From Rhodopseudomonas pseudopalustris (GTDB lineage Bacteria; Pseudomonadota; Alphaproteobacteria; Rhizobiales; Xanthobacteraceae), in the NCBI RefSeq assembly GCF_900110435.1, contig NZ_FODT01000017.1, forward strand, positions 1-64,000: a DNA stretch of 64,000 bases, read 5' to 3'. The translations under genes were made by a program, and so were the position numbers. The notes below the pieces were generated by a model that did not search any database, was not told the DNA's origin, and was given only the letters and a program-made list of their open reading frames with translations. How positions within the stretch are numbered: position 1 is the first letter of the stretch; every line of letters begins with the position of its first letter. Positions 1 to 64,000 of this stretch are shown one piece after another.

Positions 1-78
1 GCAACCCGCTTCGAAAAGACCGCCCGAAACTTCCTCGCCGTCGTCACCCTCGCGGCCATCATCTTATGGATGCGATAA
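1..78 (+). CDS. IS5/IS427-type transposase, C-terminal end only
   Basis: The frame open from base 1 reads through 25 codons to a TAA at 76-78. The encoded tail (ATRFEKTARNFLAVV... ending LWMR) has the ATRF/YxKxAxNFLA pattern seen at the C-terminus of IS5-family (IS427 group) DDE transposases. The rest of the gene lies upstream of the window, so completeness cannot be judged. The stop is followed within about 20 bases by a CTAG and a dispersed palindromic repeat, which suggests the element ends there. Family assignment comes from a short tail and is moderate. Confidence 0.6.
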   Translation, partial: ATRFEKTARNFLAVVTLAAIILWMR

Positions 79-90
79 GTGTCCACACCA

Positions 91-134
91 CCTAGAGCTT
101 CCGCTCCGATTCAATCAGAACCGAAAAAGCTTTA
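91..134. repeat. dispersed palindromic repeat, partial copy
   Basis: This is a partial copy of the repeat seen more fully at 39911-40016, 47225-47330, 51511-51613 and 55449-55512. It has TAGAGCTT, a palindrome centred on GATTCAATC, then GAACCGA. It directly follows the transposase tail and overlaps the 3' end of the convergent UPF0114 gene. Confidence 0.6.
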
Positions 135-698
135 ATGCCCGGCCTTGTCGCCGCTGCCGTGGTCGCCGCTCCAGCGGTCGGACAGCGCCATCAGCAGGGT
201 CGAGACCACGAACACCAGATGGATGCCGACCAGCCAGCCGAGCCGGGTCGGATCGTAGCCGGCGTCGAGATTCATGAACGCCTTCAGCACCTGGATCGCC
301 GAGATCGCCACGATCGAGGCCAGCAGCTTCTGCTTGAGCCCGGCGAAGTCGACTTTCGTCATCCATTCCGGCCAGTCGGGATGATCGCGCGGATCGATCC
401 GTGAGACAAAGTTCTCGTAGCCGGAGAACACCACGATCAACACCAGATTGCCGGTCAGCGAGACGTCGATCAGGCTGAGCACGCCGAGGATGATGTCGGA
501 TTCCTTGGCGAGCGAGGCGTGCAGGATCAGTTCCGCGAGCAGCACCACGAATTTGTAGAGCAGCACCAGCAGACTGAGGACGAGACCGAAATAGAACGGC
601 GCCATCAGCCAGCGGCTGTTGAACAACAGCGTCTCGAAGCCGCGCTCGACGCGTTTGACCGGCGATGGGGATTTCGGCAGATCGGGCTGGTCGGTCAT
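132..698 (-). CDS. UPF0114 (YqhA) family membrane protein
   Basis: A 188-residue inner-membrane protein with about four hydrophobic segments (roughly residues 31-58, 70-92, 122-142 and 152-172). The N-terminal FETLLFNSRWLMAPFYFGL block, the SLIDxxLTGNLVLIVxFSGYENFVS block and the KQKLLASIVAISAI block are hallmarks of the YqhA/UPF0114 family. The biochemical function of this family is not established. The length is slightly above the E. coli protein (about 164) because of a charged cytoplasmic N-terminus and a short His/Gly tail. It starts at the ATG read from 696-698. It stands alone upstream of the asd gene, separated from it by an inverted-repeat element. Confidence 0.85.
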   Translation of the reverse strand: MTDQPDLPKSPSPVKRVERGFETLLFNSRWLMAPFYFGLVLSLLVLLYKFVVLLAELILHASLAKESDIILGVLSLIDVSLTGNLVLIVVFSGYENFVSRIDPRDHPDWPEWMTKVDFAGLKQKLLASIVAISAIQVLKAFMNLDAGYDPTRLGWLVGIHLVFVVSTLLMALSDRWSGDHGSGDKAGH

Positions 699-713
699 AT
701 CAAACCGTCAAAA

Positions 714-810
714 TGTAGGGCGGGCAAAGCCAAGCGTGCCCACGCGACCTGCAGAATTCAAGTCCCATGCAACCGAGTGGGCACGGCTTCGCGCCTTTGC
801 CCACCCTACA
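714..810. repeat. inverted-repeat element (GTAGGGCGGGCAAAG type)
   Basis: The outer arms, TGTAGGGCGGGCAAAGCC at 714-731 and GCCTTTGCCCACCCTACA at 793-810, are imperfect inverted repeats of each other. A second nested pair (CGTGCCCAC and GTGGGCACG) lies inside. It fills most of the gap between the UPF0114 gene and asd. This is the structure of a small non-coding palindromic element; similar ones are common in Bradyrhizobiaceae. Confidence 0.65.
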
Positions 811-837
811 GATGACGACGGACGACAGCGGCGGTGC

Positions 838-1872
838 TTACGCCGCTTTCTTCTTGGCGGTGATCAGCTTGCGGTTGATCAGCACTTCGGCGATCTGGAT
901 CGCGTTGAGCGCTGCGCCCTTGCGCAGATTGTCGGAGACGCACCACAGCACCAGACCGTTGTCGACCGTCGGATCGGTGCGGATGCGACTGATATAGGTG
1001 GCGTCCTCACCGGCGGCTTCATACGGCGTGACGTAGCCGCCGGGCTCGTGCTTGTCGATCACGAGGCAGCCCGGCGAGCGGCGCAGGATATCGCGCGCCT
1101 CGTCGGCGGTGATCGGGTTCTCGAACTCGATATTGACCGCTTCGGAATGGCCGACGAACACCGGCACCCGCACGCAGGTGGCGGAGAGCTTGATGGCGGG
1201 GTCGAGAATCTTCTTGGTCTCGACCATCATCTTCCACTCTTCCTTGGTGTAGCCATCCTCCATGAAGACGTCGATCTCGGGGATCACGTTGAACGCGATC
1301 CGCTTCGGGAACTTCTTATTCACCAGCTCCGAGTTGGTGTAGACGGCCTTGGTCTGCGAGAACAGCTCGTCCATCCCCTCTTTGCCGGCACCTGACACCG
1401 ACTGATAGGTCGACACCACGACGCGGGTGATCTTGGCGTGATCATGCAGCGGCTTCAGCGCCACTACGAGCTGAGCGGTCGAGCAGTTCGGATTGGCGAT
1501 GATGTTCTTCTTGGTGAAGCCCGCGGCGGCGGCGGCATTCACTTCCGGCACGATCAGCGGCACGTCCGGATCCATCCGCCAGGCGCTCGAATTGTCGATC
1601 ACCACTGCGCCCTGCGCGCCGATCTGCGGCGACCATTCCTTCGACACAGTGCCACCGGCCGACATCAGGCAGATGTCGACGTCGCTGAAGTCGTAGTGCT
1701 CCAGCGCCTTGCATTTCAGGGTCTTGTCGCCGTAGCTGACCTCGACGCCGATCGAGCGGCGCGACGCCAGCGCCACCACCTCGTCCGCCGGGAACTTGCG
1801 TTCGTCCAGAATGGCGAGCATTTCGCGCCCGACATTACCGGTCGCACCTACTACCGCGACTTTGTAACCCAT
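838..1872 (-). CDS. asd: aspartate-semialdehyde dehydrogenase
   Basis: This enzyme catalyses the NADPH-dependent reduction of L-4-aspartyl phosphate to aspartate semialdehyde, the branch point to lysine/diaminopimelate, threonine and methionine. The 344-residue protein opens with a Rossmann nucleotide loop (VGATGNVGREM, residues 8-18). The catalytic cysteine is in NPNCSTAQ (C130), the SVSGAGKEGMDEL loop follows, and RVPVFVGHSEAV supplies the substrate-binding Arg/His region near 237-248. Length and motifs match the short bacterial Asd class. It starts at the ATG read from 1870-1872, has no operon partner here, and is divergent from the gene at 2031. Confidence 0.97.
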   Translation of the reverse strand: MGYKVAVVGATGNVGREMLAILDERKFPADEVVALASRRSIGVEVSYGDKTLKCKALEHYDFSDVDICLMSAGGTVSKEWSPQIGAQGAVVIDNSSAWRMDPDVPLIVPEVNAAAAAGFTKKNIIANPNCSTAQLVVALKPLHDHAKITRVVVSTYQSVSGAGKEGMDELFSQTKAVYTNSELVNKKFPKRIAFNVIPEIDVFMEDGYTKEEWKMMVETKKILDPAIKLSATCVRVPVFVGHSEAVNIEFENPITADEARDILRRSPGCLVIDKHEPGGYVTPYEAAGEDATYISRIRTDPTVDNGLVLWCVSDNLRKGAALNAIQIAEVLINRKLITAKKKAA

Positions 1873-2030
1873 CGTTCACTCTCCGAAGGAATTTGCTCCG
1901 CCGCGGCACGCCGCAGCAAGGAGAAGTCAGCGCTTCTATGCGAGAAACGCCGCTGACACAACTTGATACCTGCCCGCGCTATCCCCGTCATTTCAGCCCT
2001 TCCGCGCGCCGCTTGCCCGGAGTCTTGCCG

Positions 2031-2849
2031 ATGCGATCGAACCCGGCCCTGCGGGCTAAGCCTCATCGGGGCCGGATCCACCCGGCCCTGCGCAGCTTCG
2101 CCGACGAATGCCGCGAGACCGTGGTGCGGCTGCTGGCCTATGTCGGGGCGCTGGCGCTGATCGGCCTGATCGTATTCTACGCCGCCAATCCCTTGACCGA
2201 CGCCGCGATCACCGCCGCCGCCGAACCGGCCGCGCGCGCCGGCTGGAGCGGCGCGATGCGATCGCATCCCGCCTTCGCGGTCAGCCAGATCGACCTGCCC
2301 GGCGCCACCGCGAGCACTGAAATCCTCCGGCATCCCGATGGCGGCCGCAAGGACATTCTGCGCTGGGCGCTTCCGGGGCAGCCGCCGGTTGCGGAAATCA
2401 CGCTCTACCGGCCCGGCAACGAGGCTCGAGCCGAGGTTCAGGGCTTGCCCGACATCGTCGCCGACATCGCTGCCCGGCTCGATCCCGGCGGCGGCGGCGC
2501 GGCCCAACCCGCCGGCCTGATCGACAGCAAATTCGGAACGGTGGCGCTGTTCGACCTCGGCGGTCGCGCAAACCGCTGCTTCGGCTTCTTCAAGCGGATC
2601 GACGAGGCGTCGCTGCGGATTTCCGGCTGGACCTGCCGGGGCGACAGCCTGCCGCAGCGCCGCGCCGCGGCCGGCTGCATGCTCGACCGGCTGGTGCTGC
2701 TGAGTGCCGGCGGCGACACCGCGCTCGCCGAAACTTTCGCCCGCGCCGAACTACGCCGCCAGGGCTGCAAGGACGGCCAGAGCCAGCAGGACGCCGGCGC
2801 CGACTGGGTGCTCGGCGCGCAGAATCCGCGACTCCGTGGCACATTCTGA
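2031..2849 (+). CDS. hypothetical single-pass membrane protein
   Basis: The protein has 272 residues if it starts at the ATG at 2031; the frame is open further upstream, but that part would overlap the asd promoter region. An arginine-rich cytoplasmic N-terminus is followed by one hydrophobic segment (about 32-52, RLLAYVGALALIGLIVFYAAN) and a long, probably periplasmic domain with four cysteines. The soluble part contains FGTVALFDLGGRANRCFGFFKR and ISGWTCRGD blocks and a LDRLVLLSAGGD stretch. I do not recognise a characterised family; it looks like a conserved hypothetical of Bradyrhizobiaceae. It could anchor an envelope complex, but nothing in the neighbours (asd and a small exported protein) says which. 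Confidence 0.65.
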   Translation: MRSNPALRAKPHRGRIHPALRSFADECRETVVRLLAYVGALALIGLIVFYAANPLTDAAITAAAEPAARAGWSGAMRSHPAFAVSQIDLPGATASTEILRHPDGGRKDILRWALPGQPPVAEITLYRPGNEARAEVQGLPDIVADIAARLDPGGGGAAQPAGLIDSKFGTVALFDLGGRANRCFGFFKRIDEASLRISGWTCRGDSLPQRRAAAGCMLDRLVLLSAGGDTALAETFARAELRRQGCKDGQSQQDAGADWVLGAQNPRLRGTF

Positions 2850-3013
2850 CGGCGATTCGCGCGAGCCGTTCAAGGCGCTTGATTCCATGCAACATTTTGG
2901 CAAGCCCGGGATTGCATTATTGCGCGCGGTGTTGCCTGTTTGACCTTGTGGCGCGGCTGCGGCGACGGCTACAAAGAGGTGAAATCCGCAATGCGCCTGC
3001 CGATGAGGACCCG

Positions 3014-3394
3014 ATGACCTTGAAATTCCCTGCCGCCAGAACGTTTGCGGTGCTGCTCGCGTCGGCGGCCGTGGTCGCGATCGGCCTCGACACCGCGAAT
3101 GCGCAGCAGCAGCCCACCAAGCGCGTCTACCAGACCAACGATCAGGCTCGTTACGGCGCCCGCGGCCCGAACGCCTCGTATCAGGCTGGCCCGCGCACCC
3201 GCGTCTACGTGACCAAGCGCTCCTGGCTCGACGCCGGCACCGAAGTTCTGCCGGGCGACCGCAAGTTCACCGACTACGCCTTCCCGCCGGGCACATCGTT
3301 CTCCCGACAGAACGGCCAGCGCACGATCGACCGCGCTCCGCTCAACCCGGCTTCCGACCTCGGAGGCTATCCGGAGCGTTTCCCGCTGTACTGA
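3014..3394 (+). CDS. small exported protein of unknown function
   Basis: A 126-residue protein with a clear Sec signal peptide (hydrophobic core at residues 9-24, probable cleavage after ANA at 30). The mature part is about 96 residues, rich in Arg, Tyr, Pro and Gly (QTNDQARYGARGP, RVYVTKRSWLDAGTEVLPGDRKF), and lacks cysteines. The repeated Arg/Tyr pattern is typical of small periplasmic proteins conserved in Rhizobiales, but I cannot name the family. The ATG at 3014 was chosen because it gives the signal peptide; the frame is open upstream without one. A strong hairpin terminator follows, so it is probably a single-gene transcript. Confidence 0.7.
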   Translation: MTLKFPAARTFAVLLASAAVVAIGLDTANAQQQPTKRVYQTNDQARYGARGPNASYQAGPRTRVYVTKRSWLDAGTEVLPGDRKFTDYAFPPGTSFSRQNGQRTIDRAPLNPASDLGGYPERFPLY

Positions 3395-3421
3395 GCAGCG
3401 AAAGCGTCCATCCCTTACGAA

Positions 3422-3454
3422 AATGCCCGGCCAAAGCCGGGCATTTTTTGTTTT
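3422..3454 (+). terminator. rho-independent terminator
   Basis: A 10-bp GC-rich stem (AATGCCCGGC / GCCGGGCATT) with a CAAA loop is followed by TTTTGTTTT. It lies 30 bases after the small exported protein. Confidence 0.85.
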
Positions 3455-3470
3455 GCTCGTCTTCCTCAGA

Positions 3471-3525
3471 GCCTGCCCCGGACTTGATCCGGGGGTGGGT
3501 GTCTGGCGCGCCTCCAAGGATGACG
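3471..3525. repeat. short palindromic intergenic repeat
   Basis: CCCCGGACTTGATCCGGGG forms a perfect hairpin, followed by GGGTGTCTGGCGCGCCTCC and AAGGATGACG. It is similar to the GATGAC-flanked palindromes at 4707-4780 and 61033-61146. Confidence 0.55.
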
Positions 3526-3565
3526 CGGAAGGTGTTCGCGGCGGGGAGGAAATCAGCCCCGTCGC

Positions 3566-4678
3566 TTACCCGTGCAGCGCCTGCAGCTCCTGCACGATGG
3601 CTTCGCCCATCTGGCTGGTCGAGACCACGGTCGAGCCGTCCGACTTGATGTCGGCGGTGCGCAGGCCCTTGGCCAGCACGGCGGCGATGGCTTCATCGAG
3701 CTTGTCGGCGAGATCGCCCATCTCGAGCGAATAGCGCAGCGCCATCCCGAACGAGGCGAGCATCGCCACCGGATTGGCCATGCCCTTGCCGGCGATATCG
3801 GGTGCCGAGCCGTGCACCGGCTCGTACATCGCCTTGCGCTTGCCGGTCTTGCTGTCGACTTCGCCGAGCGAGGCCGACGGCAACATCCCGAGCGAGCCGG
3901 TCAGCATCGCGGCGATGTCGGACAGCATGTCGCCGAACAGATTGTCGGTGACGATGACGTCGAACTGCTTCGGCCACTTCACCAGATTCATGCCGCCGGA
4001 ATCGGCGAGCTGGTGCTCGAGCTGAACGTCCTTGTATTCGCGCTGATGCACCTGGGTGATCACCTCGTTCCAGAGCACGCCCGTCTTCATGACGTTGCGC
4101 TTCTCCATCGAGGTGACCTTGTTGCGGCGCTTGCGGGCCAGGTCGAAGGCGACGCGGCCGATCCGCTCGATTTCGTAGGTGTCGTAGATCTGGGTGTCGA
4201 TCGCGCGCTTCTGGCCGCCTCCGAGATCGGTGATGGTCTTCGGCTCGCCGAAATACACGCCGCCGGTGAGCTCGCGCACGATCATGATGTCGAGGCCTTC
4301 GACCACCTCGGGCTTCAGGCTGGAGGCGGAGGCGAGCGCCGGGTAGCACACCGCGGGACGCAGATTGGCGAACAGCGCCAGATCCTTGCGCAGCCGCAGC
4401 AGGCCGGCCTCGGGCCGCGCGTCATACGGCACCGCGTCCCATTTCGGCCCGCCGACGGCGCCGAAGATCACCGCGTCGCAGGCCTGCGCCTTCGCCATGG
4501 TGGCGTCGGTGATCGCGACCTTGTCGGCGTCATAGGCGGCGCCGCCGACCAGGCCGTGCTCGGTCTCGAAGCTGGCGATGCCGGCCTTGTTGAGCCAGTC
4601 GATCAACCGGCTCACCTCGGCCATCACTTCGGTGCCGATGCCGTCGCCGGGGAGAAGCAGCAGTTTATGCGTCGCCAT
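3566..4678 (-). CDS. leuB: 3-isopropylmalate dehydrogenase
   Basis: This enzyme catalyses the NAD-dependent oxidative decarboxylation of 3-isopropylmalate in leucine synthesis. The 370-residue protein begins with the [14 protein letters not shown] motif of beta-decarboxylating dehydrogenases. It carries the substrate-binding [13 protein letters not shown] loop, the [10 protein letters not shown] region, the metal-binding [17 protein letters not shown] block and the nucleotide-binding [18 protein letters not shown] loop. Length matches LeuB (about 360-370). It starts at the ATG read from 4676-4678. The usual leuCD partners are not adjacent here. Two palindromic repeats flank the gene. Confidence 0.97.
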
Positions 4679-4706
4679 GATTGGAGGTCCTCAGATCTTA
4701 CAGACC

Positions 4707-4780
4707 GTCATTGCCGGGCTTGACCCGGCAATCCAGCTCTTTCGAAGGCGATGGATGCCCGGGTCAGGCCCGGGCATGAC
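4707..4780. repeat. paired palindromic repeat (GTCATTGCCGGG type)
   Basis: Two hairpins (CCGGGCTTGACCCGG and CCCGGGTCAGGCCCGGG) are bracketed by GTCATTGC and GCATGAC. The element separates divergently read leuB and the MFS gene. A near copy is at 61033-61146. Confidence 0.65.
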
Positions 4781-4903
4781 TGGCCGGAAAATGGAAAGCG
4801 GCCGAGTGCTAAAGCGCCGTTGCCGGATTGGCAAGACAGTGTTGCGGCGGGCTGTGTTGCCCAAACGGCGCAAGGGCTGCCACAATGGCGGCGGGAGAAA
4901 CGC

Positions 4904-6088
4904 TTGACCCTGCTCGACCGCACCGAGGCGCCGGTCCATCCCGCGCGCCTGATCCTGATCCTGTCGCTCGCCCCCACAGTGGGACTTGGGATCGGCCGCT
5001 TCGCCTATTCGCTGCTGCTGCCCGACATGCGGGACAGCCTGCAATGGTCGTATTCGGCCGCCGGCTTCATGAACACCATCAATGCCGCCGGCTATCTCGC
5101 CGGCGCGCTGATCACCTCGCAGCTGGTTCGGCGTTACGGATTGTCGGCGATCGTGCGGGTCGGAACGCTCGGCTGCGTGCTGTCGCTGGCGCTGTGTGCG
5201 CTGTCGGGCAATTTCGTGCTGCTGTCGGCGGCGCGGCTGATCGCCGGGATCGGCGCGGCGCTGGCTTTCGTCGCCGGCGGAGCGCTGGCGACCACGATCG
5301 CGCAGTCGCAGCCACAGCGCTCGGCGTTTCTGCTCAGCCTGTTCTATGCCGGCCCCGGCCTCGGCATCCTGTCGTCGGGGCTGATCACCCCGTTTCTGTT
5401 GCAGGCGGCGGGCCCCGGCTCGTGGTGGATCGGCTGGCTGGTGATGGCGGCGCTGTCGGCCGTGATGACGCTGCCGCTTCTGCTCGCGCCGCTCGACAGC
5501 CATGCCAGCATGAGCGGCGGACCGGCGACGACATTCTCGATCCGGCCGGTGCTGATCTATCTGGTCGGCTATTTCATGTTCGGCGCCGGCTACATCGCCT
5601 ACATGACCTTCATGATCGCCTATGTGCGCGACGCTGGCGGCGGACCGGCGGCGCAGAGCGCGTTCTGGTGCCTGATCGGGGCGAGCGCCTTCGTCACCCC
5701 GTGGGTGTGGCGCCGGATCATGGCGCTCGACCGCGGCGGGGTGTCGACCACGATCATCCTCGCCGTCAACGCGCTCGGCGCGGCGCTGCCGCTGTTCGGA
5801 CTGTCGCCGCTGATCCTGGCGATCTCGGCGCTGGTGTTCGGCGTGTCGTTCTTCGCCGTGGTGGCGTCGACCACCGCCTTCGTCCGCTTCAACTATGCGC
5901 AGGCGGCGTGGCCGAGCGCGATCGCCGCGATGACGATTGCGTTCGGGATCGGCCAGACGCTCGGCCCCCTTGCGGTCGGCGCCATCACCGACGCGGTCGG
6001 CAGCCTGTCCTCGGCGCTCGCCGTCTCCGCCGCCACACTGGCGCTCGGCGCGCTGCTGTCGGGATTCCAGCGGCCGTTGAAACGGTAG
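4904..6088 (+). CDS. MFS transporter, YbfB/YjiJ type
   Basis: A hydrophobic protein of about 394 residues with the spacing of 12 transmembrane helices. The first helix contains the LAPTVGLGIGRFAYSLLLPDM signature of the YbfB/YjiJ (MFS_4) family, and the MRDSLQWSYSAAGFMNTINAAGYLAGAL block is also typical. The substrate is unknown for this family. A TTG at 4904 is the preferred start because GGGAGA sits about 5 bases upstream and the next codons lead directly into the family start. An ATG at 4751 would place translated repeat sequence in front of it. It is followed by an intergenic repeat, so it is likely monocistronic. Confidence 0.8.
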   Translation: MTLLDRTEAPVHPARLILILSLAPTVGLGIGRFAYSLLLPDMRDSLQWSYSAAGFMNTINAAGYLAGALITSQLVRRYGLSAIVRVGTLGCVLSLALCALSGNFVLLSAARLIAGIGAALAFVAGGALATTIAQSQPQRSAFLLSLFYAGPGLGILSSGLITPFLLQAAGPGSWWIGWLVMAALSAVMTLPLLLAPLDSHASMSGGPATTFSIRPVLIYLVGYFMFGAGYIAYMTFMIAYVRDAGGGPAAQSAFWCLIGASAFVTPWVWRRIMALDRGGVSTTIILAVNALGAALPLFGLSPLILAISALVFGVSFFAVVASTTAFVRFNYAQAAWPSAIAAMTIAFGIGQTLGPLAVGAITDAVGSLSSALAVSAATLALGALLSGFQRPLKR

Positions 6089-6093
6089 AGCAC

Positions 6094-6205
6094 GTCATTC
6101 CGGGGCGCTCGCGATAGCGAGCGAGCCCGGAATCTCGAGGTGATGAGCGCGGCAGAACAGCTCGGGATTCCGGGTTCACGCGCGTTGCGCGTGCCCCGGA
6201 ATGAC
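6094..6205. repeat. paired palindromic repeat (GTCATTCCGGGG type)
   Basis: The element starts GTCATTCCGGGGCGC and ends CCCCGGAATGAC, an inverted pair. Internal hairpins lie at GCTCGCGATAGCGAGC and GCGCGTTGCGCGTGCC. Near copies are at 11995-12112 and 17294-17390. It lies between the convergent MFS and sodC genes. Confidence 0.75.
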
Positions 6206-6220
6206 CGCGAGAAGGTCGAC

Positions 6221-6739
6221 CTACTTCACCTCTTCGATCACGCCGCAGACGATGCGGTCGCCGGCGTTGCCGGCAGGATCGGACTTGTAGTCATCGGCCT
6301 TGGCGTGGATCACCAGCGCCGTGCCTTCCGGCTTGAACACCGAATTCGGCTTGCCCTTGTCGAGCGTCACCGCCTCGTTGACGACGTCGATGTCGAGCCG
6401 GCCCGAATCCGGGATGGTCAGGTTCGGCATGTCGCCCGCATGGGCGCCGTCCGGCGCCATCTTGCCGTGCTTCTTGTTGTCCGGATTGAAATGCCCGCCC
6501 GCGGAGGTGAACGGCGGCTCGCATTTCCCGACAGCGTGGACGTGGAAGGCTTTCTCGCCCGGCGGCAGCCCCTTCAGCGACAGCTTGATGGTGACGCCCT
6601 TCGACCCCTGGGTCAGCGTGGCGATACCGACGTCGGCGCCTTCGGCATTCTTCATCGACGCCTTGGCGGTCTCGGCGGCAAACGCGGTGGTGGAGAGCGC
6701 CAGCAATGCGGCGGCGGTGAGCATGGAGCGGACGATCAT
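6221..6739 (-). CDS. sodC: Cu/Zn superoxide dismutase, periplasmic
   Basis: Dismutates superoxide in the periplasm. The 172-residue precursor has a signal peptide (residues 1-22, cleavage near AFA). All expected metal ligands are visible: H66 and H68 in FHVHAVG, H83 bridging, H91, H100 and D103 in the zinc loop (HAGDMPNL), and H145 in LVIHAKADD. C73 and C165 are placed to form the conserved disulfide. The ATG read from 6737-6739 is preferred because it gives the signal peptide and has GGAGG upstream; the frame is open further 5'. It is probably a single-gene unit. Confidence 0.93.
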   Translation of the reverse strand: MIVRSMLTAAALLALSTTAFAAETAKASMKNAEGADVGIATLTQGSKGVTIKLSLKGLPPGEKAFHVHAVGKCEPPFTSAGGHFNPDNKKHGKMAPDGAHAGDMPNLTIPDSGRLDIDVVNEAVTLDKGKPNSVFKPEGTALVIHAKADDYKSDPAGNAGDRIVCGVIEEVK

Positions 6740-6888
6740 TCGGGGCCTCCCTGATGCGGCAGTGTCATACGAAATGGCCGCTCCGGAGCATCTAGGAACG
6801 GCCTCTCCGGCGGACAACGGCGTCTCCGCGGCGAAGTTGCAGCGGCAAACCGTCCTGTCCGCGTAGACCGGTCCCCCTTCGTGGAAAA

Positions 6889-7668
6889 TCAGCTGCCGCT
6901 GAACGAGTTGTAGCCCTGGTCTTCCCAATAGCCGCCTTTGTAGTCGTTGGTGACTTCCATCGCGACGACGTATTTCGGGTTCTTGAAGCCGAGCTTGGTC
7001 GGGATCCGGATCTTCATCGGATAGCCATAGGCGCGCGGCAGCACCTGGCCGTCATATTTGAGGGTCATCTGGGTCTGCGGGTGCAGCGCGGTCGGCATGT
7101 CGATCGGCGAGGTGTAGTCGTCGGCGCAGCGGAACCAGACATATTTCGCGCGGGTGTCGGCGCCGACCAGCTTGAGGAAATCGCTCAGCCGCACGCCGCT
7201 CCACGAGCCGATCGCACTCCAGCCCTCGACGCAGATGTGGCGGGTGATCTGCTTGACCTCGGGCAGTGCGCCGAGTTCGTCGAGCGTCCAGCTCTTTTTG
7301 TTGTCGACCAGCCCCGCGACTTCGAGCTTCCATTCCTTGCCGTCGATATCGGGCGCCTCGTCGAGCGAGTAGAATGCGTTGAACGGGAACGGCCGGGTGA
7401 TGTCCTTTTCGCTGTAGGTCGGCGCCAGCGTGTTCGGATTGAAGATCGCGGCCTGCACCGCATCGTTGAATTTCGAGACCTTGACGAGCAGATTCTCCGC
7501 CGACATGCCGTCGACGACGTCGCAGCCGGTCAGCAGCGTCAGCGCGCCGAGGCTGGCGCCGCCGGCGAGGAAGCGCCGCCGCGTCGGATCAGGCATCAGT
7601 TTGGCGGCGTCCTTGACCAGCAACGTCTTGTCGACGCCGGGGATCAGCAGGGATTTGATACGCAGCAT
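6889..7668 (-). CDS. Tat-exported sulfite-oxidase-type molybdopterin oxidoreductase
   Basis: A 259-residue protein of the sulfite oxidase/MsrP fold. It has a twin-arginine signal (TRRRFLAGG, residues 29-37) followed by a hydrophobic stretch ending LLTGC (C49), so it may be a lipoprotein. The molybdenum-ligating cysteine is in HICVEGWS (C146), followed by SWSGVRLSDFL. Downstream, FRCADDYTSPIDM and RAYGYPMKIRIP are typical cofactor-domain blocks. MsrP repairs periplasmic methionine sulfoxide, but here the partner is a b561-type cytochrome rather than MsrQ, so the substrate is open. The start codon lies 2 bases after the stop of the cytochrome gene, with GGGAGA as ribosome site. Confidence 0.85.
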   Translation of the reverse strand: MLRIKSLLIPGVDKTLLVKDAAKLMPDPTRRRFLAGGASLGALTLLTGCDVVDGMSAENLLVKVSKFNDAVQAAIFNPNTLAPTYSEKDITRPFPFNAFYSLDEAPDIDGKEWKLEVAGLVDNKKSWTLDELGALPEVKQITRHICVEGWSAIGSWSGVRLSDFLKLVGADTRAKYVWFRCADDYTSPIDMPTALHPQTQMTLKYDGQVLPRAYGYPMKIRIPTKLGFKNPKYVVAMEVTNDYKGGYWEDQGYNSFSGS

Positions 7669-7670
7669 GA

Positions 7671-8315
7671 TTATCTCCCGATGATCATCGCGCGAAGGCT
7701 CTTCGGCACCAGCACCGCCAGCGCGATATGGACGATCAGGAACGCCACGATCGAAGCCATCGCAAAGAAATGCACGTAGCGCGCGGTGTCGTAGCCGCCG
7801 AACACCGCCGTGAGCAGCTGGAACTGCACCGGCTTCCAGATCGACAGGCCGGAGAGCACAACGACGATGCCGACCAGGATGATCCCGGCGTAGAGCAGCT
7901 TCTGGACGTAGTTGTAGGTGGTGAGATCGCGGTGCGACAGCCGGAAGGTCGCGGCCTTGGCGAGATCGGAGGCGACGCCCGACGGCGTGATCGGCAACAG
8001 CTTGCGGCGAAACCGACCGGTTGCGAGACCGACGACGAGATACAACAGGCCGTTGATCATCAGCACCCACATCGCCGCGAAGTGCCACAACAGCCCGCCG
8101 CCGAGCCAGCCGCCCAGCGTGACGCTGCGCGAAAACTGAAAGTCGAACAACGGCGAGGCGTTGTAGATCTGCCAGCCGGACATGATCATCACGATCATCG
8201 CGACCGCGTTGATCCAGTGCATGATCCGCACCCAGGCCGGCTGGATCACTTTGCGCACAGTCTCCTCGCCGGCTTGTCCGGCGTTGGCCTGTTCGCTGAC
8301 TGTCATGCTCGACAT
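7671..8315 (-). CDS. cytochrome b561-type membrane subunit
   Basis: A 214-residue integral membrane cytochrome with about four helices. WVRIMHWINAVAMIVMIMSGWQIY is the first heme-binding helix of the b561/Ni-hydrogenase cytochrome b family. The histidine in LLWHFAAMWVL and the late pair in RYVHFFAMASIVAFLIVHIALAVL are likely heme ligands. It is immediately upstream of the exported molybdoenzyme and translationally close to it, so it probably passes quinol-pool electrons to, or takes them from, that enzyme at the periplasmic face. It starts at the ATG read from 8313-8315. Confidence 0.85.
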   Translation of the reverse strand: MSSMTVSEQANAGQAGEETVRKVIQPAWVRIMHWINAVAMIVMIMSGWQIYNASPLFDFQFSRSVTLGGWLGGGLLWHFAAMWVLMINGLLYLVVGLATGRFRRKLLPITPSGVASDLAKAATFRLSHRDLTTYNYVQKLLYAGIILVGIVVVLSGLSIWKPVQFQLLTAVFGGYDTARYVHFFAMASIVAFLIVHIALAVLVPKSLRAMIIGR

Positions 8316-8471
8316 CGGTGGACATCCTGAAGCGATTCGTCGTGAAGGCGGCTGCCTTCGACGTTACGCATCATAACCCCGCCCCGTTACGCCCGCTTCC
8401 GTTTCGTCGCTGGATCGGAACGGCAATCCCGATCACGAAAGCGCGAGCCGGTTTCCCGGCCCGCGCCCTCG

Positions 8472-8498
8472 TGAGGCGGCGTGATGGTCGCCGCCTCA
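8472..8498. other. hairpin downstream of the fasciclin gene
   Basis: A 9-bp stem (TGAGGCGGC / GCCGCCTCA) with a 9-base loop. There is no clear T-tract on either strand, so it may be a weak terminator or only an mRNA end structure. Confidence 0.4.
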
Positions 8499-8539
8499 TC
8501 CGCCGCCGTGGGGGACGATCGAAACGGCGGATGTGATCA

Positions 8540-9124
8540 TCAGGACGGCATCAGCACGGTGTCGACCACATGAATCACACCGTTCGACTGGTTGACGTTG
8601 GGGATCGTCACGGTCGAGCTGCCGCCCTTGGCGTCGACCAGCATCACCTGATCGCCGGAGCGCTTCACGGTGAGGGTCGCGCCCTCGACGGTGGTCAGTT
8701 TCTTGCCGTCGGTGAGATCGGCCGCCGCGAGCTTGCCCGGGACCACGTGATAGGTGAGGATCTTGGTCAGCGTGGCCTTGCTTTCCGGCTTCACCAGCGT
8801 GTCGACGGTGCCGGCGGGCAGCTTGCCGAAGGCGGCGTTGGTCGGCGCGAACACCGTGAACGGACCCTTGCCTTCCAGCGTCTTGACGAGGCCGGCGGCC
8901 TTCACAGCGGCGACCAGCGTGGAGTGATCCTTCGAATTGACGGCGTTCTCGACGATGTTCTTCGACGGATACATCGGCGCGCCGCCGACCATCACCGTCT
9001 TCTCGCCGCTCATCTCGCTCTTCATCATCTTCTTGTCTTCGGCATTGGCGGGCGCCATCGCGGTCGCGGTGAGGGCCAGCGCGCTCAGCGCCGCGGCGGA
9101 CAGATAGGCAATTCGCTTTGACAT
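8540..9124 (-). CDS. exported fasciclin-domain protein
   Basis: A 194-residue protein with a signal peptide (residues 1-28, cleavage near ANA). One FAS1 domain covers about residues 55-194: the H1 box is VAAVKAAGLVKTLEGKGPFTVFAPTNAAF and the H2-like end is SNGVIHVVDTVLMPS. The linker KKMMKSEMSGEKTVMVGGAPMYPSKNIVENA is charged and precedes the domain. FAS1 proteins act in adhesion or as periplasmic ligand binders; the role here is unknown. The start has a GGGAGA site about 7 bases upstream. It lies upstream of the cytochrome/molybdoenzyme pair on the same strand, but 224 bases away. Confidence 0.9.
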   Translation of the reverse strand: MSKRIAYLSAAALSALALTATAMAPANAEDKKMMKSEMSGEKTVMVGGAPMYPSKNIVENAVNSKDHSTLVAAVKAAGLVKTLEGKGPFTVFAPTNAAFGKLPAGTVDTLVKPESKATLTKILTYHVVPGKLAAADLTDGKKLTTVEGATLTVKRSGDQVMLVDAKGGSSTVTIPNVNQSNGVIHVVDTVLMPS

Positions 9125-9639
9125 GTTTCGTCTCCCAATCGGTTGAAAGCCCGCTGCCAGGCGCGCGGGGCGAGGTTCACAACGACGGCACGGGTGAGGG
9201 CTGCTGGGTGCCGTCGTTGCAGCGAGCTACGGGAGTTTATCGGGGCAGTTTCAGACTATCTTTTTTGTCGCACCGTGAAACCAAACGCGACGATCGACGT
9301 TTGCGCGCGTCCGCGAGCGATGTATGCGATCGTGATGATAGGGTGACGAATAGTCGCGAGCGCCGTTTCCCCCACCCCAACCCTCCCCCGCAAGCGGGAG
9401 AGGGAGCGCGCTGATCGCATGCAAGCGATGGAGATGAACTCCGGCTTTTGCTACTTCATTGATCATCAAATTGAAAATCAACGTCTCCTCAACCGCTGTC
9501 GAACTCCCTCTCCCGCTTGCGGGAGAGGGCTGGGGTGAGGGCGAGCCGAGCACCAACTCAGTAATCAACCGAGAGCCCTTCCCCCACCCGGATCGCTTCG
9601 CGATCCGCGCCTCCCCGCAAGCGGAAGAGGTAACTCAAC
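9125..9639. repeat. gene-free stretch with three GAGAGGG-type palindromic repeats
   Basis: No credible gene is present in these 515 bases. From about 9366 they hold three copies of a repeat: CCCCACCCCAACCCTCCCCCGCAAGCGGGAGAGGG in pieces at 9369-9406, an opposite-facing copy at 9504-9545 (CCCTCTCCCGCTTGCGGG then GGGTGAGGGCGA), and a longer form at 9578-9630 that includes a GGATCGCTTCGCGATCC hairpin. Similar elements are at 12136-12315, 48369-48512 and 62103-62312. Confidence 0.7.
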
Positions 9640-10389
9640 TCACAGCCCGCCCACGAAGGAGCGGTTCCAGGTCGGGCTGATCAGGATCTCGTTGACGCAG
9701 ACATGCGGCGGCATCGATGCGACGAAGGCGATGGTGCGGCCGAGGTCGTCGGGCTGCAGCATCCGCGCCTGATCCTCGGCGCTCGGCACCACCGGCCGCA
9801 GTTTCAGGATCGGCGTGGCGACCTCGGCCGGCATCAGGCAGCAGGCGCGCAGGCCATGGACGCATTCGTCCATGTTGAACGAATGCGTCAGGGCCAGCAC
9901 CGCGTGCTTGGTCGTGGTGTAGGCCGGGCCCGGCATCTTCGAGACGTGACGTCCGGCCCAGGACGATACGTTGATGATGCAGCCGTCCTTCTGCGCGCGC
10001 ATCGCCGGCAGCACCGCGCGCATACAATACAGCACGCCGTTGAGATTGATCTCGACGAGCTTTTCCCAGCCGTCGAGCTCCATGTCGGCCCATGAGCGTT
10101 TCGGCACGTTGATGCCGGCAGAATTGACCAGACAGTCGATGCGGCCATGCGCGGCGAGGATCTTGTCGGCGGCGGCGATCACCGCATCGGAGCTGCTGAC
10201 ATCGAGCGCGATCGCTTCGGCGGCGCCGCCTTGGGCCCTGATCTTCGCGACCACCGCGTCGAGCGCGTCGGCCCGCCGTCCCGAGACCACCACGGTGAAG
10301 CCGTCCGCGGCGAGCGCTTCCGCGCCGGCCTCGCCGATGCCGCTGCCCCCGCCGGTGATCCAGGCGACGCGTTTCCCGCTTTTTGTCAT
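9640..10389 (-). CDS. short-chain dehydrogenase/reductase
   Basis: A 249-residue classical SDR. The cofactor loop TGGGSGIG is at residues 12-19, NSAG at 89-92, and the catalytic triad is a Ser in NVSSWAG (142/143) with Y157 and K161 (YTTTKH). An Arg pair after the second strand (SGRRAD) suggests NADP(H). The ATG read from 10387-10389 is preferred over the in-frame upstream extension, which would overlap the divergent matB gene. The substrate cannot be told from sequence. It is divergent from matB, so co-regulation is possible. Confidence 0.88.
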   Translation of the reverse strand: MTKSGKRVAWITGGGSGIGEAGAEALAADGFTVVVSGRRADALDAVVAKIRAQGGAAEAIALDVSSSDAVIAAADKILAAHGRIDCLVNSAGINVPKRSWADMELDGWEKLVEINLNGVLYCMRAVLPAMRAQKDGCIINVSSWAGRHVSKMPGPAYTTTKHAVLALTHSFNMDECVHGLRACCLMPAEVATPILKLRPVVPSAEDQARMLQPDDLGRTIAFVASMPPHVCVNEILISPTWNRSFVGGL

Positions 10390-10477
10390 GCAAACTGTCT
10401 CCGTTGCTTTGATGCGGGCGTTCTTGCTATGCAATCGCCCTTCCCGAATGATGCATGAACGCGCGCGGAACACCATC

Positions 10478-11989
10478 ATGAACGCCAATCTGTTTGCCCG
10501 CCTGTTCGATGCGCTCGATAACCCGAACAAACTCGCGATCGAGACCGCGACGGGCGAGACGATCAGCTACGGCGATCTGATCGCGCGCGCCGGCCGCGTC
10601 GCCAATGTGCTGGTGGCGCGCGGGGTGAAGACCGGCGATCGTGTTGCGGCCCAAACCGAGAAGTCGGTCGAGGCGCTGGTGCTGTATCTGGCGACGGTGC
10701 GCGCCGGCGCGGTGTATCTGCCGCTCAACACCGCCTACACGCTGCATGAACTCGATTACTTCATCACCGACGCCGAGCCGTCGCTGGTGGTGTGCGACCC
10801 GTCGAAGCGCGACGGCATCGCGGCGATCGCCGCCAAGGTCAAGGCCGCGGTCGAGACGCTCGGCGGCGACGGACAGGGCTCGCTGACCGACGCGGCCGCG
10901 CAGGCCAGCGCCGAATTCGCCACCGTGCCGCGCAGCGCCGACGATCTCGCCGCGATCCTCTACACCTCGGGCACCACCGGCCGCTCCAAGGGCGCGATGC
11001 TGAGCCACGACAATCTGGCGTCCAACTCGCTGACGCTGGTCGACTACTGGCGGTTCACGCCGGACGACGTGCTGATCCACGCGCTGCCGATCTATCACAC
11101 GCATGGTCTGTTCGTGGCCAGCAACGTCACGCTGTTCGCGCGGGCGGCGATGATCTTCCTGCCCAAGCTCGACCCCGACAGGATCATCGATCTGATGCCG
11201 CGCGCGACCGTGCTGATGGGCGTGCCGACGTTCTACACGCGCTTGCTGCAGAGCCCGCGGCTGACCAAGGATGCGACCAGCCAGATGCGGCTGTTCATTT
11301 CCGGCTCGGCGCCGCTGCTGGCAGACACCCATCGCGAATGGGCGGCGCGCACCGGCCACGCCGTGCTCGAGCGCTACGGCATGACCGAGACCAACATGAA
11401 CACCTCGAATCCCTATGAGGGCGAGCGCGTGCCCGGCGCGGTCGGCTTCCCGCTGCCCGGCGTGTCCGCCCGCGTCACCGATCCGGAGACCGGCCGCGAA
11501 CTGGCGCAAGGTGAGATCGGCATGATCGAGGTGAAGGGCCCGAACGTGTTCAAGGGCTATTGGCGGATGCCGGAGAAGACCAGGTCGGAATTCCGCGACG
11601 ACGGCTTCTTCATCACCGGCGATCTCGGCAAGATCGACGAGCGCGGCTATGTCCACATCCTCGGCCGCGGCAAGGATCTGGTGATCACCGGCGGCTTCAA
11701 CGTCTATCCGAAGGAAATCGAGAGCGAGATCGACGCCATGCCGGGGGTGGTCGAATCCGCGGTGATCGGCGTGCCGCATGCCGATTTCGGCGAAGGCGTC
11801 ACCGCCGTGGTGGTGCGCGACAAGGGCGCCGCCATCGACGAAGCGCAGGTGCTGAGCGGGCTCGAGGGCCAGATCGCCAAGTTCAAGATGCCCAAGAAGG
11901 TGATCTTCGTCGACGACCTGCCGCGCAACACCATGGGCAAGGTGCAGAAGAACGTCCTGCGCGACACCTACGCGGATATCTACAAGTAA
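10478..11989 (+). CDS. matB: malonyl-CoA synthetase
   Basis: An AMP-forming ligase that converts malonate, CoA and ATP to malonyl-CoA. The 503-residue protein has the P-loop-like YTSGTTGRSKG motif (162-172), YGMTETNMNTSNPY for adenylate/substrate binding, the hinge/core block GGFNVYPKEIESEID, and the C-terminal catalytic lysine K488 in NTMGKVQKN. From memory, the sequence is very close to the structurally studied R. palustris MatB, whose equivalent lysine is controlled by acetylation. The ATG at 10478 (MNANLFARLF) is preferred over an ATG ten codons earlier. A repeat element follows the stop codon at once. Confidence 0.95.
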   Translation: MNANLFARLFDALDNPNKLAIETATGETISYGDLIARAGRVANVLVARGVKTGDRVAAQTEKSVEALVLYLATVRAGAVYLPLNTAYTLHELDYFITDAEPSLVVCDPSKRDGIAAIAAKVKAAVETLGGDGQGSLTDAAAQASAEFATVPRSADDLAAILYTSGTTGRSKGAMLSHDNLASNSLTLVDYWRFTPDDVLIHALPIYHTHGLFVASNVTLFARAAMIFLPKLDPDRIIDLMPRATVLMGVPTFYTRLLQSPRLTKDATSQMRLFISGSAPLLADTHREWAARTGHAVLERYGMTETNMNTSNPYEGERVPGAVGFPLPGVSARVTDPETGRELAQGEIGMIEVKGPNVFKGYWRMPEKTRSEFRDDGFFITGDLGKIDERGYVHILGRGKDLVITGGFNVYPKEIESEIDAMPGVVESAVIGVPHADFGEGVTAVVVRDKGAAIDEAQVLSGLEGQIAKFKMPKKVIFVDDLPRNTMGKVQKNVLRDTYADIYK

Positions 11990-11994
11990 CAAGC

Positions 11995-12112
11995 GTCATT
12001 CCGGGGCGCGCGCAAAGCGCGCGAACCCGGAATCCCGAGCTGATAAGCACCCGATCGTTTCATCACCGCGGGATTCCGGGTTCGCTCGCTGGCGCGAGCG
12101 CCCCGGAATGAC
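11995..12112. repeat. paired palindromic repeat (GTCATTCCGGGG type)
   Basis: GTCATTCCGGGGCGCGCGCAAAG opens the element and CGCCCCGGAATGAC closes it. It is the same family as 6094-6205 and 17294-17390 and starts five bases after the matB stop. Confidence 0.75.
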
Positions 12113-12135
12113 TCGTGGATAGGCCAGGGGGCACT

Positions 12136-12315
12136 TACTTCTCCCCTCCCCCTTGTGGAGAAGGTTCGGGGGTGGGGGTCCACGAGTCGCAGTGCCCGCG
12201 GCACTCCCACTCGGTCTCTGCTTCGCCACAGCCGATGCAGCGCATCGGCGTAATTCTAGGTGACAGTGGCCGAAGGCCACCTAAGCGACCCTCCCCGCAA
12301 GAGGGAGGAGAAAAC
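12136..12315. repeat. mosaic palindromic repeat (CTCCCC...GGGAGGAG type)
   Basis: The outer arms CTCCCCTCCCCCTTGTGGAG and CTCCCCGCAAGAGGGAGGAG flank a stretch with GTGGCCGAAGGCCAC and GATGCAGCGCATCG hairpins. It is non-coding and belongs to the same broad family as 9369-9630 and 62103-62312. Confidence 0.6.
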
Positions 12316-12452
12316 GCGATTCGCGGACATATCGAGCGCCTGTAAGTTCGACGCGAGGTTTCAAGATGCGTAGTTTAGGAGATTCCGAGGTGGAGGAGGA
12401 GGGAGCCGCCCCAAACGATAGAGGCGGCCCCGTTAGTTTCAGCTATGTCCGA

Positions 12453-12752
12453 TCACGGGCATTCGGGGAGGGAGAGTAGGTTGTTGGGATGCTCTCCGTC
12501 GGCTTCAGTTTTTAGATACTTGTTACCGAAACGGCTCACGGCGACGGTAACCCAAACAGCATCCCCGTTAGAAGGCTTGACCCAGAAGCGCCATTCGCGC
12601 GCTTCAATAAGACGGATGGCGTCCTCTTGAGTGATGCGCCATGGCGCGTCCTCGTAACCGCCTACATGGGTGATTCGTTCGTGGGGGTTGAACCGATCAG
12701 ATTTGCGGATGCACTTAATCTGACAGGTTTTGATTCCTGTAGCAGTGTTCAT
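12453..12752 (-). CDS. DUF3892 domain protein
   Basis: A 99-residue protein. The pattern QIKCIRKSDRFNPHERITHVGG, then WRITQEDAIRLIEAREWRFWV, then GNKYLKTEADGEHPNNLLSLPEC is the full DUF3892 signature (a short beta-rich domain ending in LxxLPEC). The function of the domain is unknown; it occurs widely and often in accessory regions. The ATG read from 12750-12752 has GGAG about 8 bases upstream. Codon use and base composition are less GC-rich than the neighbours, and about 540 bases of AT-richer non-coding DNA lie upstream, which fits horizontal acquisition. Confidence 0.85.
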   Translation of the reverse strand: MNTATGIKTCQIKCIRKSDRFNPHERITHVGGYEDAPWRITQEDAIRLIEAREWRFWVKPSNGDAVWVTVAVSRFGNKYLKTEADGEHPNNLLSLPECP

Positions 12753-13294
12753 TATCCATCTCCGTTAACAATGTGGGGACGGGCTTGACCACCGGCAATA
12801 ACTCCGATTCTATCGGCGTGCTGTCTACTGCGCAGTGTCCCGCTTGCCCGTCTCCTGGGTGGGCAGCGGGCCGAAACTTCGGAGCCGTCGAGCCGTGCAA
12901 GGGCTCGGCGGCTTCTTAGTTTCGGTTGTTGGCGAAGGTATGGGAACCTCGTCCGACCCGTCAAGCAATAGTGCGGGCTCCTGAATCAAATACTAAATGT
13001 GGTGGATTCGGGTGGAAAAACGGGGGCTGAATTTAACTTCTGACGCTAACCCGCTGATATATTTAGAAAGATTCATCCGAGCGAAGGAGCGTTGACTAGG
13101 CGCTCCAATGCTAACGGGTTTGGTGTTGTTAGTAATATTCCGCCGAGCTGCCACCGCTATTCACAGCGTGTTGGTGATCGCTAACGCAGCTAGACTACTG
13201 AGTTAGTGGCTGTATCCTGAGTGCGATACGAGCGATTAACCGCTATTCATCAGAAATCGAGGTGCGGTAACACGGGGGCACTACGAAATCTCGC
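12753..13294. other. gene-free AT-richer segment
   Basis: No convincing gene is seen on either strand. From about 12980 to 13260 the sequence is visibly less GC-rich than its surroundings (ATATATTTAGAAAGATTC, GTTGTTAGTAATATTCC) and codons break frequently. It may be the relic end of an integrated element together with the DUF3892 gene, but no integrase or attachment repeat was found. Confidence 0.5.
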
Positions 13295-14263
13295 CTACAC
13301 CACATGATCCGGCGCGAGCGCGCACGAGGCCGGATCGGTTTCGACCTGCACCGTGGCGTGCGCAATGCCGAAATCGTGCTGCAGTTCGTGCGCGATCTCG
13401 ATCAGGAAGGGATCGCCCGGCGAGCCGCCCGGCATCACCAGATGACAGGTCAGCGCCACCTCGGTGGTCGACATCGGCCAGATGTGCAGATCGTGCACTT
13501 GCGCCACGCCGGGGCGACTTTCGAGGAAGGCGCGCACCGCGACCGGATCGATGCCGGGCGGCACCGCGTCGAGCGACATCGCGGTCGAGTCGCGTAGCAG
13601 GCCCCAGGTGCCCCAGATGATCACGAAGGCGACCGCGAGGCTGACCGCCGGGTCGATCCAGTTCCAGCCGGTGAACAGGATCACGACGCCCGCGACGACC
13701 ACTGCGGCCGATACGCCGGCGTCGGCGACCATGTGCAGATAGGCGCCGCGAATGTTGAGGTCGTTATCGCGGCCGGAGAAGAACAGCCAGGCGGTCGCGC
13801 CATTGATGAGGATGCCGATCCCGGCCACGACCATCATGGTGACGCTGCCGACCGGCTCGGGCGCAAACAGCCGGGCGATCGCTTCCCAGCCGATCGCCCC
13901 GACGGCAATCAACAGAAACACCGCATTGAACAGCGCCGCGAGGATCGACGAACCGCGCAGCCCGTAAGTGTAGCGCGGCGACGGCGGTCGTTTCGACAGC
14001 TCCGCCGCAATCCATGCGACGGCGAGGCCGAGTACATCGGACAGATTGTGCCCGGCGTCGGCGAGCAGCGCCATTGAATTGCCGAGCCAGCCGAACGCCG
14101 CCTCGGTGATCACGAAGGCAATGTTGAGCCCGATGCCCAGCGCAAATGCGCGGCCGAAATCCTTGGGTGCATGGACGTGACCGCCGGGGCCATGGGCATG
14201 ACCGTGGTTGTGGCCCTGCTCGGGCGCGCTGGCGTGATGATCGTGATCGTGGATTTGGGTCAT
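13295..14263 (-). CDS. cation diffusion facilitator (Zn/Co/Cd exporter, CzcD/ZitB type)
   Basis: A 322-residue inner-membrane metal/proton antiporter. The cytoplasmic N-terminus is strongly His-rich (about ten His in residues 5-31), as in zinc-exporting CDF proteins. Six transmembrane helices follow. The binding-site pairs are visible: H72/D76 in AGHNLSD (helix 2) and H176/D180 in LHMVAD (helix 5). The C-terminal cytoplasmic domain (QVHDLHIWPMSTTEVALTCHLVMPGG) is the usual metal-sensing ferredoxin-like fold. The ATG read from 14261-14263 starts just before the His-rich tail; the frame is open upstream. It is divergent from sdhCDAB. Confidence 0.93.
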   Translation of the reverse strand: MTQIHDHDHHASAPEQGHNHGHAHGPGGHVHAPKDFGRAFALGIGLNIAFVITEAAFGWLGNSMALLADAGHNLSDVLGLAVAWIAAELSKRPPSPRYTYGLRGSSILAALFNAVFLLIAVGAIGWEAIARLFAPEPVGSVTMMVVAGIGILINGATAWLFFSGRDNDLNIRGAYLHMVADAGVSAAVVVAGVVILFTGWNWIDPAVSLAVAFVIIWGTWGLLRDSTAMSLDAVPPGIDPVAVRAFLESRPGVAQVHDLHIWPMSTTEVALTCHLVMPGGSPGDPFLIEIAHELQHDFGIAHATVQVETDPASCALAPDHVV

Positions 14264-14640
14264 CGGGCTCGGATGCGGGGCGACCGCTTCATTGCGATGC
14301 GGCGCGAATGCAGTGGTCGAGAGGATGGCACGCAGTAGTGGTCCGGGGGAATGCCGCGGCGCTCGCTTTGTTCGAGCTTGCAGCAACTCAATACCTTTGC
14401 TGAGTGACATGGGGGCTCCGCGCGACATGCATGGAGTTCTGAATCTAGTTTCATTTGGCGGCGGTCGATATTAACGGCGGGTTGCGGCATCGCCTTGGCC
14501 TGCCGCGATCTTCAAGAGATGAACCCAAATTCCGATAATGTGAATTCGCCGTTGCACTCGTTGAATGTCCTTCGTAAATAGGGACACCTTCGCGAGCCCT
14601 GCCCGGGCCCTGTCCGCTCGCAGCCAACCCATAGCAGCCG
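14264..14640. other. divergent promoter region between CDF exporter and sdhC
   Basis: These 377 bases have no supported gene. The part from 14440 to 14590 is AT-richer than its flanks and probably carries the promoters for both directions. I could not identify a specific operator. Confidence 0.4.
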
Positions 14641-15030
14641 ATGATCGACAGACCGCTATCTCCGCACATGCAGGCTTACCGCTGGAGCCTGACGATGGCC
14701 CTGTCCATCGTCCATCGCGCCACCGGCATCGCCCTCTATTTTGGAACCCTTCTGCTGGCCTGGTGGCTGATCGCCTGCGCCGCGGGACCGGCCTCCTACG
14801 CCAATCTGCAGGCCTTCACCGGCAGTTGGATCGGCCGGCTGATCCTGTTCGGCTACACTTGGTCGCTGATGCACCATCTACTCAGCGGCGTCAGGCATTT
14901 CGTCTGGGATCTCGGCTACGGCTTCAAGACCGCCGACCGCGAATGGCTGACCTGGGCCGCCTTGATCGGCGGCGTCGTGCTGACGGTGCTGTTCTGGGTG
15001 ATCGCGTTCTCGATGGGAGTCGCACGATGA
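14641..15030 (+). CDS. sdhC: succinate dehydrogenase cytochrome b556 subunit
   Basis: Membrane anchor of complex II, 129 residues, with three transmembrane helices. The family block SPHMQAYRWSLTMALSIVHRATG at the start carries the Ser/Arg quinone-site residues. HHLLSGVRHFVWDLGYGF contains the heme-ligand histidine region. The gene starts the sdhCDAB operon; its stop overlaps the sdhD start in ATGA. Confidence 0.95.
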   Translation: MIDRPLSPHMQAYRWSLTMALSIVHRATGIALYFGTLLLAWWLIACAAGPASYANLQAFTGSWIGRLILFGYTWSLMHHLLSGVRHFVWDLGYGFKTADREWLTWAALIGGVVLTVLFWVIAFSMGVAR

Positions 15031-15449
15031 GCGGCGAGGAATCCCACGGCGGCGCCCGGCGCCCGGTCGCCTCGATGCGCACGCCGATGGGCAAGGTGCG
15101 CAAGCTCGGCCCTGCCGGATCCGGCACCTCTGATTTCTGGCAGCAGCGCATCACCGGCGTGGCGATGACCCTGCTGACCCTGCCTGTGGTGGTGGTGGTC
15201 ATGATGCTGCTCGGCCGCAATCAGGCCGGCGCGGCGCAGATCCTCGGCTCGCCGCTGATCTCACTGACCATGATCCTGTTCATCATCGCCAGCGCGATCC
15301 ACATGAAGATCGGCATGCAGGTGGTGATCGAGGACTACATCCAGAACGAGAAGCTGAAGCTCGTCACGGTGATGGCCAACAATTTCTTCACGATCGCCGT
15401 GGCGCTGGCCGCGATCTTCGCGATCTTCAAACTCGCATCCGGAGTGTAA
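15027..15449 (+). CDS. sdhD: succinate dehydrogenase hydrophobic anchor subunit
   Basis: The second membrane anchor of complex II, 140 residues. A polar N-terminus (to about residue 40) leads into SGTSDFWQQRITGVAMTLLTLP, typical of SdhD, followed by three hydrophobic helices. The histidine in ASAIHMKIGMQVVIEDYI is the likely heme ligand. It starts at the ATG overlapping the sdhC stop by four bases, so translation is probably coupled. It ends 3 bases before the sdhA start. Confidence 0.93.
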   Translation: MSGEESHGGARRPVASMRTPMGKVRKLGPAGSGTSDFWQQRITGVAMTLLTLPVVVVVMMLLGRNQAGAAQILGSPLISLTMILFIIASAIHMKIGMQVVIEDYIQNEKLKLVTVMANNFFTIAVALAAIFAIFKLASGV

Positions 15450-15452
15450 CGC

Positions 15453-17276
15453 ATGGCGGCGAACGGCAACGGCGCACCGGCCGTGAACGGCCACGCCTAT
15501 CCGATCGAAGACCACGTCTATGATGTCGTCGTGGTCGGCGCCGGCGGCGCAGGTTTGCGCGCGGTGGTGGGCTGCAGCGAGGCGGGGCTTCGCACCGCCT
15601 GCATCACCAAGGTGTTTCCGACCCGCTCCCACACCGTGGCAGCGCAGGGCGGCATCTCGGCCGCGCTCGGCAACATGCACAAGGACGACTGGCGCTGGCA
15701 CATGTATGACACCGTGAAGGGGTCGGACTGGCTCGGCGATCAGGATTCGATCGAATACATGGTGCGCAACGCACCCGAGGCGGTCTACGAGCTCGAACAT
15801 TGGGGCGTGCCGTTCTCGCGCACCGAAGAAGGCAAGATCTATCAGCGCCCGTTCGGCGGCATGACGATGGAATTCGGCAAGGGCCAGGCGCAGCGCACCT
15901 GCGCCGCCGCCGACCGCACCGGCCATGCGATGCTGCACACGATGTACGGCCAGGCGCTGCGCCACTCCGCCGAATTCTACATCGAGTTCTTCGCGATCGA
16001 CCTGATCATGGACGATCAGGGCTGTTGCCGCGGCGTGATCGCCCTGAAACTCGACGACGGCACGCTGCATCGTTTCCGCGCCCAGACCACCATTCTGGCC
16101 ACTGGCGGCTACGGCCGCGCCTACGCCTCCTGCACCTCGGCGCATACCTGCACCGGCGACGGCGGCGCGATGGCGCTGCGCGCCGGTCTGCCGCTGCAGG
16201 ACATGGAGTTCGTCCAGTTCCATCCGACCGGCATCTACGGTTCGGGCTGCCTCGTCACCGAGGGCGCCCGCGGTGAGGGCGGCTATCTGGTCAATTCCGA
16301 AGGCGAGCGCTTCATGGAGCGCTACGCGCCGTCCGCCAAGGATCTCGCCTCGCGCGACGTGGTATCGCGCGCGATGACGATCGAAATGCGCGAGGGCCGC
16401 GGCGTCGGCAAGAAGAAAGACCACATCTTCCTGCATCTCGACCATCTCGCGCCGGAAGTGCTGGCGGAGCGGCTGCCCGGCATCTCGGAATCGGCGCGGA
16501 TCTTCGCCGGCGTCGACGTCACCCGCGAGCCGATCCCGATCCTGCCGACCGTGCACTACAACATGGGCGGCATCCCGACCAATTTCCGCGGCGAGGTCGT
16601 CACCAAGAAGGAAGGCGACGACAACGCCGTGGTGCCGGGCCTGATGGCGATCGGCGAGGCCGCCTGCGTCTCCGTGCACGGCGCCAACCGCCTCGGCTCC
16701 AACTCGCTGATCGACCTCGTGGTGTTCGGCCGCGCCGCGGCGCTGCGCTGCGCCGAGAAGCTGACGATCAACGGCAAGCAGCCGGAGCTGCCGGCGGATT
16801 CCGCCGATGCCACGCTGTCGCGGCTCGACAGATATCGCTACGCCTCGGGCGGCACCCCGACCGCCAAGCTGCGCGAGAGCATGCAGCAGGTGATGCAGAA
16901 CAATTGCGCGGTGTTCCGCACCGGCGAGGTGCTGAGCGAGGGCAAGGACCTGATCCGCAAGGTGCATGGCGGCGTCGGCGATATCGGCGTATCCGACCGC
17001 TCGCTGGTGTGGAATTCCGACCTGGTCGAGACGCTGGAATTCGACAATCTGATCATCCAGGCGGTGGTGACGATGAACTCGGCCGCCAACCGCACCGAGA
17101 GCCGCGGCGCCCATGCGCGCGAGGACTTCCCGGATCGCGACGACAAGCAGTGGATGAAGCACACGCTGGCCTGGATCGGCGACGACGGCGACACCACGAT
17201 CGATTACCGCCCGGTGCACGACTACACGATGACCAACGACGTCCAGTACATCCCGCCGAAGCCGCGGGTGTATTGA
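15453..17276 (+). CDS. sdhA: succinate dehydrogenase flavoprotein subunit
   Basis: The catalytic subunit of complex II, 607 residues, oxidising succinate to fumarate. The FAD loop [13 protein letters not shown] is at residues 26-38. The covalent FAD histidine is H60 in [11 protein letters not shown]. The substrate and active-site blocks [20 protein letters not shown] and [13 protein letters not shown] are present, and the C-terminal capping end reads YIPPKPRVY. Length matches bacterial SdhA. In this window it is followed not directly by sdhB but by a 97-base palindromic repeat. Confidence 0.98.
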
Positions 17277-17293
17277 GCGAAGGCAAACGGCCC

Positions 17294-17390
17294 GTCATTC
17301 CGGGGCGCGCGCAAGCGCGAACCCGGAATCTGAGACCGAGCAAGGACCAGAGATTCCGGGTCTGCGCGCAAGCGCGCCTCCCGGAATGAC
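17294..17390. repeat. palindromic repeat between sdhA and sdhB
   Basis: GTCATTCCGGGGCGCGCGC and CGCGCCTCCCGGAATGAC form inverted ends around two GCGCGCAAGCGCG hairpins. It is the same family as 6094-6205 and 11995-12112, and it sits inside the operon. Confidence 0.75.
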
Positions 17391-17404
17391 GAAAGGCAGA
17401 CGAG

Positions 17405-18187
17405 ATGGTTGAATTCGCACTTCCGAAGAATTCGAAGATTGTCGGCGGCAAGGCCTGGCCGAAGCCGGAAGGCGCGACCGAAGTCCGCGAATTCCGCGTC
17501 TATCGCTGGAATCCCGACGACGGCAACAATCCGAGCATCGACACCTATTATGTCGACAAGCACGATTGCGGCCCGATGGTTCTCGACGGCCTGATCTGGA
17601 TCAAGAACAACATCGATCCGACGCTGACCTTCCGCCGCTCCTGCCGCGAAGGCGTCTGCGGCTCCTGCGCGATGAACATCGACGGCGAGAACACGCTGGC
17701 CTGCACCAAGGCGATGGACGACGTCCGCGGCGACGCGGTCAAGGTCACGCCGCTGCCGCATCAGCCGGTGGTGAAGGATCTGGTGCCCGACCTCACCAAT
17801 TTCTACGCGCAATACGCCTCGATCCAGCCCTGGCTGCAGACCGTGACGCCGACGCCGCAGAAGGAATGGCGGCAGAGCCACGACGACCGCGAGAAGCTCG
17901 ACGGCCTGTACGAATGCATCCTGTGCGCCTGCTGCTCGACCTCGTGCCCGAGCTATTGGTGGAATTCCGACCGCTTCCTCGGACCGGCGGCGCTGCTGCA
18001 GGCGACCCGCTGGGTCGAGGACAGCCGCGACGAGGCCACCGGCGAACGGCTCGACAATCTCGAGGATCCGTTCCGGATCTATCGCTGCCACACCATCATG
18101 AACTGCGCCAAGGCGTGCCCGAAGGGCCTCAACCCGTCGGAAGCGATCGCCAGTCTCAAGCTCAAGCTGGTCGAACGCCAGATCTGA
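17405..18187 (+). CDS. sdhB: succinate dehydrogenase iron-sulfur subunit
   Basis: The electron-transfer subunit of complex II, 260 residues. The [2Fe-2S] cysteines are C80, C85, C88 and C100 ([16 protein letters not shown]...LAC). The C-terminal domain carries [12 protein letters not shown] and [17 protein letters not shown], which provide the [4Fe-4S] and [3Fe-4S] ligands. Length fits the family. The ATG at 17405 follows a short GAG-containing site. A strong terminator 26 bases after the stop closes the operon. Confidence 0.97.
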
Positions 18188-18212
18188 GCGCGCCGCATCT
18201 GTTTCGCGTTGC

Positions 18213-18246
18213 AATGGCCGGGCTCGTCCCGGCCATTTGCTTTTCG
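18213..18246 (+). terminator. terminator of the sdh operon
   Basis: A 10-bp stem (AATGGCCGGG / CCCGGCCATT) with a CTCGT loop is followed by TGCTTTT. Confidence 0.85.
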
Positions 18247-18322
18247 CCCTACCGATGTGTCGCGGAACAGGAACATCGCCGCCAACGGATCGTTATGCCG
18301 CCTCTGGCATGGAGATTACGCA

Positions 18323-18811
18323 ATGGCGGCAGATACCAACCAGGGCGATGCGCAGCACGCCTGGGACCTGATGAAGAAGATTACCTTCGCGATGCTGGCG
18401 ACACGGGACGGCGAAAAGCTTCGGTCCCGGCCGATGGCGGCCTATATTCGCCCCGAGGAAGGCGCGATCTATTTCCTGACTGATGTTCGCCGGCACAAGG
18501 ACGACGAGATCGCGCAGGATCACCACGTCAATCTCGGCTTTGCGGATGCGAGCGCGCAGAAATACGTTTCTGTATCGGGCTATGGCGCCATCTCGAACGA
18601 CCGCGCCAAGATCAAGGAGCTGTTCGGCACCGCCGCGAAAGCGTGGTGGGACAGTCCCGACGATCCGAATATCCGCATTCTCAAGGTCACCCCGGAAGAG
18701 GCCGAATACTGGGATTCGCCCGGCACCCTCGTCAGCTATGTGAAGATGGCTGTGGCGGCCGCGACCGGCTCGCGTCCCGATCTGGGCGAAAACCGCAAGG
18801 TCGCAATCTGA
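18323..18811 (+). CDS. pyridoxamine 5'-phosphate oxidase-like (general stress) protein
   Basis: A 162-residue flavin-binding split-barrel protein. It has the AWDLMKKITFAMLATRDGEKLRSRPM start, the EGAIYFLTDVRRHKDDEI strand and the VSVSGYGAISNDRAKIKELF block of the general-stress-protein-26 type PNPOx family. The tail IRILKVTPEEAEYWDSPGTLVSYVK is typical too. The family binds FMN or F420, but in vivo reactions are mostly unknown. The ATG at 18323 lies just after GGAGATTACGCA. Its stop overlaps the start of the next small gene (TGATG). Confidence 0.88.
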   Translation: MAADTNQGDAQHAWDLMKKITFAMLATRDGEKLRSRPMAAYIRPEEGAIYFLTDVRRHKDDEIAQDHHVNLGFADASAQKYVSVSGYGAISNDRAKIKELFGTAAKAWWDSPDDPNIRILKVTPEEAEYWDSPGTLVSYVKMAVAAATGSRPDLGENRKVAI

Positions 18812-19068
18812 TGACGCCCGAGCCGCAGGAAGATCCGAACAGGCCGGGCCCGTCGGAGCCGCCGCCCGAAGTGCCGCCGAGCACGCCCGGCACGCCGACA
18901 GAGCCGCCGCCGGAATCACCCCCGGGAAATCCCAATCCGGATATCCCGCCGCCGATCACCGAGCCCGGCGCACCGCCGCGTCCGGAGGAATTGCCCGGCA
19001 ACACGCCGGACGAAGTACCAATGCCGCCCTCGCCCGGACCCGGCGCTCCGAACCCGGCGGTGATGTGA
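18811..19068 (+). CDS. small proline-rich hypothetical protein
   Basis: An 85-residue protein that is almost entirely Pro, Glu, Gly, Asn and Thr (repeated PPP, PGTP and PGNP units), with no Cys, no aromatic core and no signal peptide, so it is probably disordered. Its ATG overlaps the stop of the preceding PNPOx-like gene by one base, which suggests translational coupling. Such a composition can also arise from chance GC-rich sequence, but the tight overlap and the directly adjacent hairpin favour a real gene. Function unknown. Confidence 0.55.
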   Translation: MTPEPQEDPNRPGPSEPPPEVPPSTPGTPTEPPPESPPGNPNPDIPPPITEPGAPPRPEELPGNTPDEVPMPPSPGPGAPNPAVM

Positions 19069-19096
19069 GGCGGCGCGTAGTTCGATGATCAGCGGG

Positions 19097-19122
19097 AGGC
19101 GGCGCGAGCAGCGCCGCCTTTA
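19097..19122 (+). terminator. possible terminator
   Basis: A 9-bp stem (AGGCGGCGC / GCGCCGCCT) with a GAGCA loop is followed only by TTTA, so it is weak. The remaining 19123-19353 shows no gene. Confidence 0.5.
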
Positions 19123-19353
19123 CTGCTGATCGCGTGCGCAATTGATCACCATCATTCGCTTCGCGAACCAGCCGCCTGAATGCGCAATGAATAGCAGCGC
19201 ATCGCGCGGCGGCGCGCAGCGAAATAATTAGCGGCGACTCACGGCGGACCGCCACAATCCGGCCCCACGGGTCATCGTTGATCGCATTCACGAACCGGTT
19301 CCGCCCTGGAACGGATAGTTTGGTTCGCAGCGTTTGATTCGCGGGGATTTCCG

Positions 19354-21465
19354 ATGAGAAGACTTCGACTAGCATTGCTCGCCACCACTGCAATCACCCT
19401 CTGGCAAGCGGCGAGCTTGCCGGCACGCGCCGACACCGCGCTGATGCTGATGGCGCAGGCCGCTCCGGCTCCGGACAAGGGTGACGAGAAAGACCGCAAG
19501 GGTCCGCCGCCAGGCGAGCGCAAAGGTCCGCCTCCGGGCGCCGCCCCGAGCCAGGCGCCGCCTCCCGCCGCAGCGCCTCAGCCGCGTCCCGCGCCGCCCC
19601 CCGCTGCTGCCCCCGCGCCACGCGCCGAGCCGCCGGCCGCCCCGCGCGCGGAGCCGCCGCCGCGTCCCGCTCCGCCGCCGGCGCCCCGTGCCGAGCCCCC
19701 TGCAGCCCCGCGCGCTGCGCCGCCGCCGCCTCCGCCGCCTCCAGCGGCTGCACCGCCGCGCCCGCCCGCACCTCCGGCTGAAAAGAGTGCGCCGCGCGTC
19801 GAGCCGCCAGCACCCCCGCGTGCGGCTCCGCCGCCGCCTCCCCCTGCAGCGGCTCCGCCAAAGCCATCCGCGCCGCCCGCTGCCGAGAAGGGAGCTACGC
19901 CGCCGCCGCCCCCCGCTGCGACTCCGCCAAGGCCGTCCGTGCCGCCCGCCGCCGACAAGGGAGCAGCCCCCACGCCGCCGCCCGCCGCGGCGCCGCAGCG
20001 ACAGCCCGCGCCTGCCGACAGGCTCGCGCCCGCCGACAAGGGTGGAGCGCCGAGCCAGCGCCCGACCCCGCCTGCGGCCGGCCAGATCGGCGCGCCACCG
20101 GCGGCCGGCTCGCCTCCGCCGGCTGCACAGACTCCGCCCCCGGCAGCCGGGCAGACCAGTGCGCCGACAACACCTCCGCCGGCCGGGCAGCCGCCTGCCG
20201 CGCAGACCGGCGCACCGGCTCAGCCCCCGGCAGGACAGCCGCCGGTCGCTCAGAAGGATGTGACGCCTCCGCCGCCGGCCGCCGGCCAGATCGGCGCGCC
20301 GACGCCGGCCACGCCGACGCCTGCCACCCCGACACAGCCGCCGGCCGGACAAACCACCGCGCCGGTTCCCGGCACGATCGGTCCGCAGGGCGCGCAACCC
20401 GGCGCTGCCGGCGCTCTGCCGCCGGGCGCCCCGGTCGCACGCACGCCACCGCCGACGGTGACCGCGCCGATCCCCGCCGCGCCGCCGCCCGCACAGGCGC
20501 TCACCCCGATCGCCCCGGGCGCCGCGCCGCAAGGTCCGCGCAACATCACCGACTTCCGCAGCGAACGCCGTGAGGTCCAGCAAGGCGGCCGCACTGTGAT
20601 CACCGAGCCCGGCCGCATCATCGTGCGCGACCCGAACGGGCAGGAGTTCATCCGCCATAACGAGATGGATCGGTTCCGCTACGGCGCGCGCAACATCCGG
20701 ACCGAGAAGATCCGCGGCGGCGACACCCGCACCATCGTGGTCCGTCCTGATGGCTCGGAGATCATCAACGTGACCGGTGGCGACGGCCAGTTGCTCCGCC
20801 GTATCCGCCGCGACCGCCAAGGCCGCGAGATCATCATCATCGACAACAGCTTCGGTCCGCGTGACCGGGCGAATTTCTACGTCGACCTGCCGCCGCCGGT
20901 GCTTCGTATGCCGCGCGACCGTTACATCGTCGATTACGAGGACGCCTCGCCGGAGCTGATCTACGAAACCCTCGACGCCCCGCCGGTAGAGCGGATCCAG
21001 CGCCGCTACTCCATGGACGAGATCCGCTACAGCCCGTCGGTGCGGCAGCGGATGCCCTCGATCGATCTCAACACGATCACATTCGAGCTCGGTTCGTGGG
21101 ACATTTCGCCGGATCAGGCGTCCAAGCTGCAGGCGATCGCCGACGGTCTGAACCGGTCGATCTCGCGCAACCCGCGCGAGGTGTTCCTGATCGAGGGCCA
21201 CACCGACGCGACCGGCAACGACACCGACAATCTGTCGCTGTCGGACCGCCGCGCCGAATCCGCCGCCGCGCTGCTCACCCAGCAATTCGCGGTGCCGGCC
21301 GAGAACCTGACCTCGCAGGGTTATGGCGAGCAGTACCTCAAGGTGCAGACCGACGGACCGGAGCGGCAGAACCGCCGCGTCACCGTCCGCCGCATCACGC
21401 CGCTGCTGAACGGCGGTCAGGCCTCGCTGCCGCCGCCGCCCCCCGGCACCGCACCGCGGCGCTGA
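19354..21465 (+). CDS. OmpA-family outer-membrane protein with a long proline/alanine-rich region
   Basis: A 703-residue exported protein. The signal peptide ends near ARA (residue 26). Residues about 35-395 are a very low-complexity Pro/Ala/Gly region with poly-proline runs and repeated PPAAGQ and PPRP units. A basic, DUF-like middle part follows (about 400-570; repeated RRDRQGREIIIIDN and DLPPPVLRMPRDRYI). The C-terminus (about 575-690) is an OmpA peptidoglycan-binding domain: ITFELGSWDISPDQ, VFLIEGHTDATG and LSLSDRRAESAAALL. The protein probably bridges outer membrane and cell wall, with the proline-rich arm spanning the periplasm or surface. A terminator follows. Confidence 0.85.
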   Translation: MRRLRLALLATTAITLWQAASLPARADTALMLMAQAAPAPDKGDEKDRKGPPPGERKGPPPGAAPSQAPPPAAAPQPRPAPPPAAAPAPRAEPPAAPRAEPPPRPAPPPAPRAEPPAAPRAAPPPPPPPPAAAPPRPPAPPAEKSAPRVEPPAPPRAAPPPPPPAAAPPKPSAPPAAEKGATPPPPPAATPPRPSVPPAADKGAAPTPPPAAAPQRQPAPADRLAPADKGGAPSQRPTPPAAGQIGAPPAAGSPPPAAQTPPPAAGQTSAPTTPPPAGQPPAAQTGAPAQPPAGQPPVAQKDVTPPPPAAGQIGAPTPATPTPATPTQPPAGQTTAPVPGTIGPQGAQPGAAGALPPGAPVARTPPPTVTAPIPAAPPPAQALTPIAPGAAPQGPRNITDFRSERREVQQGGRTVITEPGRIIVRDPNGQEFIRHNEMDRFRYGARNIRTEKIRGGDTRTIVVRPDGSEIINVTGGDGQLLRRIRRDRQGREIIIIDNSFGPRDRANFYVDLPPPVLRMPRDRYIVDYEDASPELIYETLDAPPVERIQRRYSMDEIRYSPSVRQRMPSIDLNTITFELGSWDISPDQASKLQAIADGLNRSISRNPREVFLIEGHTDATGNDTDNLSLSDRRAESAAALLTQQFAVPAENLTSQGYGEQYLKVQTDGPERQNRRVTVRRITPLLNGGQASLPPPPPGTAPRR

Positions 21466-21485
21466 AGGTCAGCGTCACACCAACG

Positions 21486-21515
21486 AAAAAGCCGCGCTTC
21501 GTGCGCGGCTTTTTT
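21486..21515 (+). terminator. rho-independent terminator
   Basis: AAAAAGCCGCGC, loop TTCGT, then GCGCGGCTTTTTT. It lies after the OmpA-family gene and could act in both directions. Confidence 0.85.
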
Positions 21516-21573
21516 ACGAGCTGATTGATCCGGTGCGAGACGATACGAGCTCGCTTTCAAGCGCTCAAGCGCC

Positions 21574-22101
21574 TCAGCGGGTGACGAGGACCTGGGTGCC
21601 GACCGAAACGCGCTGATACAGATCACTGATATCGTCGTTCAGCATCCGGATGCAGCCGTAGGAGACGAAGCCGCCGACCGAGTTCGGACGGTTGGTGCCG
21701 TGGATCGCGTATTCGCCGCCGGCCAGCGTCATCGCAGCGACGCCCATCGGGTTTTCCGGCGTGCCGCCCGGGATCACATCGGGTATCGCCGGATTGTCGC
21801 GCTTCACGTCCGCCGGCGGCGACCATGCCGGATTGCGGTACTTGCCGTCGATCTTGGTGACGCCTTCCCAGCGCTTGCCGGCCTTGCCGACGCCGACCGG
21901 ATAGCGCACCGCTTGGCCCGGTTCGACCACTAGATAAAGCCGGCGCTCGTTGGTCTTGACCACGATGGTCCCCGGCGAATAGTCGCCACGGAAGCTCACC
22001 AGATCGGGCCGCGCCTGGGCATCAGGCGCCGTCAGCACGAAGGCCGAGGCCAGAGCCGCCACCGCACCCGCGGTCTTCGCCGAACGAAATCCAAAAGACA
22101 T
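21574..22101 (-). CDS. L,D-transpeptidase (YkuD domain)
   Basis: A 175-residue exported enzyme that makes 3-3 peptidoglycan cross-links or attaches proteins to the wall. The signal peptide ends near AQA (residue 30). The YkuD domain contains TIVVKTNERRLYLV, GVGKAGKRWEGVTKI, the conserved HGTNRPNSVGG (H134) and the catalytic cysteine C150 in SYGCIRM. The ATG read from 22099-22101 places the signal peptide at the start; the open frame upstream has no such feature. It lies convergent to the OmpA-type wall-binding protein. Confidence 0.92.
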   Translation of the reverse strand: MSFGFRSAKTAGAVAALASAFVLTAPDAQARPDLVSFRGDYSPGTIVVKTNERRLYLVVEPGQAVRYPVGVGKAGKRWEGVTKIDGKYRNPAWSPPADVKRDNPAIPDVIPGGTPENPMGVAAMTLAGGEYAIHGTNRPNSVGGFVSYGCIRMLNDDISDLYQRVSVGTQVLVTR

Positions 22102-22482
22102 TCCGTCTCTCCAGTTTCCTCTGCCGGTCTCATCGTGCCCGACCCGGCCGCCCACATGCCTCGCCATTGTAGCGCCGCAGATTAACCGAGTGATTCTGAC
22201 CGGTAACAGGGACGGGGATTGGACGCGGCATTCAAAGAAAATCCGTTCAACAAAGTAAATAGCTGGGAAACAACACTCGGTCGCAAAGTGGCTGTCGGCG
22301 CCGATCGGCCTCACACATGTTGTTGAACGGGCACAAACAGTCGCGGGCGGCCGCCTGAGCCGCGACTATCCGTCGCCCAAATTGAGGGGATTTGACGCAG
22401 CCGGACCGGGCGGCTGGGGGAGGGTCTCCGCAAAACGAAGCGCCCTGCCCCCGAAGGAGGCAGGGCGCTGTCGCAATCGCGG
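22102..22482. other. gene-free stretch upstream of the L,D-transpeptidase
   Basis: No gene is supported. The part near 22180-22330 is AT-richer and probably holds the L,D-transpeptidase promoter. The acs terminator lies at 22431-22470. Confidence 0.4.
22431..22470 (-). terminator. terminator of acs
   Basis: An 11-bp stem (AGCGCCCTGCC / GGCAGGGCGCT) just downstream of the acs stop. On the minus strand it runs into TTCGTTTTGC. Confidence 0.75.
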
Positions 22483-24435
<1,953 letters not shown>

Positions 24436-24917
24436 TCTTTCCTCCACCCGAATACGCGGCCTTGCCGCACCCGCCGTCAGTGCCCGGACCGCAAATCGCT
24501 TCAAGACCGGCGGCCCACCTGTCAGCACATCCCGCTTCGCCGGATCGTACACTGCCGATCGGGCGAAATCGCGAAAACCGCTGATGGATGAGCGTCGCCG
24601 GCGAAGAGACGTGCGATCGTCTCACCATTCCGGCCGTTGTTGTTCGGGCGATTATGCGTCGGCGTGCCCGGTAACGACAAGCCGGCGTCCATCCGACTTT
24701 TGGCGCTGATTGTCGCCGGTCCGGCCGGCGCGGCGTGTCGAGCAACCGGGAGCGGCCTGGCGCGGAAGCTGCCGGCGGCTGCCCCGCCGCCCGCAAACCA
24801 ATGATCGATCGACAGAATTTCGATACGCCGGGGCGGCCGGCGAGGCTGGGAAGCGGCAGGCGCCATCCGCCTCCCCGACGCGCTGGCGATGCCGCCGGCC
24901 GACGACGGGGATGCCGG
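24436..24917. other. gene-free stretch upstream of acs
   Basis: These 482 bases hold no supported gene. Sequence from 24700 to 24910 is as GC-rich as coding DNA and has long open frames, but none has a recognisable product or start site. The acs promoter must lie between about 24440 and 24650. Confidence 0.4.
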
Positions 24918-25595
24918 CTATCGGACTGGCTGCTTCAGCGTCCATACGCCGGTCGCCTTGATCTCGGCGTCTTCGAGCTCGCGCGTCACCGGCACGCCGT
25001 AGCTGGCGAGCTGGGTGAGCTTGTCCTTCGGCAGATAATAGCGCCCCGGATCGCCGATCAGCACGAACGCGCCGCCGTCTGCCCGGTTCTGCAGAAACCC
25101 GAAGGCCAGGTCGGCGATGTCGCTCTGATAGAAAATGTCGCCGGCGAGCACGGTCTCGGCCGGCGCCACATGGGGCGCGGCGAGCAGATCGTCGCCGCTG
25201 ACCGCGATCGCCACGCCATTTGCCGCCGCGTTGACCGCGATCGCCTCGCGCGCAAAGCCGTCGATGTCGAACGCGGTCACGCGCCGCGCGCCGGCCTTCA
25301 TCGCCGCGATCGCCACCAGCCCCGAACCGGAGGCGAAATCGATCACGTCGCGGCCGGCGACGGTTTCGGGATGATCGAGCAGATAGCGCGCCAGCGCCTG
25401 CCCGCCCGCCCAGGCGAACGCCCAGAACGGCGGCGGCAACCCGGCCTCGCCGAGCTCCTCCTCGGTCTTGCTCCACAGCGGCAACGCCTCGTCGGCGACA
25501 TGCAGCATCACCTCCGGCACCAGCGGCACAGGACGCAGCCGCGTATTGGCGCGAATGAAAGCGATCGGATCGGCGATGGCGGAGGTGCTGCTCAT
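24918..25595 (-). CDS. class I methyltransferase, ETF-beta lysine methyltransferase-like
   Basis: A 225-residue SAM-dependent methyltransferase. PPPFWAFAWAGGQALARYLLDHP precedes motif I (VIDFASGSGLVAIAA), then AFDIDGFA and LAGDIFYQ. This arrangement is characteristic of the METTL20-like enzymes that trimethylate lysines of electron-transfer-flavoprotein beta in mitochondria and alphaproteobacteria. The family assignment is by motif memory; nicotinamide N-methyltransferase-like proteins share the pattern. The ATG read from 25593-25595 gives the usual short N-terminus. A repeat lies upstream. Confidence 0.75.
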   Translation of the reverse strand: MSSTSAIADPIAFIRANTRLRPVPLVPEVMLHVADEALPLWSKTEEELGEAGLPPPFWAFAWAGGQALARYLLDHPETVAGRDVIDFASGSGLVAIAAMKAGARRVTAFDIDGFAREAIAVNAAANGVAIAVSGDDLLAAPHVAPAETVLAGDIFYQSDIADLAFGFLQNRADGGAFVLIGDPGRYYLPKDKLTQLASYGVPVTRELEDAEIKATGVWTLKQPVR

Positions 25596-25639
25596 CAGCC
25601 GGTGATGCGCGGATACCGCAGCGATGTCCACGCCCAACT

Positions 25640-25739
25640 GTCATCGCCCGCGAAGGCGGGCGATCCAGTATTGCAGAGAGTCAGAGGTTGAACGCGAGCG
25701 CTCTGGGATACTGGGTCCCCCGCTTTCGCCCGGGATGAC
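25640..25739. repeat. paired palindromic repeat (GTCATCGCCCGC type)
   Basis: It starts GTCATCGCCCGCGAAGGCGGGCGATCCAG in pieces (hairpin 25645-25668) and ends CGCTTTCGCCCGGGATGAC. CCAGTATT and ATACTGG form the inner inverted pair. Confidence 0.65.
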
Positions 25740-25766
25740 GTCAGTTCCCGGCGCAGGCGCTGAGTA

Positions 25767-26180
25767 CTAAACCCCGCCCATCTTGCAGATCAGCTTCCAT
25801 TCGTCCGCCATCACCGGCTGCACCGACAGGCGCGAGTATTTCAGCAGCGCCATTTCGGCGAGCTTCGGTTCGGCCTTGACGGCGACCAGCGTCACCGGCG
25901 TCTTCAGCTTCTTGTCGGCCTTGAGGTCGACGCAGACGAATTTGCCGCTTTCGTCGGTCGGGTCGGGATAGGCCTCGCGGATGATCTCGGCGATGCCGAC
26001 GATCTCCTTGCCCTCGTTGGAGTGATAGAAGAAGGCGCTGTCGCCTTTCTTCATCGCGATCATATGCAGCTTGGCGGAGTGGTTGCGGACGCCGGTCCAG
26101 GCCTCGCCCTTGGCGCCCTTGGCCACCTGCTGGTCCCACGACCACACCGAGGGCTCGGATTTCACCAGCCAGTACGCCAT
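25767..26180 (-). CDS. EVE domain protein
   Basis: A 137-residue protein consisting of one EVE domain, a PUA-like fold that binds modified bases. MAYWLVKSEPSVWSWDQ opens the domain, GVRNHSAKLHM and GDSAFFYHSNEGKEIVGIAEI form the ligand pocket strands, and the protein ends LICKMGGV. This is the stand-alone form common in proteobacteria; its physiological ligand is not settled. It lies 3 bases downstream of gpsA on the same strand, so it is likely in the tsaD-gpsA-EVE operon. Confidence 0.92.
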   Translation of the reverse strand: MAYWLVKSEPSVWSWDQQVAKGAKGEAWTGVRNHSAKLHMIAMKKGDSAFFYHSNEGKEIVGIAEIIREAYPDPTDESGKFVCVDLKADKKLKTPVTLVAVKAEPKLAEMALLKYSRLSVQPVMADEWKLICKMGGV

Positions 26181-26183
26181 CGT

Positions 26184-27173
26184 CTATTCCTCAGCCTTCA
26201 ACGGCCGCGTCAGCAGGCCTTCGATCGCAGCATCTACGCCGAGCTGGCCTTGGAGGATCGCCGCGACCGCGGTCGAGATCGGCATCTCGACGCCCTTGGC
26301 CTGCGCCATCTCCAGCAGCACCGGCGCGGTGTAGTAGCCCTCGGCGAGCTTGCCGTGGGCGGCCTCATCGATGCTCTCGCCGCGGCCGAGCGCCATGCCG
26401 AACGAGAAATTGCGCGATTGCGGCGTCGAGCAGCACATCGTCAGATCGCCGAGGCCCGACAGGCCGTGCATGGTCTCGATCCGCGCCCCATAGGCCTTGC
26501 CGAACCGCACCAGCTCGACGAAGCCGCGCGTCGTCATCGCCGCCAGCGCCGAGGCGCCGAGCTTGCGGCCCGCGACGATGCCGGCCGCGATCGCCATCAC
26601 GTTCTTGGTGGCGCCGCCGAGTTCGACGCCGCGCACGTCGGTCGAGTGATAGGGGCGGAAGCTGCCGGAATTCATCGCCTGCGCCAGCGCCTGCGCGATC
26701 GCGGCGTCGCTCGCCGCAATCGTCACCGCGGTCGGCAGGCCGCGCGCGACGTCGGCGGCGAAGCTCGGGCCGGACAGGATCGCCGGAATCGCGTTCGGCG
26801 CGCATTCGGCGATGATCTCGGTCATGAAGCGGTGGGTGCCGTGCTCGATCCCCTTGGCGCAGGCGATCAGCGGCGTGCGCGCGGCTATCAGCGGCTGCAG
26901 CGAGGTGGCGACCGAGCGCAGCACCTGCGCCGGGACCACCAGCAGCAGCGCCTCGGCGCGGGCGGCTTCTGCGAGATCGCGCGTCACCTTGATCGACGGC
27001 TCGAGCCTGACCCCGGGCAGGAATCTGCTTTCGCGCGTCTGTTCGAGATGCTGCGCATGGCCGGGATCGTGCTCCCACAGCGTGACGCTGCGGCCGGCGC
27101 GCGCCGCCGTCAGCGCCAGCGCGGTTCCCCACGCGCCGCCGCCGAGCACGGCGATCGAGTTAAATGCTGACAC
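26184..27173 (-). CDS. gpsA: glycerol-3-phosphate dehydrogenase [NAD(P)+]
   Basis: Reduces dihydroxyacetone phosphate to sn-glycerol 3-phosphate for phospholipid synthesis. About 329 residues from a GTG start at 27171-27173 ([19 protein letters not shown]). A TTG five codons earlier is the alternative; no ATG fits. The Rossmann loop GGGAWG is at 11-16, and the catalytic lysines are in [10 protein letters not shown] and [41 protein letters not shown] is a family hallmark. The gene lies 36 bases after tsaD, so they are probably co-transcribed. Confidence 0.95.
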
Positions 27174-27209
27174 GGACGCCTCGCACAATCGAATGAGCCA
27201 TCATCGGTT

Positions 27210-28301
27210 TCAGAATCCCGCGCGCGTATTGGCGAATTTTCCCGGCGCGGTCGCGTTGGCGTCGAGCAGCCAGCGGGCGCGGGGCGCCGCGTCCATGGTG
27301 TCGGTCAGGCCGAGCGCGAGACGCTCGGCGCCGGCCCAGGCGATCATCGCGCCGTTGTCGGTGCACAGCGCCGGCGGCGGCACCATCAGCGTGGTCTGCG
27401 CCTTCGCGGCGACCTCGCGCAAAGGCCGGCGGATCGCCTGATTGGCGGCGACCCCGCCGGCCGCGACCAGCGCCTTCGGCGCGCCGAAGCGCTCGCGGAA
27501 CAACCGCAGCCCGGCGCCCAGCCGGTCGGCCATCGAGTCCAGCACCGCGGCCTGGAAGCCGGCGCACAGATCGTTGATGTCCTGCGGCTCCAGCGGCGTC
27601 AGCCGGCTGGCCTCGTTGCGCACCGCGGTCTTGAGGCCGGACAGCGAGAAATTGGCGTCGGGCCGCCCCAGCATCGGCCGCGGGAACGCGAACCGCGCGG
27701 CGTCGCCGGACGCCGCTGCGCGCTCGACCTGCGGCCCGCCCGGATAAGGCAGCCCCAGCATCTTGGCGATCTTGTCGAACGCCTCGCCGATCGCATCGTC
27801 CACCGTGGTGCCGAGCCGGACGTAGTCGCCGACGCCGAGCACGGCGACAATCTGGGTGTGGCCGCCGGAGGCGAGGAACAGGCAGTAAGGAAACTCGGTC
27901 GCATCCGTCAGCCGCGGCGTCAGCGCGTGCGCCTCGAGGTGATTGACCGCGATCAGCGGCGTATTGTGCACCAGCGCGATCGCCTTCGCGGTGGTCAGCC
28001 CGACGATGACGCCGCCGATCAGCCCCGGCCCTGCCGCCGCGGCGACGCCCGAGAGCTGCGCGAAACCGGTTCCCGCTTCCCGCATGGCATTTGCGACGAT
28101 GCCGTCGAGCAGATCGACATGCGCCCGCGCGGCGATCTCCGGTACAACGCCACCGAACGGCGCGTGTTCGTCGATTTGCGAGCGCACGATGTTGGAGAGA
28201 ATCCGGCCGCTGCCGTCGGCGCGGCGTTCGACCACGGCGGCGGCGGTTTCATCGCAGGTTGTCTCGATTCCGAGCACCAGCAAGGTTTGTTCACTAGTCA
28301 A
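27210..28301 (-). CDS. tsaD: tRNA N6-adenosine threonylcarbamoyltransferase
   Basis: Transfers threonylcarbamoyl to A37 of ANN-reading tRNAs, with TsaB and TsaE. About 363 residues. [16 protein letters not shown] is the N-terminal ASKHA motif, [10 protein letters not shown] provides metal ligands, and [19 protein letters not shown] and [11 protein letters not shown] complete the family. The start is uncertain: a TTG at 28299-28301 lies 8 bases after AAGG and gives the usual family N-terminus, while an ATG 18 codons earlier (28353-28355) adds residues without similarity. It is divergent from hemD. Confidence 0.93.
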
Positions 28302-28483
28302 ATTGAGCCCTTGCGTTTGCGGCCGAACCAGCGTTCTCCTTGCTTCGCGTAGCATTGCGGGGTCGCGGAATGCAATCATCCGGTCGGCTCCCCGCGGCTC
28401 CGGCAAAGTCTGATGGCCCGCTTGTTCCGGCGGCCGCATCGGCTCCTGTTTCCCTCTCGCATGCGAGGACGTCAGGCGTGGCT

Positions 28484-29221
28484 ATGCTCGTCACCCGCCC
28501 GCAACCCGATAATGACGCGACCGCAGCGGCGCTGCGCGCGAAAGGTTACGACGTGTTGCTGGCGCCGATGCTGCGGTTCGAACCGCTGCCGTTTCCGGAT
28601 GATCAGGACACGATCACCACCGGCGTGATCGTCACCAGCGCCAATGCGCTGCGGGCGATCGAGCATCAGCCGGGCTTTGCGCGACTGCTGAAGCTGCCGC
28701 TGTTCGCGGTCGGCAAACATACCGCACGCGCCGCACGCGACGCTGGGTTCCAGGATGTCGTGGTCGCCGACGGCGACGCCGCCCGGCTGCGGCTGAAGGT
28801 CTCCGACAGCGTCCGCGGTAAAAAGAAGACCGAAGGCACGTTGCTGTATCTGGCCGGCGCCGACCTGTCGCGCGACCTCGCCGGCGAATTGCGCGAAGAC
28901 GGCTTCAACGTCGTGATGCAGACCACTTATCGGATGGCGCCGGTGCCGACCCTGCCGGTGAGTGTCTGCGACGCTTTCGCAGCTCATCGCATCGAGGCGG
29001 TGCTACATTATTCGCGACGCAGCGCGCGCGCCTTCATCGACGCGACGCGGGAGTCGGGAATCGAGATCTCGGCGCTGGCGATCCCGCAATGCTGCCTGTC
29101 GGAGACAGTCTCCGAGGTGGTGCGCGAGGCTGGCGCCACACAGGTGACGGTGGCGCGCACGCCCGACGAGCCGGCGCTGTTCGAAGCGCTGGACCGTGCG
29201 ATCGGCGCGCCGGCGCGCTAA
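28484..29221 (+). CDS. hemD: uroporphyrinogen-III synthase
   Basis: Cyclises hydroxymethylbilane to uroporphyrinogen III for heme, siroheme, B12 and bacteriochlorophyll. 245 residues from the ATG at 28484 (MLVTRPQPDNDATAAALRAKG, the family start). The two-domain fold is supported by ITTGVIVTSANALRAIE in domain 1 and VLHYSRRSARAFIDA in domain 2. This family is poorly conserved, so context matters: the two genes that follow are mic60 and hemY, the order known from alphaproteobacteria. hemC, often directly upstream of hemD, is absent here and tsaD points away instead. Confidence 0.9.
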   Translation: MLVTRPQPDNDATAAALRAKGYDVLLAPMLRFEPLPFPDDQDTITTGVIVTSANALRAIEHQPGFARLLKLPLFAVGKHTARAARDAGFQDVVVADGDAARLRLKVSDSVRGKKKTEGTLLYLAGADLSRDLAGELREDGFNVVMQTTYRMAPVPTLPVSVCDAFAAHRIEAVLHYSRRSARAFIDATRESGIEISALAIPQCCLSETVSEVVREAGATQVTVARTPDEPALFEALDRAIGAPAR

Positions 29222-29281
29222 GTAACAACGCCCCGGACCGAAAACGGATTCGGCTGGACAGGTGACGAGGAACGGTTGCGG

Positions 29282-30718
29282 ATGGTCAAGAACAGGCCCG
29301 GACACGAAAATACGCAGCACGAAAAGGACCCGCGCGAGAACGCGGCGTCCGTTGGCGCAAGTGATGCGCATCCGGAACAAGCCGCCGAGGTGGATGTGGA
29401 CGCGCCGATCGAGGCGCTGGCCCTGAACCCCGTCGAGCCGACCGCGGAGGAGATTCGCGACGATCCGGCGCTGGAGCCATCCGCAGAGCATCGGCAGCAG
29501 GACGTGATCGACGCCGAGCCGCTGCCGGAGACGGCGACTGACGATCCTCCCGAGACCCGGTTCGCCTCCACATCGGACAAAGCCGAGGAAGCCGCGGCGC
29601 GGTCTGCGGCCGCCGCCGAGCCGCGCCGGCCAGGCATCGTCGCGGCGATGCTGCCGCCGGTGCTGGCGGTCGCGATCGCCGCCGCGGTGGTTGTCGGCGC
29701 CGCCAAGACCGGGCTGCTGCCGCAGTTCCTGTCCTCGACCAGCGTGAGCGCGCCGGAGGGCGACGTTGCGGCGATCGATGCGCTGAAGGCGCGGATCGCC
29801 GACCTCGAAGCGCGGCCGGCGCCGACCGGTTCGACCACCGCCACAACGCCTGCCGCTGCAGCCGATCCGGCGCTGGCCGGCAAGGTCGACGCGCTGGAGA
29901 AGACCGTCGCCGCGCTGCGCGACGACCTCGCCACGCTCCGCGACCGATCCGAACAGCTCGCCAGCGCGTTGAAGGAGGTCAAGGCCGCGCCGTCCGAGCC
30001 TGCCGCGACCGCAAGCGAACCGCCGGCGATGGCCTCGACCGACAAGACCCCGCCCGACAAGGCCGCTGCCGACAAGGCCGCGACCGATTCGGCGGCGGCG
30101 CTGGCCGCGATCAACGCCCGCCTGACCGAGCTCGAACACGCCGCCAAGACCGCGACCGAGGCCGCCCCGCAAGCGCCGCAGCCCGCGGTCGTGTCCGACG
30201 ACGCGCCGCTGCGCCGTCTCGTCACCGCGACCATGCTCGATCTGACGGTGAAGCAGGGCGCGCCCTATGCGGCGATCCTGAAGGCCGCCGAGCCGCTCGC
30301 CACCGAAACGGGAGCGCTGAAGCCGCTGGAGCCGTTCGCGGCGACCGGGGTTCCCGCCGCCGCCGCCCTCGGCCGCGAGCTGATCGCCCTGCTGCCGAAG
30401 CTGTTGTCGGGCGCCGAGGGCGCCAGCAACGCGAATTTCATCGACCGCTTCCAGTCCAATGCGGAACGTCTGATCCGGATCCAGCGTTCCGACGCCACCG
30501 CCGGGATCGATCGCACCGCGATCGTCGGCCGCATTACCGCGGCGGCGCAGCGCGGCGACCTTGCCGAGGCGCGGCGCGAGCTGAAAGCGCTTGCGCCGGC
30601 CGACCGCGCTCCTGTTCAATCCTGGATCGACAAATCCGAGGCGCGCGACCAAGCTCTCGTCGCCTCGCATTCCTTCGCCACCGCTGCGCTAGCCGCGCTG
30701 CAGAAACCGTCGCCATAG
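29282..30718 (+). CDS. mic60: Mic60/mitofilin-family membrane protein
   Basis: 478 residues. An acidic, disordered N-terminus (1-115) leads to one transmembrane helix (about 118-141), then a likely coiled coil (about 155-215) and Ala/Lys/Asp-rich linkers. The C-terminal region (about 310-470) is the mitofilin signature (PLRRLVTATMLDL, GVPAAAALGREL, RRELKALAPADR). Alphaproteobacterial Mic60 is the ancestor of mitochondrial crista-shaping Mic60 and is encoded in hem operons; in phototrophs it affects intracytoplasmic membranes. Position between hemD and hemY supports the call. The ATG at 29282 was chosen over a TTG two codons earlier. Confidence 0.85.
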   Translation: MVKNRPGHENTQHEKDPRENAASVGASDAHPEQAAEVDVDAPIEALALNPVEPTAEEIRDDPALEPSAEHRQQDVIDAEPLPETATDDPPETRFASTSDKAEEAAARSAAAAEPRRPGIVAAMLPPVLAVAIAAAVVVGAAKTGLLPQFLSSTSVSAPEGDVAAIDALKARIADLEARPAPTGSTTATTPAAAADPALAGKVDALEKTVAALRDDLATLRDRSEQLASALKEVKAAPSEPAATASEPPAMASTDKTPPDKAAADKAATDSAAALAAINARLTELEHAAKTATEAAPQAPQPAVVSDDAPLRRLVTATMLDLTVKQGAPYAAILKAAEPLATETGALKPLEPFAATGVPAAAALGRELIALLPKLLSGAEGASNANFIDRFQSNAERLIRIQRSDATAGIDRTAIVGRITAAAQRGDLAEARRELKALAPADRAPVQSWIDKSEARDQALVASHSFATAALAALQKPSP

Positions 30719-30725
30719 GATTCCC

Positions 30726-32492
30726 ATGCTGCGCATCATCCTGTTTCTCGTGATCATCGCGCTCGCGGCCGCGGGCGCAGCCTGGGTGGCCGAACAGCCC
30801 GGCGATGTCGTGCTGTCGTGGAACGACTGGCGCGCCGAGATGCGTCTGCCGGTCTTCGTCCTCGGGCTCGGCGCCGCGATCGTCTCGATCGTGCTCGCCT
30901 GGGCGATCATCACCGGGCTGTGGCGTGCGCCGAGCCGGATGAAGCGCGGCCGCTTCGAACGTCGCAGCGGCCGGGCCCGCCACGCCATCACCCAGGGACT
31001 GCTCGCGGTCGGCCATGGCGACGCCGCGGCGGCGCGCAACCACGCCAGCGCCGCGCGGCGGCACGCGCCGCACGATCCGCTGGCGCTGCTGCTGCAGGCG
31101 CAATCGGCGCAGCTCGAAGGCGACCGCGACGGCGCCCGCCGCGCTTTCCTGGCGATGGCCGGGCGCGACGACACCAAATCGCTCGGGATGCGCGGCCTCT
31201 ATATCGAGGCGCAGCGCGCCGACGATCCCTACGGCGCGCTGGCGATCGCCGAGGAAGCGCTGCGGCTGCAGCCGAATTCGACCTGGGCGTCGCAGGCGGT
31301 GCTCGGCTTCCGCTGCGCCCGCGCCGACTGGTCCGGGGCGCTGGATATTCTCGAAACCAACCTGTCCTCCGGGCTGGTCGACAAGAAGGTCTTTCGCCGG
31401 CAGCGCGCGGTGCTGCTGACGGCGCGCGCGATCGACCTCGAGGACAGCGACGAGAGCCTGGCGCGCGACAGCGCGCTCGAGGCCAACAAGCTGGCGCCGA
31501 CGCTGATCCCGGCCGCGGTGCTGGCCGCGAAATGTCTCGCCGAGACCCATCAGGTGCGCCGCGCCATGAAGGTGATCGAGGCGGCCTGGCAGGCCCAGCC
31601 GCATCCCGATCTGGCCGCCGCCTATGCGAACATCAAACCGGGCGATCCGGCCAATATCCGGCTGGCGCGGGTGCAGAACCTGATCGCCAAGAACCCGGCC
31701 GATTTCGAAAGCGCGCTGGCGATCGCCCGCGCCGGGATCGACGCCGGCGAATTTGCGCGCGCGCGCCGGGCGCTGCAGCCGTTCATCGACAATCCGACCC
31801 AGCGCGTCGCGATGCTGATGGCCGAGATCGAGCACGGCGAACGCGGCGACACCGCGAAAGCGCGCGCCTGGACGCTGCGCGCGGTGCGCGCGCTGCCGGA
31901 TGCGATGTGGACCGCCGACGGCTATATTTCGGATCATTGGCGCCCGGTGTCGCCCGTGACCGGCCGGCTCGATGCGTTCCAGTGGCAGGTGCCGATCGCC
32001 GCGCTGCCGGCGAGGAAGGCGGTGGTGATCGAGGACAACCCGTTTCACGACGCCCTGATCGCCTCCTCGGCGACCGAGGCGCTGCCGGCGGCCAACGCCC
32101 ATGATCCGGTGACGGTGACGATCGAGTCGGTCGTCGAGACCACGGTGGTGGCGCCGAAGCAGGCGGAGGCGACCGTGGTGACGGTCGAGCCCGAGGCCGC
32201 CGCCGACAAGCCGAAGGACCAGAAGGGCAGCTCCCGGGGAGGCGCAACCAAGGATGCCGGCAAGAGCGCGCCGGAAGCGCCGGTCGCCGCGTCGGAGACC
32301 GTGATCGCGATGCCGTCAACGCCGCTGTTCCATCGCCGCCCGAGCCAGGCCACGCCGCCGGTGATCCCGATCGTCCGCGCCCCGGACGATCCGGGCGTCG
32401 ACGAAGAGGCCGCGCCGGGGGATTTTACCGAACAATCGGCCGCGCCCGCCGGCCAGACCGGCAACTGGCGCGGCTACCGACCGCCGCGATAG
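30726..32492 (+). CDS. hemY: HemY N-domain membrane protein with TPR-like repeats
   Basis: 588 residues. Two N-terminal helices (about 1-23 and 40-65) with the intervening EQPGDVVLSWNDWRAEMRLPVFVLGLG block define the HemY_N domain. Helical TPR-like repeats run to about residue 390 (ARNHASAARRHAPHDPLALLLQAQ, ARRALQPFIDNPTQRVAMLMAE). TAD GYISDHWRPVSPVTGRLDAFQW is a family block, and the C-terminal 170 residues are low complexity. This HemY is unrelated to Bacillus HemY (protoporphyrinogen oxidase); its role in heme synthesis is uncertain. It begins 7 bases after mic60, so the genes are co-transcribed. Confidence 0.88.
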   Translation: MLRIILFLVIIALAAAGAAWVAEQPGDVVLSWNDWRAEMRLPVFVLGLGAAIVSIVLAWAIITGLWRAPSRMKRGRFERRSGRARHAITQGLLAVGHGDAAAARNHASAARRHAPHDPLALLLQAQSAQLEGDRDGARRAFLAMAGRDDTKSLGMRGLYIEAQRADDPYGALAIAEEALRLQPNSTWASQAVLGFRCARADWSGALDILETNLSSGLVDKKVFRRQRAVLLTARAIDLEDSDESLARDSALEANKLAPTLIPAAVLAAKCLAETHQVRRAMKVIEAAWQAQPHPDLAAAYANIKPGDPANIRLARVQNLIAKNPADFESALAIARAGIDAGEFARARRALQPFIDNPTQRVAMLMAEIEHGERGDTAKARAWTLRAVRALPDAMWTADGYISDHWRPVSPVTGRLDAFQWQVPIAALPARKAVVIEDNPFHDALIASSATEALPAANAHDPVTVTIESVVETTVVAPKQAEATVVTVEPEAAADKPKDQKGSSRGGATKDAGKSAPEAPVAASETVIAMPSTPLFHRRPSQATPPVIPIVRAPDDPGVDEEAAPGDFTEQSAAPAGQTGNWRGYRPPR

Positions 32493-32846
32493 AGCATTGA
32501 TCCCGAAAGGGGACACCGGCTTTCGGGAAAGATCACGCTCAAATAAGAACTTGGAACAGAATGACGTTTCGGAGATCGTCATCCTGTTCTGGCGCGTCAT
32601 CCGGCACACTGGCCGACTGGCTTGAAGAACATGCGTCGTAGCTGGAATCTCGAGCTTCGGTTCTGATTCGATCGGAACCGAACAGGCTCCGGACGGCGCG
32701 AACCGGTCGAATTCGCGGAACGCCGCAAGGCGTTGCGCGCAACAACCCGGATTTCCGGGTCCGGCCGGCGGTGGTTCTTGCCAATCCGCCCGCCGGTCGA
32801 TATCAGAAGCCAGCGTTTTCGGGCGGTGCATCACCCGCCCGCGGTC
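32493..32846. repeat. intergenic stretch with hairpins and a dispersed repeat
   Basis: There is no gene. A hairpin CCCGAAAG / CTTTCGGG spans 32502-32527. A longer imperfect one (GAACAGAATGACG / CGTCATCCTGTTC) spans 32554-32589 and may end the hemD-mic60-hemY transcript. A piece of the GGTTCTGATT/GGAACCG dispersed repeat lies at 32650-32695. The tRNA-Thr promoter should lie near 32800. Confidence 0.55.
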
Positions 32847-32922
32847 GCCGCAATAGCTCAGCTGGTAGAGCACGTCATTCGTAATGACGGGGTCGGGGGT
32901 TCGAATCCCTCTTGCGGCACCA
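32847..32922 (+). tRNA. tRNA-Thr (anticodon CGU)
   Basis: 76 bases. The acceptor stem GCCGCAA pairs with TTGCGGC. The D-arm is GCTCAGCTGGTAGAGC, the anticodon stem CGTCA/TGACG has loop TTCGTAA (anticodon CGU, reading ACG), and the T-arm holds TTCGAAT. The 3' CCA is encoded. No integrase or duplicated tRNA end is seen nearby. Confidence 0.96.
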
Positions 32923-33082
32923 TTTTCCTGCGACCGTTCTTGTTCGCAAGACATTCCCTCCCGCCCCACCGACGAGACTGGTCTGATCGACCACCGCTGA
33001 GCGTGCTGTGCCGCCACATGAGAATCTGAAATAGGTTCCGGAAGATTGCGGAAACAGGGCATCACGGAGCGCCGGCCCGCCC

Positions 33083-34495
33083 ATGCTATTTTACGAACCC
33101 CTGTTCCTGACCTGCTTTCCGTTTCTGCTGGTGCTGTACTTCGCCGCCGGCGACGCGCGGTCGAAACGCTGGATCCTGCTGACCGGCAGCGGCCTGTTCT
33201 ATCTCTGGGGCGAGCCGCTGTTCGTGCCGGTGGTGGTGGTCTCGGCCCTCGTCGATCACCTTTTGGCGCTGCGGATCGCCCGCACGCCGAACGCGGCGAC
33301 GCGGCGGGCGCTGCTGACGCTCGGCGTGGTGCAGAACCTGGCGATCCTGGTCATCTACAAATACACCAGCTTCGCCATCGAGAGCCTCAACCTGCTGCTT
33401 GCGGCCGGCCGCCTCGGCGCGCTGCCGCTGTGGCAGATCGCGCTGCCGATCGGCGTGTCGTTCGTCGCCTTCGAGAAGATCACCTATCTGGTCGACAGCT
33501 ACCGCGGCGTCTCCAAGCCGGCGCGGCGGTTTTCCGACTACTGCCTGTTCGTGTTCTTCTTTCCCAAGCTGCTCGCCGGTCCGATCCTGAAATATCACGA
33601 GATCGACGGCCAGATCGCCGCGCCGCGCGGCTTCGCCTGGAATGATTTCGGCTACGGCCTGCTGCGTTTTTCGCGCGGCATCTTCAAGAAGCTGATGATC
33701 GCCGATCCGCTCGGCGGCTACGCCGATCAAGTGTTCGGCGCCGACCCGGCCGGCCTGTCCGCCGCCACCGCCTGGTTCGGCGTGGCGTGCTTCACGCTGC
33801 AGATCTATTTCGACTTCTCCGGCTATTCCGACATGGCGATCGGGATCGCGCGGATGCTCGGCTTCAGCCTGCGCGAGAATTTCAACCTGCCCTACATCGC
33901 CCGCTCGATCACCGACTTCTGGCGGCGCTGGCACATTTCGCTGACCACCTGGATTCGCGACTATCTGTACATCCCGCTCGGCGGCAATCGGGTGAGCGAC
34001 CTCGTCACCACTCGCAATCTGTGGATCTGCTTCCTGCTGTCCGGACTGTGGCACGGGGCAAGCTGGAACTTCGTGCTGTGGGGAGCCTATAACGGCCTGT
34101 TCCTGACGCTCGACCGGCTGTTCCTGGAGCGGGCGCTGAAGCGCAGCGGGGCGGTGGTCGCCACCCTCCTGACGCTGCTGATCGTGATGATCGGCTGGGT
34201 GATCTTCCGCTCGCCGAGCGCTGCGCATCTCGGCTCCTTCTTCGCCGCGCTCGCCGGCCTTGGCCAATCGACCACGACGCTGACGCCGGCCGCGTCGGTG
34301 ATCTGGACCGCCGCGCTCGGCGCGGCGCTGAGCCTGATCCCGGCGTTGCCCGGTTTCGCCGCCTTGCGCGCGGCATGGCAGGGCGGCGCCGTGCTGCGCT
34401 TGGCCGGCAATATCGGCCTCGGCCTGCTCGGCATCGTCGCCATCGCCCGGGCGGTGGCGATTCCGTTCCAGCCGTTCATCTACTTCCGGTTCTGA
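33083..34495 (+). CDS. MBOAT-family O-acyltransferase (AlgI/PatA/DltB type)
   Basis: A 470-residue polytopic membrane protein of the AlgI type. It has the MLFYEPLFLTCFPFLLVLYF start, PIGVSFVAFEKITYLVDSYRG, DFSGYSDMAIGIARMLGF and the signature SITDFWRRWHISLTTWIRDYLYIPLGG. The catalytic membrane histidine is in LSGLWHGASWNFVLWG. Such proteins move acetyl groups across the membrane for O-acetylation of exopolysaccharide or other envelope glycans. It is directly followed by an SGNH-type partner 2 bases away, the arrangement used by alginate-type acetylation systems. No polymer synthase is adjacent, so the acceptor is unknown. Confidence 0.92.
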   Translation: MLFYEPLFLTCFPFLLVLYFAAGDARSKRWILLTGSGLFYLWGEPLFVPVVVVSALVDHLLALRIARTPNAATRRALLTLGVVQNLAILVIYKYTSFAIESLNLLLAAGRLGALPLWQIALPIGVSFVAFEKITYLVDSYRGVSKPARRFSDYCLFVFFFPKLLAGPILKYHEIDGQIAAPRGFAWNDFGYGLLRFSRGIFKKLMIADPLGGYADQVFGADPAGLSAATAWFGVACFTLQIYFDFSGYSDMAIGIARMLGFSLRENFNLPYIARSITDFWRRWHISLTTWIRDYLYIPLGGNRVSDLVTTRNLWICFLLSGLWHGASWNFVLWGAYNGLFLTLDRLFLERALKRSGAVVATLLTLLIVMIGWVIFRSPSAAHLGSFFAALAGLGQSTTTLTPAASVIWTAALGAALSLIPALPGFAALRAAWQGGAVLRLAGNIGLGLLGIVAIARAVAIPFQPFIYFRF

Positions 34496-34497
34496 CG

Positions 34498-35676
34498 ATG
34501 GCGGCGGCAACCACACGGGCGGGGCAATGGCTGCGGCGGTTGGCGGCGGCGGCAGTCCTGCTGATGCCGGTGCTGACGCTGTGGAACATCGCCGTCCCCT
34601 CGCGCGCCTTCAATATCGGGCCGTCGCTGATCGGCGTCACCAAGCAGACGCCGCTCGACCTGTCGCTGCGCGCCTTTCTCGACGGCACCCTGCAGAAGAC
34701 CGCGGCGATCCGGATCGCCGAGGCGATGCCGCTGCGGCGGACGCTGATCCGGCTCAACAACCAGATCGCCTATTCGCTGTTCGGCGAGGTCAATGCGCCG
34801 GGGATACTGGCAGGCGTCGGCGGCCAGTTGGTGGAGCGCAGCTATCTCGAAGAGTATTGCACGCGCAGCGACGGCGACGCCGACCGGCTGGCGGATACGG
34901 TGGTCCCGCTGCTGCGCAACCTTCAAGCCTACTATCGCGACCGCGGAGCGATTTTTCTCTATGTCGTGACGCCATCAAAGGTCGCGCATCTGCCACAACA
35001 CTTCGTGCATCTGATCTCCTGCCGCAGCACGGACGCTGCCCGCGTCGAGCTTGTGCCGCGCTACGTTGCGCGGCTGCGCGCGGCTGGCATCGATGTGGTC
35101 GATGCAGCGACCTCTACCCATGCGCTGAAGGGCCAATATCCGGTCGAGTTGTTCCCAAGGGGTGGGATCCACTGGAACGACCAGGCAATGGCGCGGGCGT
35201 CGCAGCAAATCGTCGAAGCGGTCAATCGGCAGGCCGGGCGTGAGCTGCTGCCGCAATTCGACTTCACCTCGACGGTGAACCTGCCACCGGAAGGCCGCGA
35301 TCGCGATCTCGCCGAGCTCATTAACCTACTCGTCTCGCCGCTCGACTACGCCACGCCGAAGTTGACCTTCTCGAATCCGTCGTGTGCGGGCCAACCTGCG
35401 CGGACTATTGACGCCGCGATTGTCGGCGGCAGTTTCATGGACGGGGTCGGTGAGGTGCTGACCGAGAGTGCGTGCATGGCGCGACTCAGCCAGTATTTCT
35501 ACCTCAAACTCGGTCGCTATGGCGGCGCGCGCCGGCAATTGATTCAGGAGAATCTGTCCGACTCCGACCTGCAGCGGCTGCGCGACGTCGACATCATGCT
35601 ACTCGAAGAGAACGAAAGCGCGATCGGCCGCCAAGGATATCTGACGCTGCTACATCATATCGTGACCGACAAATAG
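34498..35676 (+). CDS. AlgJ/AlgX-like SGNH-fold acetyltransferase partner
   Basis: 392 residues with an N-terminal signal anchor (about 13-33). AFLDGTLQKTAAIRIAEAMPLRRTLIRLNNQ resembles the AlgJ/AlgX N-terminus, and GAIFLYVVTPSKVAHLP is the first core strand. RGGIHWNDQAMARASQQI holds the catalytic Asp/His-type block. VGGSFMDGVGEVL carries the probable nucleophile serine, in the variant form GGSF rather than GDSF. The protein is predicted to act in the periplasm, transferring acetyl groups delivered by the MBOAT protein. The ATG at 34498 follows the previous stop at once. The exact glycan is unknown. Confidence 0.8.
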   Translation: MAAATTRAGQWLRRLAAAAVLLMPVLTLWNIAVPSRAFNIGPSLIGVTKQTPLDLSLRAFLDGTLQKTAAIRIAEAMPLRRTLIRLNNQIAYSLFGEVNAPGILAGVGGQLVERSYLEEYCTRSDGDADRLADTVVPLLRNLQAYYRDRGAIFLYVVTPSKVAHLPQHFVHLISCRSTDAARVELVPRYVARLRAAGIDVVDAATSTHALKGQYPVELFPRGGIHWNDQAMARASQQIVEAVNRQAGRELLPQFDFTSTVNLPPEGRDRDLAELINLLVSPLDYATPKLTFSNPSCAGQPARTIDAAIVGGSFMDGVGEVLTESACMARLSQYFYLKLGRYGGARRQLIQENLSDSDLQRLRDVDIMLLEENESAIGRQGYLTLLHHIVTDK

Positions 35677-35756
35677 GCGTGCCTTGATCGACCACCTTAC
35701 GACATGAAATCCCCAGGCGTTCGGCGCGGCCGGTCGTGGCCGGACGGAATGTTGCT

Positions 35757-37739
35757 TCACCGCCCGAGAATCGCCGGCGCCGTCTCGCGCGCGAAGAACA
35801 CCGAGCCCGCCGCGGTGAGGTGGCTGCCGTCGTGGACGACCGGCGTGCCGCCGCTGTCCGGCGCTGCGAGCAGGCAGCCGTCCGGATTGCAGAACACCGG
35901 AGTCGGCGAAATGAACGTCGCGCCTTCGGCTTCGAAGATTCGGCGCAGGCGCTCGTTGTCGTCGGCGCGCGACGAATCCAGATGGCCGCTGCGATCCCGG
36001 ATCGGAATCGCGTCGGCGGTGATCAGTCCGGCGGCGTGCTGGCGATAGGATTGCGCGAGGATTCGCCGCGGCGGCGTCCGCCAGCTCGGAAACATCCCGA
36101 CCACGACAATGCGCCGGACGCCGGTGGCCCGAACCTCGGCAATCGTCGCGCGGATCATCGCATCACTGGCTTGCGGGTCGCGATCGGGGCCGTCGTAGTC
36201 GCGCCATTGCCGCGCCACCATGATCACGGTGTCGGGCTTCAGGCTGCGCAGACGAGCGCGAACGATGGCGTTGTTGGCGGCGCAGGCCGGCGACTTCTCG
36301 CTCGCAAAGCCGAACATCGGCGGGCAACCCGCTGTGGTGTATTGCGACAGGCGGATATTTCCATCGACGATCTGCAGCGCGCGCAGGCCGGGATAGAGAT
36401 GCGCCGCGTGGGAATCGCCCCACAGCAGCAATCGCGGCGCGTCGGCCGGCGCATTGTCGTCGCAAGCCTCGGCAAAGTGCGACTCCGATGTCAGGAAGCA
36501 GGCGCCGGCCCGATATGCGGTCGAAGCCTCGGCGGTCAGATCGCGGGTGATGGCCTGCAGTTCGGGGCCGAAGCGCGAGGGAAATCCATCGGCCGCGTAG
36601 ATGCCGGCGCCGACCGCGCCGATCACAGCGACCGACGCGAAGGCGGCGGCGGTCTTCGATCGCGTCGGCCGGAAGCGGAACGGCCGCTCGACGAATCGCC
36701 AGGTGATATCCGCCAGCGCGAAAGCGAGCAGGATCGCGATCGCCTTCATCAGCGGCGGCGGCTCCTCGCCGAACCGGACGATCCGGATCGCGGCGAGCAG
36801 CGGCCAGTGCCACAGATACAGCGGATAGCTGATCAGCCCGACATAGACCATCGCGCGGTTGCCGAGCAGCCGCCGGCTGACCCATGGCGACGGGCCGGCG
36901 AAGATCAACAACGCCGCGCCGAGCACCGGCAGCGCCGCCCACCAACCGGGAAAGCCGCGATCGCTGCTGATCAGCACGGCGCCGGCGGCGAGAAGCAACA
37001 GGCCGAACCAGGCGCAGCCGGCGCGGAGCAGCGCCTCATGGCGTTCGAGCATCGCGCGCAGGCGATCGAGCGCTGCGATCGAACTGATATCACGGCCGGG
37101 TCCCGCGGTCGCGATGATCGCGAGCAGGCAGCCGGTCATCAGTTCCCAGAACCGCGTCACCGGCAGATAGAAGGCGGCGAGCGCGTTGCGGGGCGTCAGC
37201 AGGATGTTGGCGGCGAACGACGCCAGCAGGATGACGAGCGCCGCGATCAGCGCGCCGCGCTTCCATCGCCACGCCAGCACGATCACCGGCGGCCACAGGA
37301 TGTAGAACTGCTCCTCGACGCCGAGCGACCACAGATGCAGCAGCGGATTGAGTTCGGACGTTGTCGCGAAATAGCCGGCGTCGTGGAGCAGCGCGAGGTT
37401 GGAGAGAAACGCTGCGCCGAAGCCGATCGCCTTGCCGGCGTCGCGATAATCCACCGGGAACAGCATGAACCAGCCGGCGATCGCGCAGACCGTCAGCACC
37501 AGCGCCAGCGCCGGAAAGATCCGGTTGATGCGGCGCGCGTAGAAGGTCCGGAAGCTGAAGCCGTCGCTGTGTTGCGCCTGGCAGATGATCGAGGTGATCA
37601 GGAATCCGGAGATCACGAAGAACACGTCGACGCCGACGAAGCCGCCCCGAACCGAATTCGGGAAGGCGTGGAACGCGACCACCAGCAGCACGGCGATGGC
37701 CCGCAATCCGTCGATATCGCTGCGGTAGGTCGGCCTCAT
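35757..37739 (-). CDS. acyltransferase-3 / SGNH fusion protein (OafA type)
   Basis: 660 residues. The N-terminal acyltransferase-3 domain (about 1-360) has around ten transmembrane helices and starts MRPTYRSDIDGLRAIAVLLVVAFHAF, with VDVFFVISGFLIT and WSLGVEEQFYILWP; H23 and the RAI region are typical active-site residues. The C-terminal periplasmic SGNH hydrolase domain (about 420-655) has LLLWGDSHAAHLYPGL (nucleophile Ser) and VHDGSHLTAAGSVFF (Asp/His). This is the OafA/OatA layout for O-acetylation of lipopolysaccharide O-antigen or peptidoglycan. It is convergent with the MBOAT/AlgJ pair. Confidence 0.92.
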   Translation of the reverse strand: MRPTYRSDIDGLRAIAVLLVVAFHAFPNSVRGGFVGVDVFFVISGFLITSIICQAQHSDGFSFRTFYARRINRIFPALALVLTVCAIAGWFMLFPVDYRDAGKAIGFGAAFLSNLALLHDAGYFATTSELNPLLHLWSLGVEEQFYILWPPVIVLAWRWKRGALIAALVILLASFAANILLTPRNALAAFYLPVTRFWELMTGCLLAIIATAGPGRDISSIAALDRLRAMLERHEALLRAGCAWFGLLLLAAGAVLISSDRGFPGWWAALPVLGAALLIFAGPSPWVSRRLLGNRAMVYVGLISYPLYLWHWPLLAAIRIVRFGEEPPPLMKAIAILLAFALADITWRFVERPFRFRPTRSKTAAAFASVAVIGAVGAGIYAADGFPSRFGPELQAITRDLTAEASTAYRAGACFLTSESHFAEACDDNAPADAPRLLLWGDSHAAHLYPGLRALQIVDGNIRLSQYTTAGCPPMFGFASEKSPACAANNAIVRARLRSLKPDTVIMVARQWRDYDGPDRDPQASDAMIRATIAEVRATGVRRIVVVGMFPSWRTPPRRILAQSYRQHAAGLITADAIPIRDRSGHLDSSRADDNERLRRIFEAEGATFISPTPVFCNPDGCLLAAPDSGGTPVVHDGSHLTAAGSVFFARETAPAILGR

Positions 37740-38021
37740 TGCGCTGATGCGTTCCCCGGCTCGCGAGATTGGATTTCGGCAAAACAGGGCCGCGCGGTTG
37801 CCGCCGACGCCGGCTGAACCGGATCAATCGACCGCGTCCCATCGCGAAGCCGGGCGGCTCTGTCAAGCGACCAGTGCGCGCAAGCGGCGTCGCGATCGGT
37901 TCTCATCATAAAATAGCGCGAAGGACGCGCGGATCGTGTTTGCCGGGATATCGCCGGCGCGCATACACTCGCAAAGGTCCACAGGTCGGGCTTCGCCTGA
38001 TTCCCCAGCGCCGGACGCCGT

Positions 38022-38450
38022 ATGAACATTGTCAGACACCGGATCGAACTCGCCACCACCGCGCCGATCCAGATCATCGACATCACCGAACAGGTCCGCG
38101 GCTTCGTCGCCGGCAGCGGGCTCGGGGATGGGCTCGTCACCGTGAGCTGCCTGCACACCACCGCGCGGATCAACGTCAACGAGCGCGAGCCGCAGCTCGA
38201 GCGCGACATGCTGACGTTCCTCAAGCGCTTCGCGCCGCGCGACGGCGACTATCTGCACAATCTCGCGCCGATCGACGGCCGCGACAACGCGCATTCGCAT
38301 CTGATCGGGCTGTTCATGAATTCGTCGGAGACGATCCCGCTGGCGGGCGGCGCGATGGTGCTGGGCGAATGGCAGTCGATCTTCTTCATCGAACTCGACG
38401 GCCCGCGCGAGCGCCGCGGCGTCGAGCTGCAGATCATCGGACAGGTCTGA
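38022..38450 (+). CDS. yjbQ: YjbQ/UPF0047 family protein
   Basis: 142 residues, the normal length. The family blocks are visible: QIIDITEQVRGFVAGSGLGDGLVTVSCLHTTARINVNEREPQ, RDNAHSHLIGLFMNSSETIPL and GEWQSIFFIELDGPRERRG in pieces. Conserved His (HTT, NAHSH) and Glu residues form a metal-like pocket. Members have weak thiamine-phosphate-synthase activity, but their physiological role is unsettled. It precedes the RuBisCO-like gene by 145 bases on the same strand. Confidence 0.9.
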   Translation: MNIVRHRIELATTAPIQIIDITEQVRGFVAGSGLGDGLVTVSCLHTTARINVNEREPQLERDMLTFLKRFAPRDGDYLHNLAPIDGRDNAHSHLIGLFMNSSETIPLAGGAMVLGEWQSIFFIELDGPRERRGVELQIIGQV

Positions 38451-38595
38451 GCAGACGTCGCTGTTGCGGTACGGCAGGTCGGCCGGCCCCTGCGTCAAAC
38501 GACCTCCATCAAAAGAATAGCGTCTTTGCGATGGATACGCGGATCGCGCCCGCGTATGACGGCCCTTGTATCCATCTGTCAGCGGGTGATCGGCA

Positions 38596-39894
38596 ATGAC
38601 TCCGGACGACATTGCGGGCTTCTACGCGAAGCGCTCGGATCTCAATCTCGACGACTACATCGAGCTGGATTTCGATTTCGAATGCGCCGGCGATCCGCGC
38701 GAGGCCGCGGCGCATCTGTGCAGCGAGCAATCCACCGCGCAATGGCGCCGCGTCGGCGTCGACGAGGACTTCCGGCCGCGCTTCGCCGCGAAAGTGCTGG
38801 AGCTTCACGCCGAGCCGCGGCCGTCGGGGTTCAGCACGCCGGTCGAATGCGCGGTGCGCGGCGAGGTGCATGCCTGCCGCGTGACGATCGCGCATCCGCA
38901 CGGCAATTTCGGCCCGAAGATTCCGAATCTGCTGTCGGCCGTCTGCGGCGAGGGCGTGTTCTTCTCGCCCGGCATTCCGCTGATCCGGCTGCAGGACATC
39001 CGGTTTCCCGACAGCTATCTGGCCGCCTTTGCCGGCCCGCAATTCGGCGTCGCCGGATTGCGCGAACGGCTGAAGGCTTTCGATCGGCCGATCTTCTTCG
39101 GCGTGATCAAGCCGAATATCGGGTTGTCGGCAGAGCCGTTCGCCGAACTCGGCTATCAGAGCTGGCTCGGCGGGCTCGATATCGCCAAGGACGACGAGAT
39201 GCTCGCCGACGTCGACTGGTGTCCGCTCGCCGAGCGCGCGGCATTGCTCGGCGACGCCTGCCGGCGCGCGGAAGCCGAGACCGGCGTGCCGAAGATCTAT
39301 CTGGCCAACATCACCGACGAGGTCGACCGGCTGATCGAGCTGCACGATCTCGCGGTCAGCAACGGCGCCGGCGCGCTGCTGGTCAATGCGATGCCGGTCG
39401 GCCTTTCGGCGGTGCGGATGCTGCGCAAGCACGCCACCGTGCCGCTGATCGCGCATTTCCCGTTCATCGCGGCGTTCAGCCGGCTCGCCAATTACGGCAT
39501 TCATTCGCGGGTGATGACGCGGCTGCAGCGGCTGGCGGGTTTCGACGTGGTGATCATGCCGGGCTTCGGGCCACGGATGATGACGCCGGAGCACGAGGTG
39601 ATGGACTGCGTGCGGGCCTGTCTGGAGCCGATGGGACCGATCAAGCCGTGCCTGCCGGTCCCGGGCGGCAGCGATTCCGCGGCGACGCTGGAGTCGGTGT
39701 ATCGCAAGGTCGGCTGCGCCGATTTCGGTTTCGTGCCGGGCCGCGGCGTGTTCGGCCATCCGATGGGACCGGCGGCGGGCGCGGCCTCGATCCGTCAGGC
39801 CTGGGACGCGATCGCCTCAGGCATTGCGGTCAGCGACCATGCCGCCAGCCATCCGGAACTGGCGGCGGCGTTGCGGGCGTTCGGCGGCCGCTGA
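38596..39894 (+). CDS. RuBisCO-like protein, form IV (RLP2 type)
   Basis: A 432-residue homologue of the RuBisCO large subunit that cannot be a normal carboxylase. The C-terminal barrel starts at [12 protein letters not shown], where the first active-site lysine is kept but the second Lys of KPKxGLS is Asn. The carbamate site [10 protein letters not shown] keeps Lys, Asp and Asp/Glu. GIHSR keeps the His, but the loop-6 lysine region is replaced by [12 protein letters not shown]. Phosphate-binding Gly-rich blocks remain ([22 protein letters not shown]). From memory it resembles the R. palustris RLP2 / IV-Photo group, possibly an enolase- or isomerase-like enzyme of sulfur metabolism. The substrate is unknown. 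Confidence 0.88.
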
Positions 39895-39910
39895 GCTTCA
39901 GCGGCCGCAA

Positions 39911-40016
39911 GAGCTTTTCCGGTTCTGATCGAATCAGAACCGGAGCTCTGACTTTTTGTTCTGACGCGTTTTCTTGACGCGAACCGGTACCCACTTCGCT
40001 CGAAAACGCGATAGAA
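39911..40016. repeat. dispersed palindromic repeat, full copy
   Basis: A GGTTCTGATCGAATCAGAACCGGAGCTC-type palindrome is followed by TTTTTGTTCTGACGCGTTTTC, GCGAACCGGTACCCACTTCGCTCG and AAAACGCG. It lies after the RuBisCO-like gene. Other copies are at 47225-47330, 49885-49986, 51511-51613 and 55449-55512. Confidence 0.8.
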
Positions 40017-40041
40017 TTAAGTCTCGGCGGAGCCGCCGCGG

Positions 40042-41127
40042 TCAGCGCGAAAGTTCGGTGAACCTGACGATCACCGCGGTGCGGCGGCCCTGCGTCGGCG
40101 CCGCGTCGCGATGGATGCCGGCCGGATCGTACAGCACGGCGTTGCCCTCGCTGCTCGTCACCGCCACCTGATGGCTCTGGATCGCGGTGGCGAAGTTGCT
40201 GTCGGCGACGAGGTCGGCGCCGAACGACGCTTTGCGCTGCAGGCCGGCAGGCAGCGCGTAGAAGGTCTCGCGCCAGGCCTGTAGCCTCGACGACAGGCCG
40301 CAGAGGTCGTTGGCGCGGCGGATCAACGCGTCGCCGAACCGCGTCGCGGCGCGGTTGCTGCCGGCCACATAGGTCAGCGGGCCGTTAGCCGGGCCGACTT
40401 CGTCGAGATAGATCACCAGCTTCATCGCATTGTAGCCGAGGTCGACCTTGAAGCCGTCGCAGGGCGAGGCGTCGACGCCGACATCGGCGAACGGGCTGGC
40501 CGGCGGCGCGCCGGGCGCATCGACGACTTCCGCGGCGATGTGACCGACGCCCACCGGGCGCTTGAGATAGGCGCTCGCGGCCTCGGTCAGGCCGAGATCG
40601 GCCGCGGTCTGGTTGAACCAGCGATAGAGATCCGGGGCCGACGCGGGATCGACCCAGATCCGGCTGCTGTCGGGATCGCCGGCCGGCGTTGCGCGCTGCT
40701 CCAGCGTCTTCAGTTGCGGGGCGAGTTGCGTGCGGATCTGCGCGATCACATCGTTGCCGAGGCGGACCACCGCGAAGCCGTCGCCCTGAAGCGGCACGAA
40801 CACCGCCGTGCCGCGCTCGGTTTTCGGCGCATAGGCGCGGCCGGCGGTGAAGCGCGAGAGCCTCTGCAGCAGGATCAGGCGCAGATAGGTCGGCAGGCCG
40901 CGCAGCACCGTGATCAAAGGTTTGCCGCCCTGGGCGGGGCGCGGCAGGTGCTCGACGTCGATGGCGCGCTGCGCCGAGGTCAGCAGGAAGCCGTAACCGA
41001 AAATGCTCAGCGCCTTCAGCCGGGCGCCGAGCATCGGCATCGACATCACGCGGCCATAGGCCGGATGGGCGTCGTAGTCGATCGCCGGCAGATGATCGAA
41101 CGGATAGGACTTTCCTTCGGGTGGCAT
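40042..41127 (-). CDS. phytanoyl-CoA dioxygenase-like protein with an altered metal site
   Basis: About 361 residues. The C-terminal half has the layout of Fe(II)/2-oxoglutarate PhyH-type enzymes: LGYNAMKLVIYLDEVGPANGPLTYVAGSNR, then GNAVLYDPAGIHRDAAPTQGRRTAVIVRF in pieces, with the distal His (about 339) and the oxoglutarate-binding Arg. The usual HxD motif appears as FKVD (Lys 227, Asp 229), so one metal ligand is replaced. The N-terminal 110 residues are family-unknown. The ATG at 41125-41127 is preferred because GGAGGGG sits just upstream; the ATG five codons earlier overlaps that site. Function unknown. Confidence 0.65.
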   Translation of the reverse strand: MPPEGKSYPFDHLPAIDYDAHPAYGRVMSMPMLGARLKALSIFGYGFLLTSAQRAIDVEHLPRPAQGGKPLITVLRGLPTYLRLILLQRLSRFTAGRAYAPKTERGTAVFVPLQGDGFAVVRLGNDVIAQIRTQLAPQLKTLEQRATPAGDPDSSRIWVDPASAPDLYRWFNQTAADLGLTEAASAYLKRPVGVGHIAAEVVDAPGAPPASPFADVGVDASPCDGFKVDLGYNAMKLVIYLDEVGPANGPLTYVAGSNRAATRFGDALIRRANDLCGLSSRLQAWRETFYALPAGLQRKASFGADLVADSNFATAIQSHQVAVTSSEGNAVLYDPAGIHRDAAPTQGRRTAVIVRFTELSR

Positions 41128-41498
41128 GACCTGCCCCTCCATAAGCTCACGAATCCCATAGACAGCAAATGCGGACTATGGTTGGCGGCATCGCATCGCG
41201 CGAGATAGCAATACGGCGATGTCCCGCGGGATCGCGGCGCGCGGCATTGCGCAGCCGGTCCGACGCAGCGCGGCCCATGCGATTTCCGAATGCGCAGCGA
41301 TGCATTGACGTCCATCAATCGGCGCACGCCAAAGTGTGGACGCCGCAGCGATCCGCACTAGCACGAACGCGCCGCGCCGCGCTGCGCCCGTTGGTCGCGG
41401 CGAAGTGGGAGGCGCGACACATGGGCGTTACGACACGCCGGCGTCACGACATCTGGACGTCGCGACACATGTTAAAGACAAGAGAGACGGACGGGAGC
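41128..41498. other. gene-free stretch between the PhyH-like and B12-binding genes
   Basis: No gene is supported in these 371 bases. They contain the promoter side of the PhyH-like gene and four 16-bp direct repeats at 41415-41478. Confidence 0.5.
41415..41478. promoter_or_regulatory. four 16-bp direct repeats, possible operator array
   Basis: CGACA occurs at 41415, 41431, 41447 and 41463, exactly 16 bases apart. The units are CGACACATGGGCGTTA, CGACACGCCGGCGTCA, CGACATCTGGACGTCG and CGACACATGTTAAAGA. The array lies about 290 bases upstream of the PhyH-like gene start and just after the end of the B12-binding gene. Regular spacing suggests protein binding on about one and a half helical turns, but this is inference. 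Confidence 0.5.
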
Positions 41499-42296
41499 TC
41501 AGATCCAGGCGAAATTCGCCGCCGGGCGCGCGGTGCGGTTGAGCAGCGAGCGCATCAGGCAGCGCTCGATCTGCACGGAGGAGACCGTCGCGGCGTCGGC
41601 GCCGACCATCGTGCAGGCATCGGCGCGCTCGGCGAACACGCGACCGCTGGCCACCACGGCGAGCGCCGGATTGCGCGAGGCGCGGCGAACCTTGCGGATG
41701 GTCTCGGCGACGCGCGGCAGCCAGTGCTCGCGGCGCAGCGCCGGACTGAGCGACAGGTTGACCGCATCGAACCAGCCATTGGCGACCAGATCGGACAGCG
41801 CCTTGTCGGTGTCGGGGAATTCGCTGACCGTATTCCAGCCGGCCTGACGCAGCAGCTCGGAGTGCAGCGCCGGGAAGAACGAATGCGGCTCGCCGGGCTG
41901 CGAAATCACCAGCACGGTGCGCGGCTGCGAGCGCGTCAGCGGTGCGGAGAGCAGATCGAAGCTGATGCGGCGCATCGCGGTCTGCAATTGGCACAGGCCG
42001 ATCGTGACCTCGAATTCGCTGCAGGCGTCTTCGCTCCACAGATCGCCGAGCTTGCGCGCGGTCGGCTCGAACAGACCGGTGAACAATGCGGTCGGCGACG
42101 ATGCGCGCGTCAGCGAGCTGTCGATCAGATCGAACGCGTCCGCGAGATTGGGCGCAATCAGCAGCCGGGCCAGTTCGTCAGCGCGCGCCTCCGCCGGATC
42201 CTTGGCGATACGGACTCGCTTGGGAGCCGCGCTGTGCTTGACGAGGAGATGCGGGATGACCGTCGAGACAATGCTTTCTGGATGCACGGCACGCAC
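41499..42296 (-). CDS. cobalamin-binding regulator-like protein (AerR/PpaA type)
   Basis: About 265 residues. The N-terminal helical part (ELARLLIAPNLADAFDLIDSSL, GLFEPTARKLGDLWSEDACSEFEVTIGLCQLQ) is a B12-binding helical cap domain with the LW...E pattern. It is followed by a B12-binding Rossmann domain (TVLVISQPGEPHSFFPALHSELLRQAGWNT). The base-off DxHxxG motif is absent, and PGEPHSF is the AerR/PpaA-like variant. Relatives are light- or redox-linked antirepressors of photosynthesis genes. There is no DNA-binding domain. No ATG fits; a GTG at 42294-42296 is the likely start, with another GTG three codons later. Confidence 0.7.
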   Translation of the reverse strand: MRAVHPESIVSTVIPHLLVKHSAAPKRVRIAKDPAEARADELARLLIAPNLADAFDLIDSSLTRASSPTALFTGLFEPTARKLGDLWSEDACSEFEVTIGLCQLQTAMRRISFDLLSAPLTRSQPRTVLVISQPGEPHSFFPALHSELLRQAGWNTVSEFPDTDKALSDLVANGWFDAVNLSLSPALRREHWLPRVAETIRKVRRASRNPALAVVASGRVFAERADACTMVGADAATVSSVQIERCLMRSLLNRTARPAANFAWI

Positions 42297-43187
42297 TCGA
42301 TCTGGTTGCCCTCGGATGGCAGGGAAAGGAAATGATGATTGGCCAGGTCCTGCGAAGCTGCCGAGGGGGAAGCAGATCGGGGTTCCTGGCGCGCCAGTTC
42401 TACGGTTACGGCTCGTAGCAAAACCGGCAGCGCCGTTGCCGCATCGCCTAGGGAGCCCCGGAAACGAGAGCCCGTCTTTGCTCTGGATCAAAACGCCCCG
42501 GGCGATCGCTCAAGGGGGCGGCCAAGCCGGGGCGACAGGCGCGATGATGCAGCGGCATAGCGTCGCTCTGGTGTCGCGGCAGCAATCGGTCGCAGCAGGG
42601 CCTAGGTACCGCTCCCGAGGCGGCGAAGGTCGTACGATTGGGCCGGTGGATTATGAATGGATCATTCCAGCGAATCGGGATTCCTGATATTAGGTCCCAG
42701 TGAGCCGATCGTCGCTCGGTGAATGAGCGGGGATCGACAGGAGTATCTGGAATACCCGTGAGCGGTAACTGGCGTAGCTTCAGTAGTACCGCCGCACAGG
42801 CAGAGACGCGACCACTAGTCGCAAAGGACTGAAGCACAGTTGCGTCTTTGTCCTGCATCAATCGATACAGTTAGTGAGCGCGTATATTTACAGTTGTGCG
42901 AATCAGCGCAAAACTGAATCGATGAGTCGATCAAAGCTGAGCAACTATCTCGTTTAATCAAAGTGTTAGACCGGTATTTGGCTCACAGGTGATTCGCGAT
43001 TCTGAAGAACGAGTGCCTGGCTACCAGCGCTCGTTCACCGTTCCAACGTGAGGCGCTTTTCTGGCGTAACCGACAATCGATTGCGCCGCAGTTAGAGGTT
43101 TCGTTAACCTTAATGAGTAAAGCGTTGATCACGCTGTTCACCTTAGGGGGCAAGCCGCCCCTAATTGAAGAAAGCTGGAGAAAAACA
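42297..43187. other. long gene-free stretch upstream of the HAMP protein
   Basis: These 891 bases have no convincing gene. 42300-42660 is GC-rich and open on both strands, but no start site or product is recognisable. From 42680 to 43140 the sequence is AT-richer with frequent stops. A hairpin (TTAGGGG / CCCCTAA, 43143-43163) lies 25 bases before the HAMP gene start and would be in its leader RNA. Confidence 0.45.
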
Positions 43188-43970
43188 ATGCAGTTCGACC
43201 TTTCAAACCGGAACCTGTCTCAGAAGATCTCGATCCTGGTGTTGGGAATTACCTTCTTCGTGGCGCTCGCGATCGGCGGCGTCGGCGAGATGATTTTGCA
43301 TAAAGTGGGGGCGGACCAGGCCAAGCAGTCGGCCAGCGTCGCCTCGCTGGACCGCCTCGTCGGACTGGGAGGCGCGACGCTGTCGCCTGTCCGGGCGGCT
43401 GACGGAAGCATTGTGGGCATGCTGGTGATGCAACAGGACGCGGGTCCCGTGGTGATGCCAGCGTCCTATGAGGGTCAGGGCCTTGTGGTCCAGGCCGCGG
43501 AGACCGTCGCGGCGCCGGCTGCGGATTACGCGCTCAGCGCCGCTCACACCATGCTGTTGCTCGCCGGTATCGTGGTCTTCGCAGTGGTCGGCCTGGTCGG
43601 CACCCGGATTTCCCGCGGCCTGCTCGCTCCGCTGGGCGAACTCGAGAAGGACGTTGCCCGTCTCGCCAGCGGTGACACCAGCATCCGCATTCACGCTCTG
43701 AGCCGCTCCGACGAAATCGGCCGGATCGCCCGTTCGATCGCCAAGATCCAGGAATCGCTGATCGAGCTCGCCAGGCTGAAGACCCAGAAGGTCGTCGGCG
43801 GCGCGACCTCGGTGATGGAGAATCTCAAGGAGATGTGGGGCGATCTGAAATCGGCTGCGCGCAACGCCCGCGAGATGCTGTTCACGGACGGCAGGACGGT
43901 CGGCGAGACGCTGACGCGGTCATGGAACGATTGGGTGCATAACGGCCTCGGCGTCCCGAAGCGCGCCTGA
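43188..43970 (+). CDS. HAMP-domain membrane protein without an output domain
   Basis: 260 residues. Transmembrane helices lie at about 16-37 and 122-142, with an extracytoplasmic segment of about 80 residues between them. A HAMP domain follows (about 143-195: RISRGLLAPLGELEKDVARLASGDTSIRI, SRSDEIGRIARSIAKIQESL in pieces). The last 65 residues (TSVMENLKEMWGDLKSAARNAREML) are helical, but there is no methyl-accepting, kinase or cyclase domain. The ATG at 43188 has GGAGA about 8 bases upstream, better than an ATG 25 codons earlier. A strong terminator follows. The role may be a truncated chemoreceptor or a signalling adaptor. Confidence 0.75.
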   Translation: MQFDLSNRNLSQKISILVLGITFFVALAIGGVGEMILHKVGADQAKQSASVASLDRLVGLGGATLSPVRAADGSIVGMLVMQQDAGPVVMPASYEGQGLVVQAAETVAAPAADYALSAAHTMLLLAGIVVFAVVGLVGTRISRGLLAPLGELEKDVARLASGDTSIRIHALSRSDEIGRIARSIAKIQESLIELARLKTQKVVGGATSVMENLKEMWGDLKSAARNAREMLFTDGRTVGETLTRSWNDWVHNGLGVPKRA

Positions 43971-44038
43971 CGCAAAACCCGCCGCGCCTCGTTCGACAGA
44001 ACGGGGCGCAGGCAACGAGCAGACCTCGATCAAATTCC

Positions 44039-44070
44039 AAAAGCCCGCGCTCGCCGCGGGCTTTTTTTTT
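44039..44070 (+). terminator. rho-independent terminator
   Basis: AAAAGCCCGCG, loop, then CGCGGGCTTTTTTTTT. It follows the HAMP-protein gene and may also serve the convergent TauE gene. Confidence 0.9.
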
Positions 44071-44080
44071 GTCGGGTGGA

Positions 44081-44830
44081 TCACGCGTAGGCGCGCAGGA
44101 AGAAGTGGATCGTCATCGCGGCGGCGAGCAGCACGGTCGCAGATTTGACGACCGATGAGGGGAGCGCCTTGCCCAGGATCGCCCCGAAATAGCCGCCGAG
44201 GAATGCGCCGGCGCCGACCAGCAACGCTTCCGGCCAGCGAACCGCCCCAGCGACGATGAAACAGATCACCGCCACGGTGTTGGCGGCGCTGACCAGCAGC
44301 GTCCGCGGCGGATTGAGCGCCTTCACATCGGCGCCATCAAGCAGATTCCACGCCGCCATCATCATCAAGCCGACGGCTCCGCCAAAGTAGCCGCCATAGA
44401 CGCCGAGCAGAAACTGGATCACCAGCAGCGTGACGATCCCCGTGCGGAAGCGCGCCCGCAAGGCCGGCCCGAGCCTGCGGCCGAAGGCGAGCGCCAGCGT
44501 GGCCAGCAGCAGCAGCCAGGGAAGCACGCGGTCGAACAATGACGTCGGGGTCCATAGCAGCAGCAGCGCGCCGATCAGGCCGCCGAACAGGGTGGTGAGC
44601 AGCATCGTTCCCAGCGGCACACCCGCGACCCGGCTGAAGCCGTCGCGATACACCCAGGCGCTCGCCAAACCGCCCGGATAGAGCGCGATGGTGCTGGATG
44701 CATTCGCCAAGACCGAAGGCACGCCGACGCCGATCAGGGCCGGCAAAGTGACGAAGCTGCCGCCTCCGGCCGTCGCATTCATGGCGCCGGCGAGCGCGCC
44801 GGCTCCTATCAGCAGGAATACTTCGCTCAT
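44081..44830 (-). CDS. TauE/SafE sulfite exporter family protein
   Basis: A 249-residue membrane protein with about eight helices. The first repeat GAGALAGAMNATAGGGSFVTLPAL and the second repeat FLLGVYGGYFGGAVGLMMMAAWNLL are the duplicated glycine-rich TauE signature. ASSTIALYPGGLASAW follows the first repeat. The family exports sulfoacetate, sulfite or other organosulfur anions; the substrate here is unknown. It starts at the ATG read from 44828-44830. It is divergent from a LysR regulator 81 bases away, which probably controls it. Confidence 0.92.
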   Translation of the reverse strand: MSEVFLLIGAGALAGAMNATAGGGSFVTLPALIGVGVPSVLANASSTIALYPGGLASAWVYRDGFSRVAGVPLGTMLLTTLFGGLIGALLLLWTPTSLFDRVLPWLLLLATLALAFGRRLGPALRARFRTGIVTLLVIQFLLGVYGGYFGGAVGLMMMAAWNLLDGADVKALNPPRTLLVSAANTVAVICFIVAGAVRWPEALLVGAGAFLGGYFGAILGKALPSSVVKSATVLLAAAMTIHFFLRAYA

Positions 44831-44911
44831 CGCCCTTGATGGGCCGCGCACGGGTCGCTGACAATTCGGAAGCTTCGGTGCTAGCTTTCGGAAAACCCGA
44901 AAGGACGAGCG

Positions 44912-45850
44912 ATGCGCTTCGACCTGATCGACCTGCGGCTGTTCGTCAACATCGTCCAGTCCGGCAGCATCACCCGGGGCGCCGAAGCCTCTCACATGGC
45001 GCTCGCCTCCGCGAGCGAGCGGGTCAGCGGGATGGAGAGCCTGCTTGGGACGCCGCTGCTGCGGCGCGAGCGCCGCGGAGTCGCGCCGACCGCGGCCGGC
45101 CGGGCGCTGCTGCATCATGCCAGATCCGTCACCCTGCAGATCGAGCGGATGCGCGGCGATTTGCGCGCCTTCTCTGCGGGAGTGAGGGGCGAGGTTCGAA
45201 TGCTGTCCAATACGGCCGGCTTGGTCGATCTGGTGCCCGCCGCGCTGCGCAGGTTTCTCACCGCCCATCCGAATGTCGATGTCGATCTCGAGGAGCGGAC
45301 CAGCATGGAGATCGTGCAGGCCGTTGCGGAGGGGCAGGCGGAGTTCGGCGTGATCGCCGGCACCGCCGATCCCGGCGCGTTGGACATTCGAACGCTGATT
45401 GTCGACCGGCTGGCGGTGCTCGCCGCGCGAGCTCACCCGCTGGCGGCGCGCCAGGCGGTCGGCTTTGCCGAACTGCTCGACGAGCGATTTGTCGGGCTCG
45501 GCGCCGGAGCACTCCACGACCATCTGCAACAACATGCCGCACAGCTCGGCCGCCGCATCGCCTACCGGGTGCGCCTGAGCAGCTTCGAGGCCGTTGCGCG
45601 TCTGGTCGAGGCGGGCGTCGGCCTGGCGATCCTGCCGATGTCCGCGATCGACCGCCATCCCGCGGATGGCGTCACGGCAATTGCGCTAACGGACGCCTGG
45701 TCGCAACGCCAATTGCTGGTTTGCGCGACCGACTTTGGAGAATTGACGACCCATGCCCGGCTGCTGGTCGAGGAGCTTCAGCGTCAGGCGGGAAAGCTGG
45801 ACGATCACCTGGGACCAAGCCCGGTCACGGCGGGACCGCAGTCGCCCTGA
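44912..45850 (+). CDS. LysR-family transcriptional regulator
   Basis: 312 residues. The N-terminal winged helix-turn-helix is clear (MRFDLIDLRLFVNIVQSGSITRGAEASHMALASASERVSGMESLLGTPLLRR in pieces, residues 1-53), followed by a linker helix and a LysR substrate-binding domain from about residue 90 (GEVRMLSNTAGLVDLVPAALRRF). The gene is divergent from the TauE exporter with only 81 bases between start codons, the classic arrangement for a LysR regulator and its target. The effector is not predictable. Confidence 0.92.
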   Translation: MRFDLIDLRLFVNIVQSGSITRGAEASHMALASASERVSGMESLLGTPLLRRERRGVAPTAAGRALLHHARSVTLQIERMRGDLRAFSAGVRGEVRMLSNTAGLVDLVPAALRRFLTAHPNVDVDLEERTSMEIVQAVAEGQAEFGVIAGTADPGALDIRTLIVDRLAVLAARAHPLAARQAVGFAELLDERFVGLGAGALHDHLQQHAAQLGRRIAYRVRLSSFEAVARLVEAGVGLAILPMSAIDRHPADGVTAIALTDAWSQRQLLVCATDFGELTTHARLLVEELQRQAGKLDDHLGPSPVTAGPQSP

Positions 45851-45918
45851 CAGCCGTCAGGCCCTCGCGGGCGGCAAGCTCGAACTCAGCGTTGAAACCT
45901 GCACGACCGGGAAAATTC

Positions 45919-45993
45919 TGGAGCGGGCGAAGGGATTCGAACCCTCGACCCCAACCTTGGCAAGGTTGTGCTCTACCCCTGAGCTACACCCGC
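45919..45993 (-). tRNA. tRNA-Gly (anticodon GCC)
   Basis: On the minus strand the acceptor stem GCGGGTG pairs with CGCCCGC. The D-arm is GCTCAGGGGTAGAGC, the anticodon stem CAACC/GGTTG has loop TTGCCAA (anticodon GCC), the T-loop is TTCGAAT, and TCCA closes the 3' end. Confidence 0.96.
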
Positions 45994-46304
45994 ATCCGAG
46001 AAACACCGAAGCTCACGCCGCGGTGTGCGCAGACCTATGCCAAATGCCGCAGGCGAATGCAACAGCCGTTGGCGGCTTTGATGCATCCGTTTGGCGGGGG
46101 GGCGGCAAAACGACCGCGCCGCCCCGAGACCCGGCGCCGCGCGCGCTATCCTGCTTCATCTGCTGGCAAACTGGCGCAAAGGCCCCGAAAAGACCGCCGC
46201 CGCCGGCCGACATCGCGGCCGGTTCCAGTTGAAAAACCAAACTTCGCGCTCCATTTACATGGGGTGCTAGAACAGCGCTCTTCCGGACATCAGGCGAGGA
46301 TCAC
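45994..46304. other. gene-free stretch upstream of cnoX
   Basis: These 311 bases have no supported gene. They contain the promoters of tRNA-Gly (minus) and cnoX (plus). No operator was recognised. Confidence 0.4.
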
Positions 46305-47225
46305 GTGACAATCATCGAGCAGGGCAGCGCTGCGGCCCCCCAGGCGGCGCCCGATCTGATCAAGGACACGACGACGCAGAGTTTCGTCCGTGACGTGATC
46401 GAGGAATCCAAGCGCCAGCCGGTGCTGATCGACTTCTGGGCGCCGTGGTGCGGCCCGTGCCGCCAGCTCACGCCGATGCTGGAAAAGGCGGTCCGCGCCG
46501 CCGGCGGCAAGGTCAAGCTGGTCAAGATGAATATCGACGAGCATCCGTCGATCCCCGGCCAGATGGGCATCCAGTCGATCCCCGCGGTGATCGCCTTTGT
46601 CGACGGCCGCCCGGCCGATGGCTTCATGGGCGCGGTTCCGGAGAGCCAGGTCGCCACCTTCATCGAGAAATTGACCGCCGGCGTTCCCGGCGGAGCGCCG
46701 AGCGCAGCCGAATTGCTGCAGGAAGCCGAGGCGGTTCTGGCCGAGGGCGATCCCGCGACCGCGGGCGCGATCTACGCCGAAGTGCTGCAGGCCGACGCCG
46801 CCAATGTCGAGGCGATGGCGGGGCTGGCGCGCTGCTATATGCAGTCCGGCGCGGTCGATCAGGCCAAGCAGTTGCTGGACCAGGTGCCGGAGAACCGTCG
46901 AGAGGACGCCGCCGTCAAGGCGGTCCAGGCGATGATCGATCTGGCCGAGCAGGCCGAGCAGCTCGGGCCGATCGCCGAGCTGGAGCAGAAAGTCGCCGCC
47001 GACCCGCTCGACCATCAGGCGCGTTTCGACCTCGCCACCGCTCTTAATGCCGCGGGGCGGCGCGACGAGGCGACCGCGCATCTGCTGGAGATCGTCAAGC
47101 GCGACCGCAAATGGAACGAGGACGGCGCCCGCAAGCAGCTGGTGCAGCTGTTCGAGGCCTGGGGTCCGACCGACGACGCCACCGTCGAGGGCCGCAAGCG
47201 GCTCTCGACCATCCTGTTCGCCTAG
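46305..47225 (+). CDS. cnoX: thioredoxin-TPR co-chaperone, CnoX/YbbN type
   Basis: 306 residues. The N-terminal thioredoxin domain (about 22-125) has LIDFWAPWCGPCRQLTPML, so both active cysteines (CGPC) are present, unlike E. coli CnoX, which has SQHC. The C-terminal half (about 135-306) is TPR-like helices (AEAVLAEGDPATAGAIYAEVL, PLDHQARFDLATALNAAGRRDEA). CnoX proteins protect substrates from oxidation and hand them to GroEL or DnaK. The GTG at 46305 is the start, with GGCGAGGA about 5 bases upstream. It is followed by a repeat and then the Lon-domain gene. Confidence 0.9.
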   Translation: MTIIEQGSAAAPQAAPDLIKDTTTQSFVRDVIEESKRQPVLIDFWAPWCGPCRQLTPMLEKAVRAAGGKVKLVKMNIDEHPSIPGQMGIQSIPAVIAFVDGRPADGFMGAVPESQVATFIEKLTAGVPGGAPSAAELLQEAEAVLAEGDPATAGAIYAEVLQADAANVEAMAGLARCYMQSGAVDQAKQLLDQVPENRREDAAVKAVQAMIDLAEQAEQLGPIAELEQKVAADPLDHQARFDLATALNAAGRRDEATAHLLEIVKRDRKWNEDGARKQLVQLFEAWGPTDDATVEGRKRLSTILFA

Positions 47226-47330
47226 AGCTTTTTCGGTTCTGATTGCATCGGAACCGAAGCTCTAACTTGATACTCTGTCGCGTTTTCTTTCATGCGAACC
47301 GGTATCCACTTCGCTCGACAACGCAATAAT
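47225..47330. repeat. dispersed palindromic repeat, full copy
   Basis: TAGAGC then TTTTTCGGTTCTGATTGCATCGGAACCGAAGCTC in pieces, CGCGTTTTC, GCGAACCGGTATCCACTTCGCTCG. It begins in the cnoX stop codon. It is the same family as 39911-40016. Confidence 0.8.
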
Positions 47331-47354
47331 CGCCTCTAATCGCGGGATCCGCCG

Positions 47355-48029
47355 ATGCCGATCAATGCCGACTATCGCGGACCCGCGGATCTTCCCGAAG
47401 TGATCGCGCTGTTTCCGCTGCCGGGCGCGCTGTTGCTGCCGCGCGGCCAGATGCCGCTCAATATCTTCGAGCCGCGCTATCTGGCGATGATCGACGACGC
47501 GTTCCGCGACGGCCACCGGCTGATCGGAATGATCCAGCCCGACGCGACGCATTCGGAAAAGGACGGGACGCCCAAACTGTTTCAGGTCGGCTGCGTCGGC
47601 CGAATCACCCAGCTCGCCGAATCCGGCGACGGTCGCTACATCCTCGAACTCACCGGCGTATCGCGCTTCAAGCTGGTCGAGGAATTGTCGGTGAAGACCC
47701 CGTATCGGCAGTGCAGGGTCGACTACTTCCCCTATCTCGACGATTTCACCGCCCGCAAGGGCGAGGACGAGGTCGATCGCGAGGCGCTGCTGACCGTGCT
47801 GACCGATTTCCTCAAGGCGAACAATCTGAAGGTCGATTGGGACGGCGTCGAAACCGCGCCGAACGAGGCGCTGGTCAACGCGCTGGCGATGATGTCGCCC
47901 TACGGCGCGCCGGAGAAGCAGGCGTTGCTGGAAGCGCCCGACCTCAAGACCCGCGCCGAGATCCTGATCGCGGTCACCGAGATGGACCTCGCCAAGAAGC
48001 GCACCAGCGGCGATCCGCCGTTGCAGTGA
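47355..48029 (+). CDS. Lon N-terminal (substrate-binding) domain protein
   Basis: A 224-residue protein equal to the N-terminal domain of the Lon protease, without ATPase or peptidase domains. DLPEVIALFPLPGALLLPRGQMPLNIFEPRYLAMIDDAF in pieces is the family start, with GCVGRITQLAESGDGRYILELTGVSRFKL as the barrel core. The helical C-terminus contains ALAMMSPYGAPEKQALLEAPDLKTRAEIL. Stand-alone LonN proteins are widespread in alphaproteobacteria; their function is not established. It probably forms one transcript with the Trm112 gene 93 bases downstream. Confidence 0.9.
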   Translation: MPINADYRGPADLPEVIALFPLPGALLLPRGQMPLNIFEPRYLAMIDDAFRDGHRLIGMIQPDATHSEKDGTPKLFQVGCVGRITQLAESGDGRYILELTGVSRFKLVEELSVKTPYRQCRVDYFPYLDDFTARKGEDEVDREALLTVLTDFLKANNLKVDWDGVETAPNEALVNALAMMSPYGAPEKQALLEAPDLKTRAEILIAVTEMDLAKKRTSGDPPLQ

Positions 48030-48122
48030 GCCTTCGGGCGATTTGCGCAGCCGCGTTGACGACGGCGTCGACCTGGTCTTTCAATCCCGCGACATCTTCA
48101 ATTGCAATCCGGTCCGTGGAAC

Positions 48123-48320
48123 ATGACGACATCCTCCGAGCGCCCCGAGACCAGCGTCGATCGCAAGCTGCTGGAAATCCTGGTCTGCCCGGTCACCAAA
48201 GGGCCGCTGGAATTCGACGCGGCCCGCCAGGAGCTGATCTCGCGCGGCGCCAAGCTGGCCTACCCGATCCGCGACGGCATCCCGATCATGCTCCCGGAAG
48301 AAGCCCGCAAGCTGGGGTGA
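48123..48320 (+). CDS. Trm112-family small zinc-ribbon-like protein
   Basis: 65 residues. [52 protein letters not shown] in pieces is the full YcaR/Trm112 signature. Only one Cys of the usual zinc pair remains (CPVTKG), as is common in bacterial members. Eukaryotic Trm112 activates methyltransferases; the bacterial role is less clear. The start is the ATG at 48123. Confidence 0.9.
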
Positions 48321-48368
48321 GCTGGAAGATCGCTCGAGGGACCGGCAGCCTGCCCCCGAGCACCGCGT

Positions 48369-48512
48369 AACCTCTCCCGCCCGCGGGAGAGGTCGGATCG
48401 CGCAGCGATCCGGGTGAGGGCACTCCGCTCCGCGCTTGCCGAGTCAGTGCTTGCGTCGCCCTCACCCAGCCCTCTCCCGCAGGCGGGAGAGGGAGCGCGC
48501 TGCGATCTGGCG
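48369..48512. repeat. mosaic palindromic repeat (CTCTCCCGC...GCGGGAGAGG type)
   Basis: It contains CCTCTCCCGCCCGCGGGAGAGG, GGATCGCGCAGCGATCC and CCCTCTCCCGCAGGCGGGAGAGGG in pieces, with CCCTCACC/GGGTGAGGG arms. It lies between convergent genes. Confidence 0.7.
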
Positions 48513-48537
48513 CACAGCAGCGGCGACCTTTTGCAGG

Positions 48538-49758
48538 CTACAGCGCCTCGCCCTTCAGCAGCCGCGGGGTTTCGCCGCCGAGACCGGCGGCCTGGCGGAT
48601 GAAGACCTCTTTCAGCGGCGGCAGACGGTCCACGATGCCGAGCCCGATGTCGCGGACGCTGCGCAGCAGCGGCGACTTGTTGGAGAACAGCAGGTTCAGC
48701 CCGTTGGTGGCGACGCCCATCGCCATGGTGTCGAACCGCCGCCAGCGCTGGTAGCGCTCCAGCACGTCGACCTGGCCGGGATCGATCCCGAGCCGCGCCG
48801 CATCAACCACCACTTCGGCCAGCGCCGCGACGTCCTTCAGACCCATATTGAGGCCCTGGCCGGCGATCGGGTGGATCACATGGGCGGCGTCGCCGATCAG
48901 CGCCAGACGCGGCGCGATGAAGGATTGCGCGACGAAGTAACCGAGCGGAAACGCCTTCGGCTTGTCGAGCGGCTTGACCTCGCCGAGCCGCAGTCCGAAC
49001 CGCTTCTCCAGCTCGGCCTGGAACTGCGCGTCGGGCAGCGCCATGATCTTCGCAGCGTCGGCGCGGCTCTCGGACCACACCAGCGAGGAGCGTTTGCCGG
49101 TCAGCGGCAGGATCGCGAACGGCCCCGCCGGCAGGAAGTGCTCCTCGGCGCAGCCATTGTGGTCGCGCTCGTGCGCGACGGTGACGACGATGCCGGTCTG
49201 GTCATAGTCCCAGCCATAGGTGCTGATGCCGGCGCGTTCGCGCAGCTTCGACTTGGCGCCGTCGGCGGCGACCAGCAGGCTCGCCTCGATCACGCTGCCG
49301 TCGCCGAGCGTCACCATCGTGGCCTCGGCGCGAGACTGGTACGAAGTCACCGGCGTGGCGCGCAATTCGACGCCCTCGGCCTCGGCGCGCTTGGCCAGCG
49401 CCTCGATCAGATATTTGTTCTCGACCATATGGGCGAACGGCTCGCCCGGCTGCACCTCGCCGGCAAAGGTCAGGAACACCGGCCGCGTCGCGTCTTCGAG
49501 CGCCGAATCCGTCACCACCATGTCGATGATCGGCTGCGCCGTCGGCGCGACCTCGTCCCAGACGCCGAGCGCCTCGAACAGCCGCCGGCAGGCGGCGACG
49601 ATCGCGGTGGCGCGCGGATCGCGCGACGGCCGCAGCGCCAGCGCCGGATCGGCGACGATCACCGGGACCTCGGGGCCGAGCCCCTGGCGCAGCGCCAGCG
49701 CCAGCGCCAGCCCGGCGAATGCGCCGCCTCCGATGACAATGCTTCGCGGTGCCGTCAT
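48538..49758 (-). CDS. FAD-dependent hydroxylase of the UbiH/UbiF/COQ6 family
   Basis: 406 residues. The FAD dinucleotide loop is GGGAFAGLALALAL (about 9-22), the middle motif is VAADGAKSKLRERAGI, and the third motif is ALIGDAAHVIHPIAGQGLNMGLKDVAALAE. This defines the aromatic-ring hydroxylases of ubiquinone synthesis (UbiH, UbiF, UbiL, VisC). The ring position cannot be told by eye. The ATG read from 49756-49758 (MTAPRSIVIGGG) is the family start; the frame stays open upstream. It is divergent from tesB. Confidence 0.9.
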   Translation of the reverse strand: MTAPRSIVIGGGAFAGLALALALRQGLGPEVPVIVADPALALRPSRDPRATAIVAACRRLFEALGVWDEVAPTAQPIIDMVVTDSALEDATRPVFLTFAGEVQPGEPFAHMVENKYLIEALAKRAEAEGVELRATPVTSYQSRAEATMVTLGDGSVIEASLLVAADGAKSKLRERAGISTYGWDYDQTGIVVTVAHERDHNGCAEEHFLPAGPFAILPLTGKRSSLVWSESRADAAKIMALPDAQFQAELEKRFGLRLGEVKPLDKPKAFPLGYFVAQSFIAPRLALIGDAAHVIHPIAGQGLNMGLKDVAALAEVVVDAARLGIDPGQVDVLERYQRWRRFDTMAMGVATNGLNLLFSNKSPLLRSVRDIGLGIVDRLPPLKEVFIRQAAGLGGETPRLLKGEAL

Positions 49759-49884
49759 TTTTCTCGCTCTTGCGCCAGAGTTCTTGCGCCCATGCCGGAG
49801 CTGGGCGAAACAGGCTGGAACAGCCGTGGTGATTACCGCCGCGGTTCTACCAGACATCGAAGGCGGTGGGAAATCACCCGCCGC

Positions 49885-49986
49885 CGACGGACAGCCTCCG
49901 TTCCAACCAGAGCCGGAGCCCTGGATTTTGTTTTTACGCGTTTTCATCACGCGAACCGCGACCCGCTTCGCTTGAAAACGAATTGA
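49885..49986. repeat. dispersed palindromic repeat, degenerate copy
   Basis: CTCCGTTCCAACCAGAGCCGGAG, then TTACGCGTTTTC, ACGCGAACCGCGACCCGCTTCGCTTG and AAAACG. It is a diverged member of the 39911-40016 family and ends at the tesB ribosome site. Confidence 0.6.
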
Positions 49987-49995
49987 AGGAGCGCC

Positions 49996-50877
49996 ATGCC
50001 GTTGTCCAAGAGCCTGATCGACCTGATTTCGATTCTCGATCTCGAACCGATCGAGGTGAACCTGTTCCGCGGCACCAGCCCGAAGACGAGCTGGCAGCGG
50101 GTGTTCGGCGGCCAGGTGATCGGCCAGGCGATGGTCGCCGGCTGCCGCACCGTCGAGAACCGGCTGCCGCATTCGATCCATTGCTATTTCATCTTGCCGG
50201 GCGACCCGCAGGTGCCGATCATCTATCAGGTGGAGCGGCTGCGCGACGGCAAGAGCTACTCCACCCGCAGGGTGACGGCGATCCAGCACGGCCAGGCGAT
50301 CTTCTCGGTGATGATGTCGTTCCACGACGACGAGGAGACCGCGTTCGACCACCAGGACAAGATGCCCGACGTGCCGCCGCCGGAGGCGCTGACCGCGGAG
50401 GAGATTTCCAAGCAGCCGTTCTTCAAGGAGATGCCGGACTTCATCAAGCGCTACTACGAAGCCGATCGGCCGATCGAGCTACGTCCGGTCGAGCTGTCGC
50501 GCTATTTCGGCAAGAAGATCGAGGACGGCCGCATCCACGTCTGGATCCGCACCGCGGCCAAGCTTCCGGACGATCCGGCGCTGCATATGTGCGCGCTGGC
50601 CTACGCGTCCGACTTTTCGCTGCTCGACGCGGTGATGGCGCGCTACGGCCGCACCCTGTTCGACAAGCGGATGATGCCGGCGAGCCTCGACCATGCGATG
50701 TGGTTTCACCGCCCGTTCCGGGCCGACGAATGGCTGCTCTACGCGCAGGACAGCCCGTCCGCCCAAGGTGGCCGCGGCCTGACGAGGGGGCAGATCTTCA
50801 AGCCCGACGGTACCCTGGTCGCCTCCGTCGCCCAGGAAGGCTCGATCCGCCAGCGCCGCGACACGCCGAAGGATTGA
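49996..50877 (+). CDS. tesB: acyl-CoA thioesterase II
   Basis: 293 residues of the double-hotdog TesB fold. NLFRGTSPKTSWQRVFGGQVIGQAM is the N-terminal hotdog signature. The catalytic residues fit the family: Asp in YASDFSLLD, the Ser/Thr region SLDHAMWFHRPF, and Gln in VAQEGSIR. It hydrolyses medium- to long-chain acyl-CoA; the physiological need is unclear. The ATG at 49996 has AAGGAG 6 bases upstream. A hairpin follows the stop. Confidence 0.95.
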   Translation: MPLSKSLIDLISILDLEPIEVNLFRGTSPKTSWQRVFGGQVIGQAMVAGCRTVENRLPHSIHCYFILPGDPQVPIIYQVERLRDGKSYSTRRVTAIQHGQAIFSVMMSFHDDEETAFDHQDKMPDVPPPEALTAEEISKQPFFKEMPDFIKRYYEADRPIELRPVELSRYFGKKIEDGRIHVWIRTAAKLPDDPALHMCALAYASDFSLLDAVMARYGRTLFDKRMMPASLDHAMWFHRPFRADEWLLYAQDSPSAQGGRGLTRGQIFKPDGTLVASVAQEGSIRQRRDTPKD

Positions 50878-50890
50878 GCGGCTTGTTACC

Positions 50891-50910
50891 TGTCGGGCAT
50901 GAGCCCGACA
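50891..50910 (+). terminator. hairpin after tesB
   Basis: A perfect 8-bp stem TGTCGGGC / GCCCGACA with loop ATGA, without a T-tract. A second inverted pair (GCCGGCTCTC / GAGAGCCGG) spans about 50918-50967. Together they probably end the transcript. Confidence 0.5.
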
Positions 50911-51008
50911 AATCGACGCCGGCTCTCGGAAGACATCATGCTCAAGCATGACGTGAGAGCCGGATGACGATTCCAAGATCCGTCATCGGGTCTAGTTCGT
51001 AGGTTTGA

Positions 51009-51491
<483 letters not shown>

Positions 51492-51510
51492 GCACATATC
51501 ACCGCAATCC

Positions 51511-51613
51511 TGGAGCGTTTCGAGCGAAGTGGGAACCGGTTCGCGTGAAGAAAACGCGTCAGAACAGAAAGTTAGAGCTCCGGTTCTGATTCTATCAGAA
51601 CCGGAGCTCTAGC
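51511..51613. repeat. dispersed palindromic repeat, full copy
   Basis: Reverse orientation: GAGCGTTTCGAGCGAAGTGG, GAACCGGTTCGCGTGAAG, AAAACGCGTCAGAAC, then the palindrome GAGCTCCGGTTCTGATT / CTATCAGAACCGGAGCTC. It lies between glnK and the broken amtB. Confidence 0.8.
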
Positions 51614-51652
51614 GGCGGTGCCGGGGCGCCGCGACACGACGGGGCAGGCCTC

Positions 51653-51808
51653 ATGATCCGGGCGACACGCCCCTCGGCACCGGTCGCGCCTGGCTTCATC
51701 CTTCCGGCGCTCGGCGCGAGCGCGAGCGCTTGTTGGCCCCCGCCCTGGCGCAGGACGGGCCGGCGCCCGCCATCAGCGCCGCCGACACCGCCTGGATGAT
51801 GGCCACTA
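51653..51808 (+). pseudogene. amtB: 5' stub of a broken amtB (ammonium transporter)
   Basis: The ATG at 51653 begins a signal-peptide-like stretch (GFILPALGASASA). After an apparent one-base frame change near 51725 the frame continues LLAPALAQD...ISAADTAWMMATTA. That end matches the start of mature AmtB; the intact copy at 53835 has GDNAWMMTST at the same place. Similarity stops near 51808, where AT-richer foreign sequence begins. Position directly after glnK supports the identity. The rest of the gene is missing except for the 3' stub at 52986-53133. Confidence 0.75.
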
Positions 51809-51882
51809 CCGCAAGTTTAGCCTTGCAGACTTGCCGCCTTCTAAGCGACAACTGCGGCCCTAAATTGCGGGGAGGCAATCCG

Positions 51883-52710
51883 TTGGAAGCGCAAAAAATC
51901 AGCGAGATGCTGGAAATCAACAAGGACCAGAAGAACTACTACGAGGTAGCATCTGGCGGCTCCACCCACGAGGTTAACAGCGCCGCAACAAATACATGGC
52001 GGCGTCTCAGAAGCAGAGTTCTGGGCGTGTTCGATGGAACGGCTGTCGCCAAATCCATTGATGACTTGCACCGCCAGTGGATGGGCGACCTAAGCGGCAA
52101 GAAGGTTCTGGAACTGGGCGTGGGTAACGGGAGTCCTTTTTCGAGAGAGATGGCCCACAGCGCGCGAGAATACGTTGCTATTGACCTCAGTCAGTCCCGC
52201 ATTGACGAGCTGCGCAAGAAGGTAGGGACCGCTGAAAACGTCAAGCTCTACGCGACGGACTTTCTTTCGGCAGAAGCGTTTCCCGAGGAAAAGTTCGACC
52301 TGATCTACGCTATGGCGGTGTTCCACCATTTCAAACACCTCGACGCCCTCCTTGACGTAGTGGAGCGGAAGCTCGCCCCCGGCGGGCAGGTGATCACCTA
52401 TGACCCGGTGAAGGTGTGGTGGGGCGCTCGACTACTCAGGGCCGCCTTTCGCCCCTTCCAGACCGATGCTGCCTGGGAGCACCCCTTCGCAGAGCAGTCC
52501 CTGGCAACCATCGAGAAGCGCTTCCGCGTTCTTCATTGCCAAGGAATTATGGGCAAGGCGAAATGGGCCTGCATTGCCGGCGCGATCTCTCCCGCGGCCG
52601 GCAGGCGGTTAGCCCAACAATGGCACGAGGATGATTTGCGCACCATGACGGCCACGCGCACTCTGCGCTCATGCCTGCAGGTGTCATATCACCTCCAGAA
52701 AATGCCCTAG
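51883..52710 (+). CDS. class I SAM-dependent methyltransferase on the inserted segment
   Basis: About 275 residues from a TTG at 51883, preferred because GGGGAGG lies 6 bases upstream; an ATG at 51907 is the alternative. In frame it runs back into the amtB stub, so a fusion product is conceivable. Motif I is [18 protein letters not shown], followed by [50 protein letters not shown] and [13 protein letters not shown]. This is a Methyltransf_11-type small-molecule or glycan methyltransferase. Base composition is visibly less GC-rich than the flanking genes, a sign of transfer. The substrate is unknown. Confidence 0.8.
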
Positions 52711-52754
52711 TGGCGCACCCGTTGAAGGCGCTCGGGTTGGCGGTCCTGTTTGTG

Positions 52755-52985
52755 CCGCTGTCGACTTCCGCCTTCTTGACCCAGTCATGCAGCGTCTGCG
52801 GCGTGCAGCCGATCTTGGCCGCGCTCGACGTCTCTGCCGCCCAGCGCGACGGATGCTCACTCGCGTGATCCAGCACCATCCGAACCGCGCGGGCCTGGAC
52901 CTCGCGTGAAAACTTGTTCGTCGTCTTGCTTGTCATGGCTCCATCCTCTCAGGAGTTGGAGCTCCGGCAAACCGGGGGCGGTTCA
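52755..52985 (-). mobile_element. truncated IS3-family element (left end and orfA N-terminus)
   Basis: Read on the minus strand, it starts with a terminal repeat TGAACCGCCCCCGGTTTG at 52985 and has GAGAGGATGGAGCC before an ATG at 52936. The product [22 protein letters not shown]...[23 protein letters not shown] is the OrfA helix-turn-helix of IS3-family transposases. Similarity ends near residue 62 (about 52755), so the rest of orfA, all of orfB and the right end are missing. The methyltransferase stop lies 45 bases beyond the break. Confidence 0.8.
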
Positions 52986-53133
52986 CGGCGATGCCGGCGG
53001 GGTGGATCAGCGGCCTTCAGGGACCGCCTATGTGCCGCTGAAACTGGTTGGTGTGTTCGTCGCGCTGCGCGTATTTCGCGAGCACAAGATCAAGAGTCTC
53101 GACATTTCGCAGCATGGCGAGGCGCTCCAATAG
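52986..53133 (+). pseudogene. amtB: 3' stub of the broken amtB
   Basis: The frame ending TAG at 53131-53133 encodes VPLKLVGVFVALRVFREHKIKSLDISQHGEALQ in pieces. It aligns with the end of the intact AmtB in this window: LYKVVDVIVGLR then EREGLDLVEHTERAYN. It begins directly at the outer end of the IS3 relic. Together with 51653-51808 this indicates one amtB gene whose middle was replaced by the methyltransferase and IS3 segment. Confidence 0.7.
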
Positions 53134-53455
53134 CCACCAACCTTATTATATTACCGAGCGCACGCCCGCCTCCTGAGCACGATTGTGTTCGCACCCTGTC
53201 GTGCTCGCTTTTTGATCTGACCTGCCCACGATTTGCCCATGTGTTGGGCGCGACCGAATAGCGCAGCCGGTGCTGCAGTGCGGTTTTCCGCGAAGGTTTC
53301 GATTTCCTGAACGATTTCAGCGCGCCACCCGACTGGCACGGCATTTGATTCTAAGGGGCGAGGCTGTGCCCGCGTAGTGATGCCCTCCGCGTGGGGATTT
53401 TCAGTCGAGATCAAGCCCAGCCAGTTTGGCCGGGCCCTTAGCGGGGATAAGACCC
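53134..53455. other. stretch between broken amtB and second glnK
   Basis: These 322 bases have no recognised gene. A minus-strand frame (53151-53414, 87 residues, WRAEIVQEIETFAENRTAAPAALF...) is open with a coding-like composition, but I cannot match it to a family and it lacks a clear ribosome site. The glnK2 promoter must lie in the right half. Confidence 0.35.
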
Positions 53456-53794
53456 ATGAAAATTGTTATGGCGATCATCAAGCCATTCAAACTCGAAGAA
53501 GTCCGTGACGCCCTGACTGCCATTGGCGTGCACGGTCTGACGGTGACGGAAGTCAAGGGATATGGCCGGCAGAAGGGCCACACGGAAATCTATCGTGGCG
53601 CCGAATACGCGGTGAGCTTCCTGCCCAAGATCAAGATCGAGGTCGCGATCGCGACCGATCAGGTCGAGAAGACCATCGAGGCGATCACCACCGCCGCCAA
53701 GACCGGCCAGATCGGCGACGGCAAGATCTTCGTCCTCGGCCTCGACCACGCGGTGCGCATCCGCACCGGCGAAGCCGACGCTGCGGCTCTCTGA
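53456..53794 (+). CDS. glnK: PII nitrogen-regulatory protein (second copy)
   Basis: A 112-residue PII protein. [17 protein letters not shown] contains Tyr51, and [28 protein letters not shown] is the C-terminal signature. The ATG at 53456 ([15 protein letters not shown]) is the family start; an upstream in-frame ATG would add ten unrelated residues. It lies 40 bases upstream of the intact amtB, the standard glnK-amtB operon. It should regulate AmtB by binding its cytoplasmic pore in response to 2-oxoglutarate and uridylylation. Confidence 0.96.
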   Translation: MKIVMAIIKPFKLEEVRDALTAIGVHGLTVTEVKGYGRQKGHTEIYRGAEYAVSFLPKIKIEVAIATDQVEKTIEAITTAAKTGQIGDGKIFVLGLDHAVRIRTGEADAAAL

Positions 53795-53834
53795 TTTCGC
53801 GCTCACCCCACTTCCTTCACTCAGGAGACGACAC

Positions 53835-55277
53835 ATGACGTTCAAACGTCCCTACGGCGCGGGATTGGCCGTGCTCGCAGCCGGCCTGTTCGCCGCGACT
53901 GCCGCCTACGCCGAGCCCACCGTCAACAAGGGCGACAACGCCTGGATGATGACCTCGACGATTCTCGTCCTGCTGATGACCATCCCGGGCCTCGCGCTGT
54001 TCTACGGCGGTCTGGTTCGCTCCAAGAACATGCTCTCGGTGCTGGCGCAGGTGTTCTACACCGTCTGCGTCGGCAGCATCATCTGGGCGGTGTACGGCTA
54101 TAGCCTCGCCTTCACCGGCGGCTCGGATTTCATCGGTGGCTTCTCCAAGGCGTTCCTCGCCGGCATCACCCCCGATTCGAAGGCCGCCACGTTCTCGGTC
54201 GACGCCAACATCTCGGAGCTGATCTACGTCTGCTTCCAGATGACGTTCTGCACACTCACCCCGGCGCTGATCGTCGGCGCCTTCGCCGAGCGCACCCGCT
54301 TCGCCGCGGTGGCGCTGTTCATCCCGCTGTGGATCACCCTGATCTACCTGCCGATGGCGCATATGGTCTGGTACTGGGCCGGTCCGGACGCGATCAGTGA
54401 CGCCGTCAAGGCGCTCGCCGCTGCGACCGACGAAGCCACCAAGGCTGCGGCGCAGGCCAAGCTCGACGAGGTCAACGCCGACGCCGGCTTCCTGTTCAAG
54501 AAGGGCGCGCTCGACTTCGCAGGCGGCACCGTGGTGCACATCAACGCCGGCATCGCCGGCCTGGTCGGCGCCCTGCTGGTCGGCCGTCGCACCGGCTACG
54601 GCAAGGAGCTGATGGCTCCGCACTCGCTGACCATGACCATGATCGGCGCCTCGCTGCTGTGGGTCGGCTGGTTCGGCTTCAACGCCGGTTCGGCGCTCGA
54701 AGCTTCCGGCGGCGCCGGGCTCGCGATGGCCAACACCTTCGTCGCCACCGCGGCGGCGGCGCTGTCGTGGATGTTCGCGGAGTGGATCTTCAAGGGCCAC
54801 CCCTCGCTGCTCGGCGCGCTGTCCGGTGCGGTGGCGGGCCTGGTCGCGGTCACCCCCGCGGCGGGCTACTCCGGCCCGATGGGCGCGATCGTGCTCGGCC
54901 TGGTCGCCGGCGTGGTCTGCCTGTTCTTCTGCACCGTGATCAAGAACGCGCTGAAATATGACGACTCGCTCGACGTGTTCGGCGTCCACGCCGTCGGCGG
55001 CATCGTCGGCGCGCTCGGCACCGGCATCGTGGTGAACCCGGCGCTCGGCGGCACCGGCGTGTACGACTACACGCTGGGCAAGGTCGCCGAATATGACCTC
55101 GTCAACCAGATGATCTCGCAGAGCTGGGGGGTCGGCACCACGCTGCTGCTGTCCGGCATCGGCTCGGCGATCCTCTACAAGGTCGTCGACGTCATCGTCG
55201 GCCTGCGCGCCCCGGTCGAAGTCGAGCGCGAAGGCCTCGATCTCGTCGAGCACACCGAGCGCGCCTACAACATGTGA
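53835..55277 (+). CDS. amtB: ammonium transporter (intact copy)
   Basis: A 480-residue trimeric ammonium channel. The signal peptide (about 1-25) is followed by eleven helices. NAWMMTSTILVLLMTIPGLALFYGGLVRSKN in pieces is the family start. The conserved pore histidines are in GTVVHINAGIAGLVG and FGVHAVGGIVGALG. DFAGGTVVHI and GWFGFNAGSAL are Amt signatures. A periplasmic insertion of about 35 residues (KALAAATDEATKAAAQAKLDEVNADAGFL in pieces) lies before the fifth helix. It shares an operon with glnK2, and a terminator follows at 55367. Confidence 0.97.
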   Translation: MTFKRPYGAGLAVLAAGLFAATAAYAEPTVNKGDNAWMMTSTILVLLMTIPGLALFYGGLVRSKNMLSVLAQVFYTVCVGSIIWAVYGYSLAFTGGSDFIGGFSKAFLAGITPDSKAATFSVDANISELIYVCFQMTFCTLTPALIVGAFAERTRFAAVALFIPLWITLIYLPMAHMVWYWAGPDAISDAVKALAAATDEATKAAAQAKLDEVNADAGFLFKKGALDFAGGTVVHINAGIAGLVGALLVGRRTGYGKELMAPHSLTMTMIGASLLWVGWFGFNAGSALEASGGAGLAMANTFVATAAAALSWMFAEWIFKGHPSLLGALSGAVAGLVAVTPAAGYSGPMGAIVLGLVAGVVCLFFCTVIKNALKYDDSLDVFGVHAVGGIVGALGTGIVVNPALGGTGVYDYTLGKVAEYDLVNQMISQSWGVGTTLLLSGIGSAILYKVVDVIVGLRAPVEVEREGLDLVEHTERAYNM

Positions 55278-55288
55278 GCTCTCCCGAA

Positions 55289-55322
55289 GGGCGCGGCCTT
55301 TTCCTCCAGGGGGGCCGCGCCC
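55289..55322 (+). other. hairpin directly after amtB
   Basis: A 10-bp perfect stem GGGCGCGGCC / GGCCGCGCCC with a 14-base loop and no T-tract. It may protect the mRNA 3' end or assist the terminator that follows. Confidence 0.5.
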
Positions 55323-55366
55323 GGAACTACGGTCCGGGCAAATACCCCGGCAATGTCCGGACCGTC

Positions 55367-55405
55367 GAGGGGTCCCAGCGCAAGCTGGGGCCCCTGTCTT
55401 TTTGG
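55367..55405 (+). terminator. terminator of glnK-amtB
   Basis: A stem GGGGTCCCAGC / GCTGGGGCCCC with loop GCAA is followed by TGTCTTTTTGG. Confidence 0.8.
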
Positions 55406-55448
55406 CGGGGCGTCCGGGTCTGAGAATCAGGAAGTCATTAGCTCCGCA

Positions 55449-55512
55449 CGAGAGCGTTTTCGAGCGAAGTGGATCGCTTCGGTTCTGATTGAATCAGTAC
55501 CAAAGCTCTAGC
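55449..55512. repeat. dispersed palindromic repeat, short copy
   Basis: GAGAGCGTTTTCGAGCGAAGTGG, then CTTCGGTTCTGATTGAATCAG and AAAGCTCTAG. It is the same family as 51511-51613 and overlaps the vapC stop. Confidence 0.7.
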
Positions 55513-55915
55513 CGCGATCGGGCGTGATCAAATCGACGTTTGGAAAGTAAGTGCGATAGTGCCGAGCATCGCGGGTCAACAGAGACAAATGCTCGGTCGC
55601 CGCATGCGCGCCGATCAGGAAATCGGAAAGCACGCGCGTCTTGACGCCGCCGCTCCGGCGATACTGAACAAAAGCTTTTCCGGCCAAGAATAACGCCGAG
55701 CGAGGGATCGGCGCGACCACAATGCCAATCGTTCGAAGCACGACCTCGAGCTGCTCCTCTTGATCGAAGCGCGTTGAAATTTCCGCATAGATCACGTCGT
55801 TGATGAGCAAGGGTCCGCGATCAATCGCCTCATTTATCCTCGCCGCCGACCAGCCCAGCCAGTTCGGATCCGCAGTCACAAGATCAATCAGAACGTTCGT
55901 GTCGACCAAGGTCAC
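55508..55915 (-). CDS. vapC: VapC-type PIN-domain toxin
   Basis: A 135-residue PIN endonuclease toxin. MTLVDTNVLIDLVTADPNW holds the first active-site Asp, NDVIYAEISTRF the conserved Glu, and VLSDFLIGAHAA with LLTRDARHYRTYF the remaining Asp residues. Targets of VapC toxins are usually tRNA or rRNA. The start is a GTG read from 55913-55915. It lies 4 bases after the antitoxin gene, so the two are translated together. Confidence 0.92.
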   Translation of the reverse strand: MTLVDTNVLIDLVTADPNWLGWSAARINEAIDRGPLLINDVIYAEISTRFDQEEQLEVVLRTIGIVVAPIPRSALFLAGKAFVQYRRSGGVKTRVLSDFLIGAHAATEHLSLLTRDARHYRTYFPNVDLITPDRG

Positions 55916-55919
55916 GGCG

Positions 55920-56156
55920 CTAATCGTCGCCGCGCAGTAGCTTCATCACCTCGTCGGTCGAAAGCCCTGGTCCGGCACTGCCGATCACCTTCTCCCAGTC
56001 GATTTGTCTGCGGCTCGGCTGACTAACCTTTTCCAGGACCACGGCCCCATCCGCCCCGCGCTTGAAGTCGACCTCTCCCCCAGGGCCAACGTCCAGGGTC
56101 TCGAGAATGTCCTTCGGAATCCTCACTCGGCCGTCGCTCGTGATCCTGCTCGCCAT
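55920..56156 (-). CDS. vapB: VapB-type AbrB-fold antitoxin
   Basis: 78 residues. The N-terminal swapped-hairpin DNA-binding domain is clear (SRITSDGRVRIPKDILETLDVGPGGEVDF in pieces). The C-terminal part (residues 48-78, QIDWEKVIGSAGPGLSTDEVMKLLRGDD in pieces) is the usual toxin-wrapping tail with a DEVMKLLRGD end typical of VapB. It probably represses its own operon. The ATG read from 56154-56156 is preferred over an upstream in-frame codon. Confidence 0.9.
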   Translation of the reverse strand: MASRITSDGRVRIPKDILETLDVGPGGEVDFKRGADGAVVLEKVSQPSRRQIDWEKVIGSAGPGLSTDEVMKLLRGDD

Positions 56157-56316
56157 GTCGACCTCCGCCTGTTCCCGAGGCGCTCTCATAATCTAGGCAC
56201 GCGCTGCCCGGGCGTCGATGGTTAATCGCGTCTTAACCTCGCCGTATCTATGGTGGCTGATCTGTTTGCACCCGCTCCGCATAGCGGCCGGGCGCCCTTA
56301 AAACTGGCGTTTTTGA

Positions 56317-57555
56317 ATGGCTTTGCCCGCCTCTTCCGCTTCGGCGCGCGCTGCCGGCAGCCCTTCGGCTGCCGGCCATAGCGAGCGCTCGCCATTCGCG
56401 CGTCTGACCGAATTGCTGGCGCCGTATCAGCCCGGCGAGCGACTGATCAATCTGTCGCTCGGCGAGCCGCAGCATCCGGTGCCGGATTTCGTCGGTCCGG
56501 TGCTGGCGCAGCACATTGCCGATTTCGGTCGCTATCCGATGGCCAAGGGGATCGCGCCGTTCCGCAACGCGGCCGCGAGCTGGCTGGCCACGCGCTTCGC
56601 GTTGCCCCGCGCGCCCGATCCCGAGACCGAAATACTGGTGCTGAACGGCAGCCGCGAAGGCCTGTTCCTCGCCGCGCTCGCCGCCGCGCGCCATGTCGGC
56701 CCGCGCGACGGCACGCCGGCGATCCTGATGCCGAATCCGTTCTATCCGGCCTATGCGGCCGGCGCCCGCGCCGCCGGCTGCGAGGCGGTGTTCCTGGCCA
56801 CCAATCCGGCCAACGGCTTCCTGCCGGATCTGGAATCGCTCGACGAGGCGACGCTGAAGCGCACGGTGGCGATCTACATCGCCTCGCCCGCGAACCCGCA
56901 GGGCTCGGTCGCGTCGCGCGATTACTTGGCGCGGCTGAAAGCGCTCGCCGATCGCTACGGCTTCCTGATCCTCGCCGACGAGTGCTACTCGGAGATCTAC
57001 ACCCGCACTGCGCCCGGCAGCGCGCTCGAGGCGGCCGGTCCCGACTTCCGCAACGTCGCGGTGTTCCAGTCGTTGTCGAAGCGCTCGAATCTTCCGGGCA
57101 TGCGCGTCGGCTTCGTCGCCGGCGACGCGACCTTCCTCAATGCGTTCCACGAACTACGCAACGTCGCCGCGCCGCAGGTGCCGGTGGCGCTGCAGCACGT
57201 CGCGGTCGCCGCCTATGGCGACGAAGCCCATGTCGAGGAAAACCGCCGGCTGTATCGGCTGAAGTTCGATCTCGCCGATCAGATCCTCGGCGAGCGCTTC
57301 GGCTATCAGCGCCCCGCCGGCGGCTTCTGCCTGTGGCTCGACGTCTCCGCTCATGGCGGCGACGAGGCCGCCACCGTGAAGCTGTTCAGGGAGGGAGGCG
57401 TCCGCGTCATCCCAGGCAGTTATCTGGCGCGTCCGCAGCCCGACGGCAGCAATCCGGGCGCCGGCTACATCCGGCTGGCGATGGTTCAGGACAGTGAGAG
57501 TACCGCCGAAGCGCTGCACCGGCTGGTGCGGATTCTCGATGAGTCGCGAGGCTGA
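56317..57555 (+). CDS. PLP-dependent aminotransferase (DapC-like, class I/II)
   Basis: 412 residues. [14 protein letters not shown] and [20 protein letters not shown] form the substrate end. [27 protein letters not shown] and [12 protein letters not shown] follow. [11 protein letters not shown] holds the PLP-binding Asp/Tyr, and [15 protein letters not shown] holds the PLP lysine. [18 protein letters not shown] is typical of the succinyldiaminopimelate transaminase (DapC) group used in lysine and peptidoglycan precursor synthesis. The assignment within class I/II is by motif memory. It lies 2 bases upstream of ftsK. Confidence 0.9.
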
Positions 57556-57557
57556 GA

Positions 57558-60035
57558 GTGAGCATGCCGGCGATCGAACGCGTCATTCCCCTGGTCGGGC
57601 ACCTGCCCGCGTCGATCCGCGACGCGCTGGTGCGGCGGCTGCGCGAGTTCGCCGGCTTCGGCCTGATCGTGATCGCCACCGTCGGCGCCGCGGCGCTGGC
57701 GACCTGGTCGGTGCAGGACCCGAGCCTCAGTCACGCCACCTCGCGCAAGATCCACAATCTGATCGGCTATCCCGGCGCGATCGGCGCTGATCTGTCGATG
57801 CAGATCCTCGGCCTCGGCGCCGTCGGGCTGCTGCTGCCGGTCGCGACCTGGGGCTGGCGGATGATCAATCACCGGCCGTTCGACCGCCGCGCATTGCGGT
57901 TCGCGGCCTGGATTCTCTGCACCATCTTCGCCGCAGGCTTCGCCTCGTCGTTTCCGCACGACAGCGCCTGGCCGCTGCCCACCGGCCTCGGCGGCGTCGT
58001 CGGCGACGCGCTGGTGCGTGCGCCGTCGCTGGTGTTCGGCCCGGGTCTGATCTTCCGCGTCATCCTCAGCATCGTGCTCGGCGCCCTGATGGCCGTGAGC
58101 TTCCTGATCGCCAGCGGCTTCGGCTCGCGCGAACCGGACGCCGACGACGTCATCGCCGACGATGTGCCGCTCGACGAAGACGAGGATCGCGATCCCGGCT
58201 CGGTCTCGCTCGGCTGGCTGACCCATGCGGCGCTCTCCGCCAAGGCGCGGCTGTGGCGGCTGATGAAGCTCGGCTATCGCGGCCTCGTCAGCAGCGCGCC
58301 CGCGGGCCCCGCCGCCGCCTCGTTCGAACGCCAGGAGCCCAGGCTGGGCGGCGGTCGCGTTGCGCCGCCGATCGTGCCGCGGGACCATCTCGACGACGAC
58401 GACGACACGCTCGATCTCGAACCCGCCGACGCGATCGAAGACGAGGAAGACGAAGCCCCGGTCGCCCGCGCGCCGCGCAAGAAGGCCGCGCCGAAGCCGG
58501 CCGCGAAGAAATCCGGCAGGTTCGAGCTGCCCTCGGTCAACGTGCTGACGGCGCCGAAGGCCTCCGATCGCCAGCCGCTCAACAAGGCCGAGCTCGAAGC
58601 CAATTCGCGGGCGCTCGAAGGCGTGCTGCAGGATTTCGGCGTGCGCGGCGAAATCGTCAAGGCGCATCCCGGCCCGGTGGTGACGCTGTACGAACTCGAG
58701 CCCGCGCCCGGCATCAAATCGTCGCGCGTGATCGGCCTGTCCGACGACATCGCACGGTCGATGAGCGCGCTGTCGGCGCGCGTCGCCGTGGTGCCCGGCC
58801 GCAATGCGATCGGCATCGAGCTGCCCAACGCGCATCGCGAGAAGGTGTATCTGCGCGAACTGCTCAGCGTGAAGGACGGCAACGAGACCGTGCACAAGCT
58901 GCCGTTGTGTCTCGGCAAGAACATCGGCGGCGATTCGATCATCATCGATCTCGCACGCACGCCGCATATGCTGATCGCCGGCACCACCGGCTCGGGCAAA
59001 TCGGTCGCGATCAACACCATGATCCTCAGCCTGGTGTACCGGCTGCGGCCGGATCAGTGCCGGCTGATCATGGTCGATCCGAAGATGCTCGAACTCTCGG
59101 TCTATGACGGCATTCCGCATCTGCTGACGCCGGTCGTCACCGATCCGAAGAAGGCCGTCGTCGCCCTGAAATGGGCAGTGCGCGAGATGGAGGAGCGCTA
59201 CAAGCGCATGGCCAAGCTCGGCGTCCGCAACATCGACGGCTACAACACCCGGCTGTCGGAAGCCAAGGCGCGCGGCGAGGACTTGACCCGCACGGTGCAT
59301 ACCGGATTCGACAAAGAGAGCGGCAAGGCGATCTACGAGGAAGAAAAGCTCGATCTCGAACCGCTGCCCTATATCGTCATCATCGTCGACGAAATGGCCG
59401 ACCTGATGATGGTCGCCGGCAAGGACATCGAAGGCGCGGTGCAACGCCTCGCCCAGATGGCGCGCGCCGCCGGCCTGCACGTCATCCTCGCGACGCAGCG
59501 GCCCTCGGTCGACGTCATCACCGGCACCATCAAGGCGAACTTCCCGACCCGCATTTCCTTCCAGGTCACCTCGAAGATCGACAGCCGCACCATCCTGGGC
59601 GAAATGGGCGCCGAGCAACTGCTCGGCCAAGGCGACATGCTGTACATGGCCGGCGGCGGACGGATCAGCCGCGTCCACGGGCCGTTCGTGTCCGACGAGG
59701 AAGTCGAGAAGGTCGTCAAACATCTCAAGACACAGGGCCAGCCGGAATATCTCGAAGCGGTCACCGCGGAAGAGCCGGCCGAGGGTGAGGATGGCGCGGT
59801 GTTCGACGCCACCGGCATGGGCGGCGACGGCGCCGGCGACCTGTTCCAGCAGGCGGTTGCGATCGTCAAACGCGACCGCAAGGCCTCGACCAGCTATATT
59901 CAGCGCCGCCTGCAGATCGGCTATAATCGCGCCGCCTCGCTGATGGAGCGCATGGAACTCGAAGGCATCGTCGGCCAGCCCAATCACGCCGGCAAGCGCG
60001 AGATTCTGGTGGCCGAAGAAGACTCCAATTTTTGA
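57558..60035 (+). CDS. ftsK: DNA translocase FtsK
   Basis: 825 residues; couples chromosome segregation to division. The N-terminal membrane domain (about 25-195) has four helices. An acidic, Lys/Ala-rich linker follows (about 195-335). The motor domain begins near [16 protein letters not shown], with Walker A GTTGSGKS, Walker [15 protein letters not shown] and [31 protein letters not shown]. The C-terminal gamma domain ([34 protein letters not shown] in pieces) reads KOPS sites. The start is GTG 57558 or ATG 57564. It overlaps nothing and leads into the lolA-type gene. Confidence 0.96.
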
Positions 60036-60052
60036 CCGGCGGGATCAGCGTG

Positions 60053-61000
60053 ATGGAAATCTCCGAGCGAGAGTCGCGAAATCGCCACAGCGCCACGGTA
60101 GCCGCTGAGGGGCTTGGCGCCGGATCCGCGCCCCCCGCGCAGGACATCACATTGACGAACGATTTCAATGGTTTGACGCCGAGGCCGGCGATCTCCACCG
60201 GGCTCCGCCGGAGCCTCGCGGCCGGCGTCGGCCTGCTGATGGTCACGGCCGCGCCGTTGGCTTTGGCGGAGACCGTGCCGGTGCCGAGGCCGTCGCCGAA
60301 AGCGGTCGAGAGGCAGATCAGCACCGCCGAGCCGTCCCGGCCGCAGCGCCCGCCGCAACCGCCGGCCCCGGTGGCGAAGCTGGCCACGCCGCCCGACCCG
60401 GTGATCCCCGATCCGCGGCGCAACGTGCCGGCCTCGATCTTCACCACCTTCGACGCCAAGCAGAAGGCGGACGCCGCCCGCGTCAGCGCCTATCTGTCGT
60501 CACTCTCGACGCTGGTCGGCAATTTCGTGCAGGTCGGCCCCGACGGCTCGAAGCTGAAGGGGGATTTCTACATCATGAAGCCGGGCAAGGTGCGGTTCGA
60601 ATATGACGAGCCGAGCCCGATCTCGATGGTCGCCAACGGCCAGTCGCTGGTGGTGCGCGACCGCAAGCTCGCGACCCAGGACATCTACCCGCTGTCGCAG
60701 ACGCCGCTGCGCTATCTGCTCAGCGACCGCATCGATCTGTTGCGCGACACCAGCGTCGTCGCCATCACCTCGGACGAGCTCTACATCAGCATCATCATCG
60801 AGGAGAAGAACGCGGTCATCGGCACCAGCCGGCTGATGCTGATGCTCGGCGTCAAGGACGGCCAGCTCAAGCAATGGACCGTCACCGATCCGCAGGGCTA
60901 CGACACCACGGTCGCGATCTACAATCTCGACACCGCCCGGCGCCCCGATCCGGCGATGTTCAAGATCGACTTCACCGACTACTCGACCCCGCCGGGCTAG
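60053..61000 (+). CDS. LolA-type outer-membrane lipoprotein carrier
   Basis: 315 residues. An N-terminal extension of about 55 residues precedes a hydrophobic signal (SLAAGVGLLMVTAAPLALA, about 53-71, cleavage near ALA). A proline-rich linker (to about 125) follows, then the LolA domain: AYLSSLSTLVGNFVQVGPDGSKLKGDFYIMKPGKVRFEYDEPSPISMVANGQSLVV in pieces, and DRKLATQDIYPLSQTPLRYLL. The family carries lipoproteins across the periplasm. The ATG at 60053 begins 17 bases after ftsK, an ftsK-lolA order common in alphaproteobacteria. The unusually late signal suggests a downstream start is possible, but none fits better. Confidence 0.85.
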   Translation: MEISERESRNRHSATVAAEGLGAGSAPPAQDITLTNDFNGLTPRPAISTGLRRSLAAGVGLLMVTAAPLALAETVPVPRPSPKAVERQISTAEPSRPQRPPQPPAPVAKLATPPDPVIPDPRRNVPASIFTTFDAKQKADAARVSAYLSSLSTLVGNFVQVGPDGSKLKGDFYIMKPGKVRFEYDEPSPISMVANGQSLVVRDRKLATQDIYPLSQTPLRYLLSDRIDLLRDTSVVAITSDELYISIIIEEKNAVIGTSRLMLMLGVKDGQLKQWTVTDPQGYDTTVAIYNLDTARRPDPAMFKIDFTDYSTPPG

Positions 61001-61032
61001 GCTCCTTCATTTTGTGCTTTGTCTGCTTCGCG

Positions 61033-61146
61033 GATGATGGATGCGCGGGTCAAGCCCGCGCATGACGCCGGGCTGGATCGCACCGACGGTCGCGTAGGCC
61101 GTCTCTATCAAGACCGTCATTGCCGGGCTTGATCCGGCAATCCATC
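61033..61146. repeat. paired palindromic repeat (GTCATTGCCGGG type)
   Basis: GCGCGGGTCAAGCCCGCGC and GCCGGGCTTGATCCGGC hairpins, with CATGAC and GTCATTGC borders. It is a near copy of 4707-4780 and lies between the LolA-type gene and xth. Confidence 0.65.
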
Positions 61147-61280
61147 CCCTTCGTAAGACGCCACAGCAAGCACCTGGCTGGTTGTACACATCAGCGGCTT
61201 GCGTTCGATCGCGTGCCGCGCAACAAACAGCGCGCTCCTCGCAAAGACGGCGTCCCGCCCGCAACTCGCCCCGGCTTCCC

Positions 61281-62093
61281 ATGCGCTTCACCCTCACGAC
61301 ATGGAACATCAACTCGGTCCGGCTGCGCATCGATCTGGTCGCGGCGTTCCTGAAAGAGCAGCAGCCCGACGTGCTGTGCCTGCAGGAGACCAAGTGTCCC
61401 GACGACGCGTTTCCGCTGAAGCGCTTCAAGCAGCTCGGCTACGAGCACATCGCGCTGAACGGACAGAAGGGCTATCACGGCGTCGCGGTGATCTCGAAGA
61501 TTCCGTTCGTCGCGCGCGACATCCGCATTTTCTGCGACAACCTCGACTCGCGCCACATCTCGGTGTCGCTCGGCACCGGCGACAACGATCCGCCGCTGGT
61601 GCTGCATAATTTCTACGTGCCTGCCGGCGGCGACGTTGCCGATCCCGAACTCAATCCGAAGTTCAAGCACAAGCTGTCGTTTCTCGACGAGATGAAGGCC
61701 TGCGAGCCGCTGCATCCCTCCGGCGACGCGCGGCATATTCTGGTCGGCGACCTCAACGTCGCGCCGCACGAGCACGACGTCTGGTCGCACAAGCAGTTAC
61801 TTAAAGTCGTGTCGCACACGCCGGTGGAATGCGAGAAGCTGCTCGCCGTGCTGCGCGCCGGCAATTGGGTCGACGTCGCGCGCGACCGGATTCCGCTGTC
61901 GGAGAAGATCTACACCTGGTGGAGCTATCGCGCCGCCGACTGGACCGTCGGCGATCGCGGCCGACGGCTCGATCACATCTGGGTCTCCGAAGCGCTGCGC
62001 ACCCGCGTCACCGACTTCAAGATCCTGCGCAACGCGCGAAGCTGGGAACGCCCGAGCGACCACGTCCCGGTGACGGTGACGATGGAGCTGTAA
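61281..62093 (+). CDS. xth: exodeoxyribonuclease III
   Basis: 270 residues; an AP endonuclease and 3'-5' exonuclease of base excision repair. MRFTLTTWNINSVRLRIDLV is the start, QQPDVLCLQETKCPDD holds the metal Glu, GYHGVAVISK and LVGDLNVAPHEHDVW the catalytic Asp/Asn, and WWSYRA then RLDHIWVSEAL and SDHVPVTVTMEL the final Asp/His. The ATG at 61281 begins the family core; the frame is open upstream within repeat sequence. Confidence 0.96.
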   Translation: MRFTLTTWNINSVRLRIDLVAAFLKEQQPDVLCLQETKCPDDAFPLKRFKQLGYEHIALNGQKGYHGVAVISKIPFVARDIRIFCDNLDSRHISVSLGTGDNDPPLVLHNFYVPAGGDVADPELNPKFKHKLSFLDEMKACEPLHPSGDARHILVGDLNVAPHEHDVWSHKQLLKVVSHTPVECEKLLAVLRAGNWVDVARDRIPLSEKIYTWWSYRAADWTVGDRGRRLDHIWVSEALRTRVTDFKILRNARSWERPSDHVPVTVTMEL

Positions 62094-62102
62094 GTCACCA
62101 GC

Positions 62103-62312
62103 ACAACGCGCTCCCTCTTCCGCTTGCGGGGGAGGGTTAGGGTGGGGGCAACGCGAGTCGCAGCGCCGCTGATACGCACCCTGCTTCTCGGTCGATGTGA
62201 GTGGATGATGCTGAGTAACGATGCGCGCCGAACGCAATATCAGCCCGGCTGAACACAAGCGCCGTGCTCGGCTCGCCCCCACCCCGGCCCTCCCCCGCAA
62301 GCGGGAGAGGGT
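62103..62312. repeat. mosaic palindromic repeat
   Basis: The outer arms are CGCTCCCTCTTCCGCTTGCGGG...GGTGGGGGCAACGCGAG and GCTCGCCCCCACCCCGGCCCTCCCCCGCAAGCGGGAGAGGG, in pieces. About 100 bases of unrelated sequence lie between them. It is located between convergent xth and the cyclic-nucleotide-binding gene. Confidence 0.6.
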
Positions 62313-62349
62313 GAAGAGAGCGCCCCCTCTCGAGGACATGCGCGAGCTG

Positions 62350-62796
62350 CTACGTGAGCTTCGCGCCGGCTCTGGTGATGTCTTTGGCGATCATGGTGGT
62401 GCGGGCGGCGAATTCGTCGCGGAGGTTACGGGCGGCCACGGGGTCGCTTTCGAGCACGCGCTGAAACAGGCTGCGCGCGATCCGGACCACCGACGAGTAC
62501 TCCATCGCCACCGCGCTCGACGGCCGCGGCATCGGCAGCACCAACGCCAGTTCGCCGATCAGATCGCCCGGCCGCGCGATCAGTTCGTGCGGACCGCCGT
62601 CGGCCGATGTCACCTGGAACGATCCGGTCTGCACCACATAGCCGGCGTCGGAGGCGTCGCCGGCGGAGAACAGCACGTCGCCGCGGGCGAACTCGCGCTG
62701 ATCGGAGCCGATCGCCAGCATCCGCAACGAGGTGTCGCCCAACAGCCGCAGCGTCGGGACGCGCTCGAGCAGGGCAACATCATCTTCGATCGACAT
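62350..62796 (-). CDS. stand-alone cyclic-nucleotide-binding domain protein
   Basis: 148 residues comprising one Crp-type cNMP-binding beta-roll: FARGDVLFSAGDASDAGYVVQTGSFQV in pieces, ELIARPGDLIGELALVLPMPRPSSAVAMEYSSVVRIARSLFQRVL in pieces. The phosphate-binding cassette GELALVLPMPRPSSA is recognisable. There is no helix-turn-helix or other output domain. A ligand-binding regulator or adaptor is likely. It lies downstream of the response regulator on the same strand, with 126 bases and a short tandem repeat between. Confidence 0.88.
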   Translation of the reverse strand: MSIEDDVALLERVPTLRLLGDTSLRMLAIGSDQREFARGDVLFSAGDASDAGYVVQTGSFQVTSADGGPHELIARPGDLIGELALVLPMPRPSSAVAMEYSSVVRIARSLFQRVLESDPVAARNLRDEFAARTTMIAKDITRAGAKLT

Positions 62797-62833
62797 CAGT
62801 GACCGGCCGGCAAAAAACGGGACGCGCCAAACC

Positions 62834-62893
62834 CTCGGACTTGAAACACTCGGATTTGAGATCCTTGGACTTGAAATCCTTGGATTTGAAATC
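62834..62893. repeat. four tandem 15-bp units
   Basis: CTCGGACTTGAAACA, CTCGGATTTGAGATC, CTTGGACTTGAAATC and CTTGGATTTGAAATC follow each other without gaps, then CTTGG begins a fifth. It lies between the response regulator and the cNMP-binding gene. Confidence 0.8.
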
Positions 62894-62922
62894 CTTGGCG
62901 GCGATTCGGCCCCTTATTGGTA

Positions 62923-63609
62923 TCACGGCACGAGTTTGTAGCCACCGGCCTCGGTGACCAGAATCTCCGGATTCGCCGCATCCTTCTCGATCTTTTGGCG
63001 AAGTCGGTAAATATGGGTCTCGAGCGTGTGGGTCGTCACACCCGAATTATAGCCCCAGACTTCCTGCAGCAGCGTCTCGCGCGACACCGGCGATTGGCTG
63101 GCGCGGTACAGGAAGCGCAGGATCGCGGTCTCCTTTTCGGTCAGCCGCACCTTCTTGGCGTTGGCGCCGGTCAGCATCTTGGAGCCGGGGCGGAAGCTGT
63201 AGGGGCCGACGGTGAACACCGCGTCCTCGCTGGCTTCGTGCTGGCGGAGCTGGGCGCGGATTCGCGCCAGCAGCACCGCGAAGCGGAACGGCTTGGCGAC
63301 ATAGTCGTTGGCGCCGCTCTCCAGCCCCAGAATGGTATCGGAATCGGTATCGTGCCCGGTCAGCATGATGATCGGCGCCTTGAAGCCGCCCTTGCGCAAG
63401 CTGCGCACCACTTCGCGGCCGTCGGTGTCGGGCAGCCCGACATCCATCAGCACCAGATCCGGCGAGTTCGCCTTGGCCGACTGCACGCCCTTGGCGCCGG
63501 TGTCGACCGCGGAAGCCTCGAATTCCTCGTGCAGCGACAATTGCTCGACCAAGGCTTCGCGCAGATCAGTGTCGTCATCCACGATCAGGATCTTGCGGGC
63601 GTTCGGCAT
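62923..63609 (-). CDS. OmpR/PhoB-type response regulator (CenR-like)
   Basis: 228 residues. The receiver domain (1-120) has the acidic pocket IVDDDTD, phospho-acceptor D56 in LVLMDVGLPDTDG, the Thr in IIMLTGHD and Lys in DYVAKPFRF. The winged-helix domain (about 130-228) has KKVRLTEKETAILRFLYRA, SRETLLQEVWGYNSGVTTHTLETHIYRLRQKIE in pieces. The sequence resembles CenR, an essential envelope regulator in alphaproteobacteria, but this is from memory. No histidine kinase is adjacent. The ATG read from 63607-63609 is used instead of an upstream extension. Confidence 0.9.
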   Translation of the reverse strand: MPNARKILIVDDDTDLREALVEQLSLHEEFEASAVDTGAKGVQSAKANSPDLVLMDVGLPDTDGREVVRSLRKGGFKAPIIMLTGHDTDSDTILGLESGANDYVAKPFRFAVLLARIRAQLRQHEASEDAVFTVGPYSFRPGSKMLTGANAKKVRLTEKETAILRFLYRASQSPVSRETLLQEVWGYNSGVTTHTLETHIYRLRQKIEKDAANPEILVTEAGGYKLVP

Positions 63610-63777
63610 GGTCGATGTCCTTCGAATCTTGCGGGCAGCGTCGGCCGGGGCGGCCGGGGAGCCCTCCAATCACGCGCGATTGTATCGCAGAACAGCAAAT
63701 AGGCATGATTTCTGCGGATTTTAACTGCGGCATGTTAAATTTGCTTCACCACCCGCCCGCGCCAAGCTGATACCGAC

Positions 63778-64000
63778 GTGAAAATAACATTCAGATCAGA
63801 GCGTTACAAGAACCCGACGGTGGACCGGCCATTGTCGATGCTAAAGGTCCGCGCCGCGGCAGGTCAGCGCAGCCGCGGCTGGCTGACCGCCGGAGGGATG
63901 ACGATCCCGGTCGCGCTCGGCCGCGGCGGCATCCTCGCCAACAAGCGCGAGGGCGACGGCGGCACGCCGCGCGGGACATTCCGGCCGCGGCGGTTGTGGT
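63778..64000 (+). CDS. L,D-transpeptidase family protein, 5' part
   Basis: A GTG at 63778 opens a frame that continues through the end of the window (74 codons, no stop). The product has MKITFRSERYKNPTVDRPLSMLKV, RGWLTAGGMTIPVALGRGGILANKREGDGGTPRGTF in pieces. The GREGxKANKREGDGGTPxGxF pattern is the start of YkuD-type L,D-transpeptidases of the short alphaproteobacterial class. The catalytic His/Cys region lies beyond the window. Confidence 0.8.
   Translation, partial: MKITFRSERYKNPTVDRPLSMLKVRAAAGQRSRGWLTAGGMTIPVALGRGGILANKREGDGGTPRGTFRPRRLW

Follow-up and report, generated by a model that had tools for sequence, protein, structure and literature searches.

Within the window, a stretch of 64,000 nucleotides from Rhodopseudomonas pseudopalustris, the ammonium transport locus retains the gene order tesB-glnK1-[amtB1]-glnK2-amtB2, with amtB1 as the damaged member. 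The tesB gene (49996-50877) lies upstream of glnK1 (51153..51491, + strand), which encodes an intact P-II regulator of 112 residues (Pfam P-II, 8.8e-32). The GlnK1 T-loop is unchanged, and the protein shares 93.8-97.3% amino acid identity with its counterparts in the 13 of 15 relatives having glnK1 at the locus. Both glnK2 (53456..53794, +; Pfam P-II, 2.2e-30) and amtB2 (53835..55277, +; Pfam Ammonium_transp, 5.8e-108) are also intact. Pairing of glnK with amtB is widespread in bacteria. In this genome a search for the Amt family yielded one PF00909 match (E<=1e-10), corresponding to amtB2, the sole Amt gene found. A -24/-12 site that we take to be sigma54-like (TGGCACGGCATTTGAT, 53334..53349, +) precedes glnK2 and occurs with the same letters in the spacers of seven relatives; it has been retained in the window.

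Two remnants of a single amtB gene are located between glnK1 and glnK2, at 51653-51812 and 53027-53133, and both align to the amtB1 of relatives rather than to non-Amt proteins, as expected from the preliminary description of an amtB split into 5' and 3' stubs. The 5' remnant (51653..51812, +; alignment to nine relatives, and translations) comprises the leader region and the start of the transporter domain. It opens with an ATG at 51653, begins MIRATRPSAPVAPGFILPALG and meets a stop after 48 codons. The Amt-like continuation LAPALAQDGPAPAISAADTAWMMATT, with the typical Amt start ISAADTAWMM, is read in the frame of 51730 and not in that of the ATG at 51653, hence the frame change suggested for this stub is real. 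The 3' remnant (53027..53133, +; alignments and translation) consists of the last 35 codons and the stop, and translates as AYVPLKLVGVFVALRVFREHKIKSLDISQHGEALQ. It had previously been aligned with the C-terminus of the AmtB encoded at 53835: its identity as an Amt C-terminus stands, but its type does not, as it corresponds to the amtB1 of relatives (...ISQHGEALQ) while AmtB2 ends in ...HTERAYNM.

The junctions are placed consistently by local alignment to the nine relatives. Homology on the 5' side ends at 51812 in five (G010, G014, G004, G006 and G002), while the remaining four place its end at 51802-51806; on the 3' side it restarts at 53024-53031 in eight and at 53046 in G014, and extends past the amtB1 stop up to the start of glnK2. 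Compared with G010, the closest of the relatives in gyrB (93% identity to the window genome), 1061 of the 1335 bp of amtB1 (79%) are missing, and a methyltransferase block and an IS3 end lie in their place, in agreement with the proposal that the central part of the gene had been deleted and replaced. The remnants are collinear with the intact orthologue found at the same place in 8/15 relatives. No reading frame can give an Amt protein, given the frame change and stop, the extent of the deletion and the lack of any PF00909 match between the two glnK genes (E<=1e-10). The amtB1 of the window is a dead gene, a deleted and frameshifted pseudogene.

The 942 bp that follow the 5' junction (51813-52754) show no homology to amtB1 and hold a methyltransferase gene. 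Alignments to relatives place the DNA immediately 5' of this gene (51813..51882, +) outside amtB1 homology. The gene itself (51883..52710, +; 275 codons from a proposed TTG start) appears intact and encodes a class I SAM-dependent methyltransferase, with Methyltransf_23 matched at 3.9e-15 (longer ORF) and the _23, _11, _25, _12 and _31 models all above the curated cut-off; it thus shares the domain that defines the class I enzymes of Pfam Methyltransf_11/23/25. Phosphoethanolamine-type N-methyltransferases are the best matches among solved structures (5.1e-13), a likeness confined to the SAM domain, and none of the listed NCBIfam models reaches its cut-off. Its GC content of 0.58 and GC3 of 0.71 fall below those of six other genes of the neighbourhood (0.61-0.69 and 0.80-0.93, respectively), which bears out the earlier remark that the methyltransferase lies in AT-richer DNA. 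A stretch of 44 bp outside the IS homology (52711..52754) separates its stop codon from the IS fragment.

The searches turned up no close relative of the methyltransferase. None was detected at E<=1e-20 in 390 other genomes of the family, including the 15 of the same genus, nor at E<=1e-25 in 397 other genomes of the phylum. Partial matches were seen in one of 336 other genomes of the class (E<=1e-12), where the match lies at the end of a contig and covers just residues 7-92, and in two of the 397 other genomes of the phylum (E<=1e-11), where it covers residues 65-217. Translated searches returned 23 plasmid and three phage records, whose identities all stay below 60% and whose coverage of the query falls short of 80% in every case, while a DNA-level search of plasmids gave no match. 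Pattern scans picked out 19 stretches in genome contigs and three in viral contigs, among which no relative of the methyltransferase was confirmed. Assignment as mad2, a component of the MADS defence system, was considered and rejected because the match spans only positions 285-401 of the 492 in the profile; none of the neighbouring genes identified is a defence gene of the MADS kind.

A truncated end of an IS3-family element (52755..52985, - strand, 231 bp) follows, comprising the start of orfA and the terminal repeat TGAACCGCCCCC. The IS end is matched in 37 of 247 other genomes of the family (E<=1e-20), with DNA identities of 72-94% among the matches listed. Of the 58 matches listed, 41, among them the best five, terminate at 52985 or 52986, which fixes the IS3 boundary where the preliminary description had put it. 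Full-length copies, 1321 bp long with TGAACCGCCCCGG at both ends, were found as two pairs, each within one genome, and one of them (L144) carries HTH_Tnp_1 and rve domains. The remnant and the full-length copies have both terminal repeat and boundary in common. IS3-family elements (HTH_Tnp_1 orfA, rve orfB, approximately 1.3 kb) thus share their terminal repeat and orfA start with the window sequence, which differs in being reduced to 231 bp without a full transposase. As the window retains just the first part of orfA, with no Pfam match, we refer to 52755-52985 as a remnant. A second copy of this IS end was not found in the window's own genome. The remnant and the methyltransferase block represent two separate pieces of foreign DNA. 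The 41 bp between the IS end and the 3' stub (52986..53026) were also considered as an earlier piece of amtB1; the alignment is not convincingly above that of shuffled sequences, which scored as well in 10/200 cases against G010 and in 25-84/200 against eight other genomes.

A dispersed palindromic repeat of 106 nt (51510..51615, +) is located between glnK1 and the 5' remnant of amtB1. It occurs at no fewer than 40 places in the genome, this copy counted, with a further copy in the window at 39904-40005 (-), and is present in at least nine of the 15 relatives among the matches listed. By eye it is absent from the glnK1-glnK2 spacers of the seven relatives inspected. Its predicted fold is highly stable (-61 kcal/mol, z -9.1), and an Rfam scan gave a single match far under the gathering score. 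We presume the repeat to be RIME-like, as both are short, palindromic and intergenic and exist in many copies; the name stands for Rhizobium-specific intergenic mosaic elements (PMC2573895). The repeat could have lowered amtB1 expression before the gene was broken.

To place these lesions in context, the locus was compared in 15 genomes of the same genus using tblastn with the window proteins, inspection of spacers and their translations, and a scan of each complete genome for Amt-family genes; the methods agree. In G013 the locus is split across two contigs, and in G014 tesB lies beyond the stretch taken. An intact amtB1 of the expected size is present between glnK1 and glnK2 in eight genomes (G004, G006, G007, G010, G012, G013, G014 and G015), which is the arrangement that the preliminary description had named as support for its reading. 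One genome, G002, holds an amtB1 pseudogene with internal deletions and frameshifts. In four (G005, G008, G009 and G011) glnK1 is followed by glnK2 with no amtB1 gene, and in two (G001 and G003; L036 and L037), which are the two smaller genomes of the genus at 4.1 Mb, neither glnK1 nor amtB1 is found at the locus. The objection that relatives might lack amtB at this position therefore applies to six of the 15, in part: G008, G009 and G011 still display the last tens of bases of amtB1 by eye in the alignment, while nothing recognisable as a remnant was seen in the G005 alignment. The pseudogene of G002 keeps inner parts of amtB1 that are absent from the window, and its gap in the region of the 3' stub does not occur in the window. 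As the lesions differ, the losses in G002 and the window are separate.

The complete arrangement is not particular to the genus. In each of ten outgroup loci examined, from 80 recovered in a wider search, a glnK gene directly precedes amtB1, and in seven it is clearly of glnK1 type (86-90% identity). A glnK2-type gene follows amtB1 in seven of the ten, and amtB2 is present too in five, four of which provide the outgroup for the locus tree described below. The glnK1-amtB1-glnK2-amtB2 order is thus older than the genus. All 16 genomes have a nifH match above the family cut-off, so loss of amtB1 is not tied to loss of nitrogen fixation.

The number of losses was estimated from three trees. A tree of the locus itself (tesB, glnK2 and amtB2; 16 genomes and the four Bradyrhizobium outgroup loci L055, L058, L059 and L060) requires six changes of amtB1 state, five of these forced by well-supported branches, and places the window apart from G008 and G011 with weak support. 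Since a single exchange may carry several neighbouring genes, trees of unlinked genes were also built. The rpoB tree (15 genomes, G010 having no rpoB found and that of G013 being partial) unites the window, G008 and G011 with support of 100/100, and parsimony with regain allowed gives three changes. Combining rpoB and gyrB (16 genomes, leaving out a weaker gyrB-like match of G013) again groups the window with G008 and G011 (87/89), within a clade that holds the intact G010 (100/99). On this tree the genomes without a functional amtB1 fall in five separate places; parsimony counts four changes with regain allowed, and with regain barred there are five losses: in the window with G008 and G011, in G002, in G009, in G005, and in G001 with G003. 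Hence, without any regain the sampled genus must have lost amtB1 on five or more occasions, and three to six changes fit if regain is allowed. The window's loss may be common with that of G008 and G011, as these also lack amtB1 and group with the window in both the rpoB and the rpoB+gyrB tree. We found no report of natural amtB1 loss in Rhodopseudomonas among the titles and abstract openings of a largely open-access literature. Separately, G008 (L161) and G002 (L162), which are not sisters in the trees, have an rpoB match 48 bp longer than that of the 12 other genomes in which the match is full-length.

In contrast to amtB1, glnK1 is intact with the same T-loop in all 14 genomes having it at the locus, the window included. 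On the locus tree topology, excluding the outgroup branches and the genus stem, 13 nonsynonymous and 53 synonymous changes in glnK1 were counted on branches following amtB1 loss; where amtB1 is present, the figures are 17 and 78 (Fisher p 0.84, small numbers). These branch counts show no sign of relaxed selection on glnK1 following amtB1 loss, and glnK2, used as a control, behaves alike (3/41 vs 6/68, p 1.0). Pairwise dN/dS for glnK1 leans the opposite way, at 0.05-0.12 in the eight pairs of which at least one genome lacks amtB1, compared to 0 in the three intact pairs, values that derive from few changes.

Published work on R. palustris, in the excerpts available, describes amtB1 and amtB2 in operons with glnK1 and glnK2 (PMC12093980). 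The window matches these operons in gene order and in its intact glnK1, glnK2 and amtB2, and departs from them in having the stubs of a deleted, frameshifted pseudogene where they have an amtB1 gene. Excerpts from three papers describe GlnK1 as dominant in the presence of ammonium, as bound to NifA in an inactive complex and as a proposed inhibitor of AnfA, and glnK2 as induced under nitrogen fixation (PMC12093980, PMC5705916, PMC8777916); a NifA-GlnK1 complex is cited and an AnfA-GlnK1 complex proposed (PMC12093980). In a double amtB deletion strain, ammonium uptake persists and nitrogenase regulation is unaffected (cited in PMC12093980), and R. palustris without AmtB is described as growing on N2 like its parent while excreting more ammonium (PMC5705916). 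We infer that these properties would explain the repeated loss of amtB1. Passages on Rhodospirillum rubrum state that AmtB1 is needed there for ammonium switch-off of nitrogenase (PMC8777916), so its dispensability is not general. The glnK-amtB pairing is described as conserved across prokaryotes in the abstract of PMC3831643.

We consider it highly probable that amtB1 decayed as a dispensable gene, with foreign DNA filling the gap. The gene would already have been dispensable in the genus, as AmtB2 with GlnK2 presumably carries ammonium scavenging and the important work of GlnK1 would not need AmtB1. A frameshift, an IS insertion, a deletion and the entry of foreign DNA, in whatever order they may have hit amtB1, would therefore have been tolerated. 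The methyltransferase would most likely be a bystander, inserted where it did no harm, rather than a functional replacement, and glnK1 would be retained for AmtB1-independent roles such as the control of NifA and AnfA. It is also conceivable that the methyltransferase joined the glnK1 operon by recruitment and is co-expressed with this gene, the change being adaptive. Its intact reading frame, co-directional with glnK1, its match to class I SAM methyltransferases and an SD-like GGGGAGG seen by eye before the proposed TTG start would fit such a replacement, which we nevertheless regard as unlikely: the 106-nt repeat with its very stable predicted hairpin lies between the two genes, none of the 15 genomes of the genus has a relative of the methyltransferase at E<=1e-20, and searches of family, class and phylum genomes gave no relative close enough for a test of selection. 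The corollary, that the methyltransferase holds the operon position as a nitrogen-regulated gene while GlnK1 in this lineage acts purely in solution, without coupling to any cognate Amt, would be similarly improbable.

Insertion of an IS3-family element with the methyltransferase as cargo, deleting the middle of amtB1 in the same step, might account for the short distance of 44 bp between the two, and IS elements can promote adjacent deletions. Such a single event is nonetheless very unlikely. Full-length copies of this IS in two other genomes measure 1321 bp, and the copy inspected has transposase genes; the fragment in the window breaks off within orfA, so that IS and methyltransferase do not form one intact unit, and the methyltransferase is matched at E<=1e-20 in 0/390 other family genomes as opposed to the 37/247 with the IS end. 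An artefactual join of unrelated contigs could be invoked since the source genome is a draft assembly of 28 contigs, yet it appears extremely improbable: 51600-53450 matches the genome at this place only, each flank leads on to the genes expected there, the 5' stub bears a frameshift of its own and similar decay is seen in relatives.

Taken as a single locus, amtB1 is an ordinary case of a redundant gene that has decayed and contains foreign DNA. The repeated losses across the genus, the AmtB1 type of the stubs, the two foreign pieces and the 106-nt repeat are points beyond the preliminary description. What is of interest, albeit of modest wider reach, is that amtB1 disappears recurrently while the neighbouring glnK1 is conserved: a genus that repeatedly loses amtB1 yet keeps glnK1 offers a natural test of P-II function without the transporter, with relevance to the control that GlnK1 exerts over NifA and AnfA and to the leakage of ammonium from nitrogen-fixing organisms.

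Further features were observed downstream of the locus. The sRNA BjrC68 (RF02353, 99.4 bits) is located immediately 3' of amtB2 at 55321-55403 (+). Just beyond, at 55508-56189 (-), a PIN-domain gene and an adjacent MazE-like antitoxin gene constitute a VapBC-like toxin-antitoxin pair.
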